Below, in pieces: positions 1-64,000 of a stretch of DNA of 64,000 nt. Position 1 is the stretch's first letter, and each line of letters begins with the position of its first letter. A program made the position numbers and the translations under genes. Location of the stretch: IMG/VR virus record IMGVR_UViG_3300042924_004713, positions 102,409 to 166,408 of that record. One strand, 5' to 3'. Below the pieces are notes generated by a model that was not told the origin of the DNA, did no database searches, and worked only from the letters and a program-made list of their open reading frames with translations. The DNA comes from a virus.

Positions 1-663
1 TGTTAGTTCGGGTGCACCTTCATCACGATAAACTTCAAACAGTGTTTTGCCAATCTGTGCCCAATGCATATATACCTCGCCTAGATGTCGATCATAACAA
101 TCTATGCTCCAGGGTCTACGATGCTGCTCTTGTAGTTGGTATCTTGGTGCGTTGAGCCAGGTATTGATCTGACTCAGGCGTACCCATTCAGGTGCTGTGC
201 GTTCTCTTAATTTGCTGAGCACAAGACTCTCAAGTTCATGGCACACTGTGTTCAGCTGACGTATAGCATACTTGGTTTCGTAGTCAGCACGCCTATAGTA
301 ATCACTGAGATGATTAACAGTGCCTTGTAAGATTTCAAAATGATTATGAACTTGATTTAGTATAGTTTTGTCAACTATAAGTTCTGAAGCACTCACACGA
401 TCACTGATATGATAGTCGAGGTCGCTGTGATTAATCGTGTCCACGGCTGAGTTGAGTTCATCGCACAGATAATCAAGACTACGAGCTCCGTTGGGGAAGC
501 CCATGAAACAAAAGTTTTTTTCAATTTTATTGTTTTTGAGCAAAATCTTGAGTGCATCAATCCAGTCACGTGCCAAGAGTGTGTCATGGACCCGGATGAT
601 CACTTCCACAGTGCTGCTCTTTTGCACTGGATTTCGTAAAATCATTTTAACTAGAGATGTCAT
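1..663 (-). CDS. Hypothetical protein, C-terminus beyond window
   Basis: The reverse strand is open from an ATG at 663-661 to the left edge, giving at least 221 codons with no stop. The protein starts MTSLVKMILRNPVQ and contains YLCDELNSAVDTINHSDLDY. It has no signal peptide, membrane segment or catalytic motif that I recognise. The start overlaps the end of the upstream radical SAM gene by 17 bases, so it is the last visible member of the accessory operon. The start is chosen because the overlap matches the style of the other junctions here. The 3' end is outside the window and the function is unknown. Confidence 0.75.
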   Translation of the reverse strand, partial: MTSLVKMILRNPVQKSSTVEVIIRVHDTLLARDWIDALKILLKNNKIEKNFCFMGFPNGARSLDYLCDELNSAVDTINHSDLDYHISDRVSASELIVDKTILNQVHNHFEILQGTVNHLSDYYRRADYETKYAIRQLNTVCHELESLVLSKLRERTAPEWVRLSQINTWLNAPRYQLQEQHRRPWSIDCYDRHLGEVYMHWAQIGKTLFEVYRDEGAPELT

Positions 664-1957
664 GCCACCATGCCTCTAACACTGGATTCTGTTTGACTAT
701 GTCTGCCATGATCAATTTATCTTTACGTATTTTCTCTAATTGTAACACAGTTTGCCGACCTTTTTGCACAGCATCTGGATAAACGTCGGGCCATGTTTCT
801 TCAAAAGTTGGACGTTCAAGAAGTTGTTGCAGCAAATCACGCATCACTGTGGTTTGACATTGAGCCAACAAAGGCCGTACTATTGCATCAAGCGCAGGCC
901 TAGGCAGAATCAAAGGACTCCAGATGTTATCTGGTGTAAAAGCAAACACGGTTTTGGCAAGCAAGCCACAGCCAAGTTCCTTGGCCAACTGTTCAATAGC
1001 CAAGACTTCAGTCAAGCCAGGTAGAGTAAGAGTGAAATCTATGCGCATCTGTCTGGCATGCTTTGCATAACTCATTCCTTCTTTGAAATTTTGTAGCCAT
1101 GTTTGATAATCAAGACCGTATCTAATATATTCTCCGACACTGCCGGTTCCGTCGAGGCTAGCGCAGATTTGCCAGTCTCTAACCTTCGCCAAAATGTCTT
1201 TGAAAAGACCAACGCCAAGATGATTAATCCTGCTAAGATTTGTATTATACCTTGCGTAAACACTGGGACCGTCTCCTAGTTCAATAATGCGCTGCATGTA
1301 CCGCCAGTGTTGCTCGTACATCAAGGGTTCGCCGCCTACCCAATAGACTTCTTCCACACGGTGTTGTTCTACTGCATCAGAGAATTCTTGTTCTATTACA
1401 CTGTCTTGAAATGCAGTGATTTGTTTTTTGATTTCTGGACGCATCCAGTGGTTACGGTTGTCAGTCCAGTCCACAAGATCATGCTGTTTGCGCTCACTTT
1501 CCCATGCACTGCTCAACATGTCTCCACACATACGGCATTTAAAATTGCATAGGTTGGTAAATCTATAGTCCCAACTAACTGGCTGCATGGTTGTGGCACC
1601 TGATTCGTCAGTGGAGCTCTGTACTTCAGGCCATTTGTGCGCAAACAAATGATTAAAATAGTCACGATAAACATCAGTGTTCAATAATTTGTTGTTGCAC
1701 ACTTCACATTCAGGCAGTGTTTCACCTGCTAACATGCGACGACGCACACTGCGCATGTGGTCTCCATTCCAGTGTTGTTCAAGCGTAATGGGTATGTAAC
1801 GACCGGTGCCTGCTGCTGTGTCAATATACTGTTGAAAATTCTGTGCAGGTTCACGACTGGCACAACACATTCTACGTTCGGTCTGCGGTGACAGATACGT
1901 GTGTGTCCAAGGTGCCATGCACAAAGTATCAGGCTTAGGAGTAGTCAACTGGGCCAT
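647..1957 (-). CDS. Radical SAM protein with N-terminal twitch/SPASM-like domain (rSAM1)
   Basis: A 436-residue enzyme expected to bind a [4Fe-4S] cluster and cleave S-adenosylmethionine to start radical chemistry. The core motif CNFKCRMC gives the CX3CX2C cysteines 137, 141 and 144, and WVGGEPLM supplies the GGEP SAM-binding motif. Before the core, C13 followed by PW, CC at 31-32 and CEVC at 84-87 form a twitch/SPASM-like auxiliary-cluster domain. It is therefore N-terminal, the reverse of the usual SPASM order, which fits the family NCBI calls N-terminal twitch radical SAM proteins. It overlaps both neighbours and is one of five similar genes in this operon. The substrate is unknown. Confidence 0.9.
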   Translation of the reverse strand: MAQLTTPKPDTLCMAPWTHTYLSPQTERRMCCASREPAQNFQQYIDTAAGTGRYIPITLEQHWNGDHMRSVRRRMLAGETLPECEVCNNKLLNTDVYRDYFNHLFAHKWPEVQSSTDESGATTMQPVSWDYRFTNLCNFKCRMCGDMLSSAWESERKQHDLVDWTDNRNHWMRPEIKKQITAFQDSVIEQEFSDAVEQHRVEEVYWVGGEPLMYEQHWRYMQRIIELGDGPSVYARYNTNLSRINHLGVGLFKDILAKVRDWQICASLDGTGSVGEYIRYGLDYQTWLQNFKEGMSYAKHARQMRIDFTLTLPGLTEVLAIEQLAKELGCGLLAKTVFAFTPDNIWSPLILPRPALDAIVRPLLAQCQTTVMRDLLQQLLERPTFEETWPDVYPDAVQKGRQTVLQLEKIRKDKLIMADIVKQNPVLEAWWHDISS

Positions 1958-3170
1958 CGTAGTTTATGATATATGCTAGATCAGGACAAGCGTCTGCAAG
2001 ATTCTGTTGTCGTACAGTGTCTAATCTGCTGATCTCGTAGGTCAAGGTACCGCCTTTACCTACACCCATCCAACCTTCTTTGGCTCGCATAAACGCAATG
2101 ATGTTCTTACGATCTTCTGCATAGGGATGATCTATACGTTCTCTTAACAGTTGACTGATAATTCGTTCTTTGATGGCTTCCACAACATTTTGCACACACC
2201 ATACTGGTGAATCGTGTAGATAATTCCAATAAACAAAGTCCCAAGGAAAGGATGCTGCCCACTGAGCTATGGTATTAAAGTATAGAACGTTCCAAATGCT
2301 AATGGTACAGCAGAGTTGCAACTGAATATTAGAGCTGGCTTCTCTTAGTTGTCTAAACTTTTCTAGGTTGTTCATTACCTCTGGCCACTTGGCACCTGTG
2401 CGCTGATATTCAAATCGTTGACCTATGTCATCAATGCTGAGTGCAATTTCTACTAATTTAAAATGGGGCCAGAGTTCTACGCCTTGTTCTGGATAGTGTG
2501 TGCCATTGGTGTTGTAGTGTATTTCAATATTGTGTGCCAAACCACGATCTACAAGAGTCTGCAAAAAGTCAAAGTGTTCTTGAATCATAAATGGCTCACC
2601 GCCCGTGAATTCAAGATACCGTATCTGTTCAGCAAATTCATCTAACTGCTGCCAGAACACAGTGCTTTCTTTGGGCCATCGACCTTCTCTCAACATTTTG
2701 TACGCATAGGTTTGCTTACGGTCCAAGGTCATTATTTGACCAACCTCTTCACTGGCAAATGTACTACTACTCCATGGCCCACATATTCTACACTTGAGAT
2801 TACAGATGTTGCCTAGTTTAAGATCTAAAAAAATTAGATCATTGGCATCTTCTGTCCATGTCATGTCTGTGATTAAGTGTTTTAATCGCTCCAGTGTGTG
2901 TTGTCGTTTGGAGGTTCCTCCACTGGCTTCAACTGACCAACAACGCTCACACGTGGCCGGAAGTTCACCTGCAATGAATGCACGTCGGAGTTCGCGCATG
3001 TGACTGCTATCTCGTATTTGATCGAAGGTCGCAGAGGTAAGTTGGTATTTGTCATTGTGTTCATCTACTATTTCATCCTTGGCCAAACAACATGGGCGTA
3101 CAGTACCAATTGGGCTGGTTTCCAAACTTACCCATGGCAGTATACAAAAAGTTTTATTGGGCAGTGTCAT
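1935..3170 (-). CDS. Radical SAM protein with N-terminal twitch/SPASM-like domain (rSAM2)
   Basis: A 411-residue relative of rSAM1. The N-terminal domain has C9 in CILPW, CC at 27-28 and CERC at 74-77. The radical SAM core has CNLKCRIC with cysteines 123, 127 and 130, then FTGGEPFM. It therefore has the auxiliary cysteine domain first and the SAM-cleaving barrel second. Its ATG overlaps the TGA of the upstream gene as ATGA, and its 3' end overlaps rSAM1 by 23 bases, so translation is probably coupled. Sequence outside the motifs differs considerably from rSAM1, suggesting different substrates and not a recent copy. No substrate peptide or sugar can be named. Confidence 0.9.
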   Translation of the reverse strand: MTLPNKTFCILPWVSLETSPIGTVRPCCLAKDEIVDEHNDKYQLTSATFDQIRDSSHMRELRRAFIAGELPATCERCWSVEASGGTSKRQHTLERLKHLITDMTWTEDANDLIFLDLKLGNICNLKCRICGPWSSSTFASEEVGQIMTLDRKQTYAYKMLREGRWPKESTVFWQQLDEFAEQIRYLEFTGGEPFMIQEHFDFLQTLVDRGLAHNIEIHYNTNGTHYPEQGVELWPHFKLVEIALSIDDIGQRFEYQRTGAKWPEVMNNLEKFRQLREASSNIQLQLCCTISIWNVLYFNTIAQWAASFPWDFVYWNYLHDSPVWCVQNVVEAIKERIISQLLRERIDHPYAEDRKNIIAFMRAKEGWMGVGKGGTLTYEISRLDTVRQQNLADACPDLAYIINYDGPVDYS

Positions 3171-4450
3171 AGATCTTGCAGTTCGGGTAACACGGATAAC
3201 ATGCTCTCTCCACGAATCTCGTCTAGTTGTTGAGACTTAGCCCAAAACTCAGGCAATTTTTCGCTGTTGTCTCTACTGTCCATAAAAGTTATAGCACTTT
3301 CAAATCCTTGACTTGCACGTTTAAAGGGATCCAAAGGCTGTAACCATTCGATGTGTTCACGAAACTTGGCACGCAGCTGATCTTTATATCGCGCACTGGC
3401 CACATCTATTCTATAGTGCGGAGGATCTTGCAGAATGTTTACGTTTAGGTCTTGAGCTCTGATCAACCCTCGACTTACCCAATCACGGTGAAAGTCTGGC
3501 AGATGCCAGGCATTCATTAAACTTAGAGTAGGACTTATGTAAAAGTCAACATTGGGGCATATCTCTAGCATGCGTTCACGATTGCGTTCAACTGTGTCCC
3601 AGTCTGTGCCTTTGCGAATGTATTCTGCTCGTTCGCCCATGGCATCAAGGCTAGCACCCACACTCACTGAATCAAAACGTCGCCAATAGTCAAAAACTGA
3701 TCTTGATTTGAGTTTGGTCTGCGTAAAGTTAGTGTTGTAGATCAGTCTTACATCAAACCTACCTCTGCGCTCCAACTCTTCAAGAATGTTATAATGCTCC
3801 TCCATCATGAGTGGCTCACCGCCAGCAAAGTAAATTTGTTCTACATAGTCAAGATGCGGTAACAATTGTTCCCACATGTCGGTTTCAGTACGTCCCGCAT
3901 AGTTCATAGCTGGAAATAGTTTGCCCCACTCAGGTCCTGCTAGCTTGACTTGATCAGCATACCAACTACTGGAAAATATAAAACCGCAGCTACGACATCT
4001 TAAATTACAGAGATTACTAAAACGTATATCCCAGTATGTCATTTCAAATCTGTCAAGCCGGCCAGTTGAATCTGTTTCATCAACACGATTGATATGATGA
4101 CCATGATGCTTGTTGGCTGCTTGTCGTCCGCTCATGAAACCGGTTTTTTCCTGTTCATAGCATCTTACACACCCTGCGCTTTCACGTTCTTCTAACATGT
4201 TCTGGCGCAGATTGCGCATTGGAGCTTGATTCCAAATTTCTTTTAATGTGTTCTTTTTACAGTGTCCTACTGATTGCCACATGGTGCTGTGACAGCACGG
4301 ATGCGCTTCACCAGTTGGATAGGTATGCAAATGTATCCATGGATAGATACAAAAAGTTTTACTCTCGGTTAGCAGGAACTTTTGACGATCTGTTAGAGAA
4401 TCAAAATTTATCTTGACAGGGCGAGGATCGTTGTAGTCAGATTTGGTCAT
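3167..4450 (-). CDS. Radical SAM protein with N-terminal twitch/SPASM-like domain (rSAM3)
   Basis: A 427-residue enzyme with a 30-residue N-terminal lead before the twitch-like domain: C34 in CIYPWIHLHT, CC at 52-53 and CVRC at 94-97. The core motif CNLRCRSC places cysteines at 148, 152 and 155, followed by FAGGEPLM. The segment between the domains is His- and Lys-rich (KHHGHH). It overlaps rSAM2 by four bases (ATGA) and overlaps the 3' end of rSAM4 by 14 bases. This is the copy in which the SPASM-type pattern (C, PW, CC, CxxC) is clearest. Iron-sulfur ligation is inferred from the motifs; the reaction is unknown. Confidence 0.9.
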   Translation of the reverse strand: MTKSDYNDPRPVKINFDSLTDRQKFLLTESKTFCIYPWIHLHTYPTGEAHPCCHSTMWQSVGHCKKNTLKEIWNQAPMRNLRQNMLEERESAGCVRCYEQEKTGFMSGRQAANKHHGHHINRVDETDSTGRLDRFEMTYWDIRFSNLCNLRCRSCGFIFSSSWYADQVKLAGPEWGKLFPAMNYAGRTETDMWEQLLPHLDYVEQIYFAGGEPLMMEEHYNILEELERRGRFDVRLIYNTNFTQTKLKSRSVFDYWRRFDSVSVGASLDAMGERAEYIRKGTDWDTVERNRERMLEICPNVDFYISPTLSLMNAWHLPDFHRDWVSRGLIRAQDLNVNILQDPPHYRIDVASARYKDQLRAKFREHIEWLQPLDPFKRASQGFESAITFMDSRDNSEKLPEFWAKSQQLDEIRGESMLSVLPELQDL

Positions 4451-5771
4451 ACCATTGTCCTATTTCTTTAAAAGTTTCTGCAAAGTTTTTTCCTCGTCTT
4501 GTATCATACTGTTGATAGAAACGTTTGAAATCTTGCCTTAATACAGGCAAATCAAAAGCTTCGCTGTGTGGAGTTTTAACTACGTCAAGGTAATCAATCA
4601 AACGTTGCACATGATTGCGTTCATGTGGCTGTAGGAAAACGTGACGATCAAATGTATTTAACCATGACTGCAACTGATCGCGGTACTTGGTGCGTAGATA
4701 ATCAGGTAGTACCAAGGGACTTTGAAAACTTGGAAAACGCAGTATGTTTAGTGTGAAATTAGGAAAGTCTGCGCCGTATTGACTTTTCCAAGTCAACATC
4801 AGTGTAAGGAACTCTGGCAAACTTTCTAAACACAATGCATTGACTGTACACATCATGTGCAGTCCACGTAGTTGATCATGATGATTTTGAATAATATGTT
4901 CTACTTTAGTAACCCAATCATTCCATTCAAGACCGTCACGAATGTATTCAGCGTGTGCGCCCATGCTTTCGTTACTGGTATAAAGATCTATAGGAGCATC
5001 AATACTAGCAAACAGCCTATCTATGTCAACCTGACTGCCTAGGTTGCTGTTGATTGCCAGTCTGGTCTTGCTCCGACCTTTATTGTGTTTGAACCAATCT
5101 AATAACTTCCAGGTATACCCAGACATCAAAGGCTCACCGCCGGTGATACGTAGTTCGTCAAGTGTTAGGTGTAGGTCAGATTCCCACCAGGAGAAAAAGG
5201 CGTCCACGTAAGGATTGCTTTCACCGAATCTATAAAGTTGAGCGCCAGCGTGATCATGAGTGAAATGATTGCGACCGTCGCTTGCCAGTCCCACATAGGG
5301 CCCATTTTGATGTATGTCGCGTACCCATGTGCTGCTAAAGGCGGGATTGCAATAACTACAAGCAAATTGACAAGTACGATCAAAACTAATCTCCAGAGTT
5401 CGGAGATTGATATCTTCCGTGATTGGTGCGTGCTGTGCATAGGTTATGTCCTCTATGGTGTAAATTTTGGACTTGTATACACGATCACTTACAGCATCGC
5501 GTCCCATGTCCTCTATTTTCCAACAATATTCGCATCCTGCTGGACGTTGGCCACGTTGCATCTTCTCGCGGTCTTGTTTTTTCTGTGGCGTATTGTGCAG
5601 TAACTTAGGGTTAGCACGGACATTATCAGTGTCCACTAAATGAGCAGGCGGGTGGTGACATGATGTGGTCATGCCTGAACCCAGCCAAATGGTTGCATTG
5701 TACCACTTTGCTGCACAAAAACTTTGAGAAATAGGATCAAGTATCCTATTCTTGAATTCTAAATCATTCAT
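4437..5771 (-). CDS. Radical SAM protein, divergent N-terminal domain (rSAM4)
   Basis: A 444-residue radical SAM protein. The core is CQFACSYC (C134, C138, C141) with ITGGEPLM. The N-terminal domain differs from rSAM1-3: C19 is followed by AKW, not PW, the CC pair becomes CHHPP (C38, H39), and CEYC lies at 80-83. It shares with rSAM5 the features GMT(T/N)SC, HPP, LLHNTP or ALHNTP, and CxYCWxxED, so these two form a subgroup. The start ATG overlaps the upstream stop as ATGA. Its first codons (MNDLEFK) are duplicated as a remnant at 7001-6976. Substrate unknown. Confidence 0.88.
   Translation of the reverse strand: MNDLEFKNRILDPISQSFCAAKWYNATIWLGSGMTTSCHHPPAHLVDTDNVRANPKLLHNTPQKKQDREKMQRGQRPAGCEYCWKIEDMGRDAVSDRVYKSKIYTIEDITYAQHAPITEDINLRTLEISFDRTCQFACSYCNPAFSSTWVRDIHQNGPYVGLASDGRNHFTHDHAGAQLYRFGESNPYVDAFFSWWESDLHLTLDELRITGGEPLMSGYTWKLLDWFKHNKGRSKTRLAINSNLGSQVDIDRLFASIDAPIDLYTSNESMGAHAEYIRDGLEWNDWVTKVEHIIQNHHDQLRGLHMMCTVNALCLESLPEFLTLMLTWKSQYGADFPNFTLNILRFPSFQSPLVLPDYLRTKYRDQLQSWLNTFDRHVFLQPHERNHVQRLIDYLDVVKTPHSEAFDLPVLRQDFKRFYQQYDTRRGKNFAETFKEIGQWYDQI
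5752..5767 (-). repeat. 16-base repeat, copy at start of rSAM4
   Basis: ATGATTTAGAATTCAA on the minus strand, identical to 6997-6982. Here it encodes the first residues of rSAM4. Confidence 0.85.
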
Positions 5772-6925
5772 CTTGTCAGTTTGTTGTCTCTTATAAACTG
5801 TATAAATCTTTCAGGAAACTCTTGTCGAACTTTTTCTCGCATGTTCCATAGGTGTTTTTGATTATACTCGCAAACAGGTCTTGCTGCTGCTAAAAAGTCT
5901 TTGAGATTCGCTGTACTCTTGCAAAGATCTACAACAATATCTCTTATTCGTGTGATTCGATCCATGTCATTGTCAATAGTGTCAAATGTTTCATCAATGA
6001 TATGATCAAATGTGCGAAAACCCAAGCTACGCATATCTCTGTAATAACCAACATTGGCGACCGCTATCCATGGGTGCCCAATGGCAATTGGTTTCCAAAT
6101 TTTTTCAGTTCTAAAACTATATGGATAGCTAAACACAGTTTCAGTTACCAGACTAAAGTAAGTATCAATATAAGGCTTAGGCTCTATATAAATCTCGCCC
6201 CACTCTAATTTGTTGTTAAAATCAAAAAGTTGATCTTTTACAAAACCAGGTACTAGATCAGATTTTAAATTTTTACGATACCTGTCAACTTCATATTGCT
6301 CTGGTAGCAATTGAACTGGTATTGTTTCTGCTACTAAATCTACTCCATTATGAATAAGTTTAAGGTCTTGTGTTCTCCCTGCGAATGTATCCAAGTTAGT
6401 CCACAAGCTTTGATCCAACAGCCCGGATAATTTAAAACTTTGCAACAAATATTTTCTATGAGGTCTACTCCGTCCATTCAAAAACAAAAATTTATAAGGT
6501 TTGTCTGTTGTATTGTAAATGTCATCGGTGTACTCGTACACATTTTTATTTTTTGGCACGTCAAAAATTTGAGGCAAAAAACTTTCATATTGCAAATGAT
6601 TAAATTGCGATTCTATATCGCCGCCACCTATTAACAGCATCCGACCTTGAACATTGTATTCTTTCAGCCCCAACTCAGTGACTTGCCATTTAAGTGTATC
6701 TGCGCCTTCAGTGGGATTACTGACTATGATAAAGGACTTACCGCTTTCAATTGTTTCTCTAACTTTGTCAATGTTATGATTTGTCTGTGCTCGCCCAAGT
6801 ACATAGATCGCATTTTCAATCAGTGTCTCTTTGCCAAAATCCCAGAATGTTCCATCAGTATACTCTTTGATCAAATCTGTAATCTCTGAGTAAATATCAA
6901 CAAATAGTTTTTTTCTACCAATCAT
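5768..6925 (-). CDS. Conserved hypothetical, possible GT10-like glycosyltransferase (copy 1)
   Basis: A 385-residue soluble protein with two landmarks: FLNGRSRPHR in the middle and SFRTEKIWKPIAIGHPW followed by GFRTF near the end. The second resembles the nucleotide-sugar binding C-terminus of GT10 fucosyltransferase-type enzymes (an SEK or TEK motif followed by a loop returning a GHP or AGxxP turn). That is a weak analogy, so the function is tentative. The gene at 6989-8122 is a clear paralogue. An AAGG about eight bases upstream of the ATG supports this start. The reading frame is also open upstream for 21 codons to the TAG of its paralogue, so amber readthrough would fuse the two proteins. 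Confidence 0.8.
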   Translation of the reverse strand: MIGRKKLFVDIYSEITDLIKEYTDGTFWDFGKETLIENAIYVLGRAQTNHNIDKVRETIESGKSFIIVSNPTEGADTLKWQVTELGLKEYNVQGRMLLIGGGDIESQFNHLQYESFLPQIFDVPKNKNVYEYTDDIYNTTDKPYKFLFLNGRSRPHRKYLLQSFKLSGLLDQSLWTNLDTFAGRTQDLKLIHNGVDLVAETIPVQLLPEQYEVDRYRKNLKSDLVPGFVKDQLFDFNNKLEWGEIYIEPKPYIDTYFSLVTETVFSYPYSFRTEKIWKPIAIGHPWIAVANVGYYRDMRSLGFRTFDHIIDETFDTIDNDMDRITRIRDIVVDLCKSTANLKDFLAAARPVCEYNQKHLWNMREKVRQEFPERFIQFIRDNKLTR

Positions 6926-6975
6926 TTGGTGTGCCTTTTGTATTCCTGCCAGAACATCATCTCTGGATTCGTATT

Positions 6976-7001
6976 CACGGTTTGAATTCTAAATCATCCA
7001 T
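6976..7001 (-). pseudogene. Remnant of a radical SAM gene start
   Basis: Minus strand ATG at 7001 reads MDDLEFKP then TGA, compared with MNDLEFKNRI for rSAM4. It carries the 16-base repeat and overlaps the 3' end of the GT-like copy 2, in the place where rSAM4 overlaps copy 1. It looks like what is left of a deleted radical SAM gene. Confidence 0.5.
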
Positions 7002-8122
7002 TGATTGTTGTTTAGTAATTTGAAAAACTTATCAGGAAAGTCTTTGTTGATCTGTTCCCTAAGGTGTATCATGTGATCTTGATTATATTTACAGATGTCT
7101 CTAGCAGCTTCGAGGAATTCACGCGGTGATTTACAGATATCTATTATAACATTGATCACTCCTCGAAGTCTTGCATGATTATCTTCAATGTTGTCAAAAC
7201 TTTCATCTATAATGCCATGAAAGGTTCTAAATCCCATGTTTCGAAGATCACGATTGAATCCGGCATTGGCTACACATACCCAAGGATGCCCAATGGCTAT
7301 TGGTTTCCAGATTTTTTCTGTTCTAAAACTAAAAGGCTTGTCGTGTACTGTTTCGGTTACAATGCTAAAATAGGTATCAACATAGGTATCCAGATTTAGG
7401 TAAATGGCTCCCCATTCTTCATTGAACAGAGTAGGCATAGCATACTTTTGATCACTAAACTGCATGTCAACTCTGTTTTGATAACGTTGCACTTCATACT
7501 TACTGGGTAATAGTTTGATAGACCTTGGCCTGTTCATCAAATCTATACCATGTTGTTCTAGACACAAAGATCCATCATCAATGAAATTTGGATCCAACCA
7601 AGTCCATAGTGCTTGATCAAGCAGTCCAAGATAGTCTAACTGTTCAACCATCCACTTGCGATGTGGCCTGGCCCTGCCGTTCAAAAACAAAAATTTATAT
7701 GGCTTATTGATTTTGGTATAGATCTGATCACTGTGTTGTATTACTTCTAAGTTTTCTGGAAAATGATGAACTTTGCTAATAAAATGATCATGTCTAAGAT
7801 AATCACAATCAACACGTATGTCACCACCGCTGATCAAAAGTATCTTCTTTGAAAGCAGTAGATCTTCAAAACGCAGTTTGCGTATGATGTAATGCAGAGT
7901 TTCACTGCCTTCAAACGGATTACTGTATACCACTCGAATGTTGGAATCAACCAACTGTCTGATCAATCTATTGTACTTGGCGAATTGTTTGCGGCCAAAC
8001 ACATATACCCGGTTGGGTGTTGGTAACACTGTGGCAAAGTCGTGAAATGTTTCTGTTGCCCAAGGACGTAGTAATTCTGTGGTCTCACAGCCTTCGTCAA
8101 GTGATAGATTGAGCGTTGGCAT
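6989..8122 (-). CDS. Conserved hypothetical, possible GT10-like glycosyltransferase (copy 2)
   Basis: A 377-residue paralogue of the product of 5768-6925, with matching FLNGRARPHR and SFRTEKIWKPIAIGHPW motifs and the same length. I chose the ATG at 8122; a GTG three codons upstream is possible. It overlaps the 3' end of rSAM5. The stop is TAG, in a phage that carries an amber-type tRNA, and readthrough stays open into copy 1. The TAG lies inside a 16-base sequence identical to the start of rSAM4, so this end looks like a recombination scar. Function is inferred only from the weak GT10-like C-terminus. Confidence 0.8.
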   Translation of the reverse strand: MPTLNLSLDEGCETTELLRPWATETFHDFATVLPTPNRVYVFGRKQFAKYNRLIRQLVDSNIRVVYSNPFEGSETLHYIIRKLRFEDLLLSKKILLISGGDIRVDCDYLRHDHFISKVHHFPENLEVIQHSDQIYTKINKPYKFLFLNGRARPHRKWMVEQLDYLGLLDQALWTWLDPNFIDDGSLCLEQHGIDLMNRPRSIKLLPSKYEVQRYQNRVDMQFSDQKYAMPTLFNEEWGAIYLNLDTYVDTYFSIVTETVHDKPFSFRTEKIWKPIAIGHPWVCVANAGFNRDLRNMGFRTFHGIIDESFDNIEDNHARLRGVINVIIDICKSPREFLEAARDICKYNQDHMIHLREQINKDFPDKFFKLLNNNQWMI

Positions 8123-9482
8123 GTGATTCACACTCTAACCAAAAGCTGGTCATTTCAGGAAATACCTGTTGAAACGCATTTGAATCATTGAACATCCTTC
8201 TGCTGTACTCGCTGAAAAATCTGTAGAAGTCAGCTCTAGCCATGGTGATTTCATCTGTGTTTTGTGGCTCACTCATCCAGGCCAAGGCTCGCTCCATGCG
8301 CTGTACTTCATAGTCTTTGAATCCCACAAAACTGTTGTCTTCCATCATGTTATCACGCATAAAGTCAATGGCCTGACGCATTCTGCGTTGATAGGATTCA
8401 GGTAATATCTGTAAGCTCTGCCAACGAGGATTACGCAACACCGGAGTATCAAACCAAACTTTTTGATAGGTTTTTGAATATCTGGATCTGAGTTCCAAGA
8501 TATAATCTAGCAGTGCATCTATGCCTACTATACTCAAGTTGTTCAAGGTCACAATAAAAGTCAGGCTGTTTTTTTCTTGAACATTGTCAAGGTAACTGTT
8601 GACATTGGCCAAGAACTGAGTTGAATGCATGCCACGTCTGATGTATGCTGCCTGTGTCCAGTCTCCTGTGTCAATACTAACATACTGCATGAAGTGTTCA
8701 ATCTTGGTCGCACATAGCTTTTTTATATACTCTAGGTACCCTAGAAAAATCTCTGTTGGCACACTGAAATTACTAGTGACATCTATGTGCAATTCAGGAT
8801 GTGGCGATGCCAGTATGTAATCAAAAACCTTGTAGGTGTTTTTGTCTAGTATTGGCTCACCACCAGTCATACGGAAATGACGCAGACGTGGATAAAGTTG
8901 TGGCCACCACCGCCAAAACGCATCTAGATAAGGATTGTGTTCTCGCACAGGTATAGGTCTTTTGCGTCCTTTGAAGTGCGCAGGATCGTTGTGAGGTATT
9001 CGAGTAGGAAAGGCACCATGCCTCTGCGCATCTTCCATCCAGGTAGAACTAAACTGTGGACTGCAATAGCTACAGGCTAGATTACAAACATTGCTAAAAT
9101 TAACTTCAACGTAACTGGGTATTATATCTTCGTCGCCAGACAATGCGTCCAAATCAATCTCAGCCCAGGGTTCGCCAGATCGATAGTGACGATCACTAAG
9201 TTCGCCAAGATCCTCCATGTTCCAGCAGTACTGACATTCACTAGGTCGCTCATTACGCAGCATGATTTTGCGCTGTGTTTTTTTATAAGGCGTGTTGTGC
9301 AAGGCACTGGGATTGTCAGCCAAAAGCGATACATCTATTTCGTGCAATGGCGGATGGTAACAACTATTGGTCATGCCCGTGGTCAGGTGCAGACTTACCT
9401 GCTTCCATTTAGCGTAGCAACGTGCAGGACCTAGCTTGTCGCGCATCTCTTCTGCGTTGTTTAGAAAAACACTTTTAGACAT
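8097..9482 (-). CDS. Radical SAM protein, divergent N-terminal domain (rSAM5)
   Basis: A 461-residue protein with core motif CNLACSYC (C133, C137, C140) and MTGGEPIL. The N-terminal auxiliary domain has C22 in CYAKW, C41 with H43 in CYHPP, and CQYC at 83-86, matching rSAM4 and not rSAM1-3. The rSAM5/copy 2 pair is arranged like the rSAM4/copy 1 pair, which suggests that a radical SAM plus GT-like unit was duplicated. It overlaps the SGNH gene upstream by eight bases and copy 2 downstream. The reaction is unknown. Confidence 0.88.
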   Translation of the reverse strand: MSKSVFLNNAEEMRDKLGPARCYAKWKQVSLHLTTGMTNSCYHPPLHEIDVSLLADNPSALHNTPYKKTQRKIMLRNERPSECQYCWNMEDLGELSDRHYRSGEPWAEIDLDALSGDEDIIPSYVEVNFSNVCNLACSYCSPQFSSTWMEDAQRHGAFPTRIPHNDPAHFKGRKRPIPVREHNPYLDAFWRWWPQLYPRLRHFRMTGGEPILDKNTYKVFDYILASPHPELHIDVTSNFSVPTEIFLGYLEYIKKLCATKIEHFMQYVSIDTGDWTQAAYIRRGMHSTQFLANVNSYLDNVQEKNSLTFIVTLNNLSIVGIDALLDYILELRSRYSKTYQKVWFDTPVLRNPRWQSLQILPESYQRRMRQAIDFMRDNMMEDNSFVGFKDYEVQRMERALAWMSEPQNTDEITMARADFYRFFSEYSRRMFNDSNAFQQVFPEMTSFWLECESHANAQSIT

Positions 9483-10041
9483 CTAGTTCCTGTTGTAAAA
9501 GATTGTACAAAACCGCAGTGCCTTGCGCAGATAGATGCCCATCAGGCAATCTATGATTGGGAGCAATAAAAGGCATCAATAACCGATGTTGAGTGTCACG
9601 GTTTTCCCACGTAAAGCCCACAGCAATTTTGTTTTGTAAAAAGCTCATTGTGGTGTCAATTAACATGTTGCTTAAATTATCACTGTAGGGAGGACCAAAC
9701 ACAGTGTAAAAGTATTTGTAAACTTCCTGGCTCGCCGTATCCAGCTGTTGATTGCTGATACCAAGCCCCTGACCGTGCCAACCAGCAAAAAAATCTATGT
9801 CATGATCTTGATACTTGATACCAAACCTTGATGAATACGTCCATCCTAGAACAAATACATCGTGACCACTGACATTTTGGTACACATCATAAGCAATGGC
9901 CATGTTACTTTTACCAGGACGGGATCCATCGGTGACTGTGTATCCCCCCTGACTAGCAAACATTGACCCTAGACTTTGCTCACGTGGCAATCCATGACCG
10001 TATGTAAGACTACATCCATCAATATACATACGTAGAGACAT
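9475..10041 (-). CDS. SGNH/GDSL-type hydrolase
   Basis: A 188-residue protein. MYIDGCSLTYGHG carries the block I nucleophile (S11). The block V pair is D167 and H169 in PDGHLSAQGT. A glycine-containing block II-like segment (RPGKSN) and FVLGWTYSSRF lie between. SGNH enzymes are esterases, often removing or adding acetyl groups on glycans or lipids. A longer frame exists upstream, but the ATG at 10041 overlaps the previous stop as TAATG, so I start there. It sits between radical SAM and glycosyltransferase-like genes, consistent with glycan modification (inference). A second SGNH protein lies at 48489-49523. Confidence 0.75.
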   Translation of the reverse strand: MSLRMYIDGCSLTYGHGLPREQSLGSMFASQGGYTVTDGSRPGKSNMAIAYDVYQNVSGHDVFVLGWTYSSRFGIKYQDHDIDFFAGWHGQGLGISNQQLDTASQEVYKYFYTVFGPPYSDNLSNMLIDTTMSFLQNKIAVGFTWENRDTQHRLLMPFIAPNHRLPDGHLSAQGTAVLYNLLQQELDV

Positions 10042-10937
10042 TACTCGCGTTCCATAATGCCTTTGTTGTTCCAGTTGGCACGATAATGATGTTTGAAAAA
10101 TGCACTGCCCTCGGCGGTTAGTGTGCATATTGGCAAAGACAACTGTGTGTGCAAATCATTACTCACACGACCAGAAACAATGTCTGGATGTGTATCCTTG
10201 ATAGTGTCCCAGAGTTTTACTAATTCATCAAAGTCTTGAACTTGTCTATAGTCCCAATTAGTCAGCATGGTCATGTAGGTGCCCATTCTAGAGCCTGCCA
10301 TGGCCCACAGCCCATTGTCAACGTCGGCGCCTACATTGTGCCAAATAGTAAGATTATCAAGATTACGCTGTGCCACTCTCTGTTGAAACTCACTTAGACT
10401 TGGTCTACGTCCGCGATCCAGGCACATCTTTACACCTTCGCGGAACCCAGCACGCCAGGCTTGAAAGTCTGTGGCATTGATATAGGTTGTTGAGTAACAG
10501 TCATGCATGGCCCAATATTGTGGATGGAAACAAAATTCTACAGTGGTTTCATCTGTGCCATCACTGGCTTCATGTGTACGCATGTTCATCACATACTCTT
10601 TGGTCCAGCAACTTATACCTCCGTTGCCATACATCAAGCCATTAACATTATTCCTAGCCCGCCAGCGAAATACACAATCAGAGTTAGTGCTATCCAATAC
10701 CAGCTGACTTGAAAAGAAGCTAATATCAGGGATATTATCGCCATCAAGTAACACAAAACGATCAGTGGTCGAAGCCATCGCTGCTGCCTTGTGGGCGGCG
10801 TCTGACCCTTTAATACCATCCACTCGTCTTGCCCAGGGTACCATGTTCCGAACACGTACCCAATTTTCCTCAGCATTTGGTTCATCATAGGTTAGAAATA
10901 TACAGTCTAAATCAGCAATATCAACTATCTCAGTCAT
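10041..10937 (-). CDS. Glycosyltransferase-like protein (GT-A type)
   Basis: A 298-residue protein. It opens with CIFLTYDEPNAEENW, then RRVDGIKGSDAAHKAA and FVLLDGDNIPD. The last holds a DGD acidic motif in the position where GT-A enzymes keep the DxD that binds the metal and nucleotide sugar. This arrangement recurs in uncharacterised T4-like marine phage proteins. No signal peptide or membrane segment is seen. It overlaps the next gene upstream by eight bases and ends in TAATG with the SGNH gene. The donor and acceptor sugars are unknown. Confidence 0.7.
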   Translation of the reverse strand: MTEIVDIADLDCIFLTYDEPNAEENWVRVRNMVPWARRVDGIKGSDAAHKAAAMASTTDRFVLLDGDNIPDISFFSSQLVLDSTNSDCVFRWRARNNVNGLMYGNGGISCWTKEYVMNMRTHEASDGTDETTVEFCFHPQYWAMHDCYSTTYINATDFQAWRAGFREGVKMCLDRGRRPSLSEFQQRVAQRNLDNLTIWHNVGADVDNGLWAMAGSRMGTYMTMLTNWDYRQVQDFDELVKLWDTIKDTHPDIVSGRVSNDLHTQLSLPICTLTAEGSAFFKHHYRANWNNKGIMERE

Positions 10938-11265
10938 AGTATTTTAAATTCCATTTTTGATGCGGTTCAATGTCAGTGATCACAATCACGTTGTTAGCAT
11001 GGCATGCCTGTCCAGCTTCTGCTGGCGCTAGCTTAGAACTAACTGGTGTCTTAATTGGTACCAACTCGCTATTGACCACACGCACACGAGTATTAGAACG
11101 TTCGTAGGTCTCTCTGTCAATCTCTAAATAGTTACCAGGCCGATCCTCCATGCTATAAAATAGCACCTGCCCGTGATCGTCGTAGTACACTCGATAGGAA
11201 ATCTTAGAAACAACTTCCGGTTCAAGATGTTTTTCTACTTCACGCCAAAATTCTAATAGGTCCAT
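10930..11265 (-). CDS. Small conserved hypothetical protein
   Basis: A 111-residue soluble protein starting MDLLEFWREVEKHLEPE. The middle part (YRVYYDDHGQVLFYSMED, then YLEIDRETYE) looks like a beta-rich domain. No catalytic motif is recognised. It is placed between two glycosyltransferase-like genes and overlaps both, so it may act with them. The start is the only suitable ATG near the overlap. Function unknown. Confidence 0.75.
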   Translation of the reverse strand: MDLLEFWREVEKHLEPEVVSKISYRVYYDDHGQVLFYSMEDRPGNYLEIDRETYERSNTRVRVVNSELVPIKTPVSSKLAPAEAGQACHANNVIVITDIEPHQKWNLKYYD

Positions 11266-11984
11266 GTTTTTTTATGATAGTGCACCGCACCCCATTGAGC
11301 CACAGTATTGATACGTAAGGGATCCGTTTCCCAAACTAGTTCTTTGGTCCAGTCTGGTGTGTGAGTGCCCAGGATGTGTTGCTTGAAATGCGAGATTTTG
11401 GGAAATGTGGACCAGGGCATTGTGACATTTTCTGGCCCAACGATTTGAGCTGCCATAGCATATACAAAATCAGTACTGGGCTCTGGATCTGCAAATGCTA
11501 CTAGTTTTTTGTACTCTTGCCACTGAGTAAAAATCCTGCGACACCAAGTGAAGAAATCATGTGCTAGTTGACTGGCTCTCCAATAGGTGATGGCATTGTA
11601 CACATCAGCAAGACGATTGTTGTCAAGAAACTTGCGATAATATCTTGAATTGGCGATGTTGCCATAGAAGTCTCGGCATCCTGTGGAAATACAAAGATCA
11701 CGATGTTGCATGATGTCAAACCAATGCATACATGGACCAGCCATTAACATATCAGCTTCTAGTTTAATGGTCTGGCGATAAGGACTTAGTTTGTAGGCAA
11801 AGTAGTCCAGTGCTTGTCCTTGTAGTTCAGTCTGAGGTAAATCCTGATTGGTTAAAACAGTGACTTCGGCCGAGGGATGATAATACAAAATGCTTTGAGC
11901 AAGCCTACGTGCGCAGGCTTCATAATCAACATCTTGAGTGTTAAATGCGGGAATAACAAATCCACGTTCAGATTTGATTGGCAA
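11253..11984 (-). CDS. Glycosyltransferase-like protein, TTG start
   Basis: A 243-residue protein. GFVIPAFNTQDVDYEACARR is followed by EVTVLTNQ and KLSPYRQTIKLEADMLM, whose E-A-D lies where GT-A enzymes carry a DxD. The frame begins directly after an in-frame TAA, and the only plausible start is the TTG at 11984-11982, backed by GGAG at 11995-11992. The stop is TAG, but amber readthrough would add only five codons before another TAG. It overlaps the genes on both sides. It resembles the next gene upstream in layout and both may be sugar transferases; this is a family-level inference. Confidence 0.7.
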   Translation of the reverse strand: MPIKSERGFVIPAFNTQDVDYEACARRLAQSILYYHPSAEVTVLTNQDLPQTELQGQALDYFAYKLSPYRQTIKLEADMLMAGPCMHWFDIMQHRDLCISTGCRDFYGNIANSRYYRKFLDNNRLADVYNAITYWRASQLAHDFFTWCRRIFTQWQEYKKLVAFADPEPSTDFVYAMAAQIVGPENVTMPWSTFPKISHFKQHILGTHTPDWTKELVWETDPLRINTVAQWGAVHYHKKTWTY

Positions 11985-12762
11985 TTATCTTCTCCAAATA
12001 ACTTTTTCCCATGGCGTGAAAATCTTGATTTTTGATTGTGATATATCGTTGGCGTTTTCCGTCTTGCCATTCTAACACAAACTTATCATGATCAAAGGTC
12101 AACTGATCTTCTGGTAACACACTCACAAGGTTCCAAGGTATATCAGTGGTTTGTAGTGTGTTGCCTGATTCCAATGTCAAAGCAATGCTCAAAGCATGAT
12201 CATTTCTAAACGCTGCTCGATTGATACCATAGAGATTTCTATAGTGTGACCAATGCTGCTGTACCATTTGCATGGTATTGAATATGACCTGGCTCTTGAG
12301 ACTAGCACGGTAACATATCACAGTGGCCCAATACATCGGCATATGATACTTGCCAAATGTGGTATTGAACTTATCACCTGTTCTGGCATTCACAGCATAT
12401 CTATGACACACAAAATCTTGATCTATAGCCAACAAATCACGCAGTTGATTGCTGTTGACTATGTAATCAACATCCAGCAGTAGTGTTTGATCAAACGGCG
12501 ACAACAGTGCAGAATGACTTCGATCATGATTGTGCCAATCAACCACTTGGTCTAGATCATGAAAGTATCTTGAACCCGACTGTGGCTTGCTGCGATGTAT
12601 TACCTGATCAAAACAGTGAATTTTGGGATGATCAACACAGTCTGTGACCACTGCCACAGGCAAGTCAAGATAGTGTTTTATACGTTGTGCGTTCCACGCA
12701 GCAATGTTTACATAGTCAACTTGCTGATTGTTGAACGCTACTAGAAGAACACCTTGTGTCAT
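11968..12762 (-). CDS. Glycosyltransferase-like protein
   Basis: A 264-residue protein starting MTQGVLLVAFNNQQVDYVN. It has AVVTDC in the first third and DQTLLLDVDYIVNS in the middle, where DVD fits a GT-A DxD metal site. I begin it at the ATG at 12762, which overlaps the upstream TGA as ATGA; a longer frame upstream lies wholly inside the neighbouring gene. It shares the opening pattern (GxxxxAFNxQxVDY) with the following gene at 11253-11984, so the two are likely distant paralogues. Substrate unknown. Confidence 0.72.
   Translation of the reverse strand: MTQGVLLVAFNNQQVDYVNIAAWNAQRIKHYLDLPVAVVTDCVDHPKIHCFDQVIHRSKPQSGSRYFHDLDQVVDWHNHDRSHSALLSPFDQTLLLDVDYIVNSNQLRDLLAIDQDFVCHRYAVNARTGDKFNTTFGKYHMPMYWATVICYRASLKSQVIFNTMQMVQQHWSHYRNLYGINRAAFRNDHALSIALTLESGNTLQTTDIPWNLVSVLPEDQLTFDHDKFVLEWQDGKRQRYITIKNQDFHAMGKSYLEKIIANQI
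11992..11995 (-). promoter_or_regulatory. Shine-Dalgarno GGAG deciding a TTG start
   Basis: GGAG on the minus strand lies seven bases upstream of the TTG at 11984. An in-frame TAA stands immediately before the TTG, so no upstream start is available. Confidence 0.65.
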
Positions 12763-13067
12763 CGTTTTTGACCAAGTTCCTGATGTTCCAACAACCACGC
12801 ATTCATGCACTCTTGCCAGCGTTGTGCTGCCATGTTCCAGAGTTCCTTGGTATTGATCTGTACCGGATTATGGTACAAGTCTAAAAGTACAACTGGCTTG
12901 TCCATTACGCAACAGTTCAAGGTGCTTAACAGTTCGGGTCCAGCACGCCACATACCGCCTGCATGAGCAAACAGCATCTTGGCTTCGTACTTTTCTCTCA
13001 ATAATTTTTTAGCCGATTCGTGATCAAATCTTGATCGAGCGTAGGCAACTAGGTCGTTAGAATCCAT
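12759..13067 (-). CDS. Conserved phage hypothetical protein
   Basis: A 102-residue protein beginning MDSNDLVAYARSRFDHESAK and containing LREKYEAKMLFAHAGGMW and ECMNAWLLEHQEL. Similar small proteins occur in T4-like marine phages, but I know no function. It is the first gene of the accessory operon. I chose the ATG at 13067 because the longer frame would begin inside the terminator hairpin. No Shine-Dalgarno is visible before the ATG, and the candidate promoter would start transcription at or next to it. Confidence 0.75.
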   Translation of the reverse strand: MDSNDLVAYARSRFDHESAKKLLREKYEAKMLFAHAGGMWRAGPELLSTLNCCVMDKPVVLLDLYHNPVQINTKELWNMAAQRWQECMNAWLLEHQELGQKR

Positions 13068-13073
13068 GCTGAT

Positions 13074-13102
13074 AATATAACATAAAAATTGATAAAAGTA
13101 AA
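13074..13102 (-). promoter_or_regulatory. Candidate sigma70-type promoter for accessory operon
   Basis: Minus strand: TTTACT (13102-13097), a 17-base spacer, then TATATT (13079-13074). This is four of six and five of six matches to the consensus. The -35 lies in the distal arm of the terminator at 13094-13121, and the predicted start point falls at the ATG of the first gene, implying a leaderless message. Sequence-only inference. Confidence 0.4.
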
Positions 13103-13121
13103 GGGCCAATTGGCCCTTTAC
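13094..13121 (-). terminator. Rho-independent terminator ending late tail operon
   Basis: On the minus strand GTAAAGGGCC pairs with GGCCCTTTAC around an AATT loop (10 base pairs), followed by TTTT. It lies 20 bases past the stop of the last late tail gene at 13141 and separates late genes from the accessory operon. Confidence 0.85.
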
Positions 13122-13140
13122 CTGACTTATGTCAACAAAG

Positions 13141-14109
13141 TTAAGTGGTTGTTGCTGCCACAGTGGGTGTACCCCACGCGGCAGATGTTAGAAAAGTAGA
13201 ACTTGGTGGGAAGTATGTAACGATTGTGGCTGGGGCTGTGCCAAACGAAGCACCCGAAGGCGATGTGCCGCCACTGATAATATCACCTTCAGCATTGTAC
13301 CAAGTGGTAGTGAGGTCCAGCGTGGTGCCTGTGTTGCCAGTTTTGGCCTGTAGACGAATATAGTTGCCTGTATAAGGTGAAGTATCTGCTGCTTGTTCGT
13401 ACAAAGTTGTATTACTAGTTGTGAGCTGATACCAGCCTGTGGTAGTTGCCAAAGTAGTAGGAGTACCTGTGCCGCCTGTTTTGGTTGTGCCTGTGTAACT
13501 TGTACCTGCAATATTAGCTGTTTGACCGTTGACTCTGCCTGTGATTGATATTGTGCCGCTTAGTGTGCCGGCCAAGTCGTTCCATTCTGGATCACCATCA
13601 TTGCCAGTGGAGCTTTTACCCACTTGCCATCTTATGATGCCACCAGCATTGAAAAAATATCTAGCTGCATTAGCATTGGCAAAAGTAATTGTGTGAGTGA
13701 ACACAATGGTGGATCCAGCACCGCTGGTGTTGGTAGTTTTACCTGAAGTGCCGGTCCATCCAGTAAACTGTGATCCAGATGCCACTGCGTTTCCACGGTT
13801 AGTAGTAAGGTTGGTTAGATCAGTATTAACATTAGCCAAAACAGAAATTAGATCGCCTGAAGTTGGTGCTGATCTTGATGTTATAGTAGTGCCTGTGTGA
13901 CTACCTAGAGAACTCAAACGGTTTACCAAAGTGGCCCAGTTGGTAGCGGTCACAGTAGAAGCCACACTTACGTTGGCAACTGCTGATTCACCGTAACCTT
14001 TGTCACCTGATCCCACACTCCAGATGTCATTGATGTTAGCATTGGCAGTGCCAGATACAAAGCCATTATAGTCAGTGGCTTCAATTAAACTACCGCTAGA
14101 ATACGTCAT
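13141..14109 (-). CDS. Virion structural / tail fibre-like protein
   Basis: A 322-residue protein rich in Thr, Ser and Gly, with no charged or hydrophobic core typical of an enzyme. It opens MTYSSGSLIEATDYNGFVSG, followed by IWSVGSGDKGYGES, a pattern seen in fibre-like virion proteins of T4-like marine phages. It is last in the late tail operon, followed by the terminator at 13094-13121, and lies next to another fibre-like gene. A role at the tail periphery is inferred from composition and place. Confidence 0.7.
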   Translation of the reverse strand: MTYSSGSLIEATDYNGFVSGTANANINDIWSVGSGDKGYGESAVANVSVASTVTATNWATLVNRLSSLGSHTGTTITSRSAPTSGDLISVLANVNTDLTNLTTNRGNAVASGSQFTGWTGTSGKTTNTSGAGSTIVFTHTITFANANAARYFFNAGGIIRWQVGKSSTGNDGDPEWNDLAGTLSGTISITGRVNGQTANIAGTSYTGTTKTGGTGTPTTLATTTGWYQLTTSNTTLYEQAADTSPYTGNYIRLQAKTGNTGTTLDLTTTWYNAEGDIISGGTSPSGASFGTAPATIVTYFPPSSTFLTSAAWGTPTVAATTT

Positions 14110-14122
14110 TTGTTATTCCTTT

Positions 14123-15505
14123 TTACTTGATCATTACAATTGCTTCAACAATGCCTTCATCGGGGGATTTTTTGTCTGCAAGAGCGCGACCAATTGTGTT
14201 AAATGCTGTGGCTTCACCTGGAAGTGCAGCTCTAGCAAGTCCGCTGCCTGCTGAAACAAGGCGATCGCCTTTGTTGATAGTGCCAACGCAGCGTACTGGC
14301 ACACGACCTGTGACTGCCACTGGGGGGTGAGTGTCGTCATCGCCTGCGCCGCCGTTCATTAGGAAGGCTGCACGAGTACTTATGACTCCAAAAACATTTT
14401 CTGATAGCTCTAATTTAGCAATAGTGATTTCTTTGGTGCCACCTAGTTCTACAACTGTACCAGGTTCCAACACTTCATCAGCAGCAAAACGTTCTGCAAC
14501 GTCAGCATAAAGTGCTGTGGTAGCAGTTGCAAACACTCGGTTAAAATAGTTGCTGGCTGAGCCAATATTACCAACCGCGTTGGTTCCAGACTTTGTGATT
14601 GAAGACACTGAAAAGTTTGCAAACACAGCAGCAGCATTAGCACCATCAAGTGTAAGCACTGTGGTAGTCACACCACCATCATTTACTCTAAACACAATGT
14701 TACCATCTTGTGTTTGGTTGTCAACTTGTACAGTGGTGCCACTTACACTGACTCTGAAGTCGCTGTCGCTACCAACTGTGAATCCTGAATCAGTTAGAAC
14801 GCCCAAAGTGGTGCTCATGGTTTGACCTGTACCACTATTGCGTATAAATCCTGTGCTGGCCACACCATTCAGCAACACTGCGTTGGCAGCGGTGCCTTGG
14901 AACAGTGGAGTCTGACCGTTTACTGTACTGGCCAAATTTAAACCAGGTTTAATAGTAGCAAATCCAGGTACCCCAGCACCAGCAGGTGTAAATTCTGCGT
15001 CTGCGCTGATAATGCCAACCACAGCGTCAGAGATTGTGAGTTCAATCACAGTGTGAGTGATACCAGCAGGAGTGTCAGTGATAGTAGCAGGCACAGCGCC
15101 TGTTGTACCACCGCCGCCTGTGCTTTGAGGACCAACTAGAATAAAGGCCGAGCCGTTGTAGACTTTGAGCTGCTGATTGGTGATATCATACCAAAGGTCA
15201 CCAGTGACATTACTTGATGGCTGAGTGGTAGACGCTGTGGCTGCACTGATGGTTTTAAATGTGGTGCCGTTGTAGACTTTGAGCAAATTATTGGATTTGT
15301 CCCACCAAAGCTGACCAGTCAGCGGATTGCCAGGAGGACTGATAGCAGCCGAATTCTCCAGCAAGTGTACAAAGTTAGTGTCGAGGAATTCCCCGTAACC
15401 TGCATAGTTTTTACCAACCAAAACCATGCTGCTTGACGTGTTAATTGTACCATCTGCGATAGTTGCAAATGGAGTACCGTCGGTTAGATTAATCTGATAA
15501 GCCAT
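14123..15505 (-). CDS. Tail fibre-like virion protein
   Basis: A 460-residue protein. Two related beta segments near the N-terminus (GQLWWDKSNNLLKVYNGTTF and GDLWYDITNQQLKVYNGSAF) are typical of fibre repeats. The C-terminal region YADVAERFAADEVLEPGTVV, followed by GVISTRAAFLMN and VTGRVPVRC, resembles the terminal domain of phage fibre proteins. A late-promoter core with AAAAGGA lies just upstream. It probably contributes to host contact, but receptor specificity cannot be told from sequence. Confidence 0.75.
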   Translation of the reverse strand: MAYQINLTDGTPFATIADGTINTSSSMVLVGKNYAGYGEFLDTNFVHLLENSAAISPPGNPLTGQLWWDKSNNLLKVYNGTTFKTISAATASTTQPSSNVTGDLWYDITNQQLKVYNGSAFILVGPQSTGGGGTTGAVPATITDTPAGITHTVIELTISDAVVGIISADAEFTPAGAGVPGFATIKPGLNLASTVNGQTPLFQGTAANAVLLNGVASTGFIRNSGTGQTMSTTLGVLTDSGFTVGSDSDFRVSVSGTTVQVDNQTQDGNIVFRVNDGGVTTTVLTLDGANAAAVFANFSVSSITKSGTNAVGNIGSASNYFNRVFATATTALYADVAERFAADEVLEPGTVVELGGTKEITIAKLELSENVFGVISTRAAFLMNGGAGDDDTHPPVAVTGRVPVRCVGTINKGDRLVSAGSGLARAALPGEATAFNTIGRALADKKSPDEGIVEAIVMIK

Positions 15506-15526
15506 GTTAGTCTACAGTCCTTTTAG

Positions 15527-15532
15527 TATTTA
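15527..15532 (-). promoter_or_regulatory. Late promoter core (TAAATA)
   Basis: Minus strand GCTAAATACTAA, about 22 bases before the ATG of the fibre-like gene at 15505, with AAAAGGA between. It matches the T4 late consensus TATAAATA except at the first base pair of positions. Confidence 0.6.
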
Positions 15533-15550
15533 GCACCTTTAATCTGCTAA

Positions 15551-15556
15551 TATTTA
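15551..15556 (-). promoter_or_regulatory. Second late promoter core (TAAATA) sharing a stop codon
   Basis: Minus strand CATAAATATTAG. Its TAA is the stop codon of the gene at 15554-16159. It lies 19 bases upstream of the preceding late core. Confidence 0.5.
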
Positions 15557-16159
15557 TGCGTTGCTGCTAAGGTTAGTTAGAGTTTGAATCCTTAGCGTGT
15601 AATCAATTTGTATCTGTCTGTTGAGACTCTTTTGTACCGGGTGGAAGATCACATGAGTAATCAAACGCAGATCTGTGGCACTGCCATTCCAGGTCTTGAG
15701 TCCAAGTTCGTCAAATACAAATTCTCCACTAAAGTTAGTGGAATTGTCAAAAGCCTGTTGTCCCGCGGGTTCACCGTAGTCAAGCAAACAGGTTACTAAA
15801 ATATCAGTGTAAAACTTACCCGGAGTATGAAGCACTGTCATGCGATTGTTCACAGGATCAGTGTTGTCTGCACTGGCATCATCCACAATTTTCTGGTAAG
15901 TTTGATTGTACAAGCTGGCGTTTTGGCCCACGGTGTTTGGAGGCAAATAGGTAATCACTCCAGTGGGATCCACTGAACTACCGCCGTTACCAAAAGCCAT
16001 TTGATAGATATATCCAGTGTTTCTATCAGCTAGTGTTTGCGCCATGCCTACTGAGATATTTTCGTAGTGAATAGCGTTGTGTTTGTCTACAAACACTTCT
16101 TGTGTTCTGGGGTCAAAAATCTTGAGAAACCCGTCAATTTTGAACTGTCCGTTGGTCAT
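15554..16159 (-). CDS. Virion structural protein
   Basis: A 201-residue protein beginning MTNGQFKIDGFLKIFDPRTQ, then VFVDKHNAIHYENISVGMAQ. The middle has YIYQMAFGNGG and the end returns to beta-rich sequence. Comparable proteins occur in tail regions of T4-like marine phages. Its first 25 residues are clearly related to the small protein encoded immediately upstream (IHDPNTKQVYHEG compared with IFDPRTQEVFVDK). Start and upstream stop overlap as ATGA. A tail or fibre-attachment role is inferred from the neighbourhood. Confidence 0.7.
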   Translation of the reverse strand: MTNGQFKIDGFLKIFDPRTQEVFVDKHNAIHYENISVGMAQTLADRNTGYIYQMAFGNGGSSVDPTGVITYLPPNTVGQNASLYNQTYQKIVDDASADNTDPVNNRMTVLHTPGKFYTDILVTCLLDYGEPAGQQAFDNSTNFSGEFVFDELGLKTWNGSATDLRLITHVIFHPVQKSLNRQIQIDYTLRIQTLTNLSSNA

Positions 16160-16305
16160 GCTCTGCCCTCGTGATATACCTGCTTGGTGTTGGGATCATG
16201 AATTCTCACGAATTCGTCCACATGCACCTTGCCGCTGTCATTGGGACGTTTTTCAACCTCTTTGGGATCAGGCGCTGCGCCGGTATTGTTTGTCTGTGTT
16301 TCCAT
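16156..16305 (-). CDS. 49-residue protein related to N-terminus of the next gene
   Basis: This small frame reads METQTNNTGAAPDPKEVEKR and ends with DPNTKQVYHEGRA. Its second half (GKVHVDEFVRIHDPNTKQVY) aligns with the start of the following protein (GQFKIDGFLKIFDPRTQEVF). The TGA overlaps the next ATG as ATGA, so translation should be coupled. A late-promoter core at 16313-16318 is only eight bases before the ATG. It may be a duplicated N-terminal segment kept as its own peptide. Function unknown. Confidence 0.7.
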   Translation of the reverse strand: METQTNNTGAAPDPKEVEKRPNDSGKVHVDEFVRIHDPNTKQVYHEGRA

Positions 16306-16312
16306 GATCGTA

Positions 16313-16318
16313 TATTTA
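16313..16318 (-). promoter_or_regulatory. Late promoter core (TAAATA), near-leaderless
   Basis: Minus strand GCTAAATATAC, with the ATG of the 49-residue gene at 16305. With T4-like spacing transcription would start at or beside that ATG. Confidence 0.55.
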
Positions 16319-16343
16319 GCTATGTTAAATCCAGTGGCTTTGC

Positions 16344-19300
16344 TTACTCGTCATTCCTTAAGAACTTAGCAGCTGACGTGTTTTGCAACTGCAAAGGCAC
16401 ACCGTCGCTTGGCTCAAATGCACCAGGCTGATACCAGCTTTGAGCACGCTTAACTGCTAGAGTCACCAAGCGTCCAGCAGCTGGTGCATCATAGAAGCGC
16501 ACTGTGGCTGGATTAGCATTTAGGAACTGATAAGCAGTTGGAGGCTGTATTATACCGCCCACACTCACAATCAAGGCCTCGAGCCATTCAGTGCTGTCTA
16601 TTCCAGTCAAGTTAATATTTGGTGCTGTGAACTGTACCTGAGATCCATTGGCTTTGACACTGGTTTGTACCACATAGTCTTGATAACCACCACCTGACAA
16701 TAGATTCTCTCTACCTATGTTGTACACCAAATCTCCTGCAAAATGATTGGCTATGGCAGTGCCAGCAGTACCTCGTAGCAGTCCGGATAGAGTGTTGTTT
16801 TCTAGATCGCGATATCTAAACGCAATACGCTCACCATTGATAGTTACCACACCAAGATAGTTTGCTGGTATATTTGGTTCACCGCAGGCCAATACATTTT
16901 CAACATAAATTATGTCATCGTCCACTGAAAGATCACTTAACAACCTTGTGGTAGTGTTATCAGTGATACGATATGTAAGCTGCACGCCGCGCATGTCTTG
17001 GAAAATACGGAAAGCCATGGCATTGGGAACTATTTGATTGGTATACAGCGTGGCCACAACAACATCAGTGACTGCAATAGGACCAGACAGCAGTTCTAGA
17101 TAAGTGGTTGGGTCGCCTGATTCAACGTCAGAAACCACTGTGTAATCAAGTCCCGGGAACAACAGTCGTCCATTCAGGCTTACTATCATTCTTTCAGATT
17201 CTTGCACTGGTCTACGTAGATCAAAGTCGTTTTCTTGAACAGTGATACCCTCGCTGAAGTCAAAACTTCCTGGTTCATTGTTCACTGACCCCGAGTCAAA
17301 TGGCAGAAAATCAAAACCTTCGCTGGCTATGGCTCCCTTGGTGATAGGTCCAACCCAGACAATCTGCACAATATTCTGTTGACTGGTATCGTTGTATGTT
17401 GTGACTGAAACCACATCTCCTGGGAACACACCAAACGATCCACTAGGTCTAAATGTGATTTGATTACCAGAAATAATGTAATCAGCGCGAGTGTTTACAC
17501 AAATCAGCACTCTATCACCGATGTTGGGCACATAGCTAAGAATAATTGATCGTCTGCTGAATCCATCCCATGGAACCACAGTGAAATCGCTGCCTAGTAC
17601 CTGCGGTACATCATTCACGTATACATTAACTTCATTATCAGCTACAAGACCCTGACTGTATCCACCACGCTCTGGAAACAAGAATTCTGCACTGCTACCA
17701 TCACCATACCATTCAATACCTTGGCTTGGTCTAGCTCTAAAACCATTTACTGTAACGTAAGCGTTGTTGGGGTTAGATCCCTGTAGGCTGTTGGTTAGTG
17801 TATAGGTCAGCTGTGCTGTGGAACTTGGTGATAGTTCTGCAATCGTAAAGGTCTGAACTGTGGGCAAACTCCAGGAATATTGTGGAGTCTGGAAGCCCAT
17901 TACAGTTAGATTAACAGCATCCAAGCTGGTTAATATCACGGAAAAATTGATTCGTGTTATAGTTGGAGCTATGGATTCAAAAGTGTAATCTGTGGTTGGT
18001 AGCAAACGTGTGCCGTTGACAAAGATTACCAGTTCATAAATGTCGCTGAACTTGACTGGAATCTCAAGCTGAGTACCGATGTCTGCTCCATTGTAGTTGG
18101 CTCGTAGCAGTTGATTACCGCCCCCAACTTCATAGATATTGATTACCAATAGATCATCATCATTGACTCCACTTAGAACTGTGATAGTTTGATTTACCCA
18201 ATCCACGGTGTATTGACTAGGTGCAAGATCACTAGACAACAGGCTACTGCCATTTGGTCCTGCATTGCTTACACGTATCGCGGCAGGATAAATTTCATGC
18301 GTTTGATACTGTGCAATCTGTGCCCAACTGATTGTAGAATCAGCACTGTTGTAAGTCGCACGCAGTGACAAGATATCAAAGCCGTGTCCTAGTCCATTCC
18401 AATCTGATCCTGGTCGGACATACACACGAAAGTCCATGGTATCAAATTCACTGCCAGGCACTAGCTCTTCTGGTGCATGACTTGAATAGGTATCAACAAA
18501 TGCACCACCATCAACCACAACATCATTCACACCAGTGCCAAGATATTGGTCTATGAATTCACTTTCATATACACTGTCAATCAGTGTTTCACTGTAGGTT
18601 GGGAGACCGCTGGCATCAAAGTCTAGATTATCCCATGGAGTCATGTCAAATGGCCCGCGGTCAAAGCCAGTGTCTTGATTGAAATTCAGACCTTTGACTT
18701 GTACACCTGGATAATCAGTACCAGTGATAAGCAGTGGAAGCTCACGTCCTGGTTGATCTGCCAATGCCACATAGTAACCCATGGTACGATCAACACCACT
18801 AAGCTCGCCAACCGGCACTAAAATCCAGTCCTCAGGAATGAATTCTGCTGTGTTGACGCCGGTGCTATCAGGACTGTCAGCTTCCCAGATGCGTCCTCCA
18901 AAGCGTACCAATTGACCATTGTCAAATGTTATGTTTGGTTGCCATTCTTCAATATTGCTTTCGTACTGGTATCTGTCATATTTCAATGTGGTCTTAATAC
19001 TACGCACTAGACCATTGTTTAATATAGCAATGGCCTTGGCACCAGTACCGTTACCGCCGGTTATAGTCACACTTGGAGTGGTCAAGTATCCCTCACCAGG
19101 ATCTGTTACCACTAGGCTATTCACCTGTCCAGCACTGTTGATAACTGCAATGGCTGTGGCATTGCGTACAGCCACGCCAGATATGGTCACTGTGGGTGCA
19201 GTGGTGTAACCTGTGCCACCAGTAACTAGAATCAACTCCTGCAGTTCTAATTTGTAGTTGTCAAACCACTGGTCATAGGGCTGTGTTTGCCATATGATAT

Positions 19301-22300
19301 TGTTGCTGGCAGCATCACTGGGCGAATTTTCAACATCTGTAAGTATTGGACTGATGTATTCTTGCAAACTTGCATTGTAGTAAGCAGGGATATCAAAGTC
19401 GGCTATATCACCATTGAACAGATCTTGTCCAGCATACTTTAGGTTAAATTCTCTAATCTGTACATGATAAGGCTTGACCTCAGACAGGTAGTCTAGCACA
19501 AAGTCTTGGTTATCTCGTCTGTAGGTTTGATATGGCAACAGTTCACGAATGTTGTGTTGCACATCAATCAGACTGGTTTTCATCAACCAGTCCGGTGTTA
19601 ACTGCTCGGTCAAGATGTAGTTAAACATTAGAATCAGCAGATTGTTTCTTTCAATCAACAATTCATCAATGAAAAGTTCTTGATTGATACCTTGAATAAT
19701 TTTGCGTGTTTCGGCTTGAGGTGCTTGATCAAAGTATTGAGCATCAAACACTTCACCGTCAAAGCCTAATCTACCCAATTGATAATCATAGATGGCAGGT
19801 GATATTTTGATAGTACCATCCTGCAGACCCACACGATTCCATCCTGAATCCAACAGCTGATATACTTCAAACTTGCCCTGGCTATTAGCAGTGACCAATG
19901 CCACTGTGCCCACTGCTACCTGTTGTGCTATCAATGCAGCATATGATGGGACTTCAATTGCAGGAGTTGTGTCTGGATTGAACCCAGGCGCATACCAGTT
20001 GATATAATCCCAGTATTCATTGGTACGATAATTTTGTACTCTGATCAGTCGCAGACTGTAGATGTTGTTTTCAAATATGGTTTCATAGATGGTCCATCTA
20101 CCATTGTTGTTGCTGTCGCTGAGCACAAGATACCTGTAGCCCACTGGTACAATAAGAATATTTTGCCAGCTGAGTTCTTCAAGGTTAGCAACTTCTTGAT
20201 TCCAATTCGTAACTAGAATATTGCCCACTGTGGTCTGTTGCAATGGCACAGGCTCTTCGCTGTTGAGCAAGGTCAAGTTACGACTTTCTGCAATAGGATA
20301 CAGTGCCAACACACTATTGGTTCTGTCAATGTAGTTTTGCAGCGCACGGAATCTATCCACGAACATGCTTTGGCGTGGACGGAATTGAACACCATATTTC
20401 TCTGCCACGGTCAAACTAGGATCTGGCACGGAGAGACCACTTTGATCTTCACCAGCAAAGCTATCCTGTAGTTTGCGATACAGCGGTGGAGTTAAGAACG
20501 CATCTGCTTTGCCCTGGGCCAGCAGCTGGAACTCAGTGTGGATATTATCAGTATTGGGAGTTTGATCAAATTCAATATGAATGATAGTGTCAAACGCCTT
20601 GATATAACTGCTACAGTTGTACAAGGCCACAGTGCTAGAGTTCAGTGGTGCCATGAATGGAATACCACTGGCAATTGGATTGGCCAAATATTGCGCGATT
20701 GCCACTGTGCTTAGAGTTTTATTACCTGTGGTTGGTAATGTGTCTATGCCTCTGACCCAGAAATAATAATTTGACACAAACACATTGTTTTGTGTTAGTG
20801 CGGTTGTTACTGTGTAGTCAATAAAGTTCAAGGGCGTACCAGGACCAGTGTAGTTGGCTGGTGGTACTGTGCTTTCTACCCACTGATAGATATCAACACG
20901 ACTGCCAGGAAATATCTGTCCCCACTTACGACTTGCATACGCAAGCTCATCTTGAGTGACGTCAAGATATCTGACACTGCTGGTATCCCACCAGATTTGC
21001 CCCACATGATTTTTGCCCCAACTATTGCCCTGCACACTGGTAAGTCCAGTGTTGTAGAAAGCCGGATCGTTTGTTGAAACATAATCAATATTTTGTCTTG
21101 CGGCGCCTAGGACTTTGCCCTGTTGCGGATTGAAGAAGTCAAGAAACTGTGTTCTAGGACTTTGTAATCTATCATACAGCAGTGCATTGTTGATACTATA
21201 GATATCAACAGCAGGCACTTGTTCACGTTTGGCTACCCAGCTAGGAGTTCGATCAGCATTGATAAATGCTGACATCGCACCATTGTTTGTAGTGGTACTT
21301 ACTGTGGCGTTTGGTGATCCTACTAGAGTATATGCCCAGGCCTGACTCACGCTTTCTCCAAATCGTTCAGCTGTGGTACTTTCAGGCGAATACAGTTGTT
21401 GGCCAAAGTTAAACAGTCCTGGATTCAACGAAGAAGGATTTACTGATGGCAAGTAGTCAAATTCATACACCACACCAGATTGATGTAGATCAGTATAAAA
21501 AGTGGTGCTTCCCGAATCAAAGAAAGTGGTGCCATTGTCAAAAGTAACGTTCAAATGCGCTGTACCACCAGGAGCACCTATTATCACGTCTTCTTGTGCT
21601 GATGTTAGTGACCATCCAAAGTTAGCACCATCGGTGGGATAAGGACTGCTTAAAGTTTGACTAAACTCAAAGCTGTTGAATCCTAGGTCACCATATGCTG
21701 TGCCAATGGCACCTGGTAACACAGACAATCTGTTGTAAGGTGTTGTAGCAGCCTCGTTAATTACGTCAATCACCAACAGACCACTAGATGTTACTGCCGC
21801 AGTTACATTGGGTATACCACTGTTGACAATAGCATTGGCTAGTCCTGCAACTGTGTTGTTTGGTGCCGCAGGTACAGCGATTTCTTGATAGTTTATCTGT
21901 AGAGTATGGCCAGCAGTCAACACAGGGTTTGCCACGGTGCTGGTTATTGTGCCATAGGTTAAAGGTTGATTCACAAACATCTTTACCGAACCAGCCTGTG
22001 GTACTTGGCTTGCTTGGCTATCATAAGGACTGCCAACTGCTAGTTGACTATCACTCAACACAAACTGCACACTATGACCAAATTCTGCACGTTCTTGTGG
22101 AATGTCGCTTTCAAGTTTGTGTACAGGTCTAAAGAAGTTTGCTTCAATTTCAACAACATCACCAATATTCAACGGTTGATTAACGGTCACACTAATTGGA
22201 GCTTCAGGACTCACTGAATAGTTCACGGTATAGGTATTGTTTCTTAGTGTGCCATACTGTGCAGTGTTATTAAGGAATTCACCGTTGACCTTAACCGACA

Positions 22301-25300
22301 CCGGCAGAGTCAATGGAGCTGCTGTGGTAAAGGTTGTAGGTGCTGTGGTAGCTGTGGTAATAATACGACTTTCTACATCTCGGTTAAAGTAATATACAGA
22401 ACCAGCTCTAAACGTCCCGTTGATATTTTCGTTAGGACATCCAATGGCCAGTTGTCTGCCATCATGACTTGTCGCAACTGAAGCACCAAATTTAGCGTCT
22501 GATGCCAGCCCTGGTCTAGTTAGAACTTGGCATAGTTGATAGTATGTTGGAGCATACGCCATTATGGTAGCACCAATAGCAGGTGAGTTTACAAATACCA
22601 AATCATAATCATTTAGTGTGCTGTCAGGCAATGAGCTATCGCTCTTAAGCCATTCGTAATCAATCTTAGGACGTTGAACAGTGCCATTGACTTCTACTCG
22701 TACTGAATTGATATTTGTGGCAGTAAACAATGATTCTCTAACTGCAAATCGATCAGTGACTGACAGGCGTCCTCCTGACACTGTGTAGTCTAAAATAGCA
22801 CCAGCAAAGCTAACATCAGTTACAGTGATAACACAGTCTTCAGCAGGACTTGAGCCACCAATTTGAGTGCCTTTAATGGTCAACACTTCACCAATACTGT
22901 AGTTTGTGCCAGCGTTTAATAGATCAACAGAATAAAGACCACGCACAACTTCAACGTCCCACAAAGCACTAGTGCCAAGACCAGTTGTGGTGCTGGCAGT
23001 GATATTATAATATTCCTGGAAATCCAACTGCACTGACTGACGTCTTGATATTACCACAGTTTGATTTTTACTTGGTGCTGTAAAGAACTCAATAAAACTA
23101 CCAGTAGCAGAATAATCAATATTCAGTCTTTGAGGTAATCCAGATACCACCACTTCAAGTTGTTGTACATTATCATACTGTATGGTAACAGTAGAGAATC
23201 TACGTGTGGTACCAGTGGTAGGATATGATATAGACTGCGTGGGCACTGGCACTTGACCATATGCATACACTCGGTTCAACTCAGGTGCGCCAACATACAA
23301 CCAACGTTCATCGCCACTCATGGCCAGACTGCTACCAAATTTTGCAGGACCAGGCTGATCTAGTCCCAATAACAATTGGCTTACAGTGAAAGCCTCAAAG
23401 TCGCCGTTGTAATTAATGATTGCGGTATAACCAACGTCTGACAGACTATTAGGAGCACCCACTGCACCCCAAAGATTGTTGCCCACAGTCATTGTTGCAC
23501 CAAAATTACTGACTTGGGCTGCATTCAGGCTGATTGAACCACCATCTTGTAATGTGCCGGCAGGATTTACTCCATATTGGAACACAATGCCAGTGCTGGC
23601 TCCGGGAGCTGATGCCAACATCAGTGTGTTGTTTTCGGTCTGTGCCACAGCACTAGCCCAATAACTGTTCACTGACCGCAAAGGCTCAAGACGTTGATTG
23701 TAAACAAACGGTTCAGTTCTTTCTAATACTTGCCATCTATCAAAACCATTGTTGTCAACCCAAACTAGGCTCTTAGCTGTGACATTGTTGATATATGGTA
23801 AATTGGCAATATCGCTGGGCTGGTCTACTCTAATAGTTTCTAAAACTAGACATACACCTTGTCCTAATAATTCAATCTGATCGTTTGGAATCGCGAACTC
23901 AATCACAATTGATGTCAATGAAGGTACTTCAAGCACACGATAAGCACCGTTGACGTCGGTTGAGAAAGATTTAATTACTATAATGTCATTTACAGACAAG
24001 TTGTGTTGCTGACTGAATCCGGCTAAAGATGTGCCATTGAAATTGTCTGTGATACTTTGAATGTTACCTGGAACTGCTGAACATCTGTAAACATTCCAAT
24101 CATGACTGTTGACCTTGGCAATCCACACTGTGGTACCTACTCCAACACTGTCTATGTTAGCATTGATATTTGTAGGATCAATGATTTCAAATTCTGTGAT
24201 ATCAACATCATCAAGATTTACATAACCAGCAGTAGGTAGATCCAAATCTCGCCTTGGTGTCACTGCCACAGGCAATATTTCTGGGGAAGTAACGTTCCAA
24301 CTGCTGCGCCATAGATCACCAATCTGCACAGTTTGATCTGCAAAAGACTGTTCAAAAGGCACTATCACCTGTACCGTGCTTGGATTTGAAGTTAGCAGTG
24401 CTTGATTTATTCTTATGTCAAAGAATCTACGATTAGCCTGCGCTCCATAGATTCCTTTGAGAACTGCCCAGTTTTCAAATATACTGTAGTCAGCAACTTC
24501 TTTGTCAAAACTTGCAGTGCCAAACAAGTCCACACTGAACTTTGTACCTTTGGTACTCAAGAACTGTTTGTACACGTTCACTTGACTTACATCATCAAGA
24601 TTTAGATTGGCCATGTACTCTCTGGGTCTAAAACCAATCAGACCGTAGGCCAATAGATCCTGATCACGTTCAAGGTTGGCTCCCACCGTGTTATAGGTCT
24701 GCTGAATCAAATCTGCTTTGTTGGCAAGATTAGGCAATAGACCTTTTTTGATTTGATTATAATCGCTTAGGGTCCAGTCAACATAGTCAAATTCTTGTTT
24801 GGGCTGTACAATAGTCAGCGCACTGTAGTACTGATTCTTAAACTTTACAATTTGACCCTTGGTATAGGTTACGTTTGGTTGCCAATCAACAATGTTGTCT
24901 TGATTTAGAATGAAACCACGTGCATCCAACTGACCATTCCAGTCAGTGCTGGTGCCTGCTATTAGTTGCATGCGTCCCTGACGTGCAGCAGTGATTGGGT
25001 CATATATCAAGTCACCAAACACGCTGGCATTTTTAAACACCATGATATGTTCATATGCAGTGAATCTTAGATCAGCATAGTTGATGGTTTGCTCTGTTAA
25101 TGATGTGATCTTGAAATCGTTATCAATACGTTCAACAATTAGATCGTTGATAAGAATCTTGCGTTTGTTTTGATCTTGTATGCTGGTTGTAGTATCTCGT
25201 TCTATGATACTGTCAACAATTGCCCCGGGCCTACTGACCATGAGCGAAGTGCTAGCAGGATTTAAGTTGATAACACTACCTGGTCCCCAGCCTTGTCCAC

Positions 25301-28300
25301 TCCAATACAGAAATTCCTGCGCCATCTGACGCCAGTTCAAGGTCAAACCATTTTCCACACTGTCAAAGATCATGCCTTGAGATTCTAACAGTGCACCGTA
25401 GCTGAACAAGAAGTCACATACAGCATTGTCATTGCTAAAGGTATAGCCATAAGGAATCTGTGTTACGATGTCACTGTAGGTAGTGGGTACTGCAACGGTT
25501 TTTCCGCCTGCTGACAGAGTAATTTTTGGTCCAGCTACCTTGCTTACTAGAATCTCAAAGTAGGGATTCACAACATCGTAACCAAAAACTTGATATCCAT
25601 CCTCAACTCTTTGAATCATTACACTGCTGTAATTCACAGCGGCAAATGGTACATTTTTGTACAAGAACAGTTCGTAACTTTCATCAGGCAGTAGCAAACT
25701 GGTGTTTAGACTGTTAGGACTGGGCTTTTCAAGAAACACCTTGATGTAGGCTTTGTCACTGAATGATGCCATGCGATATGCTAATTGTACATCAATGTTG
25801 TCAAGGTTAGCTGCCAAGGCAGTGGCTGTGTTGCTGTTACCTAGATGTGTGTTGTAATCCACAATCCAGTTGATGTAACTGGCCTTGCTGATGCCATCGC
25901 CATATATTTCAAGATTGCTAGGACTTAATCTGCTACGGTCTTGATATAGGTATTGTCCAAGATCAAGATTGAACTTGTATAGATCTCTATCAACAAACAA
26001 AGAGAAAAATTCAGCAGGACGAGTTAGCGCCAGCAAACGCATGATAGCAAAAGGATAGCTGCTGCTGGTACGCCATACGTATTCAACTGGTCCAACGTCG
26101 CCCATGCGCCAACTGCGTTGGAAAGTCTGTTTATCATACAAGCCAACCACAGAATCTAGTGGTGGTAACAGATTACCCTGTGCATCAACTGGAAGAACAT
26201 CTAACAGTCCTGGGCGCACATATTTGGGTATCACATAGAAACCATTTGGATCAGCAACCAGACCCTGCGACAGATCTTCCCATAACACCAAGTTTTCACT
26301 GGTGTAAGGAGCTGCACCATATCTGCTTTCCCACCAACTAGGTTGTTCGCTGAATCCCAACATCTCCCATGGGGCTTGATGTGGCCTGATTGTATCATAA
26401 AAATATAGGTACAATCCGCGCCATGCACCAACAGGTAGGGCTTGATTGTTTAATCTGTTTTGGCTGCGACTGTAGTTGTAACTAAAATCGTTGTTGACAT
26501 CATAGGCCTGAATAGTATAATCAATCTTGTTGGTGCCTACCCATGTCAAAAAGTCTACACTAAGGATGTCATTTACTTCGGTTAATGACCAATCTGTGGT
26601 TCTAAATTGACCTGGTACTATGTCATTTTCACGAATAGGAATCGCCGAGCGAATTTTTAAATTGTTGTAGATTCGTGTTTCAAAATCCAATAAAACTTGG
26701 TCGCGAATGTCGTCAAAGGCCACAGTGATACTGCCATCATGCCCAACAATCACAGGTGTAGGTTGTGAATAGGTTGTATCAACAAAGATTCTAGGTTGGT
26801 ATGCAGGATACAGTCCCATTTTAGTTGGGGTGTTGGGCACAAAGTTACCTACTGTGCTAGCATATTCTTGAATTTCAATGGTATCGCCTACCTGTAGAGG
26901 GTAGGTAATTGTGACCTGAGGTGTGTCCGCGCTAACTGTGTAATCTTTGTTAATGGTCAATAGATGTCCATTAACGTATACTAACAGAGCCAGATAGTTG
27001 CTCTGCGTGAAGTCATACACTCTCAAGGTGTTAAAAGTGGTTTGACTGATTGGTGTAAAGGTATAGGTGTTAGAGTCATATACCGAACGCGATGGCAGCA
27101 TATCGCTCCAGTAAAACGGATTTTGCTGTGTGCGTCCAAGATTGATATCGTTAACTGCGGCCACCAAGATTTCTGGAGCAGTGGCGTCGCCCCAATCTCG
27201 TGATGCAACTATGTCTAATAGTTGAGTTTTAAACTTGATGTATTCTGCGCTGTTCCATTGTAGTGCTCTAAAGAAATCATAGTTTGGATCTCGCATGAAG
27301 TAACCAGCCATGGTCAATGGCGCACTTTGCTGCAAGATATTCAAACCATAACGAGCAATGTAACCAAGATCGCGACTGTTGTTTGAGCCGTTGATACTGC
27401 CCTGTAGGTCAATTAGATTTTCGCAGATACTTTCATAGTGACTGCGCATGGTACCAAGAGTTACTTGGCTGACTTCTGCATTGTTAGCGTTGTTCTGTAA
27501 ATTGATTGGTACTTGGAAAAACGCATTGTTACTGATCTGATCACTCAATACCAACACAATGATTTTTTCACCCACAGGGATGTTGTCATTAAGATTGATT
27601 GTGGTTGTGTTGCTGGTAGTGGTGTACGAATAAGTTCCTGGATCCTGGAACTGTGAACCAATATAGATCTTGATCACAGGATAAGGATTAGGCAATGCAG
27701 AATTAAGTACTACCTCATTGACTTTGACATCAAGTAATAATGGTTGTGACTGATATGTGAATTCAAACTGTTGATATGTTTCACTTGGATAAGGTGCAGT
27801 GGCCCAACCAATTTGATCAGTAAAATCGGTGCGAGAGGTGTAACGACGTGCAAAACCAATGCCCACAGACTCGGTGATACTTTGACGGTCTCTTACATAA
27901 GAAAATGTATCAGTGTAATAGTTATTGATGAAAACAATATCACCAACGTTGTTAATGGTCACATACTGCACAGGAAAGCCCAGCACTGAATCATTAGCAC
28001 CGCTGCCAATTCCATAGGAGAAAAGCTTGGTTCCGTTAAACGTGCTACTTCCATAACGTTCTAGATTGCCAATACTTACATCGTCAACAAAAATATCAAA
28101 CTGTGGTGGATTGTTTACGCTGACTTTTTGTTGGCTTAGAATCCATTGTGCACCATCAAAGGTAAAACTTTGGCCTTTTCTTCCAACCCCGTTTAAACAT
28201 ACCACAACATCGTTGGGTAAAATAGCGCCATCTGAATCAGGAACCAGATTAATAATAGGCTGCTTGATCACAGGTGCCACTGTGTCTGGCGTAATTAATT

Positions 28301-30593
28301 CAACCTTGTAAATTTTATTTCTTACGTTTAGATCAGTATCAGCAGCAAAGATAATTCTACTGCCGTTGACCAAATTATATCCATCAACAATAAAGCCCAC
28401 AGGCGTGCCATTTACATCACTGAATGCGTCGCGAGTGGTAAAGTCAATTACGTCAATGGCTTTTTTGCCAAACGTACCAAAGTTGTACAACTTGAGTCCG
28501 GACTTGAACTCAATGATGGGTCTACGAGCTCTGGTCTGCAGATCTAGCAAAGCCGAGTTGTTGTTGAATTCAGCAGAAGTTTCTAACACCTGTCTATGGA
28601 ACCAACGATTACTTCTACTCCATGCATTTCTGTCTGGACTTGCACGATTGATAGTGATGTAGTCCGGAGTCAACGGCTGATTATTACTAACGTCATAGTT
28701 GCCAATATCATATGGTGTGCTGTCAAACGACACACTCACACTTTCTGTGTAAGGTTCAGGCGTGACCATGTCTACCACTGGAACCAATACAATGCTTTCT
28801 CCAACACCTTCTACATAATAAGTGTTATCGCGATACTCAACAGGAGTTACATCTCCTCGGAAAGTCACAGCAAGTCCGTTGCTAAAAGTCACGCCATTGG
28901 GACTGGTATACTGTTTTGCACCAATGATATTGTTGACATTCAATACACTGGCATCTTCAACATCAATCAAACGTATTTCGCCAACCAATTGTGGATCCAC
29001 ACTGTCTTGATAGTAAAGAGTATCCAGCACTGCTGTGAGCAAAGGAATCTGTTCAAAATAGCCATCGTCGCTGCGATACCATTGAGTGCTGCTGTATTGA
29101 CTGCCTTCAAGAATTCTAAATTTCTGTAATTCAGCCACGGCTCGAGCCGACGTCACATTAAGATATTGACGTCCAGTTTGATCAGTTATGTATTGAATCT
29201 GCCAAATACTGTAGCGTTCATCAAAGTCAATGATTTCTTCAACTTCGCTGAAAGGACGTTCATTGTAACCTGGCTGCTCGTCATCCTCAGGTGTGGGACT
29301 ATAAAAACTAGCTCTTAGCCAGCCGCCGGCGATAGAATCATTGATAAAAGGAAACTGCTCTTGAATACTAGGAATGTTGAATATGATAAATTTGCCATCA
29401 AGATCAGTGATGCCATCAATACCATCAGGATATCTTGCAAAGAAATCATCAACATAAGCGTGATTGATATCACGATAAGGAATATCACTGACCAAGTTGA
29501 CTGGATCAAGTTCGGTCAACGTATAATAAAAATTCTGTGCGCTCTTAAGTGGCACATTGAAAGTCACTGTGCCTAGGTCTTCACCATTGTTGATTACGCC
29601 CAAAACATCACGGCTACTGATGTTGGGTGTGGTAGGCATTTTGCCGTCAATACCAGGTTGTGCTTGAATATAAAACTGAGGACCAGTGCCAGGCACACCA
29701 TCAATGATTTTGAATTTGCCAGCCATCTGAGAGCTGTTTTCAGCATTGTAGTATAGTGTGTCAGGCGCACTTTGAGGCACTGTGAACACAATAGTACCTT
29801 CACTGGCGCCGTTGTTGGTAATACCTTGACTATAGATATTCACCAAGCCTGTGCTAGGCAAGGTTTTAATCCAAAATGGAAAACTGCCTTCAATACTCAA
29901 TGTGAAGATGTAGGTGTTGCCTCTGATCAAGGTCAGCTCAGGATTGATAACATAGTCAATCACATAGGCTCGGTTACCTTGATTGGTCACACGTAGATTT
30001 ACAGTGCTGGTTTGATTCTGCGCAACTTGAAACTGATAGCTACCGCCTCTGATCAAAGTTAGAGTTGGGTTTTGTCCTAGCTGTCCGCTGAAACTATAGA
30101 AATTATTGTTACGAGAAACTTCAACTGTGTTTGTGATAGCTGCGTTACCACCGGTGACATCTACCTCTAGTGGACCAGTTGGTAACCAGTAATATTCACT
30201 GTAGTTGACCAGCTTGTCATAGTCAACCAGGGGATCAAATGCATAGTACTGACTTTTGTACAGTCGGTCACTGCGATCAGTACTAGCACCTGCAAGGTCC
30301 AGCGCATCTTGAATACCTGGGTAGGTAATTGCGTCTATAACTGTGTCAGTGTCGGGAACCTTGATAGTGATAGCTGGTTCAAGTTGATAGTTAACACGGT
30401 CCTTGGTAGGTTCAACCACATACCTAGCAGCAGTTGGATTGATGCCTGGTCCAATTTTTCTACCAATAAAACCCTGTGTTTTTTTCAGTGCAGGTTCCTG
30501 AATCAGCTGATCCAGTGTTGCTCCAAGAAACTGTCTATTGGTCTTGGTCTGAAAAATTTCCGGTAAAAAGTCAACCGAACGAACTTGAGCCAT
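16344..30593 (-). CDS. Giant virion structural protein (4749 aa) with FG-GAP propeller
   Basis: The frame is uninterrupted for 14.25 kb, more than a fifth of the window. The N-terminus (VDFLPEIFQTKTNRQFLGAT, then YVVEPTKDRVNYQLEP) matches large virion proteins encoded after gp6 in T4-like marine phages. Between about residues 2300 and 3100 there are seven FG-GAP-like units (for example KFGASVATSHDGRQLAIGCP and AEFGHSVQFVLSDSQLAVGS), expected to form a beta-propeller. Many VNGxxxxxxxDY modules recur, and tandem GYTTAPTVTISG / GYLTTPSVTITG repeats lie near residue 3800. Its ATG overlaps the gp6 stop as TAATG. By position it replaces the gp7/gp8/gp10 area of T4; homology to those is not shown. 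Confidence 0.85.
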   Translation of the reverse strand: MAQVRSVDFLPEIFQTKTNRQFLGATLDQLIQEPALKKTQGFIGRKIGPGINPTAARYVVEPTKDRVNYQLEPAITIKVPDTDTVIDAITYPGIQDALDLAGASTDRSDRLYKSQYYAFDPLVDYDKLVNYSEYYWLPTGPLEVDVTGGNAAITNTVEVSRNNNFYSFSGQLGQNPTLTLIRGGSYQFQVAQNQTSTVNLRVTNQGNRAYVIDYVINPELTLIRGNTYIFTLSIEGSFPFWIKTLPSTGLVNIYSQGITNNGASEGTIVFTVPQSAPDTLYYNAENSSQMAGKFKIIDGVPGTGPQFYIQAQPGIDGKMPTTPNISSRDVLGVINNGEDLGTVTFNVPLKSAQNFYYTLTELDPVNLVSDIPYRDINHAYVDDFFARYPDGIDGITDLDGKFIIFNIPSIQEQFPFINDSIAGGWLRASFYSPTPEDDEQPGYNERPFSEVEEIIDFDERYSIWQIQYITDQTGRQYLNVTSARAVAELQKFRILEGSQYSSTQWYRSDDGYFEQIPLLTAVLDTLYYQDSVDPQLVGEIRLIDVEDASVLNVNNIIGAKQYTSPNGVTFSNGLAVTFRGDVTPVEYRDNTYYVEGVGESIVLVPVVDMVTPEPYTESVSVSFDSTPYDIGNYDVSNNQPLTPDYITINRASPDRNAWSRSNRWFHRQVLETSAEFNNNSALLDLQTRARRPIIEFKSGLKLYNFGTFGKKAIDVIDFTTRDAFSDVNGTPVGFIVDGYNLVNGSRIIFAADTDLNVRNKIYKVELITPDTVAPVIKQPIINLVPDSDGAILPNDVVVCLNGVGRKGQSFTFDGAQWILSQQKVSVNNPPQFDIFVDDVSIGNLERYGSSTFNGTKLFSYGIGSGANDSVLGFPVQYVTINNVGDIVFINNYYTDTFSYVRDRQSITESVGIGFARRYTSRTDFTDQIGWATAPYPSETYQQFEFTYQSQPLLLDVKVNEVVLNSALPNPYPVIKIYIGSQFQDPGTYSYTTTSNTTTINLNDNIPVGEKIIVLVLSDQISNNAFFQVPINLQNNANNAEVSQVTLGTMRSHYESICENLIDLQGSINGSNNSRDLGYIARYGLNILQQSAPLTMAGYFMRDPNYDFFRALQWNSAEYIKFKTQLLDIVASRDWGDATAPEILVAAVNDINLGRTQQNPFYWSDMLPSRSVYDSNTYTFTPISQTTFNTLRVYDFTQSNYLALLVYVNGHLLTINKDYTVSADTPQVTITYPLQVGDTIEIQEYASTVGNFVPNTPTKMGLYPAYQPRIFVDTTYSQPTPVIVGHDGSITVAFDDIRDQVLLDFETRIYNNLKIRSAIPIRENDIVPGQFRTTDWSLTEVNDILSVDFLTWVGTNKIDYTIQAYDVNNDFSYNYSRSQNRLNNQALPVGAWRGLYLYFYDTIRPHQAPWEMLGFSEQPSWWESRYGAAPYTSENLVLWEDLSQGLVADPNGFYVIPKYVRPGLLDVLPVDAQGNLLPPLDSVVGLYDKQTFQRSWRMGDVGPVEYVWRTSSSYPFAIMRLLALTRPAEFFSLFVDRDLYKFNLDLGQYLYQDRSRLSPSNLEIYGDGISKASYINWIVDYNTHLGNSNTATALAANLDNIDVQLAYRMASFSDKAYIKVFLEKPSPNSLNTSLLLPDESYELFLYKNVPFAAVNYSSVMIQRVEDGYQVFGYDVVNPYFEILVSKVAGPKITLSAGGKTVAVPTTYSDIVTQIPYGYTFSNDNAVCDFLFSYGALLESQGMIFDSVENGLTLNWRQMAQEFLYWSGQGWGPGSVINLNPASTSLMVSRPGAIVDSIIERDTTTSIQDQNKRKILINDLIVERIDNDFKITSLTEQTINYADLRFTAYEHIMVFKNASVFGDLIYDPITAARQGRMQLIAGTSTDWNGQLDARGFILNQDNIVDWQPNVTYTKGQIVKFKNQYYSALTIVQPKQEFDYVDWTLSDYNQIKKGLLPNLANKADLIQQTYNTVGANLERDQDLLAYGLIGFRPREYMANLNLDDVSQVNVYKQFLSTKGTKFSVDLFGTASFDKEVADYSIFENWAVLKGIYGAQANRRFFDIRINQALLTSNPSTVQVIVPFEQSFADQTVQIGDLWRSSWNVTSPEILPVAVTPRRDLDLPTAGYVNLDDVDITEFEIIDPTNINANIDSVGVGTTVWIAKVNSHDWNVYRCSAVPGNIQSITDNFNGTSLAGFSQQHNLSVNDIIVIKSFSTDVNGAYRVLEVPSLTSIVIEFAIPNDQIELLGQGVCLVLETIRVDQPSDIANLPYINNVTAKSLVWVDNNGFDRWQVLERTEPFVYNQRLEPLRSVNSYWASAVAQTENNTLMLASAPGASTGIVFQYGVNPAGTLQDGGSISLNAAQVSNFGATMTVGNNLWGAVGAPNSLSDVGYTAIINYNGDFEAFTVSQLLLGLDQPGPAKFGSSLAMSGDERWLYVGAPELNRVYAYGQVPVPTQSISYPTTGTTRRFSTVTIQYDNVQQLEVVVSGLPQRLNIDYSATGSFIEFFTAPSKNQTVVISRRQSVQLDFQEYYNITASTTTGLGTSALWDVEVVRGLYSVDLLNAGTNYSIGEVLTIKGTQIGGSSPAEDCVITVTDVSFAGAILDYTVSGGRLSVTDRFAVRESLFTATNINSVRVEVNGTVQRPKIDYEWLKSDSSLPDSTLNDYDLVFVNSPAIGATIMAYAPTYYQLCQVLTRPGLASDAKFGASVATSHDGRQLAIGCPNENINGTFRAGSVYYFNRDVESRIITTATTAPTTFTTAAPLTLPVSVKVNGEFLNNTAQYGTLRNNTYTVNYSVSPEAPISVTVNQPLNIGDVVEIEANFFRPVHKLESDIPQERAEFGHSVQFVLSDSQLAVGSPYDSQASQVPQAGSVKMFVNQPLTYGTITSTVANPVLTAGHTLQINYQEIAVPAAPNNTVAGLANAIVNSGIPNVTAAVTSSGLLVIDVINEAATTPYNRLSVLPGAIGTAYGDLGFNSFEFSQTLSSPYPTDGANFGWSLTSAQEDVIIGAPGGTAHLNVTFDNGTTFFDSGSTTFYTDLHQSGVVYEFDYLPSVNPSSLNPGLFNFGQQLYSPESTTAERFGESVSQAWAYTLVGSPNATVSTTTNNGAMSAFINADRTPSWVAKREQVPAVDIYSINNALLYDRLQSPRTQFLDFFNPQQGKVLGAARQNIDYVSTNDPAFYNTGLTSVQGNSWGKNHVGQIWWDTSSVRYLDVTQDELAYASRKWGQIFPGSRVDIYQWVESTVPPANYTGPGTPLNFIDYTVTTALTQNNVFVSNYYFWVRGIDTLPTTGNKTLSTVAIAQYLANPIASGIPFMAPLNSSTVALYNCSSYIKAFDTIIHIEFDQTPNTDNIHTEFQLLAQGKADAFLTPPLYRKLQDSFAGEDQSGLSVPDPSLTVAEKYGVQFRPRQSMFVDRFRALQNYIDRTNSVLALYPIAESRNLTLLNSEEPVPLQQTTVGNILVTNWNQEVANLEELSWQNILIVPVGYRYLVLSDSNNNGRWTIYETIFENNIYSLRLIRVQNYRTNEYWDYINWYAPGFNPDTTPAIEVPSYAALIAQQVAVGTVALVTANSQGKFEVYQLLDSGWNRVGLQDGTIKISPAIYDYQLGRLGFDGEVFDAQYFDQAPQAETRKIIQGINQELFIDELLIERNNLLILMFNYILTEQLTPDWLMKTSLIDVQHNIRELLPYQTYRRDNQDFVLDYLSEVKPYHVQIREFNLKYAGQDLFNGDIADFDIPAYYNASLQEYISPILTDVENSPSDAASNNIIWQTQPYDQWFDNYKLELQELILVTGGTGYTTAPTVTISGVAVRNATAIAVINSAGQVNSLVVTDPGEGYLTTPSVTITGGNGTGAKAIAILNNGLVRSIKTTLKYDRYQYESNIEEWQPNITFDNGQLVRFGGRIWEADSPDSTGVNTAEFIPEDWILVPVGELSGVDRTMGYYVALADQPGRELPLLITGTDYPGVQVKGLNFNQDTGFDRGPFDMTPWDNLDFDASGLPTYSETLIDSVYESEFIDQYLGTGVNDVVVDGGAFVDTYSSHAPEELVPGSEFDTMDFRVYVRPGSDWNGLGHGFDILSLRATYNSADSTISWAQIAQYQTHEIYPAAIRVSNAGPNGSSLLSSDLAPSQYTVDWVNQTITVLSGVNDDDLLVINIYEVGGGNQLLRANYNGADIGTQLEIPVKFSDIYELVIFVNGTRLLPTTDYTFESIAPTITRINFSVILTSLDAVNLTVMGFQTPQYSWSLPTVQTFTIAELSPSSTAQLTYTLTNSLQGSNPNNAYVTVNGFRARPSQGIEWYGDGSSAEFLFPERGGYSQGLVADNEVNVYVNDVPQVLGSDFTVVPWDGFSRRSIILSYVPNIGDRVLICVNTRADYIISGNQITFRPSGSFGVFPGDVVSVTTYNDTSQQNIVQIVWVGPITKGAIASEGFDFLPFDSGSVNNEPGSFDFSEGITVQENDFDLRRPVQESERMIVSLNGRLLFPGLDYTVVSDVESGDPTTYLELLSGPIAVTDVVVATLYTNQIVPNAMAFRIFQDMRGVQLTYRITDNTTTRLLSDLSVDDDIIYVENVLACGEPNIPANYLGVVTINGERIAFRYRDLENNTLSGLLRGTAGTAIANHFAGDLVYNIGRENLLSGGGYQDYVVQTSVKANGSQVQFTAPNINLTGIDSTEWLEALIVSVGGIIQPPTAYQFLNANPATVRFYDAPAAGRLVTLAVKRAQSWYQPGAFEPSDGVPLQLQNTSAAKFLRNDE

Positions 30594-33500
30594 TAAATTA
30601 CTCCACTACCAGGCGCTGTACGAAGATTCGTACTGGTCAACGCATCGATTACCTCGACGTCTGCTACAGTAGCAGCGTTGACAAAGATTTCGTTTGGTGC
30701 TGAACGTATTTCGTATAGGTCACCAAAGGCTTTTTGTGGGTTCACAGGAACCAGCACCACTGAACTTACCAAGGTGCCAATTTCTTTGTGAATGTAAGCT
30801 GACAATTCAGAAAAGTAAAAGGTGTCGCCAAAGTTCCATTTGTCAATTGTAAAATAATCATTTAGACTTTGTACCACTGCATTTTTGATCTCACTCACAC
30901 TGGCAGTGGAGTTAGCGGCCTTGATCACTTTTATGGTTGCTCTTAGGTCAGTTGTGGCCTTGTTACCAAACAATGGCTTGAATGTCACACTGTTCAAGAT
31001 AACATTGTCGCTCAACATCTTGTAGTCTTGCAGTCGCTGAAACTGAGTGGTCAATTCATTGATTGTGGGCTGAGCAGGTTCGGGCACAGTACCAGTACTG
31101 TCCTTGATATAATTCTGATATGCAATGTAATAGTCCTGAGTCACAACATACACATCAATGATGTTGGTTATAGAAGGATCAATTCTATTGCTCAGCAGAC
31201 TGTTATGACGATACTGATAGTAAAGATTCTGTCGGCCAATTCGTGCCAAGAATTCATTGCTCTGCACCAAGGTGCGAGTGCCAGTTACGTCAATGACCAG
31301 TCTCCAAAATTCTTTTTCTAGATAAGTGTAAAACACTTGCCCGTCAAGATACTGTGACTTGTAGGTTTCTACTTCAGCGTAGGTGCCATACTGATAGTTC
31401 ACTCTGCCTTCTTCTACCAGCAGGTATCGTTGTAGATCGTTAAAGTCCACTGTGGCTTCTAAAAACACAAGATTGCCTGCTTGAGTTGGTGCAGGATCAG
31501 GTCCTACAATCTCTTCAAAGAAATCAGGATTGTCGGCAGATCCATCTTGATCGCTGTCAGTAAAACTAACTATCACTTGGAAATCATTAACAAAGCCATC
31601 ACTTTCTTCTGGCTGTCCAATAATCTGCATTTCAACATCAGACGGCAGTGGAGAGTTACTGTCAGGCAAACTGTTAGATTTCAAGACCTTGATAAAATCT
31701 TTGATCACTGTACCAAGTCTGCTGTCGTAGATTGCTGATCCAGATTCAAAAAAGAATCTTGTTTGCAACACCGACGCAAAAAAGTATGATAATTCGCGAG
31801 TACTTACATTGTACTGTGTGCCATCTGTGGTAAATCTTACCAGCCAACTTGAGTCAAGATTAGCGCCTGATGTATTTTGTTGATTAACCAAACTAAATGC
31901 ACTGTCTGCATCAAGATTGCTTTGCCCGATCAAATACCATTCGCCTGTAAGGTTGTTGAAACCAAGACCAAAGTTGCGATAAAGTCGAATCTGTTCAATT
32001 ACATTCACAACCAGCGCAGTGGGCAGATCAGTGATGAAAATCGGAATCACTTGTGTGGCCACTGCACCAGTTGGTACAAATGTGTTAAAGGCCACAGGGC
32101 CAGTGCCATCGTCAAGATTTCCTCGCCCTTGGTTGGTACCATCAAGTACCACCGCAGTCACAGTGGTCCAGATCACAGTTTTGTCTGTGTCAACTGTAGG
32201 CAGACCAGATATAAGTCTGTTGTATTGATTGAAATAAAATCCATCTGGGGCTTCAAATTTTACCAACGAAGCAGGCACAATGTATTTGGCGTTGCTGCTG
32301 CTGAATGAGCCAATTGACACAGGGTCATTGTTGTTGTCAACAAAAAAACCTGTACACTGGTTAGTCAACGCAGTGCTTTGATTCCAAGACAATGACAGTG
32401 CAGACAGCGACGGTCTAATAAAGTTTGCATAGTAAAACTGTAAAACTCCAGGCGTTTTAAGTCCTGGTTGTACTTTGTTTGTGATAGCGTCCGCAATGTC
32501 GTTGACTGTGAACCAAGAAAACTGGAATGTAGGCAAGGTGTTTTCTTTGTAAAGACCACCGTCACTGCCAAACACATTAGTACTAGCATACTTGTTGGTG
32601 TTGTCTACTAGTTCTAGGTATCGTGAAGTACCAATTGCACTACGATTTACAGCCTTGCTCTTGATAATGCTATTGTACAAGGTAAACGGAAACAGGTTGT
32701 AGTCTTCCCCGTTGACCATGCGGTTTTGAGTGTAGTATCTAGCAGGAGCTCGTTGTTTGATTTCGTCCAGTAGTTCGCGGCTTTGAGAATTACTCACAGG
32801 CGCAGTAAGGCCCACTGTGAAAGTGATTGTTTCAATGCGTCCAGTGCGACTCACGTAGTTAATAGGCAATGCAATCGTGGCCATTTCACTGGGATTGATC
32901 ACATATTCAAGTCCGTTGGATGAACGTACATAGGCTCTGAATGTACCAACTGGTATGGCTGAAAACACACCATCACCAAAGGTCAATGAAATCTGATCGT
33001 TGACTCTGCTGACTGTGGAATAGATCTTGCGTAGTGTGCCTACATCTTGTTCGGCAGCAGCGGTGTAAACTGATTCTACATACTGCCACTCTTCAGACAC
33101 GCTGCCAATATCATCAAGTTGATACAGCCAACGATCTTCGTTATTGATACCTTCGATGTTGACATTGACCACACGATTGGTCACACGCTCTGGCAAGTTG
33201 AAATCAGCTGATAATAGATTTCCTTGCTTGAAGTAAAAGAAAAATCCTGAATTTTGTGAACCAAATCCCAATTGATCATTACGGTACAGCATGTTAAATG
33301 CACCGTTGGGGCGTGGGCTAGGTTCGTATAGATATTCACGTCCTGCGCTGGTCACACTCACTGCTTCAAATGGCATGTTGATGCCATCAACAGTGGCAGT
33401 GAAAGGAATCACTGGCAGATAACCTGGGGTGATGTTTAGTGTGTATTCTTGAGTGTCAATGCCTAGCAGATTTTGATCAGCACCAGGACGACCAAAACGC

Positions 33501-34003
33501 TGTGTGTCAACCAAGGCAGAATTCACAATGGTGATAAACTGCTCAAACCAATCACCATTGGTAGGATCATTCCAGTTCACAGTGATGTTGCTGAGATTCA
33601 CACCGTTGTAATCCAGCACATTTTCAGTGGTAGTCACTGAAGTGACTTTGAGCAGACCCTCAGCAGGCGAGTTGCGCTTGGCGGTGTAGCTAACCAAGTT
33701 GGCCAGTCGCACCACACTGTCTCTACGTTCAGCAGTGTCAATGTAGTTTTCGCGAGCGTTTAGATCAGCACGGAACGCCAGACTCTGGCCCATGAATGCC
33801 ATGACGTCCAAGAGCGCAATGAACTCTGAACTTTCAATGTAATCGTTGAATGTCTCTGGATAGTAGAGCCTTAGATAATCAACAAAGCTCTTGCGCAGAG
33901 TCTCAAAGTCATAACTTTGAAAGTCGGCCTCGCGATAGGTCTGGTAAAGTTGCTTCCAGTCTTCTACGCCAAAAATAGCAGTTTGTCTAGTGGTTATAGC
34001 CAT
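30593..34003 (-). CDS. gp6: Baseplate wedge protein gp6
   Basis: An 1136-residue homologue of T4 gp6, the wedge protein that forms the inner ring of the baseplate. The N-terminal segment is characteristic: YREADFQSYDFETLRKSFVD followed by YIESSEFIALLDVMAFMGQS and RADLNARENYIDTAERR. T4 gp6 is about 660 residues, so this version has a long insertion or extension, as in marine T4-like phages. It follows gp25 in the operon, as gp25 and gp6 partners do. A TAAATA core lies 16 bases before the ATG. Confidence 0.92.
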   Translation of the reverse strand: MAITTRQTAIFGVEDWKQLYQTYREADFQSYDFETLRKSFVDYLRLYYPETFNDYIESSEFIALLDVMAFMGQSLAFRADLNARENYIDTAERRDSVVRLANLVSYTAKRNSPAEGLLKVTSVTTTENVLDYNGVNLSNITVNWNDPTNGDWFEQFITIVNSALVDTQRFGRPGADQNLLGIDTQEYTLNITPGYLPVIPFTATVDGINMPFEAVSVTSAGREYLYEPSPRPNGAFNMLYRNDQLGFGSQNSGFFFYFKQGNLLSADFNLPERVTNRVVNVNIEGINNEDRWLYQLDDIGSVSEEWQYVESVYTAAAEQDVGTLRKIYSTVSRVNDQISLTFGDGVFSAIPVGTFRAYVRSSNGLEYVINPSEMATIALPINYVSRTGRIETITFTVGLTAPVSNSQSRELLDEIKQRAPARYYTQNRMVNGEDYNLFPFTLYNSIIKSKAVNRSAIGTSRYLELVDNTNKYASTNVFGSDGGLYKENTLPTFQFSWFTVNDIADAITNKVQPGLKTPGVLQFYYANFIRPSLSALSLSWNQSTALTNQCTGFFVDNNNDPVSIGSFSSSNAKYIVPASLVKFEAPDGFYFNQYNRLISGLPTVDTDKTVIWTTVTAVVLDGTNQGRGNLDDGTGPVAFNTFVPTGAVATQVIPIFITDLPTALVVNVIEQIRLYRNFGLGFNNLTGEWYLIGQSNLDADSAFSLVNQQNTSGANLDSSWLVRFTTDGTQYNVSTRELSYFFASVLQTRFFFESGSAIYDSRLGTVIKDFIKVLKSNSLPDSNSPLPSDVEMQIIGQPEESDGFVNDFQVIVSFTDSDQDGSADNPDFFEEIVGPDPAPTQAGNLVFLEATVDFNDLQRYLLVEEGRVNYQYGTYAEVETYKSQYLDGQVFYTYLEKEFWRLVIDVTGTRTLVQSNEFLARIGRQNLYYQYRHNSLLSNRIDPSITNIIDVYVVTQDYYIAYQNYIKDSTGTVPEPAQPTINELTTQFQRLQDYKMLSDNVILNSVTFKPLFGNKATTDLRATIKVIKAANSTASVSEIKNAVVQSLNDYFTIDKWNFGDTFYFSELSAYIHKEIGTLVSSVVLVPVNPQKAFGDLYEIRSAPNEIFVNAATVADVEVIDALTSTNLRTAPGSGVI

Positions 34004-34019
34004 AATTTTTCAATTTTGG

Positions 34020-34025
34020 TATTTA
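34020..34025 (-). promoter_or_regulatory. Late promoter core (TAAATA) for gp6
   Basis: Minus strand CCAATAAATACC, ending about 16 bases before the ATG at 34003, in the short gap after gp25. Confidence 0.6.
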
Positions 34026-34045
34026 TTGGCGTATAAACCACGCGG

Positions 34046-34420
34046 TTAAATGAAGCTGGCTCTTCGGGTTTCTTGGTCAAAAAACAAGGATAAACGTTCT
34101 ACTGTGGTACTGGGCACAAACTGTATTTGAACCTGTACAAGGATGCCATTGAGCTGAGGGAAAATTTCCACAGCAGATATTTTGAGTCTTGGATCTCCGC
34201 CTGCTACTCGCTGTATTTCTTGAACAATAGCATTTTCAGTTTCAATGCTCTGCGATTCAAATAGAAAGTCCCATACAGCAGTGCCCACATCAGGACGCCC
34301 AACTAATTCGCCTTGACGAATGTTAAACGCATTGATAAGATCTTGCTTGATGAGTTCTTCATCAACCAAAGTGAATTTTTTGCGCTGTCCTTGAGTGCTG
34401 AATCCAATAAATGTAGCCAT
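34046..34420 (-). CDS. gp25: Baseplate wedge protein gp25
   Basis: A 124-residue protein of the gp25/lysozyme-like baseplate family, which starts sheath assembly at the wedge. The typical segment is ALVxRxGELVGRPDxG-like, here NIRQGELVGRPDVGTAVWDF, followed by FESQSIETENAIVQEIQRV. Length fits T4 gp25 (132 residues). It stands directly upstream of gp6, a common arrangement, with its own late core overlapping the previous gene's stop. Confidence 0.92.
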   Translation of the reverse strand: MATFIGFSTQGQRKKFTLVDEELIKQDLINAFNIRQGELVGRPDVGTAVWDFLFESQSIETENAIVQEIQRVAGGDPRLKISAVEIFPQLNGILVQVQIQFVPSTTVERLSLFFDQETRRASFI

Positions 34421-34427
34421 GGTCTAG

Positions 34428-34433
34428 TATTTA
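34428..34433 (-). promoter_or_regulatory. Late promoter core (TAAATA) overlapping a stop codon
   Basis: Minus strand GGTAAATACTAG. The TAA at 34433-34431 is also the stop of the upstream gene, and the gp25 ATG is only eight bases beyond the core, so a late message starting here would have almost no leader. Confidence 0.6.
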
Positions 34434-35732
34434 CCCTAGGCGAGCCAGCTGAGCTCGCAACTGTGCGATTTCCCTGTCAGCTTCTGCAATTTTTTGTTGC
34501 CAGTAGGCAATGGCACTGGCGTCGCCTTGTGCTTCGGCTCTGGCCAACTGCTCTCGTCGAGATCGCTGTCCATTTTCTTTGCCTTCAATTTGACCTTCTA
34601 AGATAGCTGCTTCTGGTGATCTAGGTCTAGGCGCAGGAGTAGCAGCAGCACTTGGAGCCCGGCTTTGTGTGGCTGACTCGGGCTGATCTTGTCCATACTC
34701 TACCACAGGAACTTTTTCATTGCCAATAAACTGTGTGAAAGCCTGATTAAGCACCTGTCTATTCACTGTGTTAGTGGCCTTGGGAGCTGATCTTTCACCG
34801 GCTAAATTATTAGGCACCTTGAGATCAGTAAAATTCACAGCCAATTGACCTGACTTGGCCAAGTTGCTGATATTTTGTGTGAGTCCAGCTGGCGACCCAC
34901 CCTTGGCCCAGACAGCAGTGAGTGCAGCGCCGGCTTTGCCTGCGGCTTGTATCAACGCACCTGCTTCTGCCACAGGAAGATCAACAGGCAGGGCTCCAGA
35001 CTTAGTCAAGGCCGAAAATTGATTGTTCATGATGTCAGTCTGAGCTGCAAGCTGTTTTGCAGGATCAGCCAACATGGTGTTTAGATTGGTCACTCCACCT
35101 TTGCCTGTCCACACTGTGGGCGATGCCAATGCTTGTTGCAGTGCTCGACTTTGAGCCACTTGTTCAGGTGTAATACTGCCGCCCTGACTGTTTATTCTAG
35201 TGGCTTCGGCGATGTCTGCTTGCGACACAGTGTTGGCTCTGCCATACTGTGAAATAGTACCTGGTTTCAAAAATCCTGAACTTTCTAACAACGCAGGATT
35301 GATTCCAAATTTTCCTATGCCTTTGTCTACTGAAAAAGCACCTGCGGCCTGTGATACTGATGCTGCTGACTGTGCCAGTAGGCCTTGCACTTGTTTTCCG
35401 TTCAAGGGCCCAATGCTGCCCACTTGTCCACCAACATTAACAAAGTCAGCCACATTCATGGTCTTGGGAACCTGTCCTCCAACCAGTTGCGACACAACTT
35501 TTTGTGCTCCGCCCACAACCGATGACACTGCACCTTTTAGTTGACTAGCAGCAGACACTAGGCCTTGTTGCAGTTGATTGAGCGCATTAACAGATTGACC
35601 TGGTGCTAGGTTGGTCAAGGCTCCGGTCTTGGCCTGCTGTTCAAACACAGCTCTAGCCGCTGCTTCAGTGGTTCCAGGAGGCGCAATAACCTCAAATATT
35701 TCACCGGCTCTTGTGAAAGTAAACTTACTCAT
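34431..35732 (-). CDS. Hypothetical virion-associated protein
   Basis: A 433-residue protein beginning MSKFTFTRAGEIFEVIAPPG and then TTEAAARAVFEQQAKTGAL. This small N-terminal module recurs in phage structural proteins. The middle is Ala-, Gly- and Gln-rich, and the last 60 residues (ILEGQIEGKENGQRSRREQL onward) form a likely coiled coil. It lies between gp5 and gp25 and overlaps gp5 by four bases, so a baseplate or hub role is probable by context. No enzyme motif seen. Confidence 0.65.
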   Translation of the reverse strand: MSKFTFTRAGEIFEVIAPPGTTEAAARAVFEQQAKTGALTNLAPGQSVNALNQLQQGLVSAASQLKGAVSSVVGGAQKVVSQLVGGQVPKTMNVADFVNVGGQVGSIGPLNGKQVQGLLAQSAASVSQAAGAFSVDKGIGKFGINPALLESSGFLKPGTISQYGRANTVSQADIAEATRINSQGGSITPEQVAQSRALQQALASPTVWTGKGGVTNLNTMLADPAKQLAAQTDIMNNQFSALTKSGALPVDLPVAEAGALIQAAGKAGAALTAVWAKGGSPAGLTQNISNLAKSGQLAVNFTDLKVPNNLAGERSAPKATNTVNRQVLNQAFTQFIGNEKVPVVEYGQDQPESATQSRAPSAAATPAPRPRSPEAAILEGQIEGKENGQRSRREQLARAEAQGDASAIAYWQQKIAEADREIAQLRAQLARLG

Positions 35733-37237
35733 TTTTTCCTAGTTATGTTAAAACCCTGTGGCACTGGCTGCGCAGTGGGAGTAGGTACACCACCTTGTCC
35801 AAGTGTTACACTGACATTCACACCCTGGTTGTGATATGGCCAAGGCTCGTGTGTTGGTGCTCGAGTCACTATGCTGTCTAGTTTTCCTGACTCAACTTGC
35901 CAGCCCTTGCTGGCATCAAACTTGGTGTCATCTAACTTGTATTTCACAATCTGTTTGGTAGCACTTACACTTTCAGCGCCACCGCCATTGAGATCAATGC
36001 GTCCTGCTTTGAACTTGAGAGCGCCGCCACCATCCCAGCTACCGTTGGCACTTTTCAAGGCCAAATTGCCATCTGCTAGCACACCAATAGTGGCTTTGCT
36101 ATACATATTGGTGTTGCCAGCACTGTAGGTGGTGATAGTGGCTTCGCTTTCCAGTGCTAGATTTTTCTTGGCCTTTAGCTGTAGATTGCGTCCAGCAAAT
36201 ATGTTTACATCTTGATCAGCGTGTAGATTGATATCACCGTTGGTACGCACATTCACAGAGTTGGTACTGAAAACATCCACTGTGCCTTCAACTCCTAGTT
36301 CAATCCAGGTCTGGCCATTGGCATGAATAATGTAGAAGAAATTACCATCATCACTCATGGTTATTTGATGACCTTTGCTGGTTCGCAATCTAATGTGTGA
36401 ATTAGAATTTTCTAGATCACCATCGTCCATGACAAATGTATGACCGCCTTGACGTGCAATCACAGCCACATCCAAAGGTGACAGCTTGCCTTCTAGTAAT
36501 TCACGACGTATTTGATTTGGTTGCGCTCCGCTTTGGTACACTGGTCTACCTGGAGTGCTGATTCCATAAACATAGCTGGGACTTTCTCGTTGTGAGCTAG
36601 AAGTAATAGGTCCACGTTCAAGATCATTGCTTAGTCCCTGTTGAAACATAGTGGCCGCTACCACCGAATGCACGGGCTTGGGTGAGTTGAAAAATTGTGG
36701 GTTTTTTAATACTTCATTGTCTTTGGCATTAATTTCTGTAACAGGCTGCGCAGGCGAATCTGACAAATAGGTCGCCTGTGTTTGATTTCCAGGTACATAT
36801 TCACCTTTGGGCGAGCTGCCAATGGCTGGGATCATGTGATTCACACCAGCATCAGGCACGCAGCCCACATAGTATCCTTGCAACGGATCGCCTTCAACAA
36901 AAAAACATAGAACCTTGACTCCGATGTCAGGCGGTGTAAACCACATACCATAGCTGTGAGGATTTCCTGTGTAAGAACCAACACCTGCTACTCCGCCGGG
37001 CGGCTTTTGTGTGGTTCCATAAAAAGGCGGTAGGTATTTCACTGTGCGCCATAGTTTTGTGTTGTATTTGTCACCGCCACCAAAGGCTTCAATGTATACC
37101 TGCAAGCGACCTGATCTTATGGTGTCAACATTGTTCATTACTTCACCAATGAACGGTCCGCTTTCCGCAGGTACACCTCCACGATCTAGTTTGTAGCCTT
37201 TGGGACGACCTGTGCTGGAAAATACATTATCTGCCAT
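35729..37237 (-). CDS. gp5: Baseplate hub / central spike protein gp5 without lysozyme domain
   Basis: A 502-residue homologue of T4 gp5. The N-terminal OB-fold part has GPFIGEVMNNVDTIRSGRLQ, WRTVKYLPPFYG, and PDIGVKVLCFFVEGDPLQGY followed by GCVPD. The C-terminal part (ADQDVNIFAGRNLQLKAKKN, then MYSKATIGVLADGN) has the repeating pattern of the gp5 beta-helix spike. I see no T4-lysozyme catalytic region between the two, so this protein would pierce but not digest the wall; the tape measure carries a transglycosylase domain instead. A T4 gp5 is 575 residues. Confidence 0.88.
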   Translation of the reverse strand: MADNVFSSTGRPKGYKLDRGGVPAESGPFIGEVMNNVDTIRSGRLQVYIEAFGGGDKYNTKLWRTVKYLPPFYGTTQKPPGGVAGVGSYTGNPHSYGMWFTPPDIGVKVLCFFVEGDPLQGYYVGCVPDAGVNHMIPAIGSSPKGEYVPGNQTQATYLSDSPAQPVTEINAKDNEVLKNPQFFNSPKPVHSVVAATMFQQGLSNDLERGPITSSSQRESPSYVYGISTPGRPVYQSGAQPNQIRRELLEGKLSPLDVAVIARQGGHTFVMDDGDLENSNSHIRLRTSKGHQITMSDDGNFFYIIHANGQTWIELGVEGTVDVFSTNSVNVRTNGDINLHADQDVNIFAGRNLQLKAKKNLALESEATITTYSAGNTNMYSKATIGVLADGNLALKSANGSWDGGGALKFKAGRIDLNGGGAESVSATKQIVKYKLDDTKFDASKGWQVESGKLDSIVTRAPTHEPWPYHNQGVNVSVTLGQGGVPTPTAQPVPQGFNITRKK

Positions 37238-37246
37238 TTTTTACCT

Positions 37247-40200
37247 TTAAAACTCTCTACCACCGCGTATGGGTGGTGTGGTTGTTTGTACCTTGGGTGG
37301 ACCGCCTGGCCTATTGCGTAGTGCATAGGCAGTGGCAAAGTCCGTGCCTGTATTCACTGGCTTGGCTGGCAGAGTAACTCTTGAATCCTGCACTGGAAAC
37401 CCTGAAGCCCCTGTGCCGGTTTTCACTTGTTGTTTTACTCTACCAACACGCTTGCCTTGCTGTGAAGTGCTGCTCTGCCCAACTGATATCGGAAACCCAG
37501 ATGCACCTGTTCCACTGGCACCCGATCCTGAAGAGTTAGGATTGCTTGCCAAAGGAAATCCGGATGCTCCTGTGCCAGTGTTGGCTGCTCCTGCATTAAT
37601 CTGTGTTTGTTTGCTGCGTGGGAAAATATAAAGTCCACCATCCAAGGTTTGTTCAAATCTTCCTTGCCTAAATTCGTGTTGACACTTGGTAGCATAAAAA
37701 ACATAGCTTTGCACACCAGTCAAACTGCGTGGATTGGCACCAGTGCTGTTGATTGGTGCATATCTGTTGGGATCTTGCAGTCCGTCACCGTTGATGTCGT
37801 AGTCAACTGGCCTTTGCCACACGATTTCAAACAAAACTTCCTGACTGTCAAAATTTATGCCGCCGTCGGCGTTGAAGGGAGAAAAGCTGAATGTACGTGG
37901 GTCACTGCCTTGATAAATTTCGCCTTGTTGAATCCACGCAGGATCTCCAAGAATTTTTACCTTAACTGTGCCAAGATCAGTGGGGCTATACAGATAATCA
38001 GCTGCATTGGCCGCTGGTTCATTGGTGGCTTGATCGGCGCCTTGACTGCTCTGACCACTGCGTGGTTGATAAACAAATCTTGGAATATCAGTCAAGGCAC
38101 TGGTATAGTCGCCTTGTATAGTATCGCCTGCGCCGCTGATCACAGTGACATAGAGATTGTCAAAGGACTGTTGATAATCCAAAATTGAAGTGTTTTTGCC
38201 TGTGAACCAGTATGGATAACTCTTGTGGACTCCTCGGAATCTAGTTCTAGGAAACCATACACTGTTGGAACTTTTAACTTCATAGATGCTGATTACAAAA
38301 TAAAATTTATATGCATAGTCGTTGCGCTTGCGATCATATCCCTTGGGTTCGGCTTTGAGATTGACCTTGAACCAAGCAAAAGTTTCAATAGGAGTGCCAT
38401 TGGGCTTTTCCTCTTGTGTTTCTTCGTCAATGATCTTGAGCTGTTGATCAACAATATAACTGCTGTTTCTTATCACCATTTCTATGGCCTGTATCACGCT
38501 CTGTCCTGCTGTGATACCAAAGTTTCTGTACATGTTGAATACTTTGCCGGTGTCAGGTAAAAGATTTCTTGGTGCATTGTCTCCCATGGGAGTTTTATCT
38601 ATGGCTAGATCTCCTGGTTTTTTCACCACAGCATTGGCGATACTGGGATTGGCAAATTCTATATAAAACTCATCTGCTATCTCATATATTTGATCTTTTA
38701 CCAACTGTTGATTGTACTCATTCATGGCATTCATTAGACCACGATTGGCATTTCCTGACCCTGCAGGAGAAGTATTAACGGATGTTGGTGCGCCTATGCC
38801 TGTGGTAGGAGAAGCCGAGACTGTGCCTGCGGCATCAATAGCTGTTCTTAATGACGCTGCATTTGTAGCCACTGTTCTACCAGCTGTTGGGGATGAGGTA
38901 TTGGCTCTACCTTCGGTGTCTGCTACACCTTGAGACACGGATCCGCCTAGTATCTCTTGCACAGTTTTGCCAGTTATTTCTGTGTTGTAGGGCACTGTTT
39001 GGCGTAGCCTAAAGTTATACATCACAGGCACACCTGAAATTTCATAAGTGGTCAATCTGTTGGCCACTGAAAACTTTATATCTTTTATAGCAAAAGGAAC
39101 GTATTTGATAGCAATCGCATATGGATCAGTTTGTGCTCCACCACTGTTGGTGTTACCAGCATATACAATATTTCCATTTTCATCATAGCCAATCCAGCGA
39201 ATAACCAAGCAGTAGATAGCACTTTGAAATGCCTGTATACCACAGTATTCAGTCACGGCCAACTTGAGTCTATCAATAAGACTAATGCCTTGAGGTTCAA
39301 CCACTGTCATTTTTAGATCTGTATAGGCATGCGCTGATCCAGTGGCGTGACCTGGAAAAAGATTGGACATGGTTAGGCTGTCAATGTAGTAATCAAGAGT
39401 AAAATAAGGATTACGGCTAGGTTGAAATTCGCTTGTACCTTGGCTGATTACTTCGCCACCGCGTTGATTTTCTCCACCACTTTGCATCAACAGTTGACCA
39501 CCACGTATGCCTGTGTCCTCTGCGTTGGTTCTGCCTCTTGTGATCACGTTGCGATAATCTGCTTCATTTAGCAGATACCAAGATATCTGATAGGTGTAGG
39601 TCGCATACTTGTCAAGAATATTTGGCTGTGGCCTAATGTCTTCATTAAAGTTTAATTCAATGTCTTGACGAGTTAGATTTTTTGTAGGAGTGGCATCATC
39701 TCCAGCAGATCCTACACCTGAGCCGTATGCTCCAGGAGGTGGTGTTAATGGATCAGGGGGCGGTTCGTCAACCAGTCGTTTAACTTCGCCTTGATTAGGG
39801 GCTTTTATTGGCAATTGAGTTTCACTGATCTTGCGATCCTGTGACTCAGACACCGTGGCTCCTTGTTCTGTGGTATTGGTCACCGGAGCATCTGCATTGG
39901 TACCTGCTGGATTTGGGTTAGCAATGCGACCTTCAGGTGTGATTCTTTCTGCTTTTTTAGCTGGATTGACTACTCCTGCATCATCGCCAGCAGCTACCAC
40001 AGCGCCAGAGGATGTGGCATTGTTTTTTATGGTTTGATTCTGCTGCTCTCGTCGCAGCGACTCGTTGGCTATGGCTAGATTTTGTCTAGCTCGAGCCAAA
40101 CTATTGCCTAGACCCTGAGCCTGTCTTGAAAGTTGGGACGATTGTTGCGCTAGCTGTTGGTAGTTTTCATCTGTGGCAGGATCAATACCCGAAGCTAATA

Positions 40201-40333
40201 GATTGGCTCGAGCTCTTTCAGCTGCATCACTAGCTGCTTTCTGTTGACTTTCAATAGCATCATACTGTGATCGAATATTGGCTAGTTCTTGTTCGGCTGC
40301 TGATACCTTGGCTTGCTGCTCTTGAAGAGACAT
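37247..40333 (-). CDS. Large baseplate-region virion protein
   Basis: A 1028-residue protein. The first 110 residues are an Ala/Gln-rich coiled coil. The central part (TYQISWYLLNEADYRN, YFTLDYYIDSLTMSNLFPG and RLKLAVTEYCG) resembles conserved structural proteins of T4-like marine phages placed between gp53-like and gp5 genes. The C-terminus has three repeats of GTGASGFP separated by low-complexity sequence. A role in the hub or baseplate is inferred from position; I cannot equate it with a T4 protein. Confidence 0.7.
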   Translation of the reverse strand: MSLQEQQAKVSAAEQELANIRSQYDAIESQQKAASDAAERARANLLASGIDPATDENYQQLAQQSSQLSRQAQGLGNSLARARQNLAIANESLRREQQNQTIKNNATSSGAVVAAGDDAGVVNPAKKAERITPEGRIANPNPAGTNADAPVTNTTEQGATVSESQDRKISETQLPIKAPNQGEVKRLVDEPPPDPLTPPPGAYGSGVGSAGDDATPTKNLTRQDIELNFNEDIRPQPNILDKYATYTYQISWYLLNEADYRNVITRGRTNAEDTGIRGGQLLMQSGGENQRGGEVISQGTSEFQPSRNPYFTLDYYIDSLTMSNLFPGHATGSAHAYTDLKMTVVEPQGISLIDRLKLAVTEYCGIQAFQSAIYCLVIRWIGYDENGNIVYAGNTNSGGAQTDPYAIAIKYVPFAIKDIKFSVANRLTTYEISGVPVMYNFRLRQTVPYNTEITGKTVQEILGGSVSQGVADTEGRANTSSPTAGRTVATNAASLRTAIDAAGTVSASPTTGIGAPTSVNTSPAGSGNANRGLMNAMNEYNQQLVKDQIYEIADEFYIEFANPSIANAVVKKPGDLAIDKTPMGDNAPRNLLPDTGKVFNMYRNFGITAGQSVIQAIEMVIRNSSYIVDQQLKIIDEETQEEKPNGTPIETFAWFKVNLKAEPKGYDRKRNDYAYKFYFVISIYEVKSSNSVWFPRTRFRGVHKSYPYWFTGKNTSILDYQQSFDNLYVTVISGAGDTIQGDYTSALTDIPRFVYQPRSGQSSQGADQATNEPAANAADYLYSPTDLGTVKVKILGDPAWIQQGEIYQGSDPRTFSFSPFNADGGINFDSQEVLFEIVWQRPVDYDINGDGLQDPNRYAPINSTGANPRSLTGVQSYVFYATKCQHEFRQGRFEQTLDGGLYIFPRSKQTQINAGAANTGTGASGFPLASNPNSSGSGASGTGASGFPISVGQSSTSQQGKRVGRVKQQVKTGTGASGFPVQDSRVTLPAKPVNTGTDFATAYALRNRPGGPPKVQTTTPPIRGGREF

Positions 40334-40336
40334 ATT

Positions 40337-40636
40337 TTAGAATCCCAGCGCAGTGCGCAGTGTAGAAATTTTTGGTACGTAGATATTCACTCCAGCCTTG
40401 AAGTCCAACGGAGGAGCTGTTAGAGTGTTAGGATTGCGTTGATAAAAAACCCACCAAAGACTTGGAGTGTCATAAAGATCATATGACAGCAGATCCGGTC
40501 TGTATTCATACACAGTGTTGATTGTCATCACAAGATCGTCACCTTCCTTGGGTATAGGACGATCACGCATGACGTCAAGATAAAACTGTGTGTATCCGGT
40601 GTTGTAGTATGGACTGGTAGCTGAATAAGTTGCCAT
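40337..40636 (-). CDS. gp53-like baseplate wedge protein (LysM-like)
   Basis: A 99-residue protein. It has INTVYEYRPDLLSYDLYDTP, then LWWVFYQRNPNTL and VNIYVPKISTL, which fits the LysM-like fold of gp53 and related baseplate proteins: a tyrosine-rich pair of repeats with a W-W motif and an IYVP strand. It lies directly before the large structural gene and overlaps the upstream stop by one base. The assignment to gp53 rests on fold pattern and place, so it is tentative. Confidence 0.6.
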   Translation of the reverse strand: MATYSATSPYYNTGYTQFYLDVMRDRPIPKEGDDLVMTINTVYEYRPDLLSYDLYDTPSLWWVFYQRNPNTLTAPPLDFKAGVNIYVPKISTLRTALGF

Positions 40637-42360
40637 TACCAGAAGCCTCCTCTTAATAATGATCCTTGAGCAAACTGTGTAAGACTAAACTGTTGGCTCA
40701 TCTGGCTGCGGCTCTGTAAAGGCAGCAATGTCAATTGTATTTCCATTTGTGTAGGAACATAGGTTGGTGTTTCTCCGCCTAGTTCAAGACTCTCACCAGA
40801 GGTATTGAATGGCTGTGCTGCTTTTTGTTTAGGCTCGGCACCCTTGGGCAAGAATATTGTTTTCAATCTTGATATAGCAGAAAATATAGGACTGGTATTG
40901 GGTGGGCTTGGTACTCTAGGTCTACGCACCACAAGGTCAGTGCCATTGATATTTTCTGAACGTGCTCTAATATAGTCTACATCATTTGGTAAACTGTAGT
41001 TAAAAGAACTCAACAGCACAGGGTGTTCGTTGAAACCATATACACCATATCCACTGAGATACAGCGGCGGGGGCGGAGCACCTACTTGTGCGTCCTGTCC
41101 ATAAAACATCTTAGTAGCAGATTTTAAAAAGTGAATCACTCCTAATAGGTAGTTGGCCTCATTGGTATCTTGCGCTGTGAACGTGCCTGTAAGCTGTATT
41201 TCTTGCGGACTACTGTTTTGATAAAAGTAACCACGAATATTGCTGTGTGTTAGATCATACGTATTGTAGTTCGCACGATATGCTGTACTGATCGTGGGTG
41301 TGTAAGGGAAAATCACACCTTTGCCTACCAAAGGATACAGTAGGTCTCCCGGTGCTGCCACGTTGTAAAGATATTGAGCCTGTGGTGCCAAGGCCAAACG
41401 CACACGCCAATCCTTTTCATTGAACGCGGATCTCTGCGAACGTATGGCGTTCTGTTGCTTGAGTTGTGTGACCTTGGCAGCTATGTCATCAACATATCTA
41501 GGATTAGCAAACGGATTGCCTTGTTGTCCTTGACCAGTGGGATAATAATCACTTGCATTGGTTGCTGTTGGAGATGTATTCTGCACAGCAAAAGGATTAC
41601 CAGTCTGTCCACGCACCGGATAGTAACTGCTGCTGCCAAGGTCAGTGTCCTCAGGAGCAGTTTGCGTCGCAAAAGGATTACCAGTCTGTCCACGCACCGG
41701 ATAGTAACTACTGCTACCTTGATCGTCTATGGTTGGTTGTGTTATTGCAAAAGGATTACCAGTTTGTCCTTGCACAGGATAGTAACTACTACCGCCTGTG
41801 GGTTCTGTGATTCTTGGTCCGGCCAGGGCCGCAGCAGCAGATCCTCCATAGGGAAACTGTTCAACGGTTTCAGCTCGATAGGGCACAAAACCCTGTTGTC
41901 TATTGGCATCAGAATCAAGCAGATTGATTTCTCTAACCTGTAGTTCAAAATCCTGCGCTTGTTGATTAACCAAGGGCTGCGGGGGGTAGGGGAACTGTCC
42001 GGGTTGCTGTCCCACTGCCACTCGGCCAATGAAGTCATCTTCGGGAATATATCCCAACCCGTTGGCGTTGGTGGCCTGTCTTTGCACATCTGTGACGGGC
42101 ACTGCTGTGCTTGGTGGTACACCGTATCCCAGTTCTTGTGAGGCCAACTGTTGGTTGCGATTCATGATTTCTTCTCGCAGACTCAGATTTTGACCAGGGA
42201 TTGGGTTAGCAGTGTTGGGTTCTAGAATGGCTTGATTTCTGTCAAGCTGTAGGGTGCTGCCGCCAGCAGGAGCTTCAAGTCCTTGACCTGGGCGTGTGAA
42301 GGCATCGTACTCTGCTTGTGTTAGTTCTACCAACTGGCCATTTATAAGAATCTTGGGCAT
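40636..42360 (-). CDS. Virion structural protein with YYPVxGQxGNPFA repeats
   Basis: A 574-residue protein, first in the late tail operon. The N-terminus is MPKILINGQLVELTQAEYDA. Residues about 190-290 contain four copies of YYPVxGQxGNPFA. The C-terminal domain (GKGVIFPYTPTISTAYRANY, then THSNIRGYFYQNSSPQEIQL and KSATKMFYGQDAQVG) is conserved in T4-like marine phages as a baseplate or tail-tube-associated virion protein. A late core lies 18 bases upstream, with AGGA before the ATG. No T4 equivalent can be named safely. Confidence 0.72.
   Translation of the reverse strand: MPKILINGQLVELTQAEYDAFTRPGQGLEAPAGGSTLQLDRNQAILEPNTANPIPGQNLSLREEIMNRNQQLASQELGYGVPPSTAVPVTDVQRQATNANGLGYIPEDDFIGRVAVGQQPGQFPYPPQPLVNQQAQDFELQVREINLLDSDANRQQGFVPYRAETVEQFPYGGSAAAALAGPRITEPTGGSSYYPVQGQTGNPFAITQPTIDDQGSSSYYPVRGQTGNPFATQTAPEDTDLGSSSYYPVRGQTGNPFAVQNTSPTATNASDYYPTGQGQQGNPFANPRYVDDIAAKVTQLKQQNAIRSQRSAFNEKDWRVRLALAPQAQYLYNVAAPGDLLYPLVGKGVIFPYTPTISTAYRANYNTYDLTHSNIRGYFYQNSSPQEIQLTGTFTAQDTNEANYLLGVIHFLKSATKMFYGQDAQVGAPPPPLYLSGYGVYGFNEHPVLLSSFNYSLPNDVDYIRARSENINGTDLVVRRPRVPSPPNTSPIFSAISRLKTIFLPKGAEPKQKAAQPFNTSGESLELGGETPTYVPTQMEIQLTLLPLQSRSQMSQQFSLTQFAQGSLLRGGFW
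41509..41792 (-). repeat. Four tandem coding repeats (YYPVxGQxGNPFA)
   Basis: Four units about 80 bases apart inside the gene at 40636-42360. Units two and three (41588-41634 and 41669-41717) are almost identical over some 45 bases, while the first and fourth are more diverged. The spacer sequences between the units are unrelated and Thr/Asp/Ser-rich. Repeat expansion or contraction by slippage or recombination is likely. Confidence 0.8.
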
Positions 42361-42378
42361 TTTATGGTTCCTGTTGAT

Positions 42379-42384
42379 TATTTA
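42379..42384 (-). promoter_or_regulatory. Late promoter core (TAAATA) for tail operon
   Basis: Minus strand ACGGTAAATAATC, 18 bases before the ATG at 42360, with CAGGAACC between as ribosome site. It is divergent from the promoters of the gp55 operon. Confidence 0.65.
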
Positions 42385-42419
42385 CCGTGTTTTTTAACGG
42401 CTATGATAAAGGAAAAAGG

Positions 42420-42447
42420 TTGACAAACAGGCAAAAACTGTTACAAT
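42420..42447 (+). promoter_or_regulatory. Sigma70-type promoter for gp55-gp47-gp46
   Basis: TTGACA (42420-42425), a 16-base spacer and TACAAT (42442-42447). The -35 is perfect and the -10 matches five of six. A start point near 42454 leaves an 18-base leader containing AAGGAG. This should let unmodified host polymerase express the late sigma factor early. Confidence 0.75.
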
Positions 42448-42452
42448 AAATA
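42447..42452 (+). promoter_or_regulatory. Late-type core (TAAATA) overlapping the gp55 early promoter
   Basis: CAATAAATACAT overlaps the last base of the sigma70 -10 element, so gp55 could also be read from its own late promoter. Whether the core is used is not known. Confidence 0.45.
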
Positions 42453-42458
42453 CATTTC

Positions 42459-42464
42459 AAGGAG
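42459..42464 (+). promoter_or_regulatory. Shine-Dalgarno AAGGAG fixing the TTG start of gp55
   Basis: AAGGAG seven bases before TTG at 42472. No ATG or GTG in the frame is close, so this site identifies TTG as the start. Confidence 0.8.
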
Positions 42465-42471
42465 AAACACA

Positions 42472-43362
42472 TTGTCGTCAACACCTCCCCGAGTCAACTA
42501 TCTCAACAATCGAGACATACTAAAAGAAATACATCTAAGCAAAAACACCTACTGTGCATTCAGTGATCCTGCCGCAGATCATCAATACGACATCATTCTT
42601 GCATCTGTGAGCAAAATCAATCAACGCACCATTGCGGAAGCTCGACGCAATCGCGCTGATCGTATCAAACGCGAAACTGGTGAGATCATTGACCCTAAAA
42701 AGATTGCAAACACTGATTTGGTGTTTAGAATCATGACCTGGGAACACATACCCATGGCTCCAAAAAAGCCGCCCAAGGCCGCTGCCAAGCGGCGCAGAGT
42801 AGAGGATATTCTGGGCATGGAGGAAATCCCGAACGAGGAACTAGAAGATCTGGTAGAAGAGCCTGCAGGCGACCCCACGCATGTTAGAGTCAACTTTCCT
42901 CCGTTTTTCCACTACAGAATCAATGAACACAAAGTGCCCTATATCGTGGGCAAAAGTCACTGGCAGGGCGCTCTAGACACAGGCCATTACAGTCGTGATC
43001 ATGGCAACATGACACGCAAACTAGCACAGATGTTTATGAAACTGTGCGAACGCTATGCCACACGCAGCAACTGGCGTGGCTACACCTATAACGAGGAAAT
43101 GCGTGGACAGGCACTGCTACAACTCAGTCAAATTGGCCTACAGTTTGATGAAAGCAAGAGTCAAAATCCCTTTGCCTACTACACTGCGGCCATTACCAAT
43201 TCGTTCACACGTATTCTCAACATTGAAAAGAAAATGCAAAACATACGTGACGACATTTTGGAAATGAACGGACTCAATCCTTCGTGGACACGTCAGAACT
43301 CCGGACGTGACCCAGGTGTTGTTTCTACCATTACGGTTGCAGAAAATCAAGAAGACCACTAA
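42472..43362 (+). CDS. gp55: Late-transcription sigma factor gp55
   Basis: A 296-residue protein. The C-terminal half has the gp55 pattern: KLAQMFMKLCERYATRSNWR, then YTYNEEMRGQALLQLSQIGL, QFDESKSQNPFAYYTAAITN and RILNIEKKMQNIRDDILEMN. It directs host RNA polymerase to TATAAATA-type late promoters, many of which are visible in this window. The first 150 residues, with a Lys/Arg-rich run (PKKPPKAAAKRRR) and an acidic stretch, are not part of short T4 gp55 (185 residues). The start is TTG. It leads the operon with gp47 and gp46. Confidence 0.92.
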   Translation: MSSTPPRVNYLNNRDILKEIHLSKNTYCAFSDPAADHQYDIILASVSKINQRTIAEARRNRADRIKRETGEIIDPKKIANTDLVFRIMTWEHIPMAPKKPPKAAAKRRRVEDILGMEEIPNEELEDLVEEPAGDPTHVRVNFPPFFHYRINEHKVPYIVGKSHWQGALDTGHYSRDHGNMTRKLAQMFMKLCERYATRSNWRGYTYNEEMRGQALLQLSQIGLQFDESKSQNPFAYYTAAITNSFTRILNIEKKMQNIRDDILEMNGLNPSWTRQNSGRDPGVVSTITVAENQEDH

Positions 43363-43373
43363 ACTGTGTGACT

Positions 43374-44390
43374 ATGAGTAATCTTTTTAAACGTGCGGCG
43401 ATATTCACCGACATACATTTTGGTTTGAAAAGCAACAGTCAACTACACAATGATGACTGTTTGAACTTTGTGAAATGGGCCACTGCCAAGGCTCAGGAGG
43501 AGGGATGTGAAACGGCGTTTTTTCTTGGTGACTGGCACAATCATAGGGCTAGCATTAACATTGTCACTCTTAACTATAGTCTCCAGGCCCTGGAACACCT
43601 CTCCGCAAACTTTTCTACTGTATACTTTATTCCCGGCAACCATGATTTATATTATCGGGACAAACGTGATGTACAAAGTGTGGAGTGGGCAAAGCATCTT
43701 CCTAATTTGGTTATCTGTAATGACTGGCTACACTCTAACGATGTTGTTGTGGCTCCATGGTTGGTAGGAGATGACCACAAACGCCTGGCCAAGATGTCAG
43801 GCCGGTATTTGTTTGGACATTTTGAACTGCCTGGCTATCTAATGAACGCCATGGTTGAAATGCCTGATCATGGATCTGTGCGTAGAGAAGACCTGTCAGG
43901 GTTTGAACATGTGTACACCGGGCATTTTCACAAACGACAGACCAAAAACAATGTCACATACATTGGTAACTGTTTCCCACACAACTTTGCAGACGCAGGA
44001 GATGACGAACGCGGTGTGATGATCTTGGAATGGGGCAAAGAGCCAGAGTTTCATGCTTGGCCGGATCAACCCACCTATCGTGTGCTGAGTCTTGCACACC
44101 TAATTGATCATGCTGCTAGTATTCTGCGACCCAAGATGCATGTGAGAGTGGAATTGGACATTGACATCAGCTATGAAGAGGCCAACTTTATCAAAGAAAC
44201 ATTCATACGCGATTATCAACTGCGTGAAATGGCCTTGATACCCAATAAAAATTCTGCTTACACTCAAGATCTTGCTCCTGGAGAAATAAGATTTGAAAGT
44301 GTGGATCAAATCATCACTGATCAAATCTTGAACATACAATCTGATGTATATGACAGCAAACTATTGTTGCACATCTATAATACTCTATGA
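43374..44390 (+). CDS. gp47: Recombination nuclease subunit gp47 (SbcD/Mre11 family)
   Basis: A 338-residue metallophosphoesterase. Metal-binding motifs appear in order: FTDIHFG near the start, LGDWHNH, IPGNHD, and GHFEL with TGHFHKR. Together with gp46 it forms the Mre11/Rad50-like complex that resects DNA ends for recombination-dependent replication. The ATG at 43374 is used; a GTG two codons upstream is possible. It follows gp55 after 11 bases and its stop overlaps the next ATG as ATGA. Confidence 0.93.
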   Translation: MSNLFKRAAIFTDIHFGLKSNSQLHNDDCLNFVKWATAKAQEEGCETAFFLGDWHNHRASINIVTLNYSLQALEHLSANFSTVYFIPGNHDLYYRDKRDVQSVEWAKHLPNLVICNDWLHSNDVVVAPWLVGDDHKRLAKMSGRYLFGHFELPGYLMNAMVEMPDHGSVRREDLSGFEHVYTGHFHKRQTKNNVTYIGNCFPHNFADAGDDERGVMILEWGKEPEFHAWPDQPTYRVLSLAHLIDHAASILRPKMHVRVELDIDISYEEANFIKETFIRDYQLREMALIPNKNSAYTQDLAPGEIRFESVDQIITDQILNIQSDVYDSKLLLHIYNTL

Positions 44391-45202
44391 ACACAGTGAT
44401 CCTGGGTCTGCCAGGCATGTATCAAAACTGGCTGAGTGCTGCTCTTGATCCTGAATCTAGATTTGAACAGCAAGGTGCTAACTTTCTAACTCATCACAGT
44501 AGAGTTCCTTGGCTAGCCAAGATTGAAACTCAAACTCCACCACCTGCAGACTGTGTGATCAATATGTGTGTAGGGTATCACAATCTTGTGTGGTACCTAC
44601 ACAATTATCTAGAAAAAACCGATGCCATTGGAATTAGAGCCAACTACCTAGTGGAAGATCTACAGGCTCTTGGTGCGGACACCAAGGCCTTTGGACAAAT
44701 GTTTGTTCATTGGTACCAAAGTTATAATATCAAAGATAATCTAGATCACCAGCAGCATGCAAACAGCCTAATTGAATACTTTTATTACTGGCTGGTGCAA
44801 ACGCATGATTGGCAACGCATGCTGTGTTCACGTATTTCAAACGCTATCAATCTTGAGTACATGGCTTTTAACAGCCTGGATAGACTGCATCAGGTCCTGG
44901 ACCCTGTGATACCAGATTCAGCATGGTTTGATCATATGTATATGTTGCTTCAATCTGGCAATAGTCAATATCTTGACCAAAGTGGGAAATTTCATACCAA
45001 ACTTGGGTTGATTAAAAATCTTGGCAATCTTACCATACTAGAACAAAGTTACCTAGGTAGTCTGCTGCATAGCTGCATGGACATGGGAGACACGGTGCTT
45101 GACTGGTATAATCCTGAAGTACGAAACCGATTATGGCAGAGGTATCGTACCGACTTAGTTGATCTTCACCGGCTATACATGCTACAATCGCAATACCTAT
45201 GA
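44387..45202 (+). CDS. Hypothetical protein inserted between gp47 and gp46
   Basis: A 271-residue protein of unknown function starting MNTVILGLPGMYQNWLSAAL, with many Tyr, His and Trp residues later (IEYFYYWLVQTHDWQR). The opening hydrophobic strand and Gly-rich turn recall P-loop or sulfotransferase-like starts but lack GKS/T, so I do not assign one. It overlaps both gp47 and gp46 as ATGA, so it is co-translated with the recombination genes. The protein at 49871-50896 has a loosely similar opening. Confidence 0.7.
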   Translation: MNTVILGLPGMYQNWLSAALDPESRFEQQGANFLTHHSRVPWLAKIETQTPPPADCVINMCVGYHNLVWYLHNYLEKTDAIGIRANYLVEDLQALGADTKAFGQMFVHWYQSYNIKDNLDHQQHANSLIEYFYYWLVQTHDWQRMLCSRISNAINLEYMAFNSLDRLHQVLDPVIPDSAWFDHMYMLLQSGNSQYLDQSGKFHTKLGLIKNLGNLTILEQSYLGSLLHSCMDMGDTVLDWYNPEVRNRLWQRYRTDLVDLHRLYMLQSQYL

Positions 45203-46950
45203 TAACAATCAATAAACTCACTGTGCGCAACTTCATGAGTGTGGGCAATGCCACACAGGCACTGGACTTTGATCGTCGCGATCTTACTCTAGTGCTGGGA
45301 GAGAATCTAGATCTTGGTGGTGACGGATCGCGAAATGGCACAGGCAAGACCACGATTATAAATGCTCTAAGCTTTGCACTGTTTGGTCAAGCTCTTACCA
45401 ACATCAAAAAAGACAACCTAATCAACAAGACCAACGGCAAACAAATGGTTGTTAGCCTGGACTTTGTAGTAGACGGACAAGGCTATAGAATTGAGCGTGG
45501 GCGTCGTCCCAATGTATTGAAATTCTTTGTGAACAACGAAGAAAAGATTGCCACTGATGATGCACAGGGTGACTCTCGTGAAACCCAAGAAGCCATAGAA
45601 CGTTTGCTGGGCATGAGTCACAACATGTTTCGTCACATCGTGGCCTTGAATACCTATACAGAACCTTTTTTGAATCTGCGTGCCAACGACCAGCGCGAGA
45701 TCATTGAACAACTGCTGGGTATTACTCAGCTCAGTGAGCGTGCTGATCGTATACGCGAACTCAATCGTGCGACCAAAGAAGAAATCAGTCAAGAAGAAAT
45801 GCGCATTCGCGCGGTTCAAGAAGCCAACAAGCGCATTGAAGAACAGATCACAAGCTTGGAAAAACGTCGCGATCTGTGGACCAAGAAACAACAGGAAGAC
45901 TGTGACAAACTACAGGAAGCCATTGCTGCACTCGAACACATAGACATTGAAACAGAAATACAATCTCATCGTGATCTTGAATCCTATCATTCCAAGAAAA
46001 AACAAATTGATGAGCACAATCGTTGGATACGATCAATTGATCAAGACAATGTCAAAATCAACAAACAAAAAAGTCAGTTGCAAAAGGATCTGGATGCCAT
46101 GCAGGCACATCGTTGTTTTGCCTGCGGTACTGAGATACACGACAACAGTCTTGACAGTGTAAAAGACAAAAAACAAAAAGAACTACAGGAACTGGCACTG
46201 CAACTGCTGACCAATGACACACAAAAAAGCGAACATCAAAACGAACTTGATGATCTTGGTGAACTTGGTGTAGCACCCACGGTGTTCTATGATAACCTAG
46301 AACAAGCATTGAACCATCGCAACAGCCTTGAAACACTGCAAACCAATCTGCAAAATCGCAGCAGTGAAACTGATCCTTATACTGAACAGATACAGGACAT
46401 GCGTGGTCAAGCTCTACAAGACGTGTCATATGATCATCTCAATGAACTGACCAAACTGCAGGATCATCAGGACTTCTTGCTCAAGCTGCTCACAAACAAA
46501 GATTCTTTCATACGTAAAAAGATCATAGATCAAAATCTCAGCTATCTTAACAGCAGACTTGTACACTATCTTGATCGCATTGGATTACCACATCAGGTGA
46601 TGTTCCAAAACGATCTTTCCGTGGAAATCACAGAACTGGGTAGAGATTTGGACTTTGATAATCTAAGCCGTGGTGAGCGCAATCGATTGATACTCAGCAT
46701 GAGCTGGGCCTTCCGTGATGTCTGGGAAAGTCTGTATCGTCCTGTGAATCTATTGTTTGTGGATGAAATGATTGATTCGGGTCTTGACACACAGGGCGTT
46801 GAAAACGCTCTAGCTATTCTAAAGAAAATGGGACGAGAACGTCACAAGAGCATATGGCTTGTGAGCCATCGTGATGAACTAGCAGGGCGTGTGGAAAATA
46901 TCATGAAAGTGGTCAAAGAAAATGGATTCACATCTTATGCCATTGACTAA
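45199..46950 (+). CDS. gp46: Recombination ATPase subunit gp46 (SbcC/Rad50 family)
   Basis: A 583-residue SMC-like ATPase. Walker A is GSRNGTGKTT with K50. The centre (about 190-430) is coiled coil interrupted by a zinc hook, CFAC at 306-309. The ABC signature LSRGER lies near 489 and Walker B LLFVDEMID near 520. Length and domain order match T4 gp46 (560 residues). With gp47 it tethers and resects DNA ends. It overlaps the genes on both sides. Confidence 0.94.
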   Translation: MITINKLTVRNFMSVGNATQALDFDRRDLTLVLGENLDLGGDGSRNGTGKTTIINALSFALFGQALTNIKKDNLINKTNGKQMVVSLDFVVDGQGYRIERGRRPNVLKFFVNNEEKIATDDAQGDSRETQEAIERLLGMSHNMFRHIVALNTYTEPFLNLRANDQREIIEQLLGITQLSERADRIRELNRATKEEISQEEMRIRAVQEANKRIEEQITSLEKRRDLWTKKQQEDCDKLQEAIAALEHIDIETEIQSHRDLESYHSKKKQIDEHNRWIRSIDQDNVKINKQKSQLQKDLDAMQAHRCFACGTEIHDNSLDSVKDKKQKELQELALQLLTNDTQKSEHQNELDDLGELGVAPTVFYDNLEQALNHRNSLETLQTNLQNRSSETDPYTEQIQDMRGQALQDVSYDHLNELTKLQDHQDFLLKLLTNKDSFIRKKIIDQNLSYLNSRLVHYLDRIGLPHQVMFQNDLSVEITELGRDLDFDNLSRGERNRLILSMSWAFRDVWESLYRPVNLLFVDEMIDSGLDTQGVENALAILKKMGRERHKSIWLVSHRDELAGRVENIMKVVKENGFTSYAID

Positions 46951-47959
46951 TAGCCTAGCCACGTGGCACTGGCACATAGAAATTTCCAGCAAGTGTACGC
47001 TGCGCTGTCCAAGATGCGCACGACAGGAGGTTCCTAACGGACTTGTAAACACTGAACTAGATTTTGATTTCTTTCAACGCAATTTCCCACCTGACTTTAT
47101 AAAACAACATGTACGCAAGATAACTTTTTGTGGTGACGACGGTGATCCAATCTATGCTCATGATCTTATTCCAGTGATTGCCTATTTCAAAAGCATCAAG
47201 TCTGACATAGAGATAGTGATTGTGACCAACGGCAGCTATAAGTCAGAGTCTTGGTGGCAAAGTCTTGCCATACAGCTTGGTCCCAACGACAGTGTGCATT
47301 TTAGTATAGACGGTTGGGACAACGCCAGCAACAATCAATATCGTGTGAACAGCGACTGGAACAGTATCATTGAAGGTGTTAAGACTCTGCGTGCTCATAG
47401 TCGTTGTCAAATAATCTGGGCTGCTATTGCGTTTAAATTCAATCAAAAGTATATACAGCGCATGAAAGCTCAGGCATTTGATCTGGGCTTTGATAGATTT
47501 CAACTTACCAAGAGCACCAAGTTTGGCAGTGTGTATCCTCACTATGGCGACAAAGACATACTAGAGCCCATACCGGATCTTGTAAGCCAAACACACAGAT
47601 TTGAACGTGAAGTCTATGACTTCACTGATCGCAAACCCCAATCATGGCCTATTAATCTAGAGAGATATCAACAAAGTCTAGAAATCAATGGCGTGAAACC
47701 CTTGTGCTCGATAGGCAACAAAGGCCTATACATTAGTGCGCAGGGGCAACTGTTTCCTTGCTGTTGGGTGGCCAATCGTTATGCACACAATCAAGAATGG
47801 CAGGAACTAGGCAAACAGTTTGATCTCAAGCAACGCAGTCTTGAATCTGTACTACAGGATGCTTTTTGGCAATCGGAGTTCCAAAGCTATCGTTGGAACG
47901 AATGTCAAACCAAATGTGTTGCTGGCCGCGTGACACAAGAATACGCTACTGAATGGTAG
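46937..47959 (+). CDS. Radical SAM protein with C-terminal SPASM-like domain (rSAM6)
   Basis: A 340-residue enzyme with normal domain order. CTLRCPRC (C20, C24, C27) is the CX3CX2C motif, and FCGDDGDPIYAHD takes the place of GGEP. At the C-terminus CSIGNKGLYISAQGQLFPCC and ECQTKC supply auxiliary-cluster cysteines. It differs in order and motifs from the five rSAM proteins at 647-9482. The ATG at 46937 leaves a 14-base overlap with gp46; another ATG lies at 46922. The stop is TAG. Substrate unknown. Confidence 0.87.
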   Translation: MPLTNSLATWHWHIEISSKCTLRCPRCARQEVPNGLVNTELDFDFFQRNFPPDFIKQHVRKITFCGDDGDPIYAHDLIPVIAYFKSIKSDIEIVIVTNGSYKSESWWQSLAIQLGPNDSVHFSIDGWDNASNNQYRVNSDWNSIIEGVKTLRAHSRCQIIWAAIAFKFNQKYIQRMKAQAFDLGFDRFQLTKSTKFGSVYPHYGDKDILEPIPDLVSQTHRFEREVYDFTDRKPQSWPINLERYQQSLEINGVKPLCSIGNKGLYISAQGQLFPCCWVANRYAHNQEWQELGKQFDLKQRSLESVLQDAFWQSEFQSYRWNECQTKCVAGRVTQEYATEW

Positions 47960-47976
47960 CCTGATAACTATCGCAC

Positions 47977-48492
47977 ATGACCAGTCCACAAAAAGTCAAG
48001 GGCAACGCCTGGGAAAACACAGTTGCAAAGCATCTTACACAGATCTATGGAGAAACCTTTATACGTGTGCCTCATTCTGGTGCCTACATAGGTGGTGCTA
48101 ATCAGCATCGCAAACAGGTGTTACACGAAGGGCAGATACGCAGCTTCAAAGGCGACATCATACCTGGTGAAAGTTTTCCTAGATTTAACTGCGAATGCAA
48201 AAGCTACAAAGACTTTCCGTTTCATCAGTTGTTTCAAGGCGCTTGCAAAACTCTAGACACCTGGATACAACAGTGCATGGACGTGGCCGACGATGGTGAC
48301 TTTAATATACTTTGCATGAAGTTCAATCGCAAAGGAACTTTTGTGGCAGTACAAGCACAGCCCAATACCTCACAACTGATATTCACAAGAAATTTCAATT
48401 ACACCAGTGGATTAAACGGTCATTGGATGATCATGGACTATGATCTCTTCTGGGAGATCAATGCAGACAGTGTGAAAGAACTCTGCGCATGA
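47977..48492 (+). CDS. PD-(D/E)XK nuclease, Holliday-junction-resolvase-like
   Basis: A 171-residue protein. WENTVAKHL carries E13, KGDII has D60, and CECK has E73 and K75, the spacing expected of the PD-(D/E)XK nuclease active site. RVPHSGAYIGG lies between the first and second motifs. Such proteins in phages act as Holliday-junction resolvases or related endonucleases, which fits a place just after gp46 and gp47. Substrate specificity is inferred. Its TGA overlaps the next ATG as ATGA. Confidence 0.75.
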   Translation: MTSPQKVKGNAWENTVAKHLTQIYGETFIRVPHSGAYIGGANQHRKQVLHEGQIRSFKGDIIPGESFPRFNCECKSYKDFPFHQLFQGACKTLDTWIQQCMDVADDGDFNILCMKFNRKGTFVAVQAQPNTSQLIFTRNFNYTSGLNGHWMIMDYDLFWEINADSVKELCA

Positions 48493-49523
48493 TCAAAGGA
48501 CGCTTAACCACTTATGTAGGAGATGTCAATGCTTATCTAAGAGCAGCAGCACGTCAAACTCATCCTCTGGCTTTTTTGGTCAGCAATGCCAATTGGCAGC
48601 AGTTTATAGACAGTGACCATGATGATGTTGCTGTTTATACATCGCTAGGAGACCTAGCTGTGGATAATTTTTGTGCTCTGTTGGATCTGTCAGATGTGAT
48701 TGAATATTGTCCGCCACCAAATCATCAGTGGAGCGATCGCAAAATTATCAATGAACTAGATCCCTTTGACAGTATTCGTGGGCTTACTGAATATCTTGTA
48801 CAGAGACACATTGATCGCAAACAACTTGGAAACCTAGAAAGTGTCAACCAACCACAAGAACTGTTGCCCTTGGTTGACACTCGCAAGACTTCTGGACCTC
48901 AACTGTGGACCGCAGGGTGCAGCATCACTGCTGGCATTGGTGTTGATTCTACTCAAACCTGGAGTCATCATCTATCTAGTCTGCTGAACATACCATGCTC
49001 AACGCTGGCCGAACTTGGCGCCAGCAACACATGGCAAGCTGATCAAATACTTAGATCGGACATACGCTGGCGCGACACAGTGGTCTGGGGTATTACCGGC
49101 CTGTATAGGCAATGGATAATCCAAAATGGTGAGATGCGACACCTTAACATGCATAGTCATGTTGAGGATCCCAATCTAGAAATCAACTGGCCACTGCGTG
49201 CTTTGGCCAGCGACACCACACTGTACGCATCAATGCACTGTATGAAAGCAGTAGCCAATTTTTGTGACAAAATTGGTGCTAGATTAGTGATTTTCAACGC
49301 AAACTTCTCAGACGCATATATAACAACACTCAGGCAAATACCACATTTCTACTACTATCAACATCCAATTCGTATAGGCAAAGACAGGCAAATACGTCAA
49401 CACTGGCTTGATTTAGGCACAGACGACTCGCATCCAGGCCCACTACAGCATCAAGCATTCGCAAATTTTTGTTACTCAATTTTAAAACCACAAACAGACT
49501 CTGTGCTAAGTGTTGTGACTTAG
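48489..49523 (+). CDS. SGNH-type hydrolase with N-terminal extension
   Basis: A 344-residue protein. From about residue 138 it has an SGNH domain: AGCSITAG (S145), ELGASNTWQAD as block II, VVWGITGLYRQW as block III, and DDSHPGPLQ with D313 and H315 as block V. The first 130 residues are a separate unknown region. It shares the block order and a W-rich block III with the smaller SGNH protein at 9475-10041. The stop is TAG. It is last in the plus-strand operon, upstream of the structured-RNA candidate. Confidence 0.72.
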   Translation: MIKGRLTTYVGDVNAYLRAAARQTHPLAFLVSNANWQQFIDSDHDDVAVYTSLGDLAVDNFCALLDLSDVIEYCPPPNHQWSDRKIINELDPFDSIRGLTEYLVQRHIDRKQLGNLESVNQPQELLPLVDTRKTSGPQLWTAGCSITAGIGVDSTQTWSHHLSSLLNIPCSTLAELGASNTWQADQILRSDIRWRDTVVWGITGLYRQWIIQNGEMRHLNMHSHVEDPNLEINWPLRALASDTTLYASMHCMKAVANFCDKIGARLVIFNANFSDAYITTLRQIPHFYYYQHPIRIGKDRQIRQHWLDLGTDDSHPGPLQHQAFANFCYSILKPQTDSVLSVVT

Positions 49524-49603
49524 CCCCATTGAGCTAGCCGAGGTAAGGCTCGTTGCCAGCAGATCTTGGGTGTCAAAGAATAGGCTAACTTAGGCTAAAT
49601 GAT

Positions 49604-49744
49604 CGCGGCTATGTGAACAAGATACAACCGCGGCGCAAGGGACTTTGCTTGTATGGGGTCGCCTGCGTTCCGTTGCGAGTCAAGGCTAGAGTAGGAGGTA
49701 CAGCGCAACCGCCTCCGTGTGGAAACACAATCTCTTTATACAAG
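49604..49744 (+). ncRNA. Candidate structured RNA with pseudoknot
   Basis: On the plus strand CGCGG (49604) pairs with CCGCG (49628). CTTGTAT (49648) pairs with ATACAAG (49738), enclosing a domain in which GTTGCG (49672) pairs with CGCAAC (49704). GGAGG (49694), in that loop, pairs with CCTCC (49712) outside it, making a pseudoknot. GTGT-GGAA-ACAC (49717-49728) has a GNRA tetraloop. TTGTAT can alternatively pair with ATACAA at 49622, a switch-like choice. No known family could be assigned by eye; manA and wcaG RNAs occur in marine T4-like phages and should be compared. Confidence 0.5.
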
Positions 49745-49770
49745 TGATCGTTCGAACTCAGATGATGACA

Positions 49771-49793
49771 ACTTGCCCGGTAAACGGGCAAGT
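49771..49793. other. Perfect hairpin, possible convergent terminator
   Basis: ACTTGCCCG, loop GTAAA, CGGGCAAGT: nine pairs without mismatch. Neither strand has a T-run after it, so a factor-independent terminator is uncertain, but it sits between convergent transcripts. Confidence 0.55.
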
Positions 49794-49870
49794 ATGACCA
49801 AAAAATCTAGATGATAACTTGATTCTCGCTCTGCTCGAACACATTGATGAGCGCAAGCGAATCAATAGAT

Positions 49871-50896
49871 CTACGCAGTAGATCTTCCAAGTACATGATG
49901 ATTGGGCTCAAGTAACTGATGTAGTTTTTGTGTGTTATCTGGAAAATGTTCAAGTTGCCAGTTCTTGACGTTGAGTTGATGTTTGTGCATCAATTGATGT
50001 AGAATAATCACTTCCTGAGTAAAGCTAAGGTCTCGCAGTGGATAGTACCAGTTATTGACCACAGCATCAACAATGTGATCAAGTTCGTATTGAAACTTCA
50101 AGAGTTGGTAGTTGATCTGCTGCCATTTTTGATACACCTGCTGCCATGATTCCCACCGTGATGAATCTGTTGTGATATCAAGATCTTTGCACAGACGTGA
50201 GAGCACCTGTTGTCCGTGATACCAAAATTCCTGACAGTTGATCCAATGATGTGGGAGTGTGAAGTCCAGGTGTTCGTGTCCTAGTCTTGATGCTGTCCAC
50301 TGTAGATTCAGTGCCAGTAGTTCTCTACGATCCCAAACAGTTGTGGCCGAACTCAAGGTGCTGTTGAAAAACACTTCATTCATGTGTAAAAAGGTATTGG
50401 CCACTGGTGTTTCTTCAAACATCACTGCGTGCTGCGCACGATCTAGAGTGCCAGCGTGATACACTTGATTGTGATGATCTGTGGCCACAAACACACAGTC
50501 ACAGCCCATGTAATCACACCAGCGCCAGACCTGAGCATATTCTTGGTCGCAAAGATCAATCAGACGAGTCCATTCTTGATTGTCATGCAATACTGAACTA
50601 GTGTGACCAAGTTCCTGTGCCATGGTGTCCACAGCAGGTCCCACAGGATAGATCACATGAAAGTCTGCGGGCACATTGATTAGTTTGTCCAACACATGTC
50701 GTGTGTTGTGTATGCCAGACACATGATTGCGTGTGTGTCCATGCGCATTTAGTCTAGTTAATGGATTTACAGTGATTGGTTGCCAGCCCTGTTGCCAATG
50801 ATACACTTGATCATGGCCAGCTAGCCAGTGTATGCTCCAATCCATGAAACTGATGCCAATGTTGTGTGTGCCAGTGAGGCAAACAATGCGTGTCAT
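49871..50896 (-). CDS. Hypothetical protein, His/Trp-rich
   Basis: A 341-residue protein starting MTRIVCLTGTHNIGISFMDW. It is rich in His, Trp and Gln, with HVIYPVGPAVDTMAQELGH and CDCVFVATDHHNQVYH in the middle. The opening resembles the beginning of P-loop or sulfotransferase-type proteins, but no complete motif is present. I start at the ATG at 50896, which overlaps the upstream TGA as ATGA. The stop is TAG. It is last of the minus operon running from gp26, and its function is unknown. Confidence 0.72.
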   Translation of the reverse strand: MTRIVCLTGTHNIGISFMDWSIHWLAGHDQVYHWQQGWQPITVNPLTRLNAHGHTRNHVSGIHNTRHVLDKLINVPADFHVIYPVGPAVDTMAQELGHTSSVLHDNQEWTRLIDLCDQEYAQVWRWCDYMGCDCVFVATDHHNQVYHAGTLDRAQHAVMFEETPVANTFLHMNEVFFNSTLSSATTVWDRRELLALNLQWTASRLGHEHLDFTLPHHWINCQEFWYHGQQVLSRLCKDLDITTDSSRWESWQQVYQKWQQINYQLLKFQYELDHIVDAVVNNWYYPLRDLSFTQEVIILHQLMHKHQLNVKNWQLEHFPDNTQKLHQLLEPNHHVLGRSTA

Positions 50897-51228
50897 AGTT
50901 GATCTGGCCAATCGCGAAACAACGCATGTTGTATGTTGCCCGCTACAAATTGATTGAAACTACGGTGTTTGTCTTCTAGTTCGCCCTGTAGTGGTGCCAC
51001 ACGACGAAAAGCCTCGTCCATCTGCGCCATGTCACGAAATTCCATGATTATCATCCATTCTGGCATGTCTGCAATGCTGCGGAATCCCATCTTGCAGCGT
51101 GTGATACGATAGGTCAACATTTTGCCTTCACTGACCAAATGATCAAAAAAGCCTCGCATGTTGTTGACCCATTCAAGATCAGAAATGTCACCTTGTTTGT
51201 CTGCCCAGATTGTGTATAAGTCGCTCAT
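50893..51228 (-). CDS. Small conserved protein, dimeric alpha-beta barrel-like
   Basis: A 111-residue protein. LTYRITRCKMGFRSIADMPEW and IIMEFRDMAQMDEAFRRV suggest a ferredoxin-like, dimeric alpha/beta-barrel domain like DUF6614-type bacterial proteins. No catalytic residue is evident. It overlaps both neighbours by four bases, so the three small genes here are translationally coupled. Role unknown; the resemblance is from pattern only. Confidence 0.65.
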   Translation of the reverse strand: MSDLYTIWADKQGDISDLEWVNNMRGFFDHLVSEGKMLTYRITRCKMGFRSIADMPEWMIIMEFRDMAQMDEAFRRVAPLQGELEDKHRSFNQFVAGNIQHALFRDWPDQL

Positions 51229-51665
51229 TCAATTGGTCCTAGTATTTCAAATCCGTCTAGCTGTTTTTTATAAAGATGTGCTTGTTCAAGATAAAGATAA
51301 TCAAAGCCACGTTGTTTGTACACAGCACATTCGGTCTTGAGTGTTTCTATGCCAAGGCGAAGTTCTGGATCGTGATAGGTCCAAGCAAACTGGTCACACA
51401 AGGCATTTTTGTCGTCAAATCTGCGTATGAGGCTAAAGGCCACCAAATGAGTTTGATCCCAGTATCCTATGATGTCGGCCATGGGATCTTGAAATCTACT
51501 GTTAAACATAGGCATCACAGATGAAAACTTTTTGTATCTACAGTAGCTTTTGTAGATTTCCTGACAGGCTGCGATGTTGTAGTCAGTTTTGTCAAGGTAT
51601 GCCCAAAACACAGTGGGTTTGTAGTCTGTGGCGTCAAGCCTAATGCGTGCAAATTGATAGTTCAT
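51225..51665 (-). CDS. Conserved phage hypothetical, possibly GNAT-like
   Basis: A 146-residue protein. ADIIGYWDQTHLVAFSLIRR and LRLGIETLKTECAVYKQRGF, then YLYLEQAHLYKKQLDGFEIL resemble the beta strands and helix of an acyltransferase (GNAT-like) fold. The acetyl-CoA Q/RxxGxG/A loop is not obvious, so the assignment is weak. Related sequences are frequent in T4-like marine phages. Joined to both neighbours by four-base overlaps. Confidence 0.65.
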   Translation of the reverse strand: MNYQFARIRLDATDYKPTVFWAYLDKTDYNIAACQEIYKSYCRYKKFSSVMPMFNSRFQDPMADIIGYWDQTHLVAFSLIRRFDDKNALCDQFAWTYHDPELRLGIETLKTECAVYKQRGFDYLYLEQAHLYKKQLDGFEILGPIE

Positions 51666-52159
51666 ATGCGAGGATCAACACGATGTTGAAACAGTCCTTG
51701 TAGATAGTCTTCAGGCCAGTTCTTGTAATAACCTTGGCCAGCAAGTAGTTTTGCAAATTCATTGAGCTTGGCAAGTGGCTGCACAAACACAATAGCCCAG
51801 GTACCCTGATTAAACTTTACACCATTAACAACTTCTTCACTGAGAGGATGATCTGCCAAGGCCAATAGGTCTCTGGCTACTAAAAAGTCAGTGTTGACTT
51901 GATCCACAAGATTATTGAACACAGCTGGTTCAAAGTGTCGCGGATCATACACATAGGCCACCACGGTTTTTTCTTCCATGTCAATGGCCTGTAGGTCAAC
52001 ATAGGGATCTATCTTACCTTTACGTATTTCAAATTCTCCGTTGAGTCGAGCTCTACGTGCGTATGGGCAGGGAGGCCATCCATTGAGCTGTGGATTAGAC
52101 TTTTCCACGAAACCCGTGATCCAAAGCAAGATGTCAATTTGTGCTTGATTAAAATCCAT
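51662..52159 (-). CDS. Conserved hypothetical protein
   Basis: A 165-residue protein with a distinct motif LNGWPPCPYARRARLNGEFE, then VVAYVYDPRHF. The WPPCPYA segment suggests a ligand or metal site, but I do not know a function. The TAA shared with the following frame and the overlap with 51225-51665 place it in the gp26 operon. No signal peptide or membrane segment. Confidence 0.68.
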   Translation of the reverse strand: MDFNQAQIDILLWITGFVEKSNPQLNGWPPCPYARRARLNGEFEIRKGKIDPYVDLQAIDMEEKTVVAYVYDPRHFEPAVFNNLVDQVNTDFLVARDLLALADHPLSEEVVNGVKFNQGTWAIVFVQPLAKLNEFAKLLAGQGYYKNWPEDYLQGLFQHRVDPRI

Positions 52160-52347
52160 TAGAAGAAAGGTAATCCAGATTTTTTGGTTGTTTCAAGATT
52201 TTCTTTGACAATGTCATTTATGGCCATGCGTTCTTCGTAGCTGAGTTGCAGTGCTTGTTCGTAAGTGATACCACCACGCATGTACCAACTTAGTTTGAGA
52301 GCTTCGTGGCGGATAGCTGATGCTTCTTTGCCCATGGTAGCGACCAT
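52159..52347 (-). CDS. Small protein, gp51-like hub assembly candidate
   Basis: A 62-residue protein with EALKLSWYMRGGITYEQALQ and INDIVKENLETTKKSGLPFF. The KLSWYMRG and NMETTKKSGLPFF-type ending recurs in T4-like phages next to gp26, where T4 keeps gp51, the hub assembly helper. The assignment rests on size and synteny. It starts 26 bases after gp26. A second ATG four codons in is possible. Confidence 0.55.
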   Translation of the reverse strand: MVATMGKEASAIRHEALKLSWYMRGGITYEQALQLSYEERMAINDIVKENLETTKKSGLPFF

Positions 52348-52373
52348 TGCCTCAATTTCATCTGGGCTAGATG

Positions 52374-53228
52374 TTAAGAGGCTGGCGCGAAAAAATTTGC
52401 TTGATCAAGTGTAAATGGTTGTGTGTACTGATTTTCACAATTGTTGCATTTAACCTGTAGTGGTTTAAGTTCGCTGTCCATTCGCAGCGTAACCACGTGA
52501 TCACGAATGCGGTTAAACAACTTACGATCGCAGTTTTTCAAAAAATCAGCAATGTGTTCGTGCTCTGTGACCATGGCATTTGATGTTTTAATCAAGCTGA
52601 TAGTTGCTGTTAGTGTGGCCACAGTCATTTCAGTGACCTTGCGCAGAGCATCAGCTAACATTTTGATTTTTTCTTCTTCTGGAAGTTCTGCATTTGGCAA
52701 CATCTGTAGCAGTCTTTGGTCATTAAACTGCATGGTATTGTTTTCGTGCATCTGCTGATAGTTCAAAGGCACAAAGTGTATTTCCAGATCACCATTGGAA
52801 ATACAACTATCATAGTCTGGCATTTTGAAACCGTCAAGCACTTGGCGTAGATCCAGTGCATACGTATGGCTTTCTTCACACTTGGGACAGCGGCTCTCTA
52901 TTTCTAGTTCATGTCCGTAGCTGGCAATGCGTATAGCTGTGAGTATGGCATCTATATCTACGGCCGGAGTGCCCCAGGCATTTCGTATGTTTGGCACACA
53001 GCTTTGAATCACACTCACAACTGCCTGTCCGTTAAACAGTGCATCAGGTGTGCGGTAGGTTATTTCATCAATCGCGGTCATAGGCAACACTGGCAACTCA
53101 CCGTTTTCAGTCATGGTTAAGGTGCCTGGCGGCCAGAATTTACCTTGGCTAGGTAAACGCAGGTAGATGGCTGGCTGGCGGAAAAACTGCCGTAAAGGAT
53201 TAGCGGTTGGGGTCATTTTTACATCCAT
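52374..53228 (-). CDS. gp26: Baseplate hub protein gp26
   Basis: A 284-residue gp26-type protein. The N-terminus NPLRQFFRQPAIYLRLPSQG is typical, followed by LPMTAIDEITYRTPDALFNG and VIQSCVPNIRNAW. Two CxxC pairs, CPKC in the middle and CNNC near the end, should bind zinc. T4 gp26 is 208 residues. It helps build the central hub. A shorter start at 53216 is possible. It is divergent from the tape measure gene, with a TATAAGTA late-type core 15 bases upstream. Confidence 0.85.
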   Translation of the reverse strand: MDVKMTPTANPLRQFFRQPAIYLRLPSQGKFWPPGTLTMTENGELPVLPMTAIDEITYRTPDALFNGQAVVSVIQSCVPNIRNAWGTPAVDIDAILTAIRIASYGHELEIESRCPKCEESHTYALDLRQVLDGFKMPDYDSCISNGDLEIHFVPLNYQQMHENNTMQFNDQRLLQMLPNAELPEEEKIKMLADALRKVTEMTVATLTATISLIKTSNAMVTEHEHIADFLKNCDRKLFNRIRDHVVTLRMDSELKPLQVKCNNCENQYTQPFTLDQANFFAPAS

Positions 53229-53233
53229 AAATA
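53228..53233 (+). promoter_or_regulatory. Late promoter core (TAAATA) for tape measure
   Basis: CCATAAATATAG, 30 bases before the tape measure ATG. It overlaps the start codon of gp26 on the other strand. Confidence 0.6.
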
Positions 53234-53242
53234 TAGATAAAG

Positions 53243-53250
53243 TACTTATA
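53243..53250 (-). promoter_or_regulatory. Late-type promoter (TATAAGTA) for gp26
   Basis: Minus strand TATAAGTA has one mismatch to TATAAATA and lies 15 bases before the gp26 ATG. With 53228-53233 it makes a divergent late pair. Confidence 0.4.
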
Positions 53251-53263
53251 ACCCAAGAAAACC

Positions 53264-55777
53264 ATGGCAGATTTTACCGAACAAGAACGGGCTGAGCTAC
53301 AACGTCAAGTAATGGAAGAGATGCGTGCCTATGGCCAGCTGCATGCCAGCACCGCTGATTCTGTACGTGATGCACAAGTAGGGGTCAAGGGATTTTCCAA
53401 GCAGGTTCGTACCAGCGCAGTTGACGTCACCAAAGCTTATTCTGATTTAACCAAGCAGATTTACAGCGGTGCTCAGGGCATGTCAGTGTTCAACAATGCT
53501 GTGGAAACCACCGCTACAGCAGTAGCAGCGTTTGGTTTGCTCATGGGCGGCCCAATTGTTAAAGCAGTGAGTGTGGCTCTAATTGGTTTGGCCAAGGCCA
53601 TTGGTCTAGCAGCTGAGTCCAGCGATAGAATTTACAACGCCTATTCAAGACTAGCTGAAGTTGGCGGCACTGCCAGTGATCAACTTTCAGGGCTTCGTGA
53701 CGAATCTGCCCGGCTTGGCTATGTCATAGCAGACAACACTGAAGGTCTAAACGCATTCACAAACTTGATCACTGAAAATGCTGATACCATGGCTTTGTTT
53801 AAAGGCACAGTATTTGAAGGTAGACAAGCCCTAGCGAATGTAAGCACTCAATTTGATGACTATCGCATGGGTCTAAGACGCATGGGTCTAACTATTGATC
53901 AGCAAAACAAAGGCATGGTCAGTTATATAAGACTTCAAACTACCCTGGGTCAAGCACAAAACAAAACATTTGCTGAACTTGCTTCAGGCGCAAACAAATA
54001 CCTACAAGAAACACAGGCACTGGCAGCAATCACGGGTCAGCAGCGCAAAGAAGTCGAAGAAGAAATGAAACGTGCATTGACAGAACAAAAGTTCCGTGCC
54101 AAGATTGACGAACTCTATGCCAACGGACAGTCAAATCTTGCTGAAGAATATCAAGCTATCAATGTAATGCTGGCCAAGCAAAGTCCAGAAGCTGCTGCGG
54201 GATTCCGAGCCATGATAGGTGGATCACTAGAAGCAGCAGAAAGTCAAAAACTAGTACGCAGTTCTACAGGACAAGTTATCAGTTCTTTGGATGCATTGAA
54301 CAAAGGTCAGATCAACGGTGCTCAGTTCGTTACAGAGTTAGGTAGATCAATAGGCAACACCAACAGAACATTTAACAAGACAGCACAACTGACCAGTGCT
54401 TTTGGTGAAACTTTTATAGATTATGCTCAAGGCCAAAATCTTTCCATGATGGCCAATAGGGATCTAAACAAAGAATACCAAAAAGCACTCAAGCAACAAA
54501 AAGAACAAAGAGAAAACACTGAAAAGGAACTAGAGGATCAAGTGCAGACCAGACAGAATCAGCTGGATGCTGCACTGAGCATGCAAGAGCTTATTCGCAA
54601 GTTTGTGAGTATAGCGGGCACTATAACCACTGGATTAAGTGATCTGTACAAGTCAATATCCAGTTTTACTCTGCGCCTAACCAATACCATTGGTGAGGTA
54701 ATTGACTTCATCAAATACGATATTCTAAAAATGGCTCGTCCTGCAGAAGCTGCTGCTGCACGAGCTGCCGCGGGCCCAGGTCCCAGCATGAGTCGTGAAA
54801 TAAACGAACAACAGTACAAGTATTGGAAGGACATCTCAAAATACAATCCCAATGCTGTACCTGAGTGGGCTAAAAAGCTAATTGAACAGGAACAGCAGAC
54901 AGGACGGAACCCTTATGCTAACTTGCCTGCAGCAGGAGCAGCGGGTGGCGCAGCAACCACTGGCGATCTTGACAAGTCGCGTATGCAGAACTATCTCAAG
55001 AGTGTAGCTCTAGTTGAAAGCAGTGGTAAACGTACAGCAGGAGCAGGCACATCATCAGCCAAGGGCTTGTTTCAATTCACTGAAGACACTTGGAAAGGTG
55101 TCACTAAGCAAATGGGCAAAAACTGGAGCCTAGACGACAGGTTTGACCCACAAAAAAGTGCTGAGGCTGCTGCGTTTTTTACACGAGGCAATGCTGGACG
55201 TTTTGAGCAGGTATTTGGAAGAACACCAACCAACGAAGAACTCTATATGATGCACTTCCTTGGTGCCGAAGGTGCAATTGGTTTCTTTAATGCCATGAAC
55301 AATCGGCCCAACGCCAAGATTAGCGAGGTGGTTGGTCTAAAACAATACTCAGCAAACCGATCAATCTTTGAAGACAAAACAGGTAGAACTCGTACAGTGG
55401 CTGAAGTGTACAGTCTAATGTCCAATAAGTTGGGACAAGGCATGATTGGTGCTACAACTGGTCTGTATCAGCAGACACCAGTATCTCAAGATGTAGCCAA
55501 CATTCCGCAATTAGCTCGAGGAGGTGTGGTGTCTGGTCCAGACACTGGTTATTTGGCTAACTTACACGGAAGAGAAGCTGTGGTACCACTGCCCGACGGC
55601 AGCAGCATTCCTGTAGCGTTCAATCCTCAAGAATTCATGAGAAGTATCAGTGATGCTGCACGTAGTTCGTCTAGCTCAGGTACAGGTGATCTGATCAGTA
55701 GCATACAAGACATGGTGCGTTTACAGCGTGATCAAAACGATCTGCTGACTCGAATGTTACAACACCAGCGGGCCTAA
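53264..55777 (+). CDS. Tail tape measure protein with lytic transglycosylase domain
   Basis: An 837-residue protein. Helical repeats and a hydrophobic segment (about 90-125, AVAAFGLLMGG) precede a long coiled region ending near residue 450. From about 575 it has an SLT-type domain: LKSVALVESSGKRTAG with catalytic E585, then KGLFQFTEDTW. The C-terminus (LARGGVVSGPDTGYLANLHG and EAVVPLPDG) is a common tape measure ending. It sets tail length and should help DNA pass the cell wall. T4 gp29 has no such enzyme domain. It stands before the portal gene. Confidence 0.85.
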   Translation: MADFTEQERAELQRQVMEEMRAYGQLHASTADSVRDAQVGVKGFSKQVRTSAVDVTKAYSDLTKQIYSGAQGMSVFNNAVETTATAVAAFGLLMGGPIVKAVSVALIGLAKAIGLAAESSDRIYNAYSRLAEVGGTASDQLSGLRDESARLGYVIADNTEGLNAFTNLITENADTMALFKGTVFEGRQALANVSTQFDDYRMGLRRMGLTIDQQNKGMVSYIRLQTTLGQAQNKTFAELASGANKYLQETQALAAITGQQRKEVEEEMKRALTEQKFRAKIDELYANGQSNLAEEYQAINVMLAKQSPEAAAGFRAMIGGSLEAAESQKLVRSSTGQVISSLDALNKGQINGAQFVTELGRSIGNTNRTFNKTAQLTSAFGETFIDYAQGQNLSMMANRDLNKEYQKALKQQKEQRENTEKELEDQVQTRQNQLDAALSMQELIRKFVSIAGTITTGLSDLYKSISSFTLRLTNTIGEVIDFIKYDILKMARPAEAAAARAAAGPGPSMSREINEQQYKYWKDISKYNPNAVPEWAKKLIEQEQQTGRNPYANLPAAGAAGGAATTGDLDKSRMQNYLKSVALVESSGKRTAGAGTSSAKGLFQFTEDTWKGVTKQMGKNWSLDDRFDPQKSAEAAAFFTRGNAGRFEQVFGRTPTNEELYMMHFLGAEGAIGFFNAMNNRPNAKISEVVGLKQYSANRSIFEDKTGRTRTVAEVYSLMSNKLGQGMIGATTGLYQQTPVSQDVANIPQLARGGVVSGPDTGYLANLHGREAVVPLPDGSSIPVAFNPQEFMRSISDAARSSSSSGTGDLISSIQDMVRLQRDQNDLLTRMLQHQRA

Positions 55778-55780
55778 CGG

Positions 55781-55786
55781 TAAATA
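55781..55786 (+). promoter_or_regulatory. Late promoter core (TAAATA), near-leaderless, for gp20
   Basis: CGGTAAATATATC, with the portal ATG only five bases past the core. No Shine-Dalgarno lies between. Confidence 0.6.
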
Positions 55787-55791
55787 TATCT

Positions 55792-57531
55792 ATGACATGG
55801 CGCAAGTATTTTAAAGTAGCTGACACCACAGGTACAATGAGTCCTATTAGTGGTAGGAATCAAGGGTATTCAAGTTACTCAGCACAAACAGACTTTGCAT
55901 TTAGAAACTATGCAAGTCGACTTCCTGAGGTTTATACCGGGCATCCAAATCGTATTGAACGCTACAATCAATACGAAATGATGGACAGCGATTCGGAAAT
56001 CAATGCTTGCTTAGACATTATCGCTGAATTTTCCACACAGATCAACGAACAAAACGAAACACCTTTTGAAATCAAGTTTAGAGATCAGCCCACTGATCAT
56101 GAAATTGACATCATCAAAAAACAGTTACAACAGTGGGTCAAACTCAATCAATTAGATCAAAGAATTTTCAAACTGTTCCGCAACACCATCAAGTACGGAG
56201 ATCAGGTGTTTGTGCGTGATCCAGAAACATTTGAAATGTACTGGGTTGACATGACCAAGGTCAGTCGCATCATTGTGAATGAAAGCGAAGGCAAGCGTCC
56301 AGAACAGTACATCATACGGGATATCAACCCCAACTTTGAAAGCCTGAGCATAGCTCAAAAAACATCACAAGACTACATGGTAAACCCACCCACCGGTGGC
56401 AACATGACCAACCTAAGCTACACCATGCCCAACACACAGACCAACACTGGTCGTTTCAGCAGGGCCATGAACGAAAGCTGTATTGATGCCAAGCACGTGG
56501 TTCATCTTAGTCTCAATGAAGGACTAGATCCTTTTTGGCCGTTTGGACAAAGTATTCTTGAAAACATTTTCAAGGTGTTCAAACAAAAAGAACTGCTGGA
56601 AGATGCTATCTTGATTTACCGTGTACAACGTGCACCAGAGCGGCGTATTTTCAAGATTGACGTGGGCAACATGCCCAGCCACATGGCCATGGCCTTTGTG
56701 GAGAGGGTGAAAAATGAAATGCATCAACGCCGTATTCCCACAGTGGGCGGCGGTGGGCAAAACATCATGGATTCAGCTTACAATCCCTTGAGCATTGGCG
56801 AAGATTACTTTTTTCCACAGACAGCAGATGGTCGAGGTAGCACAGTTGATACTCTGCCTGGCGGTCAAAACCTTGGCGAAATTGACGATCTAAAGTATTT
56901 TAACAACAAAATGGCACGTGGTCTACGTGTGCCCAGCAGCTATCTGCCCACTGGCCCAGACGACAGTGATCGTGCATTGAACGACGGCAAAGTAGGCACA
57001 GCCTTGATTCAAGAATACAGATTCAATCAATATTGTGAACGTTTGCAGCAGAGTATTGTGCAAAAACTAGACGACGAATTCAAAATGTTCTTGGCCTGGC
57101 GCGGTTTTAACATTGACTCTGGATTATTTGATCTTAAGTTTAATCCCCCGCAGAACTTTGCTAGCTATCGTCAAAGCGAACTAGATGCCAGTCGTATTGC
57201 CAGTTTTACATCACTTGAGCCGTTGCCATACATGAGCAAGCGTTTTATGCTGCAACGTTTCCTAGGGCTAACCGAAGACGAAATCGCAGAAAACGAAAAA
57301 CTCTGGAAAGAAGAACGTGATGAACCTGATCTTGAAACCACCCAAGGTCAGGATCTACGTAGTATAGGTGTGACACCAGGCGGACTACAAACAGACCTTG
57401 AAACCGGGCAAGAACTGGCCAATATTGGCGAACCTGGTGCTGGTGAAATACCTGGTGCTGGTGGAGTACCTCCGACTGCCGGAAACGCAGCTGGCCCAAC
57501 AGCAGCTCCCGCAGCGCCACCTTCGGTATAA
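55792..57531 (+). CDS. gp20: Portal vertex protein gp20
   Basis: A 579-residue portal. RYNQYEMMDSDSEINACLDI is the characteristic N-terminal segment, followed by LFRNTIKYGDQVFVRDPETF and LPGGQNLGEIDDLKYFNNKM. It forms the dodecameric ring at the head vertex through which DNA is packaged and to which the neck binds. The C-terminus is Pro/Gly/Ala-rich. T4 gp20 is 524 residues. The stop TAA is inside the late promoter of the next gene. Confidence 0.94.
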   Translation: MTWRKYFKVADTTGTMSPISGRNQGYSSYSAQTDFAFRNYASRLPEVYTGHPNRIERYNQYEMMDSDSEINACLDIIAEFSTQINEQNETPFEIKFRDQPTDHEIDIIKKQLQQWVKLNQLDQRIFKLFRNTIKYGDQVFVRDPETFEMYWVDMTKVSRIIVNESEGKRPEQYIIRDINPNFESLSIAQKTSQDYMVNPPTGGNMTNLSYTMPNTQTNTGRFSRAMNESCIDAKHVVHLSLNEGLDPFWPFGQSILENIFKVFKQKELLEDAILIYRVQRAPERRIFKIDVGNMPSHMAMAFVERVKNEMHQRRIPTVGGGGQNIMDSAYNPLSIGEDYFFPQTADGRGSTVDTLPGGQNLGEIDDLKYFNNKMARGLRVPSSYLPTGPDDSDRALNDGKVGTALIQEYRFNQYCERLQQSIVQKLDDEFKMFLAWRGFNIDSGLFDLKFNPPQNFASYRQSELDASRIASFTSLEPLPYMSKRFMLQRFLGLTEDEIAENEKLWKEERDEPDLETTQGQDLRSIGVTPGGLQTDLETGQELANIGEPGAGEIPGAGGVPPTAGNAAGPTAAPAAPPSV

Positions 57532-57534
57532 ATA
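57527..57534 (+). promoter_or_regulatory. Perfect late promoter (TATAAATA)
   Basis: TATAAATA is identical to the T4 late consensus. It contains the gp20 stop (57529-57531), and the next ATG lies five bases beyond it. Confidence 0.75.
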
Positions 57535-57539
57535 TTAAC

Positions 57540-57758
57540 ATGGTCCTTACTGAATTATATCAACGTAGTCCGACTGCTTATCAAGATCCTGCACAGGATA
57601 ATAGCCGTCCTCAGATACAAAATCTCCGTAAAACCAGACTTACTCTCAAGCAGCTAAACAAGCTGCGACAAATGAATGATTTGAGAAAATACGAATACAA
57701 AGAAAAACTCAAAGACATAAAAAATCAATATTCACCGCCTCCACAGCCTACGATTTAA
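57540..57758 (+). CDS. Small basic protein, positional gp67 candidate
   Basis: A 72-residue protein, Lys- and Arg-rich, with RLTLKQLNKLRQMNDLRKYE. It lies between portal and the acidic core protein, where T4 carries gp67 (80 residues, prohead core). There is no sequence signature, and gp67 is acidic, so the match is positional only. The ATG is five bases after a perfect late promoter and has no ribosome site. Function unknown. Confidence 0.6.
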   Translation: MVLTELYQRSPTAYQDPAQDNSRPQIQNLRKTRLTLKQLNKLRQMNDLRKYEYKEKLKDIKNQYSPPPQPTI

Positions 57759-57818
57759 TTTTTTTGTAATTTTATTGCAAAAAACAGCCGATCTAGAGCA
57801 CTCTTTACATCAATCCGT

Positions 57819-57824
57819 TAAATA
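57819..57824 (+). promoter_or_regulatory. Late promoter core (TAAATA) for prohead genes
   Basis: CGTTAAATATAGTAATAC, 61 bases before the ATG of the acidic core protein. Here there is a normal leader. Confidence 0.6.
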
Positions 57825-57871
57825 TAGTAATACATTTGCCCTTCTTGGGGACAAATGAAATTTCTACCCAT

Positions 57872-57877
57872 GAGGAG
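57872..57877 (+). promoter_or_regulatory. Shine-Dalgarno GAGGAG choosing the start at 57885
   Basis: GAGGAG seven bases before the ATG at 57885. The in-frame ATG at 57855 has a weaker site, so 57885 is preferred. Confidence 0.7.
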
Positions 57878-57884
57878 CTTACAC

Positions 57885-58757
57885 ATGAACAAAAAGTTCG
57901 AACAGTTAATTGAATACGTGATCAACGATGAAGAGGACAAGGCCCGTGCCCTGTTTCACGATATCGTAGTTGAAAAAAGCCGTCAGATCTATGAAGAAAT
58001 GATGGACGCTGAAGAAGAAATTGATGAAGCCAAACACGACGACGATGACGAGGAAAAAGTCGAAGAAGCCATGGACGATGACGATGAAAAAGTCGACGAA
58101 GCCATGCACGACGATGAAGAAAAAGTCGAAGAAATGATGGGCGGAGACTCCGCTGATGACTTGATTGACGACGTTAGTGTTGAAGAAGAAGGCATCTCTA
58201 TGGAAGCCGATGAAGAAGGCGACGATGACATGGGCGCTGACGAAGCCGGCGGTGATGATATCGAAGGCAAGCTCATGAACATTGAAGACAAGCTTGATGA
58301 GCTTATGGCCGAATTTGAAGCTCTAATGGGCGACGAAGACATGGGCGATGACATGGGCGGCGAAGAAGAGCTGGACATTGACATCGGCGACGACGGCGCA
58401 GACATGGATATGGATATGGACATGGACGCAGACATAGGTGACGAAGAGCCAATGCCAATGGGCGAGGCTGTTAACCTAAAAGCTGCACCAAAGCCAACCA
58501 CTTCTGAAGAAGGCGGTATCAACAAAAAAAGCGTGGTAGCTGCTAACAGCGGCGCACGTGGTATGGAAGGCAAGCCTGTTCACACTGGCACAAGCATGGG
58601 TGGCAAGCATGACGCAGCAGGTGCTTACAGCAACAATGTAAAAGACCTAATCAGCGATGTGCAAAATTCACCTGCCAAGGCCAAGGTAACACAAAAGCCT
58701 GCTCCTAAGCCACACCTAGCACAGGCCACTGGTGTAAACACCAAGAGCCCACTGTAA
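57885..58757 (+). CDS. Acidic prohead core protein (gp68-like)
   Basis: A 290-residue protein starting MNKKFEQLIEYVINDEEDKA, then LFHDIVVEKSRQIYEEMMDA. The N-terminal segment is shared with T4-like phage prohead core proteins between gp20 and gp21. From about residue 45 to 200 it is mostly Asp, Glu, Met and Gly in short repeats such as EEAMDDDD and MDMDMDMD. The C-terminus is basic and Ala-rich. Very acidic scaffold-core proteins are typical of prohead assembly. Exact equivalence to gp68 is inferred from place. Confidence 0.75.
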   Translation: MNKKFEQLIEYVINDEEDKARALFHDIVVEKSRQIYEEMMDAEEEIDEAKHDDDDEEKVEEAMDDDDEKVDEAMHDDEEKVEEMMGGDSADDLIDDVSVEEEGISMEADEEGDDDMGADEAGGDDIEGKLMNIEDKLDELMAEFEALMGDEDMGDDMGGEEELDIDIGDDGADMDMDMDMDADIGDEEPMPMGEAVNLKAAPKPTTSEEGGINKKSVVAANSGARGMEGKPVHTGTSMGGKHDAAGAYSNNVKDLISDVQNSPAKAKVTQKPAPKPHLAQATGVNTKSPL

Positions 58758-58766
58758 GGATTTGCT

Positions 58767-59405
58767 GTGAATCGCTGTTTACGTGAAACCCTGACGTTTA
58801 GCCAAGCCCGTGTGGAGCTCTTGCAAGAAGAAGCTCCTGACGGGAGTGGTAAAAAACTCTACATGCAAGGTATTTGTATTCAGGGTGACAAGCGCAATGC
58901 CAATGAGCGTGTGTATCCCACTCGCGAAATTAATCGTGCTGTTGGCACTATTAATGAACAAATCAACAGTGGTATGAGTGTGCTTGGCGAAGTTGATCAT
59001 CCAGACGATCTCAAAATCAATCTAGATCGGGTTAGCCACATGATTGAAAAAATGTGGATGGATGGCAGCGATGGCTACGGCAAACTAAGAATTTTACCAA
59101 CTCCTATGGGACAACTGGTCAAGACCATGTTGGATTCTGGAGTGAAACTAGGCGTTAGCAGCCGCGGCAGCGGTAATGTTGACGATAGAACCGGACATGT
59201 CAGTGACTTTGAAATAGTTACTGTTGATGTGGTTGCCCAACCCAGCGCACCCAATGCTTATCCCACAGCAGTTTATGAGGGCTTGATGAACATGAAATAT
59301 GGTCATCGTGCTCTTGAGATAGCTAAAGAAGTTGGTACGGACAACAAAGTACAGAGATACCTGAAAGAGGAAGTAAAACGCCTTATCAAGGATCTCAAGA
59401 TCTAA
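58767..59405 (+). CDS. gp21: Prohead maturation protease gp21
   Basis: A 212-residue serine protease that trims scaffold and capsid. VLGEVDHPDDL has the catalytic His (H78), and LGVSSRGSG the catalytic Ser region (S131/S132); VSDFEIVTVDVVAQPSAP is the typical C-terminal segment of this family. The start is GTG with AAGGA six bases before it. T4 gp21 has 212 residues. It is placed as expected between core protein and scaffold. Confidence 0.93.
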   Translation: MNRCLRETLTFSQARVELLQEEAPDGSGKKLYMQGICIQGDKRNANERVYPTREINRAVGTINEQINSGMSVLGEVDHPDDLKINLDRVSHMIEKMWMDGSDGYGKLRILPTPMGQLVKTMLDSGVKLGVSSRGSGNVDDRTGHVSDFEIVTVDVVAQPSAPNAYPTAVYEGLMNMKYGHRALEIAKEVGTDNKVQRYLKEEVKRLIKDLKI

Positions 59406-59418
59406 GGAGAATCTAATA

Positions 59419-60507
59419 ATGTTAGATGCCATCAAACCATTACTAGATAGCGGCCTGATTAACGAAGACGTTAGTCGCGAGATCAATGAAGCCTGGGAAA
59501 CCAAGCTAAATGAAGCTCGTGAACAGGTACGTGCAGAACTTCGCGAGGAGTTTGCACAACGCTATGAGCACGACAAGAGCGTGATGGTTGAAGCCCTAGA
59601 TCGCATGGTAACCGAAGGTCTAAACGCAGAGATCGAAGGCGTTGCTGCTGAAAAGCGTCAACTTGCTGAAGATCGCGTGAAGTTCCAAGCCAAGATGAAA
59701 GAAAGTGCCACTAAGTTCAACGACTTCATGGTAAAGAAATTGGCTGAAGAAATCGCAGAAGTGCGTAGAGATCGCAAGGCTCACAACCAAGGACTAGAAA
59801 AATTAGAAACCTTTGTGGTGCGAGCACTTGCAGAAGAAATCATGGAATTCGCTCAGGACAAACAAAAGGTTGTAGAAACCCAAGTGCGTCTGGTGCGCGA
59901 TGCCCGTGTAAAACTTGAGTCATTGAAATCACGCTTTGTTAAAGAAAGTGCGCAGAAGATGAGTCAAGCGGTATCCAAGCATCTCAAGGCTGAACTCAAC
60001 CAGCTACGTGAAGACATCCAAGTTGCACGAGAAAACAATTTTGGCCGTCGCATCTTTGAAGCCTATGCAGCTGAATTTGGTGCTACACATCTCAATGAAA
60101 ATGCAGAAGTGCGCAAGCTCAATGCGGTGATTGCTGAGAAAAATGCCAAGTTGTCCAAGGCCGTACAAGTGGCCGAACAAGCTCGTGTGGTTGTGGAAAG
60201 TAAAGAACGAGAAATTCGTATGATTCGTGAAAACAACGAACGTGCCAATATTATGGCCGACCTGTTGGCTCCTCTTAACAAAGAGAAGCAGGACATCATG
60301 CGCAATCTTCTTGAAAGCGTACAGACTGCTCGTCTGAAAAACGCTTTTGAAAAATATCTACCAGCGGTGCTCGAGAACCGATCTGTGAAAGCCCAGAAAG
60401 TGATTACAGAATCGATTAGCGAAGTGACTGGGGATAAAACTACCTCGCCTCAGCAAGATGAAGATCGCAGCAATGTGATTGACATCAAGAGATTGGCAGG
60501 ATTATAA
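59419..60507 (+). CDS. gp22: Prohead scaffold protein gp22
   Basis: A 362-residue, mostly helical and charged protein, starting MLDAIKPLLDSGLINEDVSR. Long coiled segments (residues about 25-130 and 190-300) and high Lys/Glu content fit the major scaffolding core, which is degraded by gp21. T4 gp22 has 269 residues, so it is longer here. AAGGAG lies ten bases before the ATG. It ends 16 bases before the capsid ATG. Confidence 0.88.
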   Translation: MLDAIKPLLDSGLINEDVSREINEAWETKLNEAREQVRAELREEFAQRYEHDKSVMVEALDRMVTEGLNAEIEGVAAEKRQLAEDRVKFQAKMKESATKFNDFMVKKLAEEIAEVRRDRKAHNQGLEKLETFVVRALAEEIMEFAQDKQKVVETQVRLVRDARVKLESLKSRFVKESAQKMSQAVSKHLKAELNQLREDIQVARENNFGRRIFEAYAAEFGATHLNENAEVRKLNAVIAEKNAKLSKAVQVAEQARVVVESKEREIRMIRENNERANIMADLLAPLNKEKQDIMRNLLESVQTARLKNAFEKYLPAVLENRSVKAQKVITESISEVTGDKTTSPQQDEDRSNVIDIKRLAGL

Positions 60508-60523
60508 GCAAAAGGAGACTATA

Positions 60524-61735
60524 ATGTCAGAGCAATTACTCGAAAGCCGCTGGGACGAAACCAAAGAAGCCCTTATGGAAGGCCTTAAAGGTTCACGTCG
60601 CAGCACCATGGGTGTTATTCTTGAAAACACTCGCAAGTATCTGAAAGAGAATGCAACTGCTGGCAGCACCGCTGCTGGTAACGTGGCAACTCTAAACCGT
60701 GTCATTCTGCCAGTGATTCGTCGTGTGATGCCAACTGTGATCGCTAACGAACTGGTAGGTGTTCAGCCAATGACCGGCCCTGTGGGTCAAATCCACACTC
60801 TGCGTGTTCGCTATGCAAGCACCATGAACGATACTTCAGCTGCTGCAACTTCAACCATCGCTGGTGAAGAAGCACTGAGCCCGTTCAAGATTGCAACAGC
60901 TTACTCTTCAGCAAGCACTGTGACTGCTGGCGTTCCTGGCGCAAGTCAGACTCGCTACACTGGTGCTGACACTTCGGTTCTTGAAGGTTCTGGTGGTCGT
61001 AACATCAGCGTTCAGATCCTGAAGCAGGCTGTTGAAGCAAAAACACGTAAGCTGCAAGCTCGTTGGACCTTTGAAGCAGCACAAGATGCACAAGCAATGC
61101 ACGGTATTGACGTTGAAGCAGAAATCATGGCCGCACTGGCTCAAGAGATCACTGCTGAAATTGATCAAGAGATCCTGCTGAGCCTGCGTACTCTGGCAGC
61201 TACAGAGTTCACATACAACCAGGCAACTGTATCTGGTACTGCTACATTCGTTGGTGACGAACATGCTGCACTGGCAGTTCTGATCAACCGTGTTGCTAAC
61301 CTGATTGCTCAGCGTACACGTCGTGGCGCTGGTAACTGGGCAGTTGTGTCACCTGCATCGCTGACTGTGCTGCAAAGCGCAACCACTTCAGCATTTGCAC
61401 GTACAACTGAAGGCACATTTGAAGCACCTACCAACACCAAGTTTGTTGGTACATTGAACGGCGCAATGCGTGTGTTCGTTGACAGCTATGCTAGCGATAG
61501 CCAAGCTGTTCTAGTTGGTTACAAGGGTTCGAGCGAAGCTGATGCAGCCGCGTTCTATTGCCCTTATATTCCGCTGATGAGCTCTGGCGTTGTTCTTGAT
61601 CCTACCACTTTTGAACCAGTGGTAAGCTTCATGACTCGTTATGGTTACATCGAACTTACCAACACAGCCAGCAGCTTCGGTAACGCAGCTGACTATCTGG
61701 GTGAGATCGCTGTATCGAACCTGTCGTTCAGCTAA
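60524..61735 (+). CDS. gp23: Major capsid protein gp23
   Basis: A 403-residue major capsid protein. TLNRVILPVIRRVMPTVIAN, VGVQPMTGPVGQIHTLRVRY and AQEITAEIDQEILLSLRTLA are highly conserved gp23 segments, as is YIPLMSSGVVLDPTTFEPVV. The fold is HK97-like and the N-terminus is expected to be removed by gp21. I start at the ATG at 60524 with AAGGAG seven bases before it; the frame extends upstream into gp22 but that part is not coding. T4 gp23 is 521 residues. A UUCG-loop terminator follows. Confidence 0.96.
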   Translation: MSEQLLESRWDETKEALMEGLKGSRRSTMGVILENTRKYLKENATAGSTAAGNVATLNRVILPVIRRVMPTVIANELVGVQPMTGPVGQIHTLRVRYASTMNDTSAAATSTIAGEEALSPFKIATAYSSASTVTAGVPGASQTRYTGADTSVLEGSGGRNISVQILKQAVEAKTRKLQARWTFEAAQDAQAMHGIDVEAEIMAALAQEITAEIDQEILLSLRTLAATEFTYNQATVSGTATFVGDEHAALAVLINRVANLIAQRTRRGAGNWAVVSPASLTVLQSATTSAFARTTEGTFEAPTNTKFVGTLNGAMRVFVDSYASDSQAVLVGYKGSSEADAAAFYCPYIPLMSSGVVLDPTTFEPVVSFMTRYGYIELTNTASSFGNAADYLGEIAVSNLSFS

Positions 61736-61759
61736 TCAAAACTCTCAGGGATGGGAATC

Positions 61760-61782
61760 AACCCCGCTTCGGCGGGGTTTTT
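61760..61782 (+). terminator. Rho-independent terminator after gp23
   Basis: AACCCCGC, loop TTCG, GCGGGGTT and a run of five T (two of them in the stem). It lies 25 bases after the gp23 stop. The UUCG tetraloop makes it very stable. Confidence 0.93.
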
Positions 61783-61792
61783 CTTGGACAGA

Positions 61793-62359
61793 TTATTCTT
61801 CGTCATCGTCTTGATAATCGTCTTCGTCTATCCATTTTTGACTTGGATCATCGTAGGCCTGATAGTAACGTTCATTGGCCTGCATGATTCTAAATCCATC
61901 TTTATATTTCAGCGCAGCAAAGGTTGCTTCTTCCTTTTTTAACAAATCGCAAACCACAAAGCTAGTGCCACAACCACCGCTGATGTTTTTGAATGGCGAG
62001 TGTTTGTATTCATTATGCTGTAATGCTTTGTGAAATGCTCCACCGTATGTAAAAATTATTCTTGTGATACCAAGCTTTTGATTTCGCAATCTAATTTTGT
62101 CAATCAAGGTCAAGACTGAGATTTCAGCTTCGTTGGCATCGTTGATGGCCAACAAACACTCTTTGAATTTGATACTGCCCTTGGTATGGTAATTGTCCGG
62201 AGTCTCTTTGGTACTCCATGGGATGGAAGCAGTGACGTGGTCTACGTAAAAAGTTTCACCGTGTGTTTTTACGACCCACATGGGGATGGTACTATCTTCT
62301 AGATGTTTCTTGTTGAAGTGAAACACTAGATCCTTGCATGCGTATTCAATCTATGACAT
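61793..62359 (-). CDS. Conserved phage protein with in-frame TAG at codon 3
   Basis: From the ATG at 62359 the frame reads Met-Ser-TAG-Ile-Glu-Tyr-Ala-Cys-Lys and continues to a TAA at 61793 (188 residues if TAG is decoded). AAGGA at 62371-62367 is seven bases before this ATG, which is one base after the lipoprotein stop. IEYACKDLVFHFNKKHLEDS and TIPMWVVKTHGETFYVDHVT resemble a conserved protein encoded near gp23 in marine T4-like phages. Without readthrough, translation must start at the GTG at 62326, giving 177 residues. The C-terminus is very acidic (DEDDYQDDDEE). Function unknown. Confidence 0.7.
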
Positions 62360-62360
62360 T

Positions 62361-62546
62361 TTATTTTCCTTTTGTTTTAAATTTACTGCACATTAGTTCA
62401 AAATCATGTTGCCTGCTTTGAACTTGTCCGTAACTTGCTTTAGGATTACGTTCTCTATACTCTGCTTTTTGTTGTTCTATGCACTCATCGTACTTGTTAG
62501 AACAACCTGCTGCTATCAAAGCAAAAACCATTAAAATGTAGCGCAT
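62361..62546 (-). CDS. Small lipoprotein
   Basis: A 61-residue protein. R2 is followed by a hydrophobic stretch (3-13) and the lipobox IAAG-C15, so it should be exported and lipidated at Cys15. The mature part is short, charged and has two more cysteines (C20, C53). TAGGA is before the ATG. It lies between a tRNA and the TAG-containing gene in an early-type operon. Small phage lipoproteins often block superinfection; that role is an inference here. Confidence 0.75.
   Translation of the reverse strand: MRYILMVFALIAAGCSNKYDECIEQQKAEYRERNPKASYGQVQSRQHDFELMCSKFKTKGK
62367..62371 (-). promoter_or_regulatory. Shine-Dalgarno AAGGA supporting the ATG before the TAG codon
   Basis: AAGGA lies within the last codons of the lipoprotein gene and seven bases before the ATG at 62359. 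It argues that translation begins before the in-frame TAG at 62353-62351. Confidence 0.65.
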
Positions 62547-62612
62547 AACAGTTTCCTAATGGGTAGTTATTTTTGTGTCAGGAAACTACCAAACCCCGTG
62601 AGCGCAGCCCAT

Positions 62613-62657
62613 CCCGTTTTCGCGTCAGCGGAGGCGGAATATGGTTACGGGTCCGCC
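62613..62657. other. H-type pseudoknot candidate next to tRNA
   Basis: CCCGT (62613) can pair with ACGGG (62647), and GGCGGA (62633) with TCCGCC (62652). The pairings cross and the two 3' strands abut, as in an H-type pseudoknot. It lies eight bases beyond the encoded CCA of the tRNA on the minus strand. GC content is higher than the surroundings. Confidence 0.4.
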
Positions 62658-62665
62658 GATGATTC

Positions 62666-62739
62666 TGGTGCGCCGTATGGGAATCGAACCCATTCATTGG
62701 AGGTTTAGAATCTCCTTGCCGTCCACCGGCTCACAGCGC
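62666..62739 (-). tRNA. tRNA with CUA anticodon (amber suppressor-like), CCA encoded
   Basis: Minus strand, 74 bases. The acceptor GCGCTGT pairs fully with ACGGCGC, with one G-U, then A and CCA. The D stem is GCC/GGC with a GG-containing loop. The T arm is ATGGG-TTCGATT-CCCAT. The anticodon arm GGAGA-TTCTAAA-CCTCC has four pairs and one A-C mismatch next to the loop, giving U33, anticodon CUA and A37, which reads UAG. Shifting the loop by one gives UCU (Arg), but then most stem pairs are lost. It heads a small operon under a sigma70-type promoter. Confidence 0.85.
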
Positions 62740-62747
62740 ATAACGTA

Positions 62748-62776
62748 ATTATGCCAAAATTAAACTAGTAGGTCAA
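62748..62776 (-). promoter_or_regulatory. Sigma70-type promoter for tRNA operon
   Basis: Minus strand TTGACC (62776-62771), 17-base spacer, CATAAT (62753-62748); each hexamer matches five of six. Predicted start at about 62741, two bases before the tRNA. It suggests early expression. Confidence 0.7.
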
Positions 62777-62793
62777 TTAATTTGGTAAACCAC

Positions 62794-62799
62794 TAAATA
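62794..62799 (+). promoter_or_regulatory. Late promoter core with extended match (CTAAATACTATT)
   Basis: ACTAAATACTATT follows the extended T4 late sequence TATAAATACTATT closely. It drives the virion gene at 62882 with a leader of about 75 bases. Confidence 0.75.
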
Positions 62800-62804
62800 C
62801 TATT

Positions 62805-62881
62805 AACGCACTCTGCGTTTTATGCGGCAACCACCGCGTAGTGGCTAGAACCCACATCGGACTTCTTTAAGGAGAAAACAA
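62805..62881 (+). promoter_or_regulatory. Folded 5' leader
   Basis: AACGCA-ctc-TGCGTT (62805-62819) makes a hairpin at the very 5' end of the late message. GCGG (62824) can pair with CCGC (62834), or CCAC (62831) with GTGG (62841), as alternatives. AAGGAG at 62869 precedes the ATG. Confidence 0.5.
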
Positions 62882-63628
62882 ATGGGGCGTCCTCTCAAAA
62901 TACAAAAATATTCTACTAATTCTGGTATTGGTGCACCTGGTGCAGCAGTAGGCATTGATGTTGGTTTTCCAAACTTTGGCTCACTGACAGATCCAGAGTA
63001 TAATGTCAACCCAACAACTCTAAGTGCAAACGATTATCTTGGCGTGGTTGGCGGACTTCGTACCACTGCCACATCAGCTACTAATCCTGTGGTCAAGTGT
63101 ATTGTAAACATCGCCAACAGCTACACAGGTGTAGATGATGGTGTTATCCTGCGTCAAAAAGGTGCTCACAAATTTCTAGTGGCCACGAACACAGCTATTG
63201 ACCCTGCCAACGCAGTGGTGGGTGTCAGTGTGCGCATTGCTAGCCTTGGGGACACCAATTGGGTAGCTATGGGTGCACCAGTGGGTGCCGCAGTAGGCAC
63301 TATTTTCTTAGTTACAGCAGCCGCAGGCGCTGGTACCACAGGCACCTGTCAAGAAGTCGGTGTGTGCGTTTTAGACAATGATGCAACTCCTCCTGGCGGC
63401 AGCATGGCCATTGGCTTCTCAGTAGGAGATTCAACAATTACCTACATCAGCAAGCTAACCAACAAGTGGCTGTTGGATTGGACTGGAGGTAACGACTACG
63501 GTTACTCCAGCGTGGTAAATGATGTGCGTTATGTATCAAACTTCTTCACTGACGAAGGCACTGTGATCAAGAGTGGTACTGCAAATACCACAGTGATACC
63601 AGGGCAAGTTGAGAAGTGGACTAGCTAA
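62882..63628 (+). CDS. Virion structural protein
   Basis: A 248-residue protein starting MGRPLKIQKYSTNSG, a beginning shared by a family of virion proteins in T4-like marine phages (MGRPL followed by a basic, Tyr-containing stretch). It is rich in Gly, Thr, Ala and Val, with predicted beta strands such as FLVATNTAIDPANAVVGVSV. It has a late promoter, a folded leader with AAGGAG, and a strong terminator behind it, so it is a single-gene late unit. The exact place in the virion is unknown. Confidence 0.72.
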   Translation: MGRPLKIQKYSTNSGIGAPGAAVGIDVGFPNFGSLTDPEYNVNPTTLSANDYLGVVGGLRTTATSATNPVVKCIVNIANSYTGVDDGVILRQKGAHKFLVATNTAIDPANAVVGVSVRIASLGDTNWVAMGAPVGAAVGTIFLVTAAAGAGTTGTCQEVGVCVLDNDATPPGGSMAIGFSVGDSTITYISKLTNKWLLDWTGGNDYGYSSVVNDVRYVSNFFTDEGTVIKSGTANTTVIPGQVEKWTS

Positions 63629-63647
63629 CACTTTTAATACTGTTAGG

Positions 63648-63682
63648 ATCCTCCCAGAACTACATACTGGGAGGATTTTTTT
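63648..63682 (+). terminator. Rho-independent terminator overlapping next gene's ribosome site
   Basis: ATCCTCCCAG, loop AACTACATA, CTGGGAGGAT, then seven T (the first in the stem). The GGAGG in the 3' arm (63670-63674) is also the only Shine-Dalgarno for the ATG at 63683. Confidence 0.93.
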
Positions 63683-64000
63683 ATGACTATAGCTTTTGCA
63701 CTGGCAAATGGTGTTAGTAGACAAGGACTTGATCTTGCCTGGTTACACCACTACGGCTCAATTTATGGCTGCAATGCACTCTACAAAGATTACGAACCAG
63801 ACGTGCTGGTGGCCACTGACGCTCCGATCAGTGGACGAATTCAAGATTCTGGCTACAGTCAGCGTAAAACATTCTACACTCGTAGATGCTATCCAAATTC
63901 TGGAGCAAGGCAGATCCCCAAAAAATACTACGGAAACAGCTCAGGACCAGTGGCCGCTGCACTAGCAGCTATTGACGGACACACGCAGATCTATTTGCTG
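63683..64000 (+). CDS. Conserved phage hypothetical, C-terminus beyond window
   Basis: An open frame of 106 codons runs to the window edge, starting MTIAFALANGVSRQGLDLAW, then IYGCNALYKDYEPDVLVATD and FYTRRCYPNSGAR. This arrangement is common in uncharacterised proteins of T4-like marine phages. No signal peptide or catalytic motif is evident in the visible part. Its ribosome site is buried in the terminator stem just upstream. Function unknown; the gene is incomplete here. Confidence 0.75.
   Translation, partial: MTIAFALANGVSRQGLDLAWLHHYGSIYGCNALYKDYEPDVLVATDAPISGRIQDSGYSQRKTFYTRRCYPNSGARQIPKKYYGNSSGPVAAALAAIDGHTQIYLL

Follow-up and report, generated by a model that had tools for sequence, protein, structure and literature searches.

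An in-frame amber codon as a likely suppressor-tRNA gate on phage HFNK and peptidyl-tRNA hydrolase genes

The gated gene and its surroundings

The window analyzed here is a stretch of 64,000 nucleotides that forms the final 64 kb of a virus record 166,408 bases long (IMGVR_UViG_3300042924_004713), from a phage with head, portal and protease genes of kinds known from tailed phages. On its minus strand lies a gene (61,793–62,359) that we named HFNK, after the invariant motif of its protein. The gene opens with ATG-TCA-TAG-ATT-GAA (62,359–62,345), which places an amber codon in frame as codon 3, and comprises 188 codons if this TAG is read through, with 185 open codons past the TAG until a TAA at 61,795–61,793. 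We refer to ATG-TCA-TAG (62,351–62,359, minus strand), followed by ATT in the favoured context TAGATT, as the amber gate. A Shine-Dalgarno sequence (AAGGA; 62,367–62,371, minus strand) sits 7 bases ahead of the ATG, a spacing similar to that in homologues. A small ORF of 61 codons (62,361–62,546, minus strand) stops one base before the gate ATG, and upstream of this ORF, on the same strand, ARAGORN locates a tRNA-CUA, an amber suppressor (62,739–62,666). The initial annotation had described the TAG as the third codon, the AAGGA 7 bases before the ATG, the ATG one base past the previous stop and an amber tRNA in the same operon, and each of these claims held. A GTG further into the frame (62,324–62,326, minus strand) is a rival start, which we reject as the ancestral one.

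The window tRNA-CUA has G1-C72, C2-G71, A73 and the loop TTCTAAA, which are typical of the related tRNA set, together with a canonical T-arm and a short D-loop. A Gln-type identity was considered and rejected, as G1-C72, C2-G71 and A73 in the acceptor are unlike Gln. Elsewhere the phage carries 28 tRNAs and a tmRNA. A small RF-1-domain protein, itself ungated, is encoded within the tRNA array at phage genome positions 70,003–70,281 (L233 10,003–10,281), and its GGQ motif is intact (GGGGQHRNKH). On the plus strand of the window, an Rfam freshwater-2 RNA (RF02980; 62,804–62,884, 77.8 bits against a gathering threshold of 49.9) lies directly upstream of a gene at 62,882–63,628.

Outside the HFNK gate, TAG serves this phage as an ordinary stop. 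A simple gene count shows it at the end of 23 of the 171 ORFs, so there is no phage-wide use of TAG as sense.

The HFNK protein itself has no match in Pfam, PHROG or NCBIfam. Two HFNK models are confident, with pLDDT of 89 and 94 (an AlphaFold model for the window gene), but neither has a significant match among solved PDB folds, and the best BFVD match is a relative that is shorter at the N-terminus. A PTH2-type peptidyl-tRNA hydrolase was rejected as its identity, given that there is no Pfam match and PTH2 is missing from the fold matches; no separate PTH2 was found in a search of the phage genome. T4 Cef, known as a ‘modifier of suppressor tRNAs’, was considered as a possible parallel, but the literature searched yielded nothing useful. 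Any function for HFNK is inferred.

Conservation of the amber codon in HFNK relatives

A search of viral contigs found 235 HFNK relatives, 80 of which were retrieved. TAG occupies the gate position in all 80 HFNK genes with readable N-termini (the window locus counted in), directly 5′ of a conserved I-E-Y/F-A-C stretch and 2–9 codons past an ATG with a Shine-Dalgarno sequence. Queries with diverged members widened the set to 92 distinct gated sequences, and the TAG is kept in 92/92, exactly one per gene and always at the start. Most of these gates are 2–4 codons long. Alignment of homologues, proposed in the initial annotation, shows that they run through the TAG and carry the ATG and Shine-Dalgarno sequence upstream of it. 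In cultured Rhizobium phage RHph_I1_18, the gene is 82 codons long and absent from the annotation, with the gate ATG-AGT-GAG-TTC-ATG-TAG and a tRNA-CUA directly behind.

Between the TAG and the conserved core, the difference rate is 0.145 at codon positions 1 and 2 and 0.44 at position 3, compared to 0.15 and 0.49 within the core. This third-position bias, matching that of the core, indicates that the stretch is translated, and bears out the earlier suggestion that the residues after the TAG are genuine protein. At the site of the rival start, the relatives have GTG (43), GTC (23), GTT (14), GTA (10) or ATC (2). Homologues beginning at the GTG at 62,326 would have refuted the gate, and this was not observed.

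The nucleotides around the TAG are also constrained. The base 3′ of the TAG is a purine in 92/92 (A in 89, G in 3), and the isoleucine codon after it is ATT in 75 of 83 cases, compared to 449 of 988 elsewhere in the same genes. This excess of ATT indicates selection on the nucleotides adjoining the stop. At their 3′ ends the gated HFNK genes use TAA (68) or TGA (24) and never TAG (0/92), compared to TAG in 46 of 681 neighbouring ORFs. These conservation, codon and terminator counts are not corrected for relatedness.

A scan without family bias covered 1.78 Mb of loci with the pattern of a Shine-Dalgarno sequence, ATG, 1–8 codons, a stop and 75 open codons. It returned 90 TAG cases in two families and 12 others (3 of these also PTH-like), along with 7 TAA and 12 TGA cases, one of the latter being the PTH2 gene of Agrobacterium phage Atu_ph07. 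Early in-frame TAG is far beyond chance. In the gene count of the window phage, only HFNK gives a convincing case of a stop lying between a start with its Shine-Dalgarno sequence and a long conserved frame.

Three loci deserve separate mention. In L193 an extra ORF (3,119–3,795), GIY-YIG-like by eye only, is inserted ahead of the gated gene, and its own start resembles a copy of the gate (ATG-GCA-TAG-ATT-GAA-TAT). In L209 (~5,850–5,990) an ungated HFNK lies behind ATG-AGC-TAC-TAG and a strong hairpin that resembles a terminator and leads into a run of T; this element could conceivably be an attenuator in which reading of the TAG would block termination. In a Paenibacillus genome (L162, 7,965–8,222) an ungated HFNK-domain gene lies in a tRNA array, between tRNA-Cys and tRNA-Met.

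Gated peptidyl-tRNA hydrolase genes

In one group of loci the HFNK relatives have no TAG, and the gate is borne by a PTH2-type peptidyl-tRNA hydrolase gene directly upstream (L203, L208, L211, L212, L214, L218–L220, L222–L227 and L229). The gates in this group read ATG-ACT-TAG-ATT, ATG-ACA-CAT-TAG-ATT, ATG-AAA-GAC-ACT-TAG-ATT or ATG-AAG-TAG, and in L212 the PTH2 stop is overlapped by the HFNK start. The order of gated PTH2 followed by HFNK also occurs in L190 and in Sinorhizobium phage Phosso, the latter with one gene between. In these PTH2-HFNK loci the gate is limited to the first gene, giving one gate per operon. Gated PTH2 genes are also found in Bacteroidota-type contigs and huge phages.

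The PTH2 profile of the gated genes matches solved PTH2 chains. Pfam PTH2 (PF01981) is matched above cutoff in L212, L084, L254 and L250, the genomes behind these matches being L212, Atu_ph07, Alice and LR756500. L287, L190, L285 and L252 fall below the cutoff, as does a second PTH-like group of greater divergence, and genes of family B (GAP32, ME3) also score below it. Annotation pipelines have missed or truncated gated genes in the databases. GenBank starts are placed downstream of the gate in GAP32 and Alice, part of the PTH2 core is lost with the annotated starts of GAP32, Phosso and Atu_ph07, the gated gene of Serratia phage BF is absent from its annotation, and PHROG 34073 spans only residues 36–112 of the GAP32 protein. 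In the 735-kb phage LR756501 (L251), the gated PTH2 contains another TAG in frame, and there are two adjacent tRNA-CUA genes; it is possible that this is a truly recoded phage that retains the gate.

Co-occurrence of the gate and its suppressor tRNA

Among cultured phages, including GAP32-like jumbo phages, PTH2-like genes stand behind TAG gates in GAP32, BF, Kaldavass, XbC2, ME3 and Arash, all with a tRNA-CUA, and Phosso also carries one. The mycobacteriophages Alice, Cane17, NoodleTree, ScoobyDoobyDoo, Myrna and Phabba share a conserved RTG-TAG-GTG-A with a tRNA-CUA nearby, and upstream of these gates is a TTGACA/-10 element in a position that fits a leaderless mRNA. PTH2-like genes occur in ~96% of the tRNA arrays of cluster C mycobacteriophages (PMC5966550); the stop codon is unmentioned in the relevant passages of that survey. 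Taken together, a tRNA-CUA is present in 14/14 complete cultured genomes with a TAG gate, compared to 1/6 PTH2 genomes without one, and with one genome per lineage the association is significant (p=0.005). Several of these tRNAs carry other or wrong isotypes in GenBank, which hides the amber suppressors: that of Arash is labelled Phe (L290, 3,810–3,884), that of Myrna Ser (L325, 1,972–2,043) and that of Phabba Arg (L328, 1,971–2,041).

The association has exceptions in both directions. For gated L163, L187 and L052, and for L190 with its gated PTH2, the tRNA-CUA lies elsewhere in the record. No tRNA-CUA could be confirmed in gated L010, L165, L185, L201 and fragments, even when searching the whole record. 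Possible reasons are incomplete records, divergence beyond the reach of the tRNA search, or a lack of dependence on the tRNA. Phage XacN1 has two tRNA-CUA genes, yet both of its PTH genes are ungated, and ungated PTH2 genes also lie beside a tRNA-CUA in L344–L346 and, in fused form, in L342/L343.

Atu_ph07 provides a switch of codon and anticodon together. Its PTH2 gate is ATG-ATT-GGC-GAA-CAC-TTT-TGA-ATT, and among its tRNAs no tRNA-CUA was found, but there is one 75-nt tRNA with anticodon UCA, which at this length is too short for a selenocysteine tRNA. The discoverers of the phage likewise reported an opal suppressor with anticodon UCA (PMC6102473). A TGA gate with a UCA tRNA is predicted by suppression and not by reinitiation, although this is one case only: the Atu_ph07 PTH2 query for further opal-gated relatives returned only its own genome. 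Alignment did not support a view of the UCA tRNA as the mutated sister of Phosso's tRNA-CUA. The dependence on the suppressor tRNA proposed in the initial annotation is supported by the 14/14 co-occurrence and by this switch, without protein-level proof.

Alternative explanations

The simplest alternative is that the gene starts downstream of the TAG, at the GTG or elsewhere, leaving the TAG in an irrelevant leader. The window phage does have the GTG, and the annotated PTH2 genes of GAP32 and Alice begin downstream of their gates. However, only 43/92 relatives have the GTG, the coding pattern reaches the TAG, the TAG is never lost, and the annotated starts in GAP32, Phosso and Atu_ph07 truncate the PTH2 core, making this reading very unlikely. 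We regard as similarly improbable the idea that ATG-X-TAG is a minigene, whether ribosomes terminate and at once reinitiate on the codon that follows (ATT, GTG), or peptidyl-tRNA drop-off at the minigene senses Pth activity. In its favour, the mostly 2–4-codon gates resemble drop-off-prone minigenes (reviewed in PMC8012679), GTG follows the mycobacteriophage gates, and peptidyl-tRNA hydrolase is itself among the gated products. A minigene gives no account of the preference for TAG over TAA or TGA, the linkage to tRNA-CUA, or the TGA paired with tRNA-UCA in Atu_ph07, and the next codons AAT, AAC, ACT and AAA are not starts.

Two further alternatives concern the meaning of the TAG codon itself. 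Under phage-wide genetic code 15, TAG would be an ordinary sense codon, as the presence of a tRNA-CUA and the second internal TAG in LR756501 might suggest. This is very unlikely, as TAG ends 23/171 ORFs in the phage and 46/681 across the loci, while each HFNK gene has one TAG, at its start. That the TAG encodes pyrrolysine can be all but ruled out. ARAGORN labels the window tRNA ‘Pyl’, but the label rests on the anticodon only, and 76 of 83 related tRNAs have A73, compared to the discriminator G of the tRNA-Pyl type. The window phage genome has no match to the PylS C-terminal domain, a search that does not cover the host. Relatives without the TAG start with Met at the gate site, which leaves no need for a special residue.

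Proposed mechanism and purpose

We therefore favour the reading that the TAG is likely a natural suppressor-tRNA gate on an operon, with the readthrough itself strongly inferred, from sequence alone. In this model, ribosomes would initiate at the ATG and reach the UAG 1–8 codons later, where RF1 would terminate translation unless the phage tRNA-CUA inserts an amino acid, whose identity is likewise a matter of inference. Expression of the gated gene, and of those downstream that are translationally coupled to it, would depend on prior transcription, maturation and charging of the tRNA, such that the gate would act as a natural coherent feed-forward (AND) switch. The products, a PTH2-type peptidyl-tRNA hydrolase and/or HFNK, would act in tRNA quality or ribosome rescue.

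The regulatory purpose remains inferred. Many gated loci also hold a phage tmRNA gene, and the frequent position of gated PTH2 and HFNK near it suggests a translation-rescue kit whose production tracks amber suppression. Unwanted readthrough is a consequence of suppressor tRNAs, and tmRNA helps cells to cope with it (Ueda 2002, cited in PMC8012679). Pth clears peptidyl-tRNA. The burden of readthrough, the clearance by Pth and the tmRNA at these loci together lead us to prefer the rescue-kit purpose, but as it is inferred from gene company only, it could as readily prove wrong as right. The main alternative, a timing or leak-proofing device built on the same gate, also remains possible.

A bolder version of the suppressor-tRNA gate holds that the suppressor tRNAs of standard-code phages exist to unlock one operon, as a widespread device, and that the stop senses release factor against charged suppressor tRNA, thereby turning on rescue by peptidyl-tRNA hydrolase and HFNK. 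We consider the evidence for this combined reading evenly balanced; if true, it would explain the purpose of many phage suppressor tRNAs. The gate occurs in many unrelated phages, on translation-related genes, and the cultured M. smegmatis mycobacteriophages make gating directly testable.

Comparison with known systems

The suppressor tRNAs of standard-code phages have so far been without a target, and the gate offers one in many phages. The XacN1 authors sought the target of their suppressor by extending translation past annotated amber stops, without success (PMC5852040); a search of this kind misses the gate because the stop lies at the gene start, upstream of the annotated start. For Atu_ph07, merely many potential targets of the opal suppressor were noted (PMC6102473). 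We found no report of this gate arrangement in the open-licence literature searched, with preprints outside the search.

The closest parallel is a synthetic suppressor-tRNA feed-forward loop, the ‘leak dampener’, in which expression is likewise conditional on a suppressor tRNA and in-frame stops (Ho et al., 2020, PMC7969014). The leak dampener reduces leaky expression, with TAG as well as with TGA, using one or a few stops (PMC7969014). It is engineered, with stops within a reporter and an inducible promoter, while the phage gate is natural and phage-encoded, with a single stop near the 5′ end of its target, a PTH2 or HFNK gene. Code 15 phages (crAss-like and others) likewise use a phage tRNA-CUA to read UAG during infection (PMC9523058). 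There, TAG is sense in many genes, whereas in gated phages it remains a stop and would be passed only in the first gene of one operon. An in-frame stop is also passed in the programmed stop-codon readthrough of RNA viruses. Such readthrough occurs at a set rate, usually yields a C-terminal extension and relies on a host near-cognate tRNA, unlike the phage gate, where the whole protein would be gated by a dedicated tRNA. Finally, autoregulation of prfB, encoding release factor 2, likewise places an early in-frame stop as a sensor in a translation-factor gene. While prfB uses UGA and +1 frameshifting, the phage gate would use a suppressor tRNA and no frameshift.
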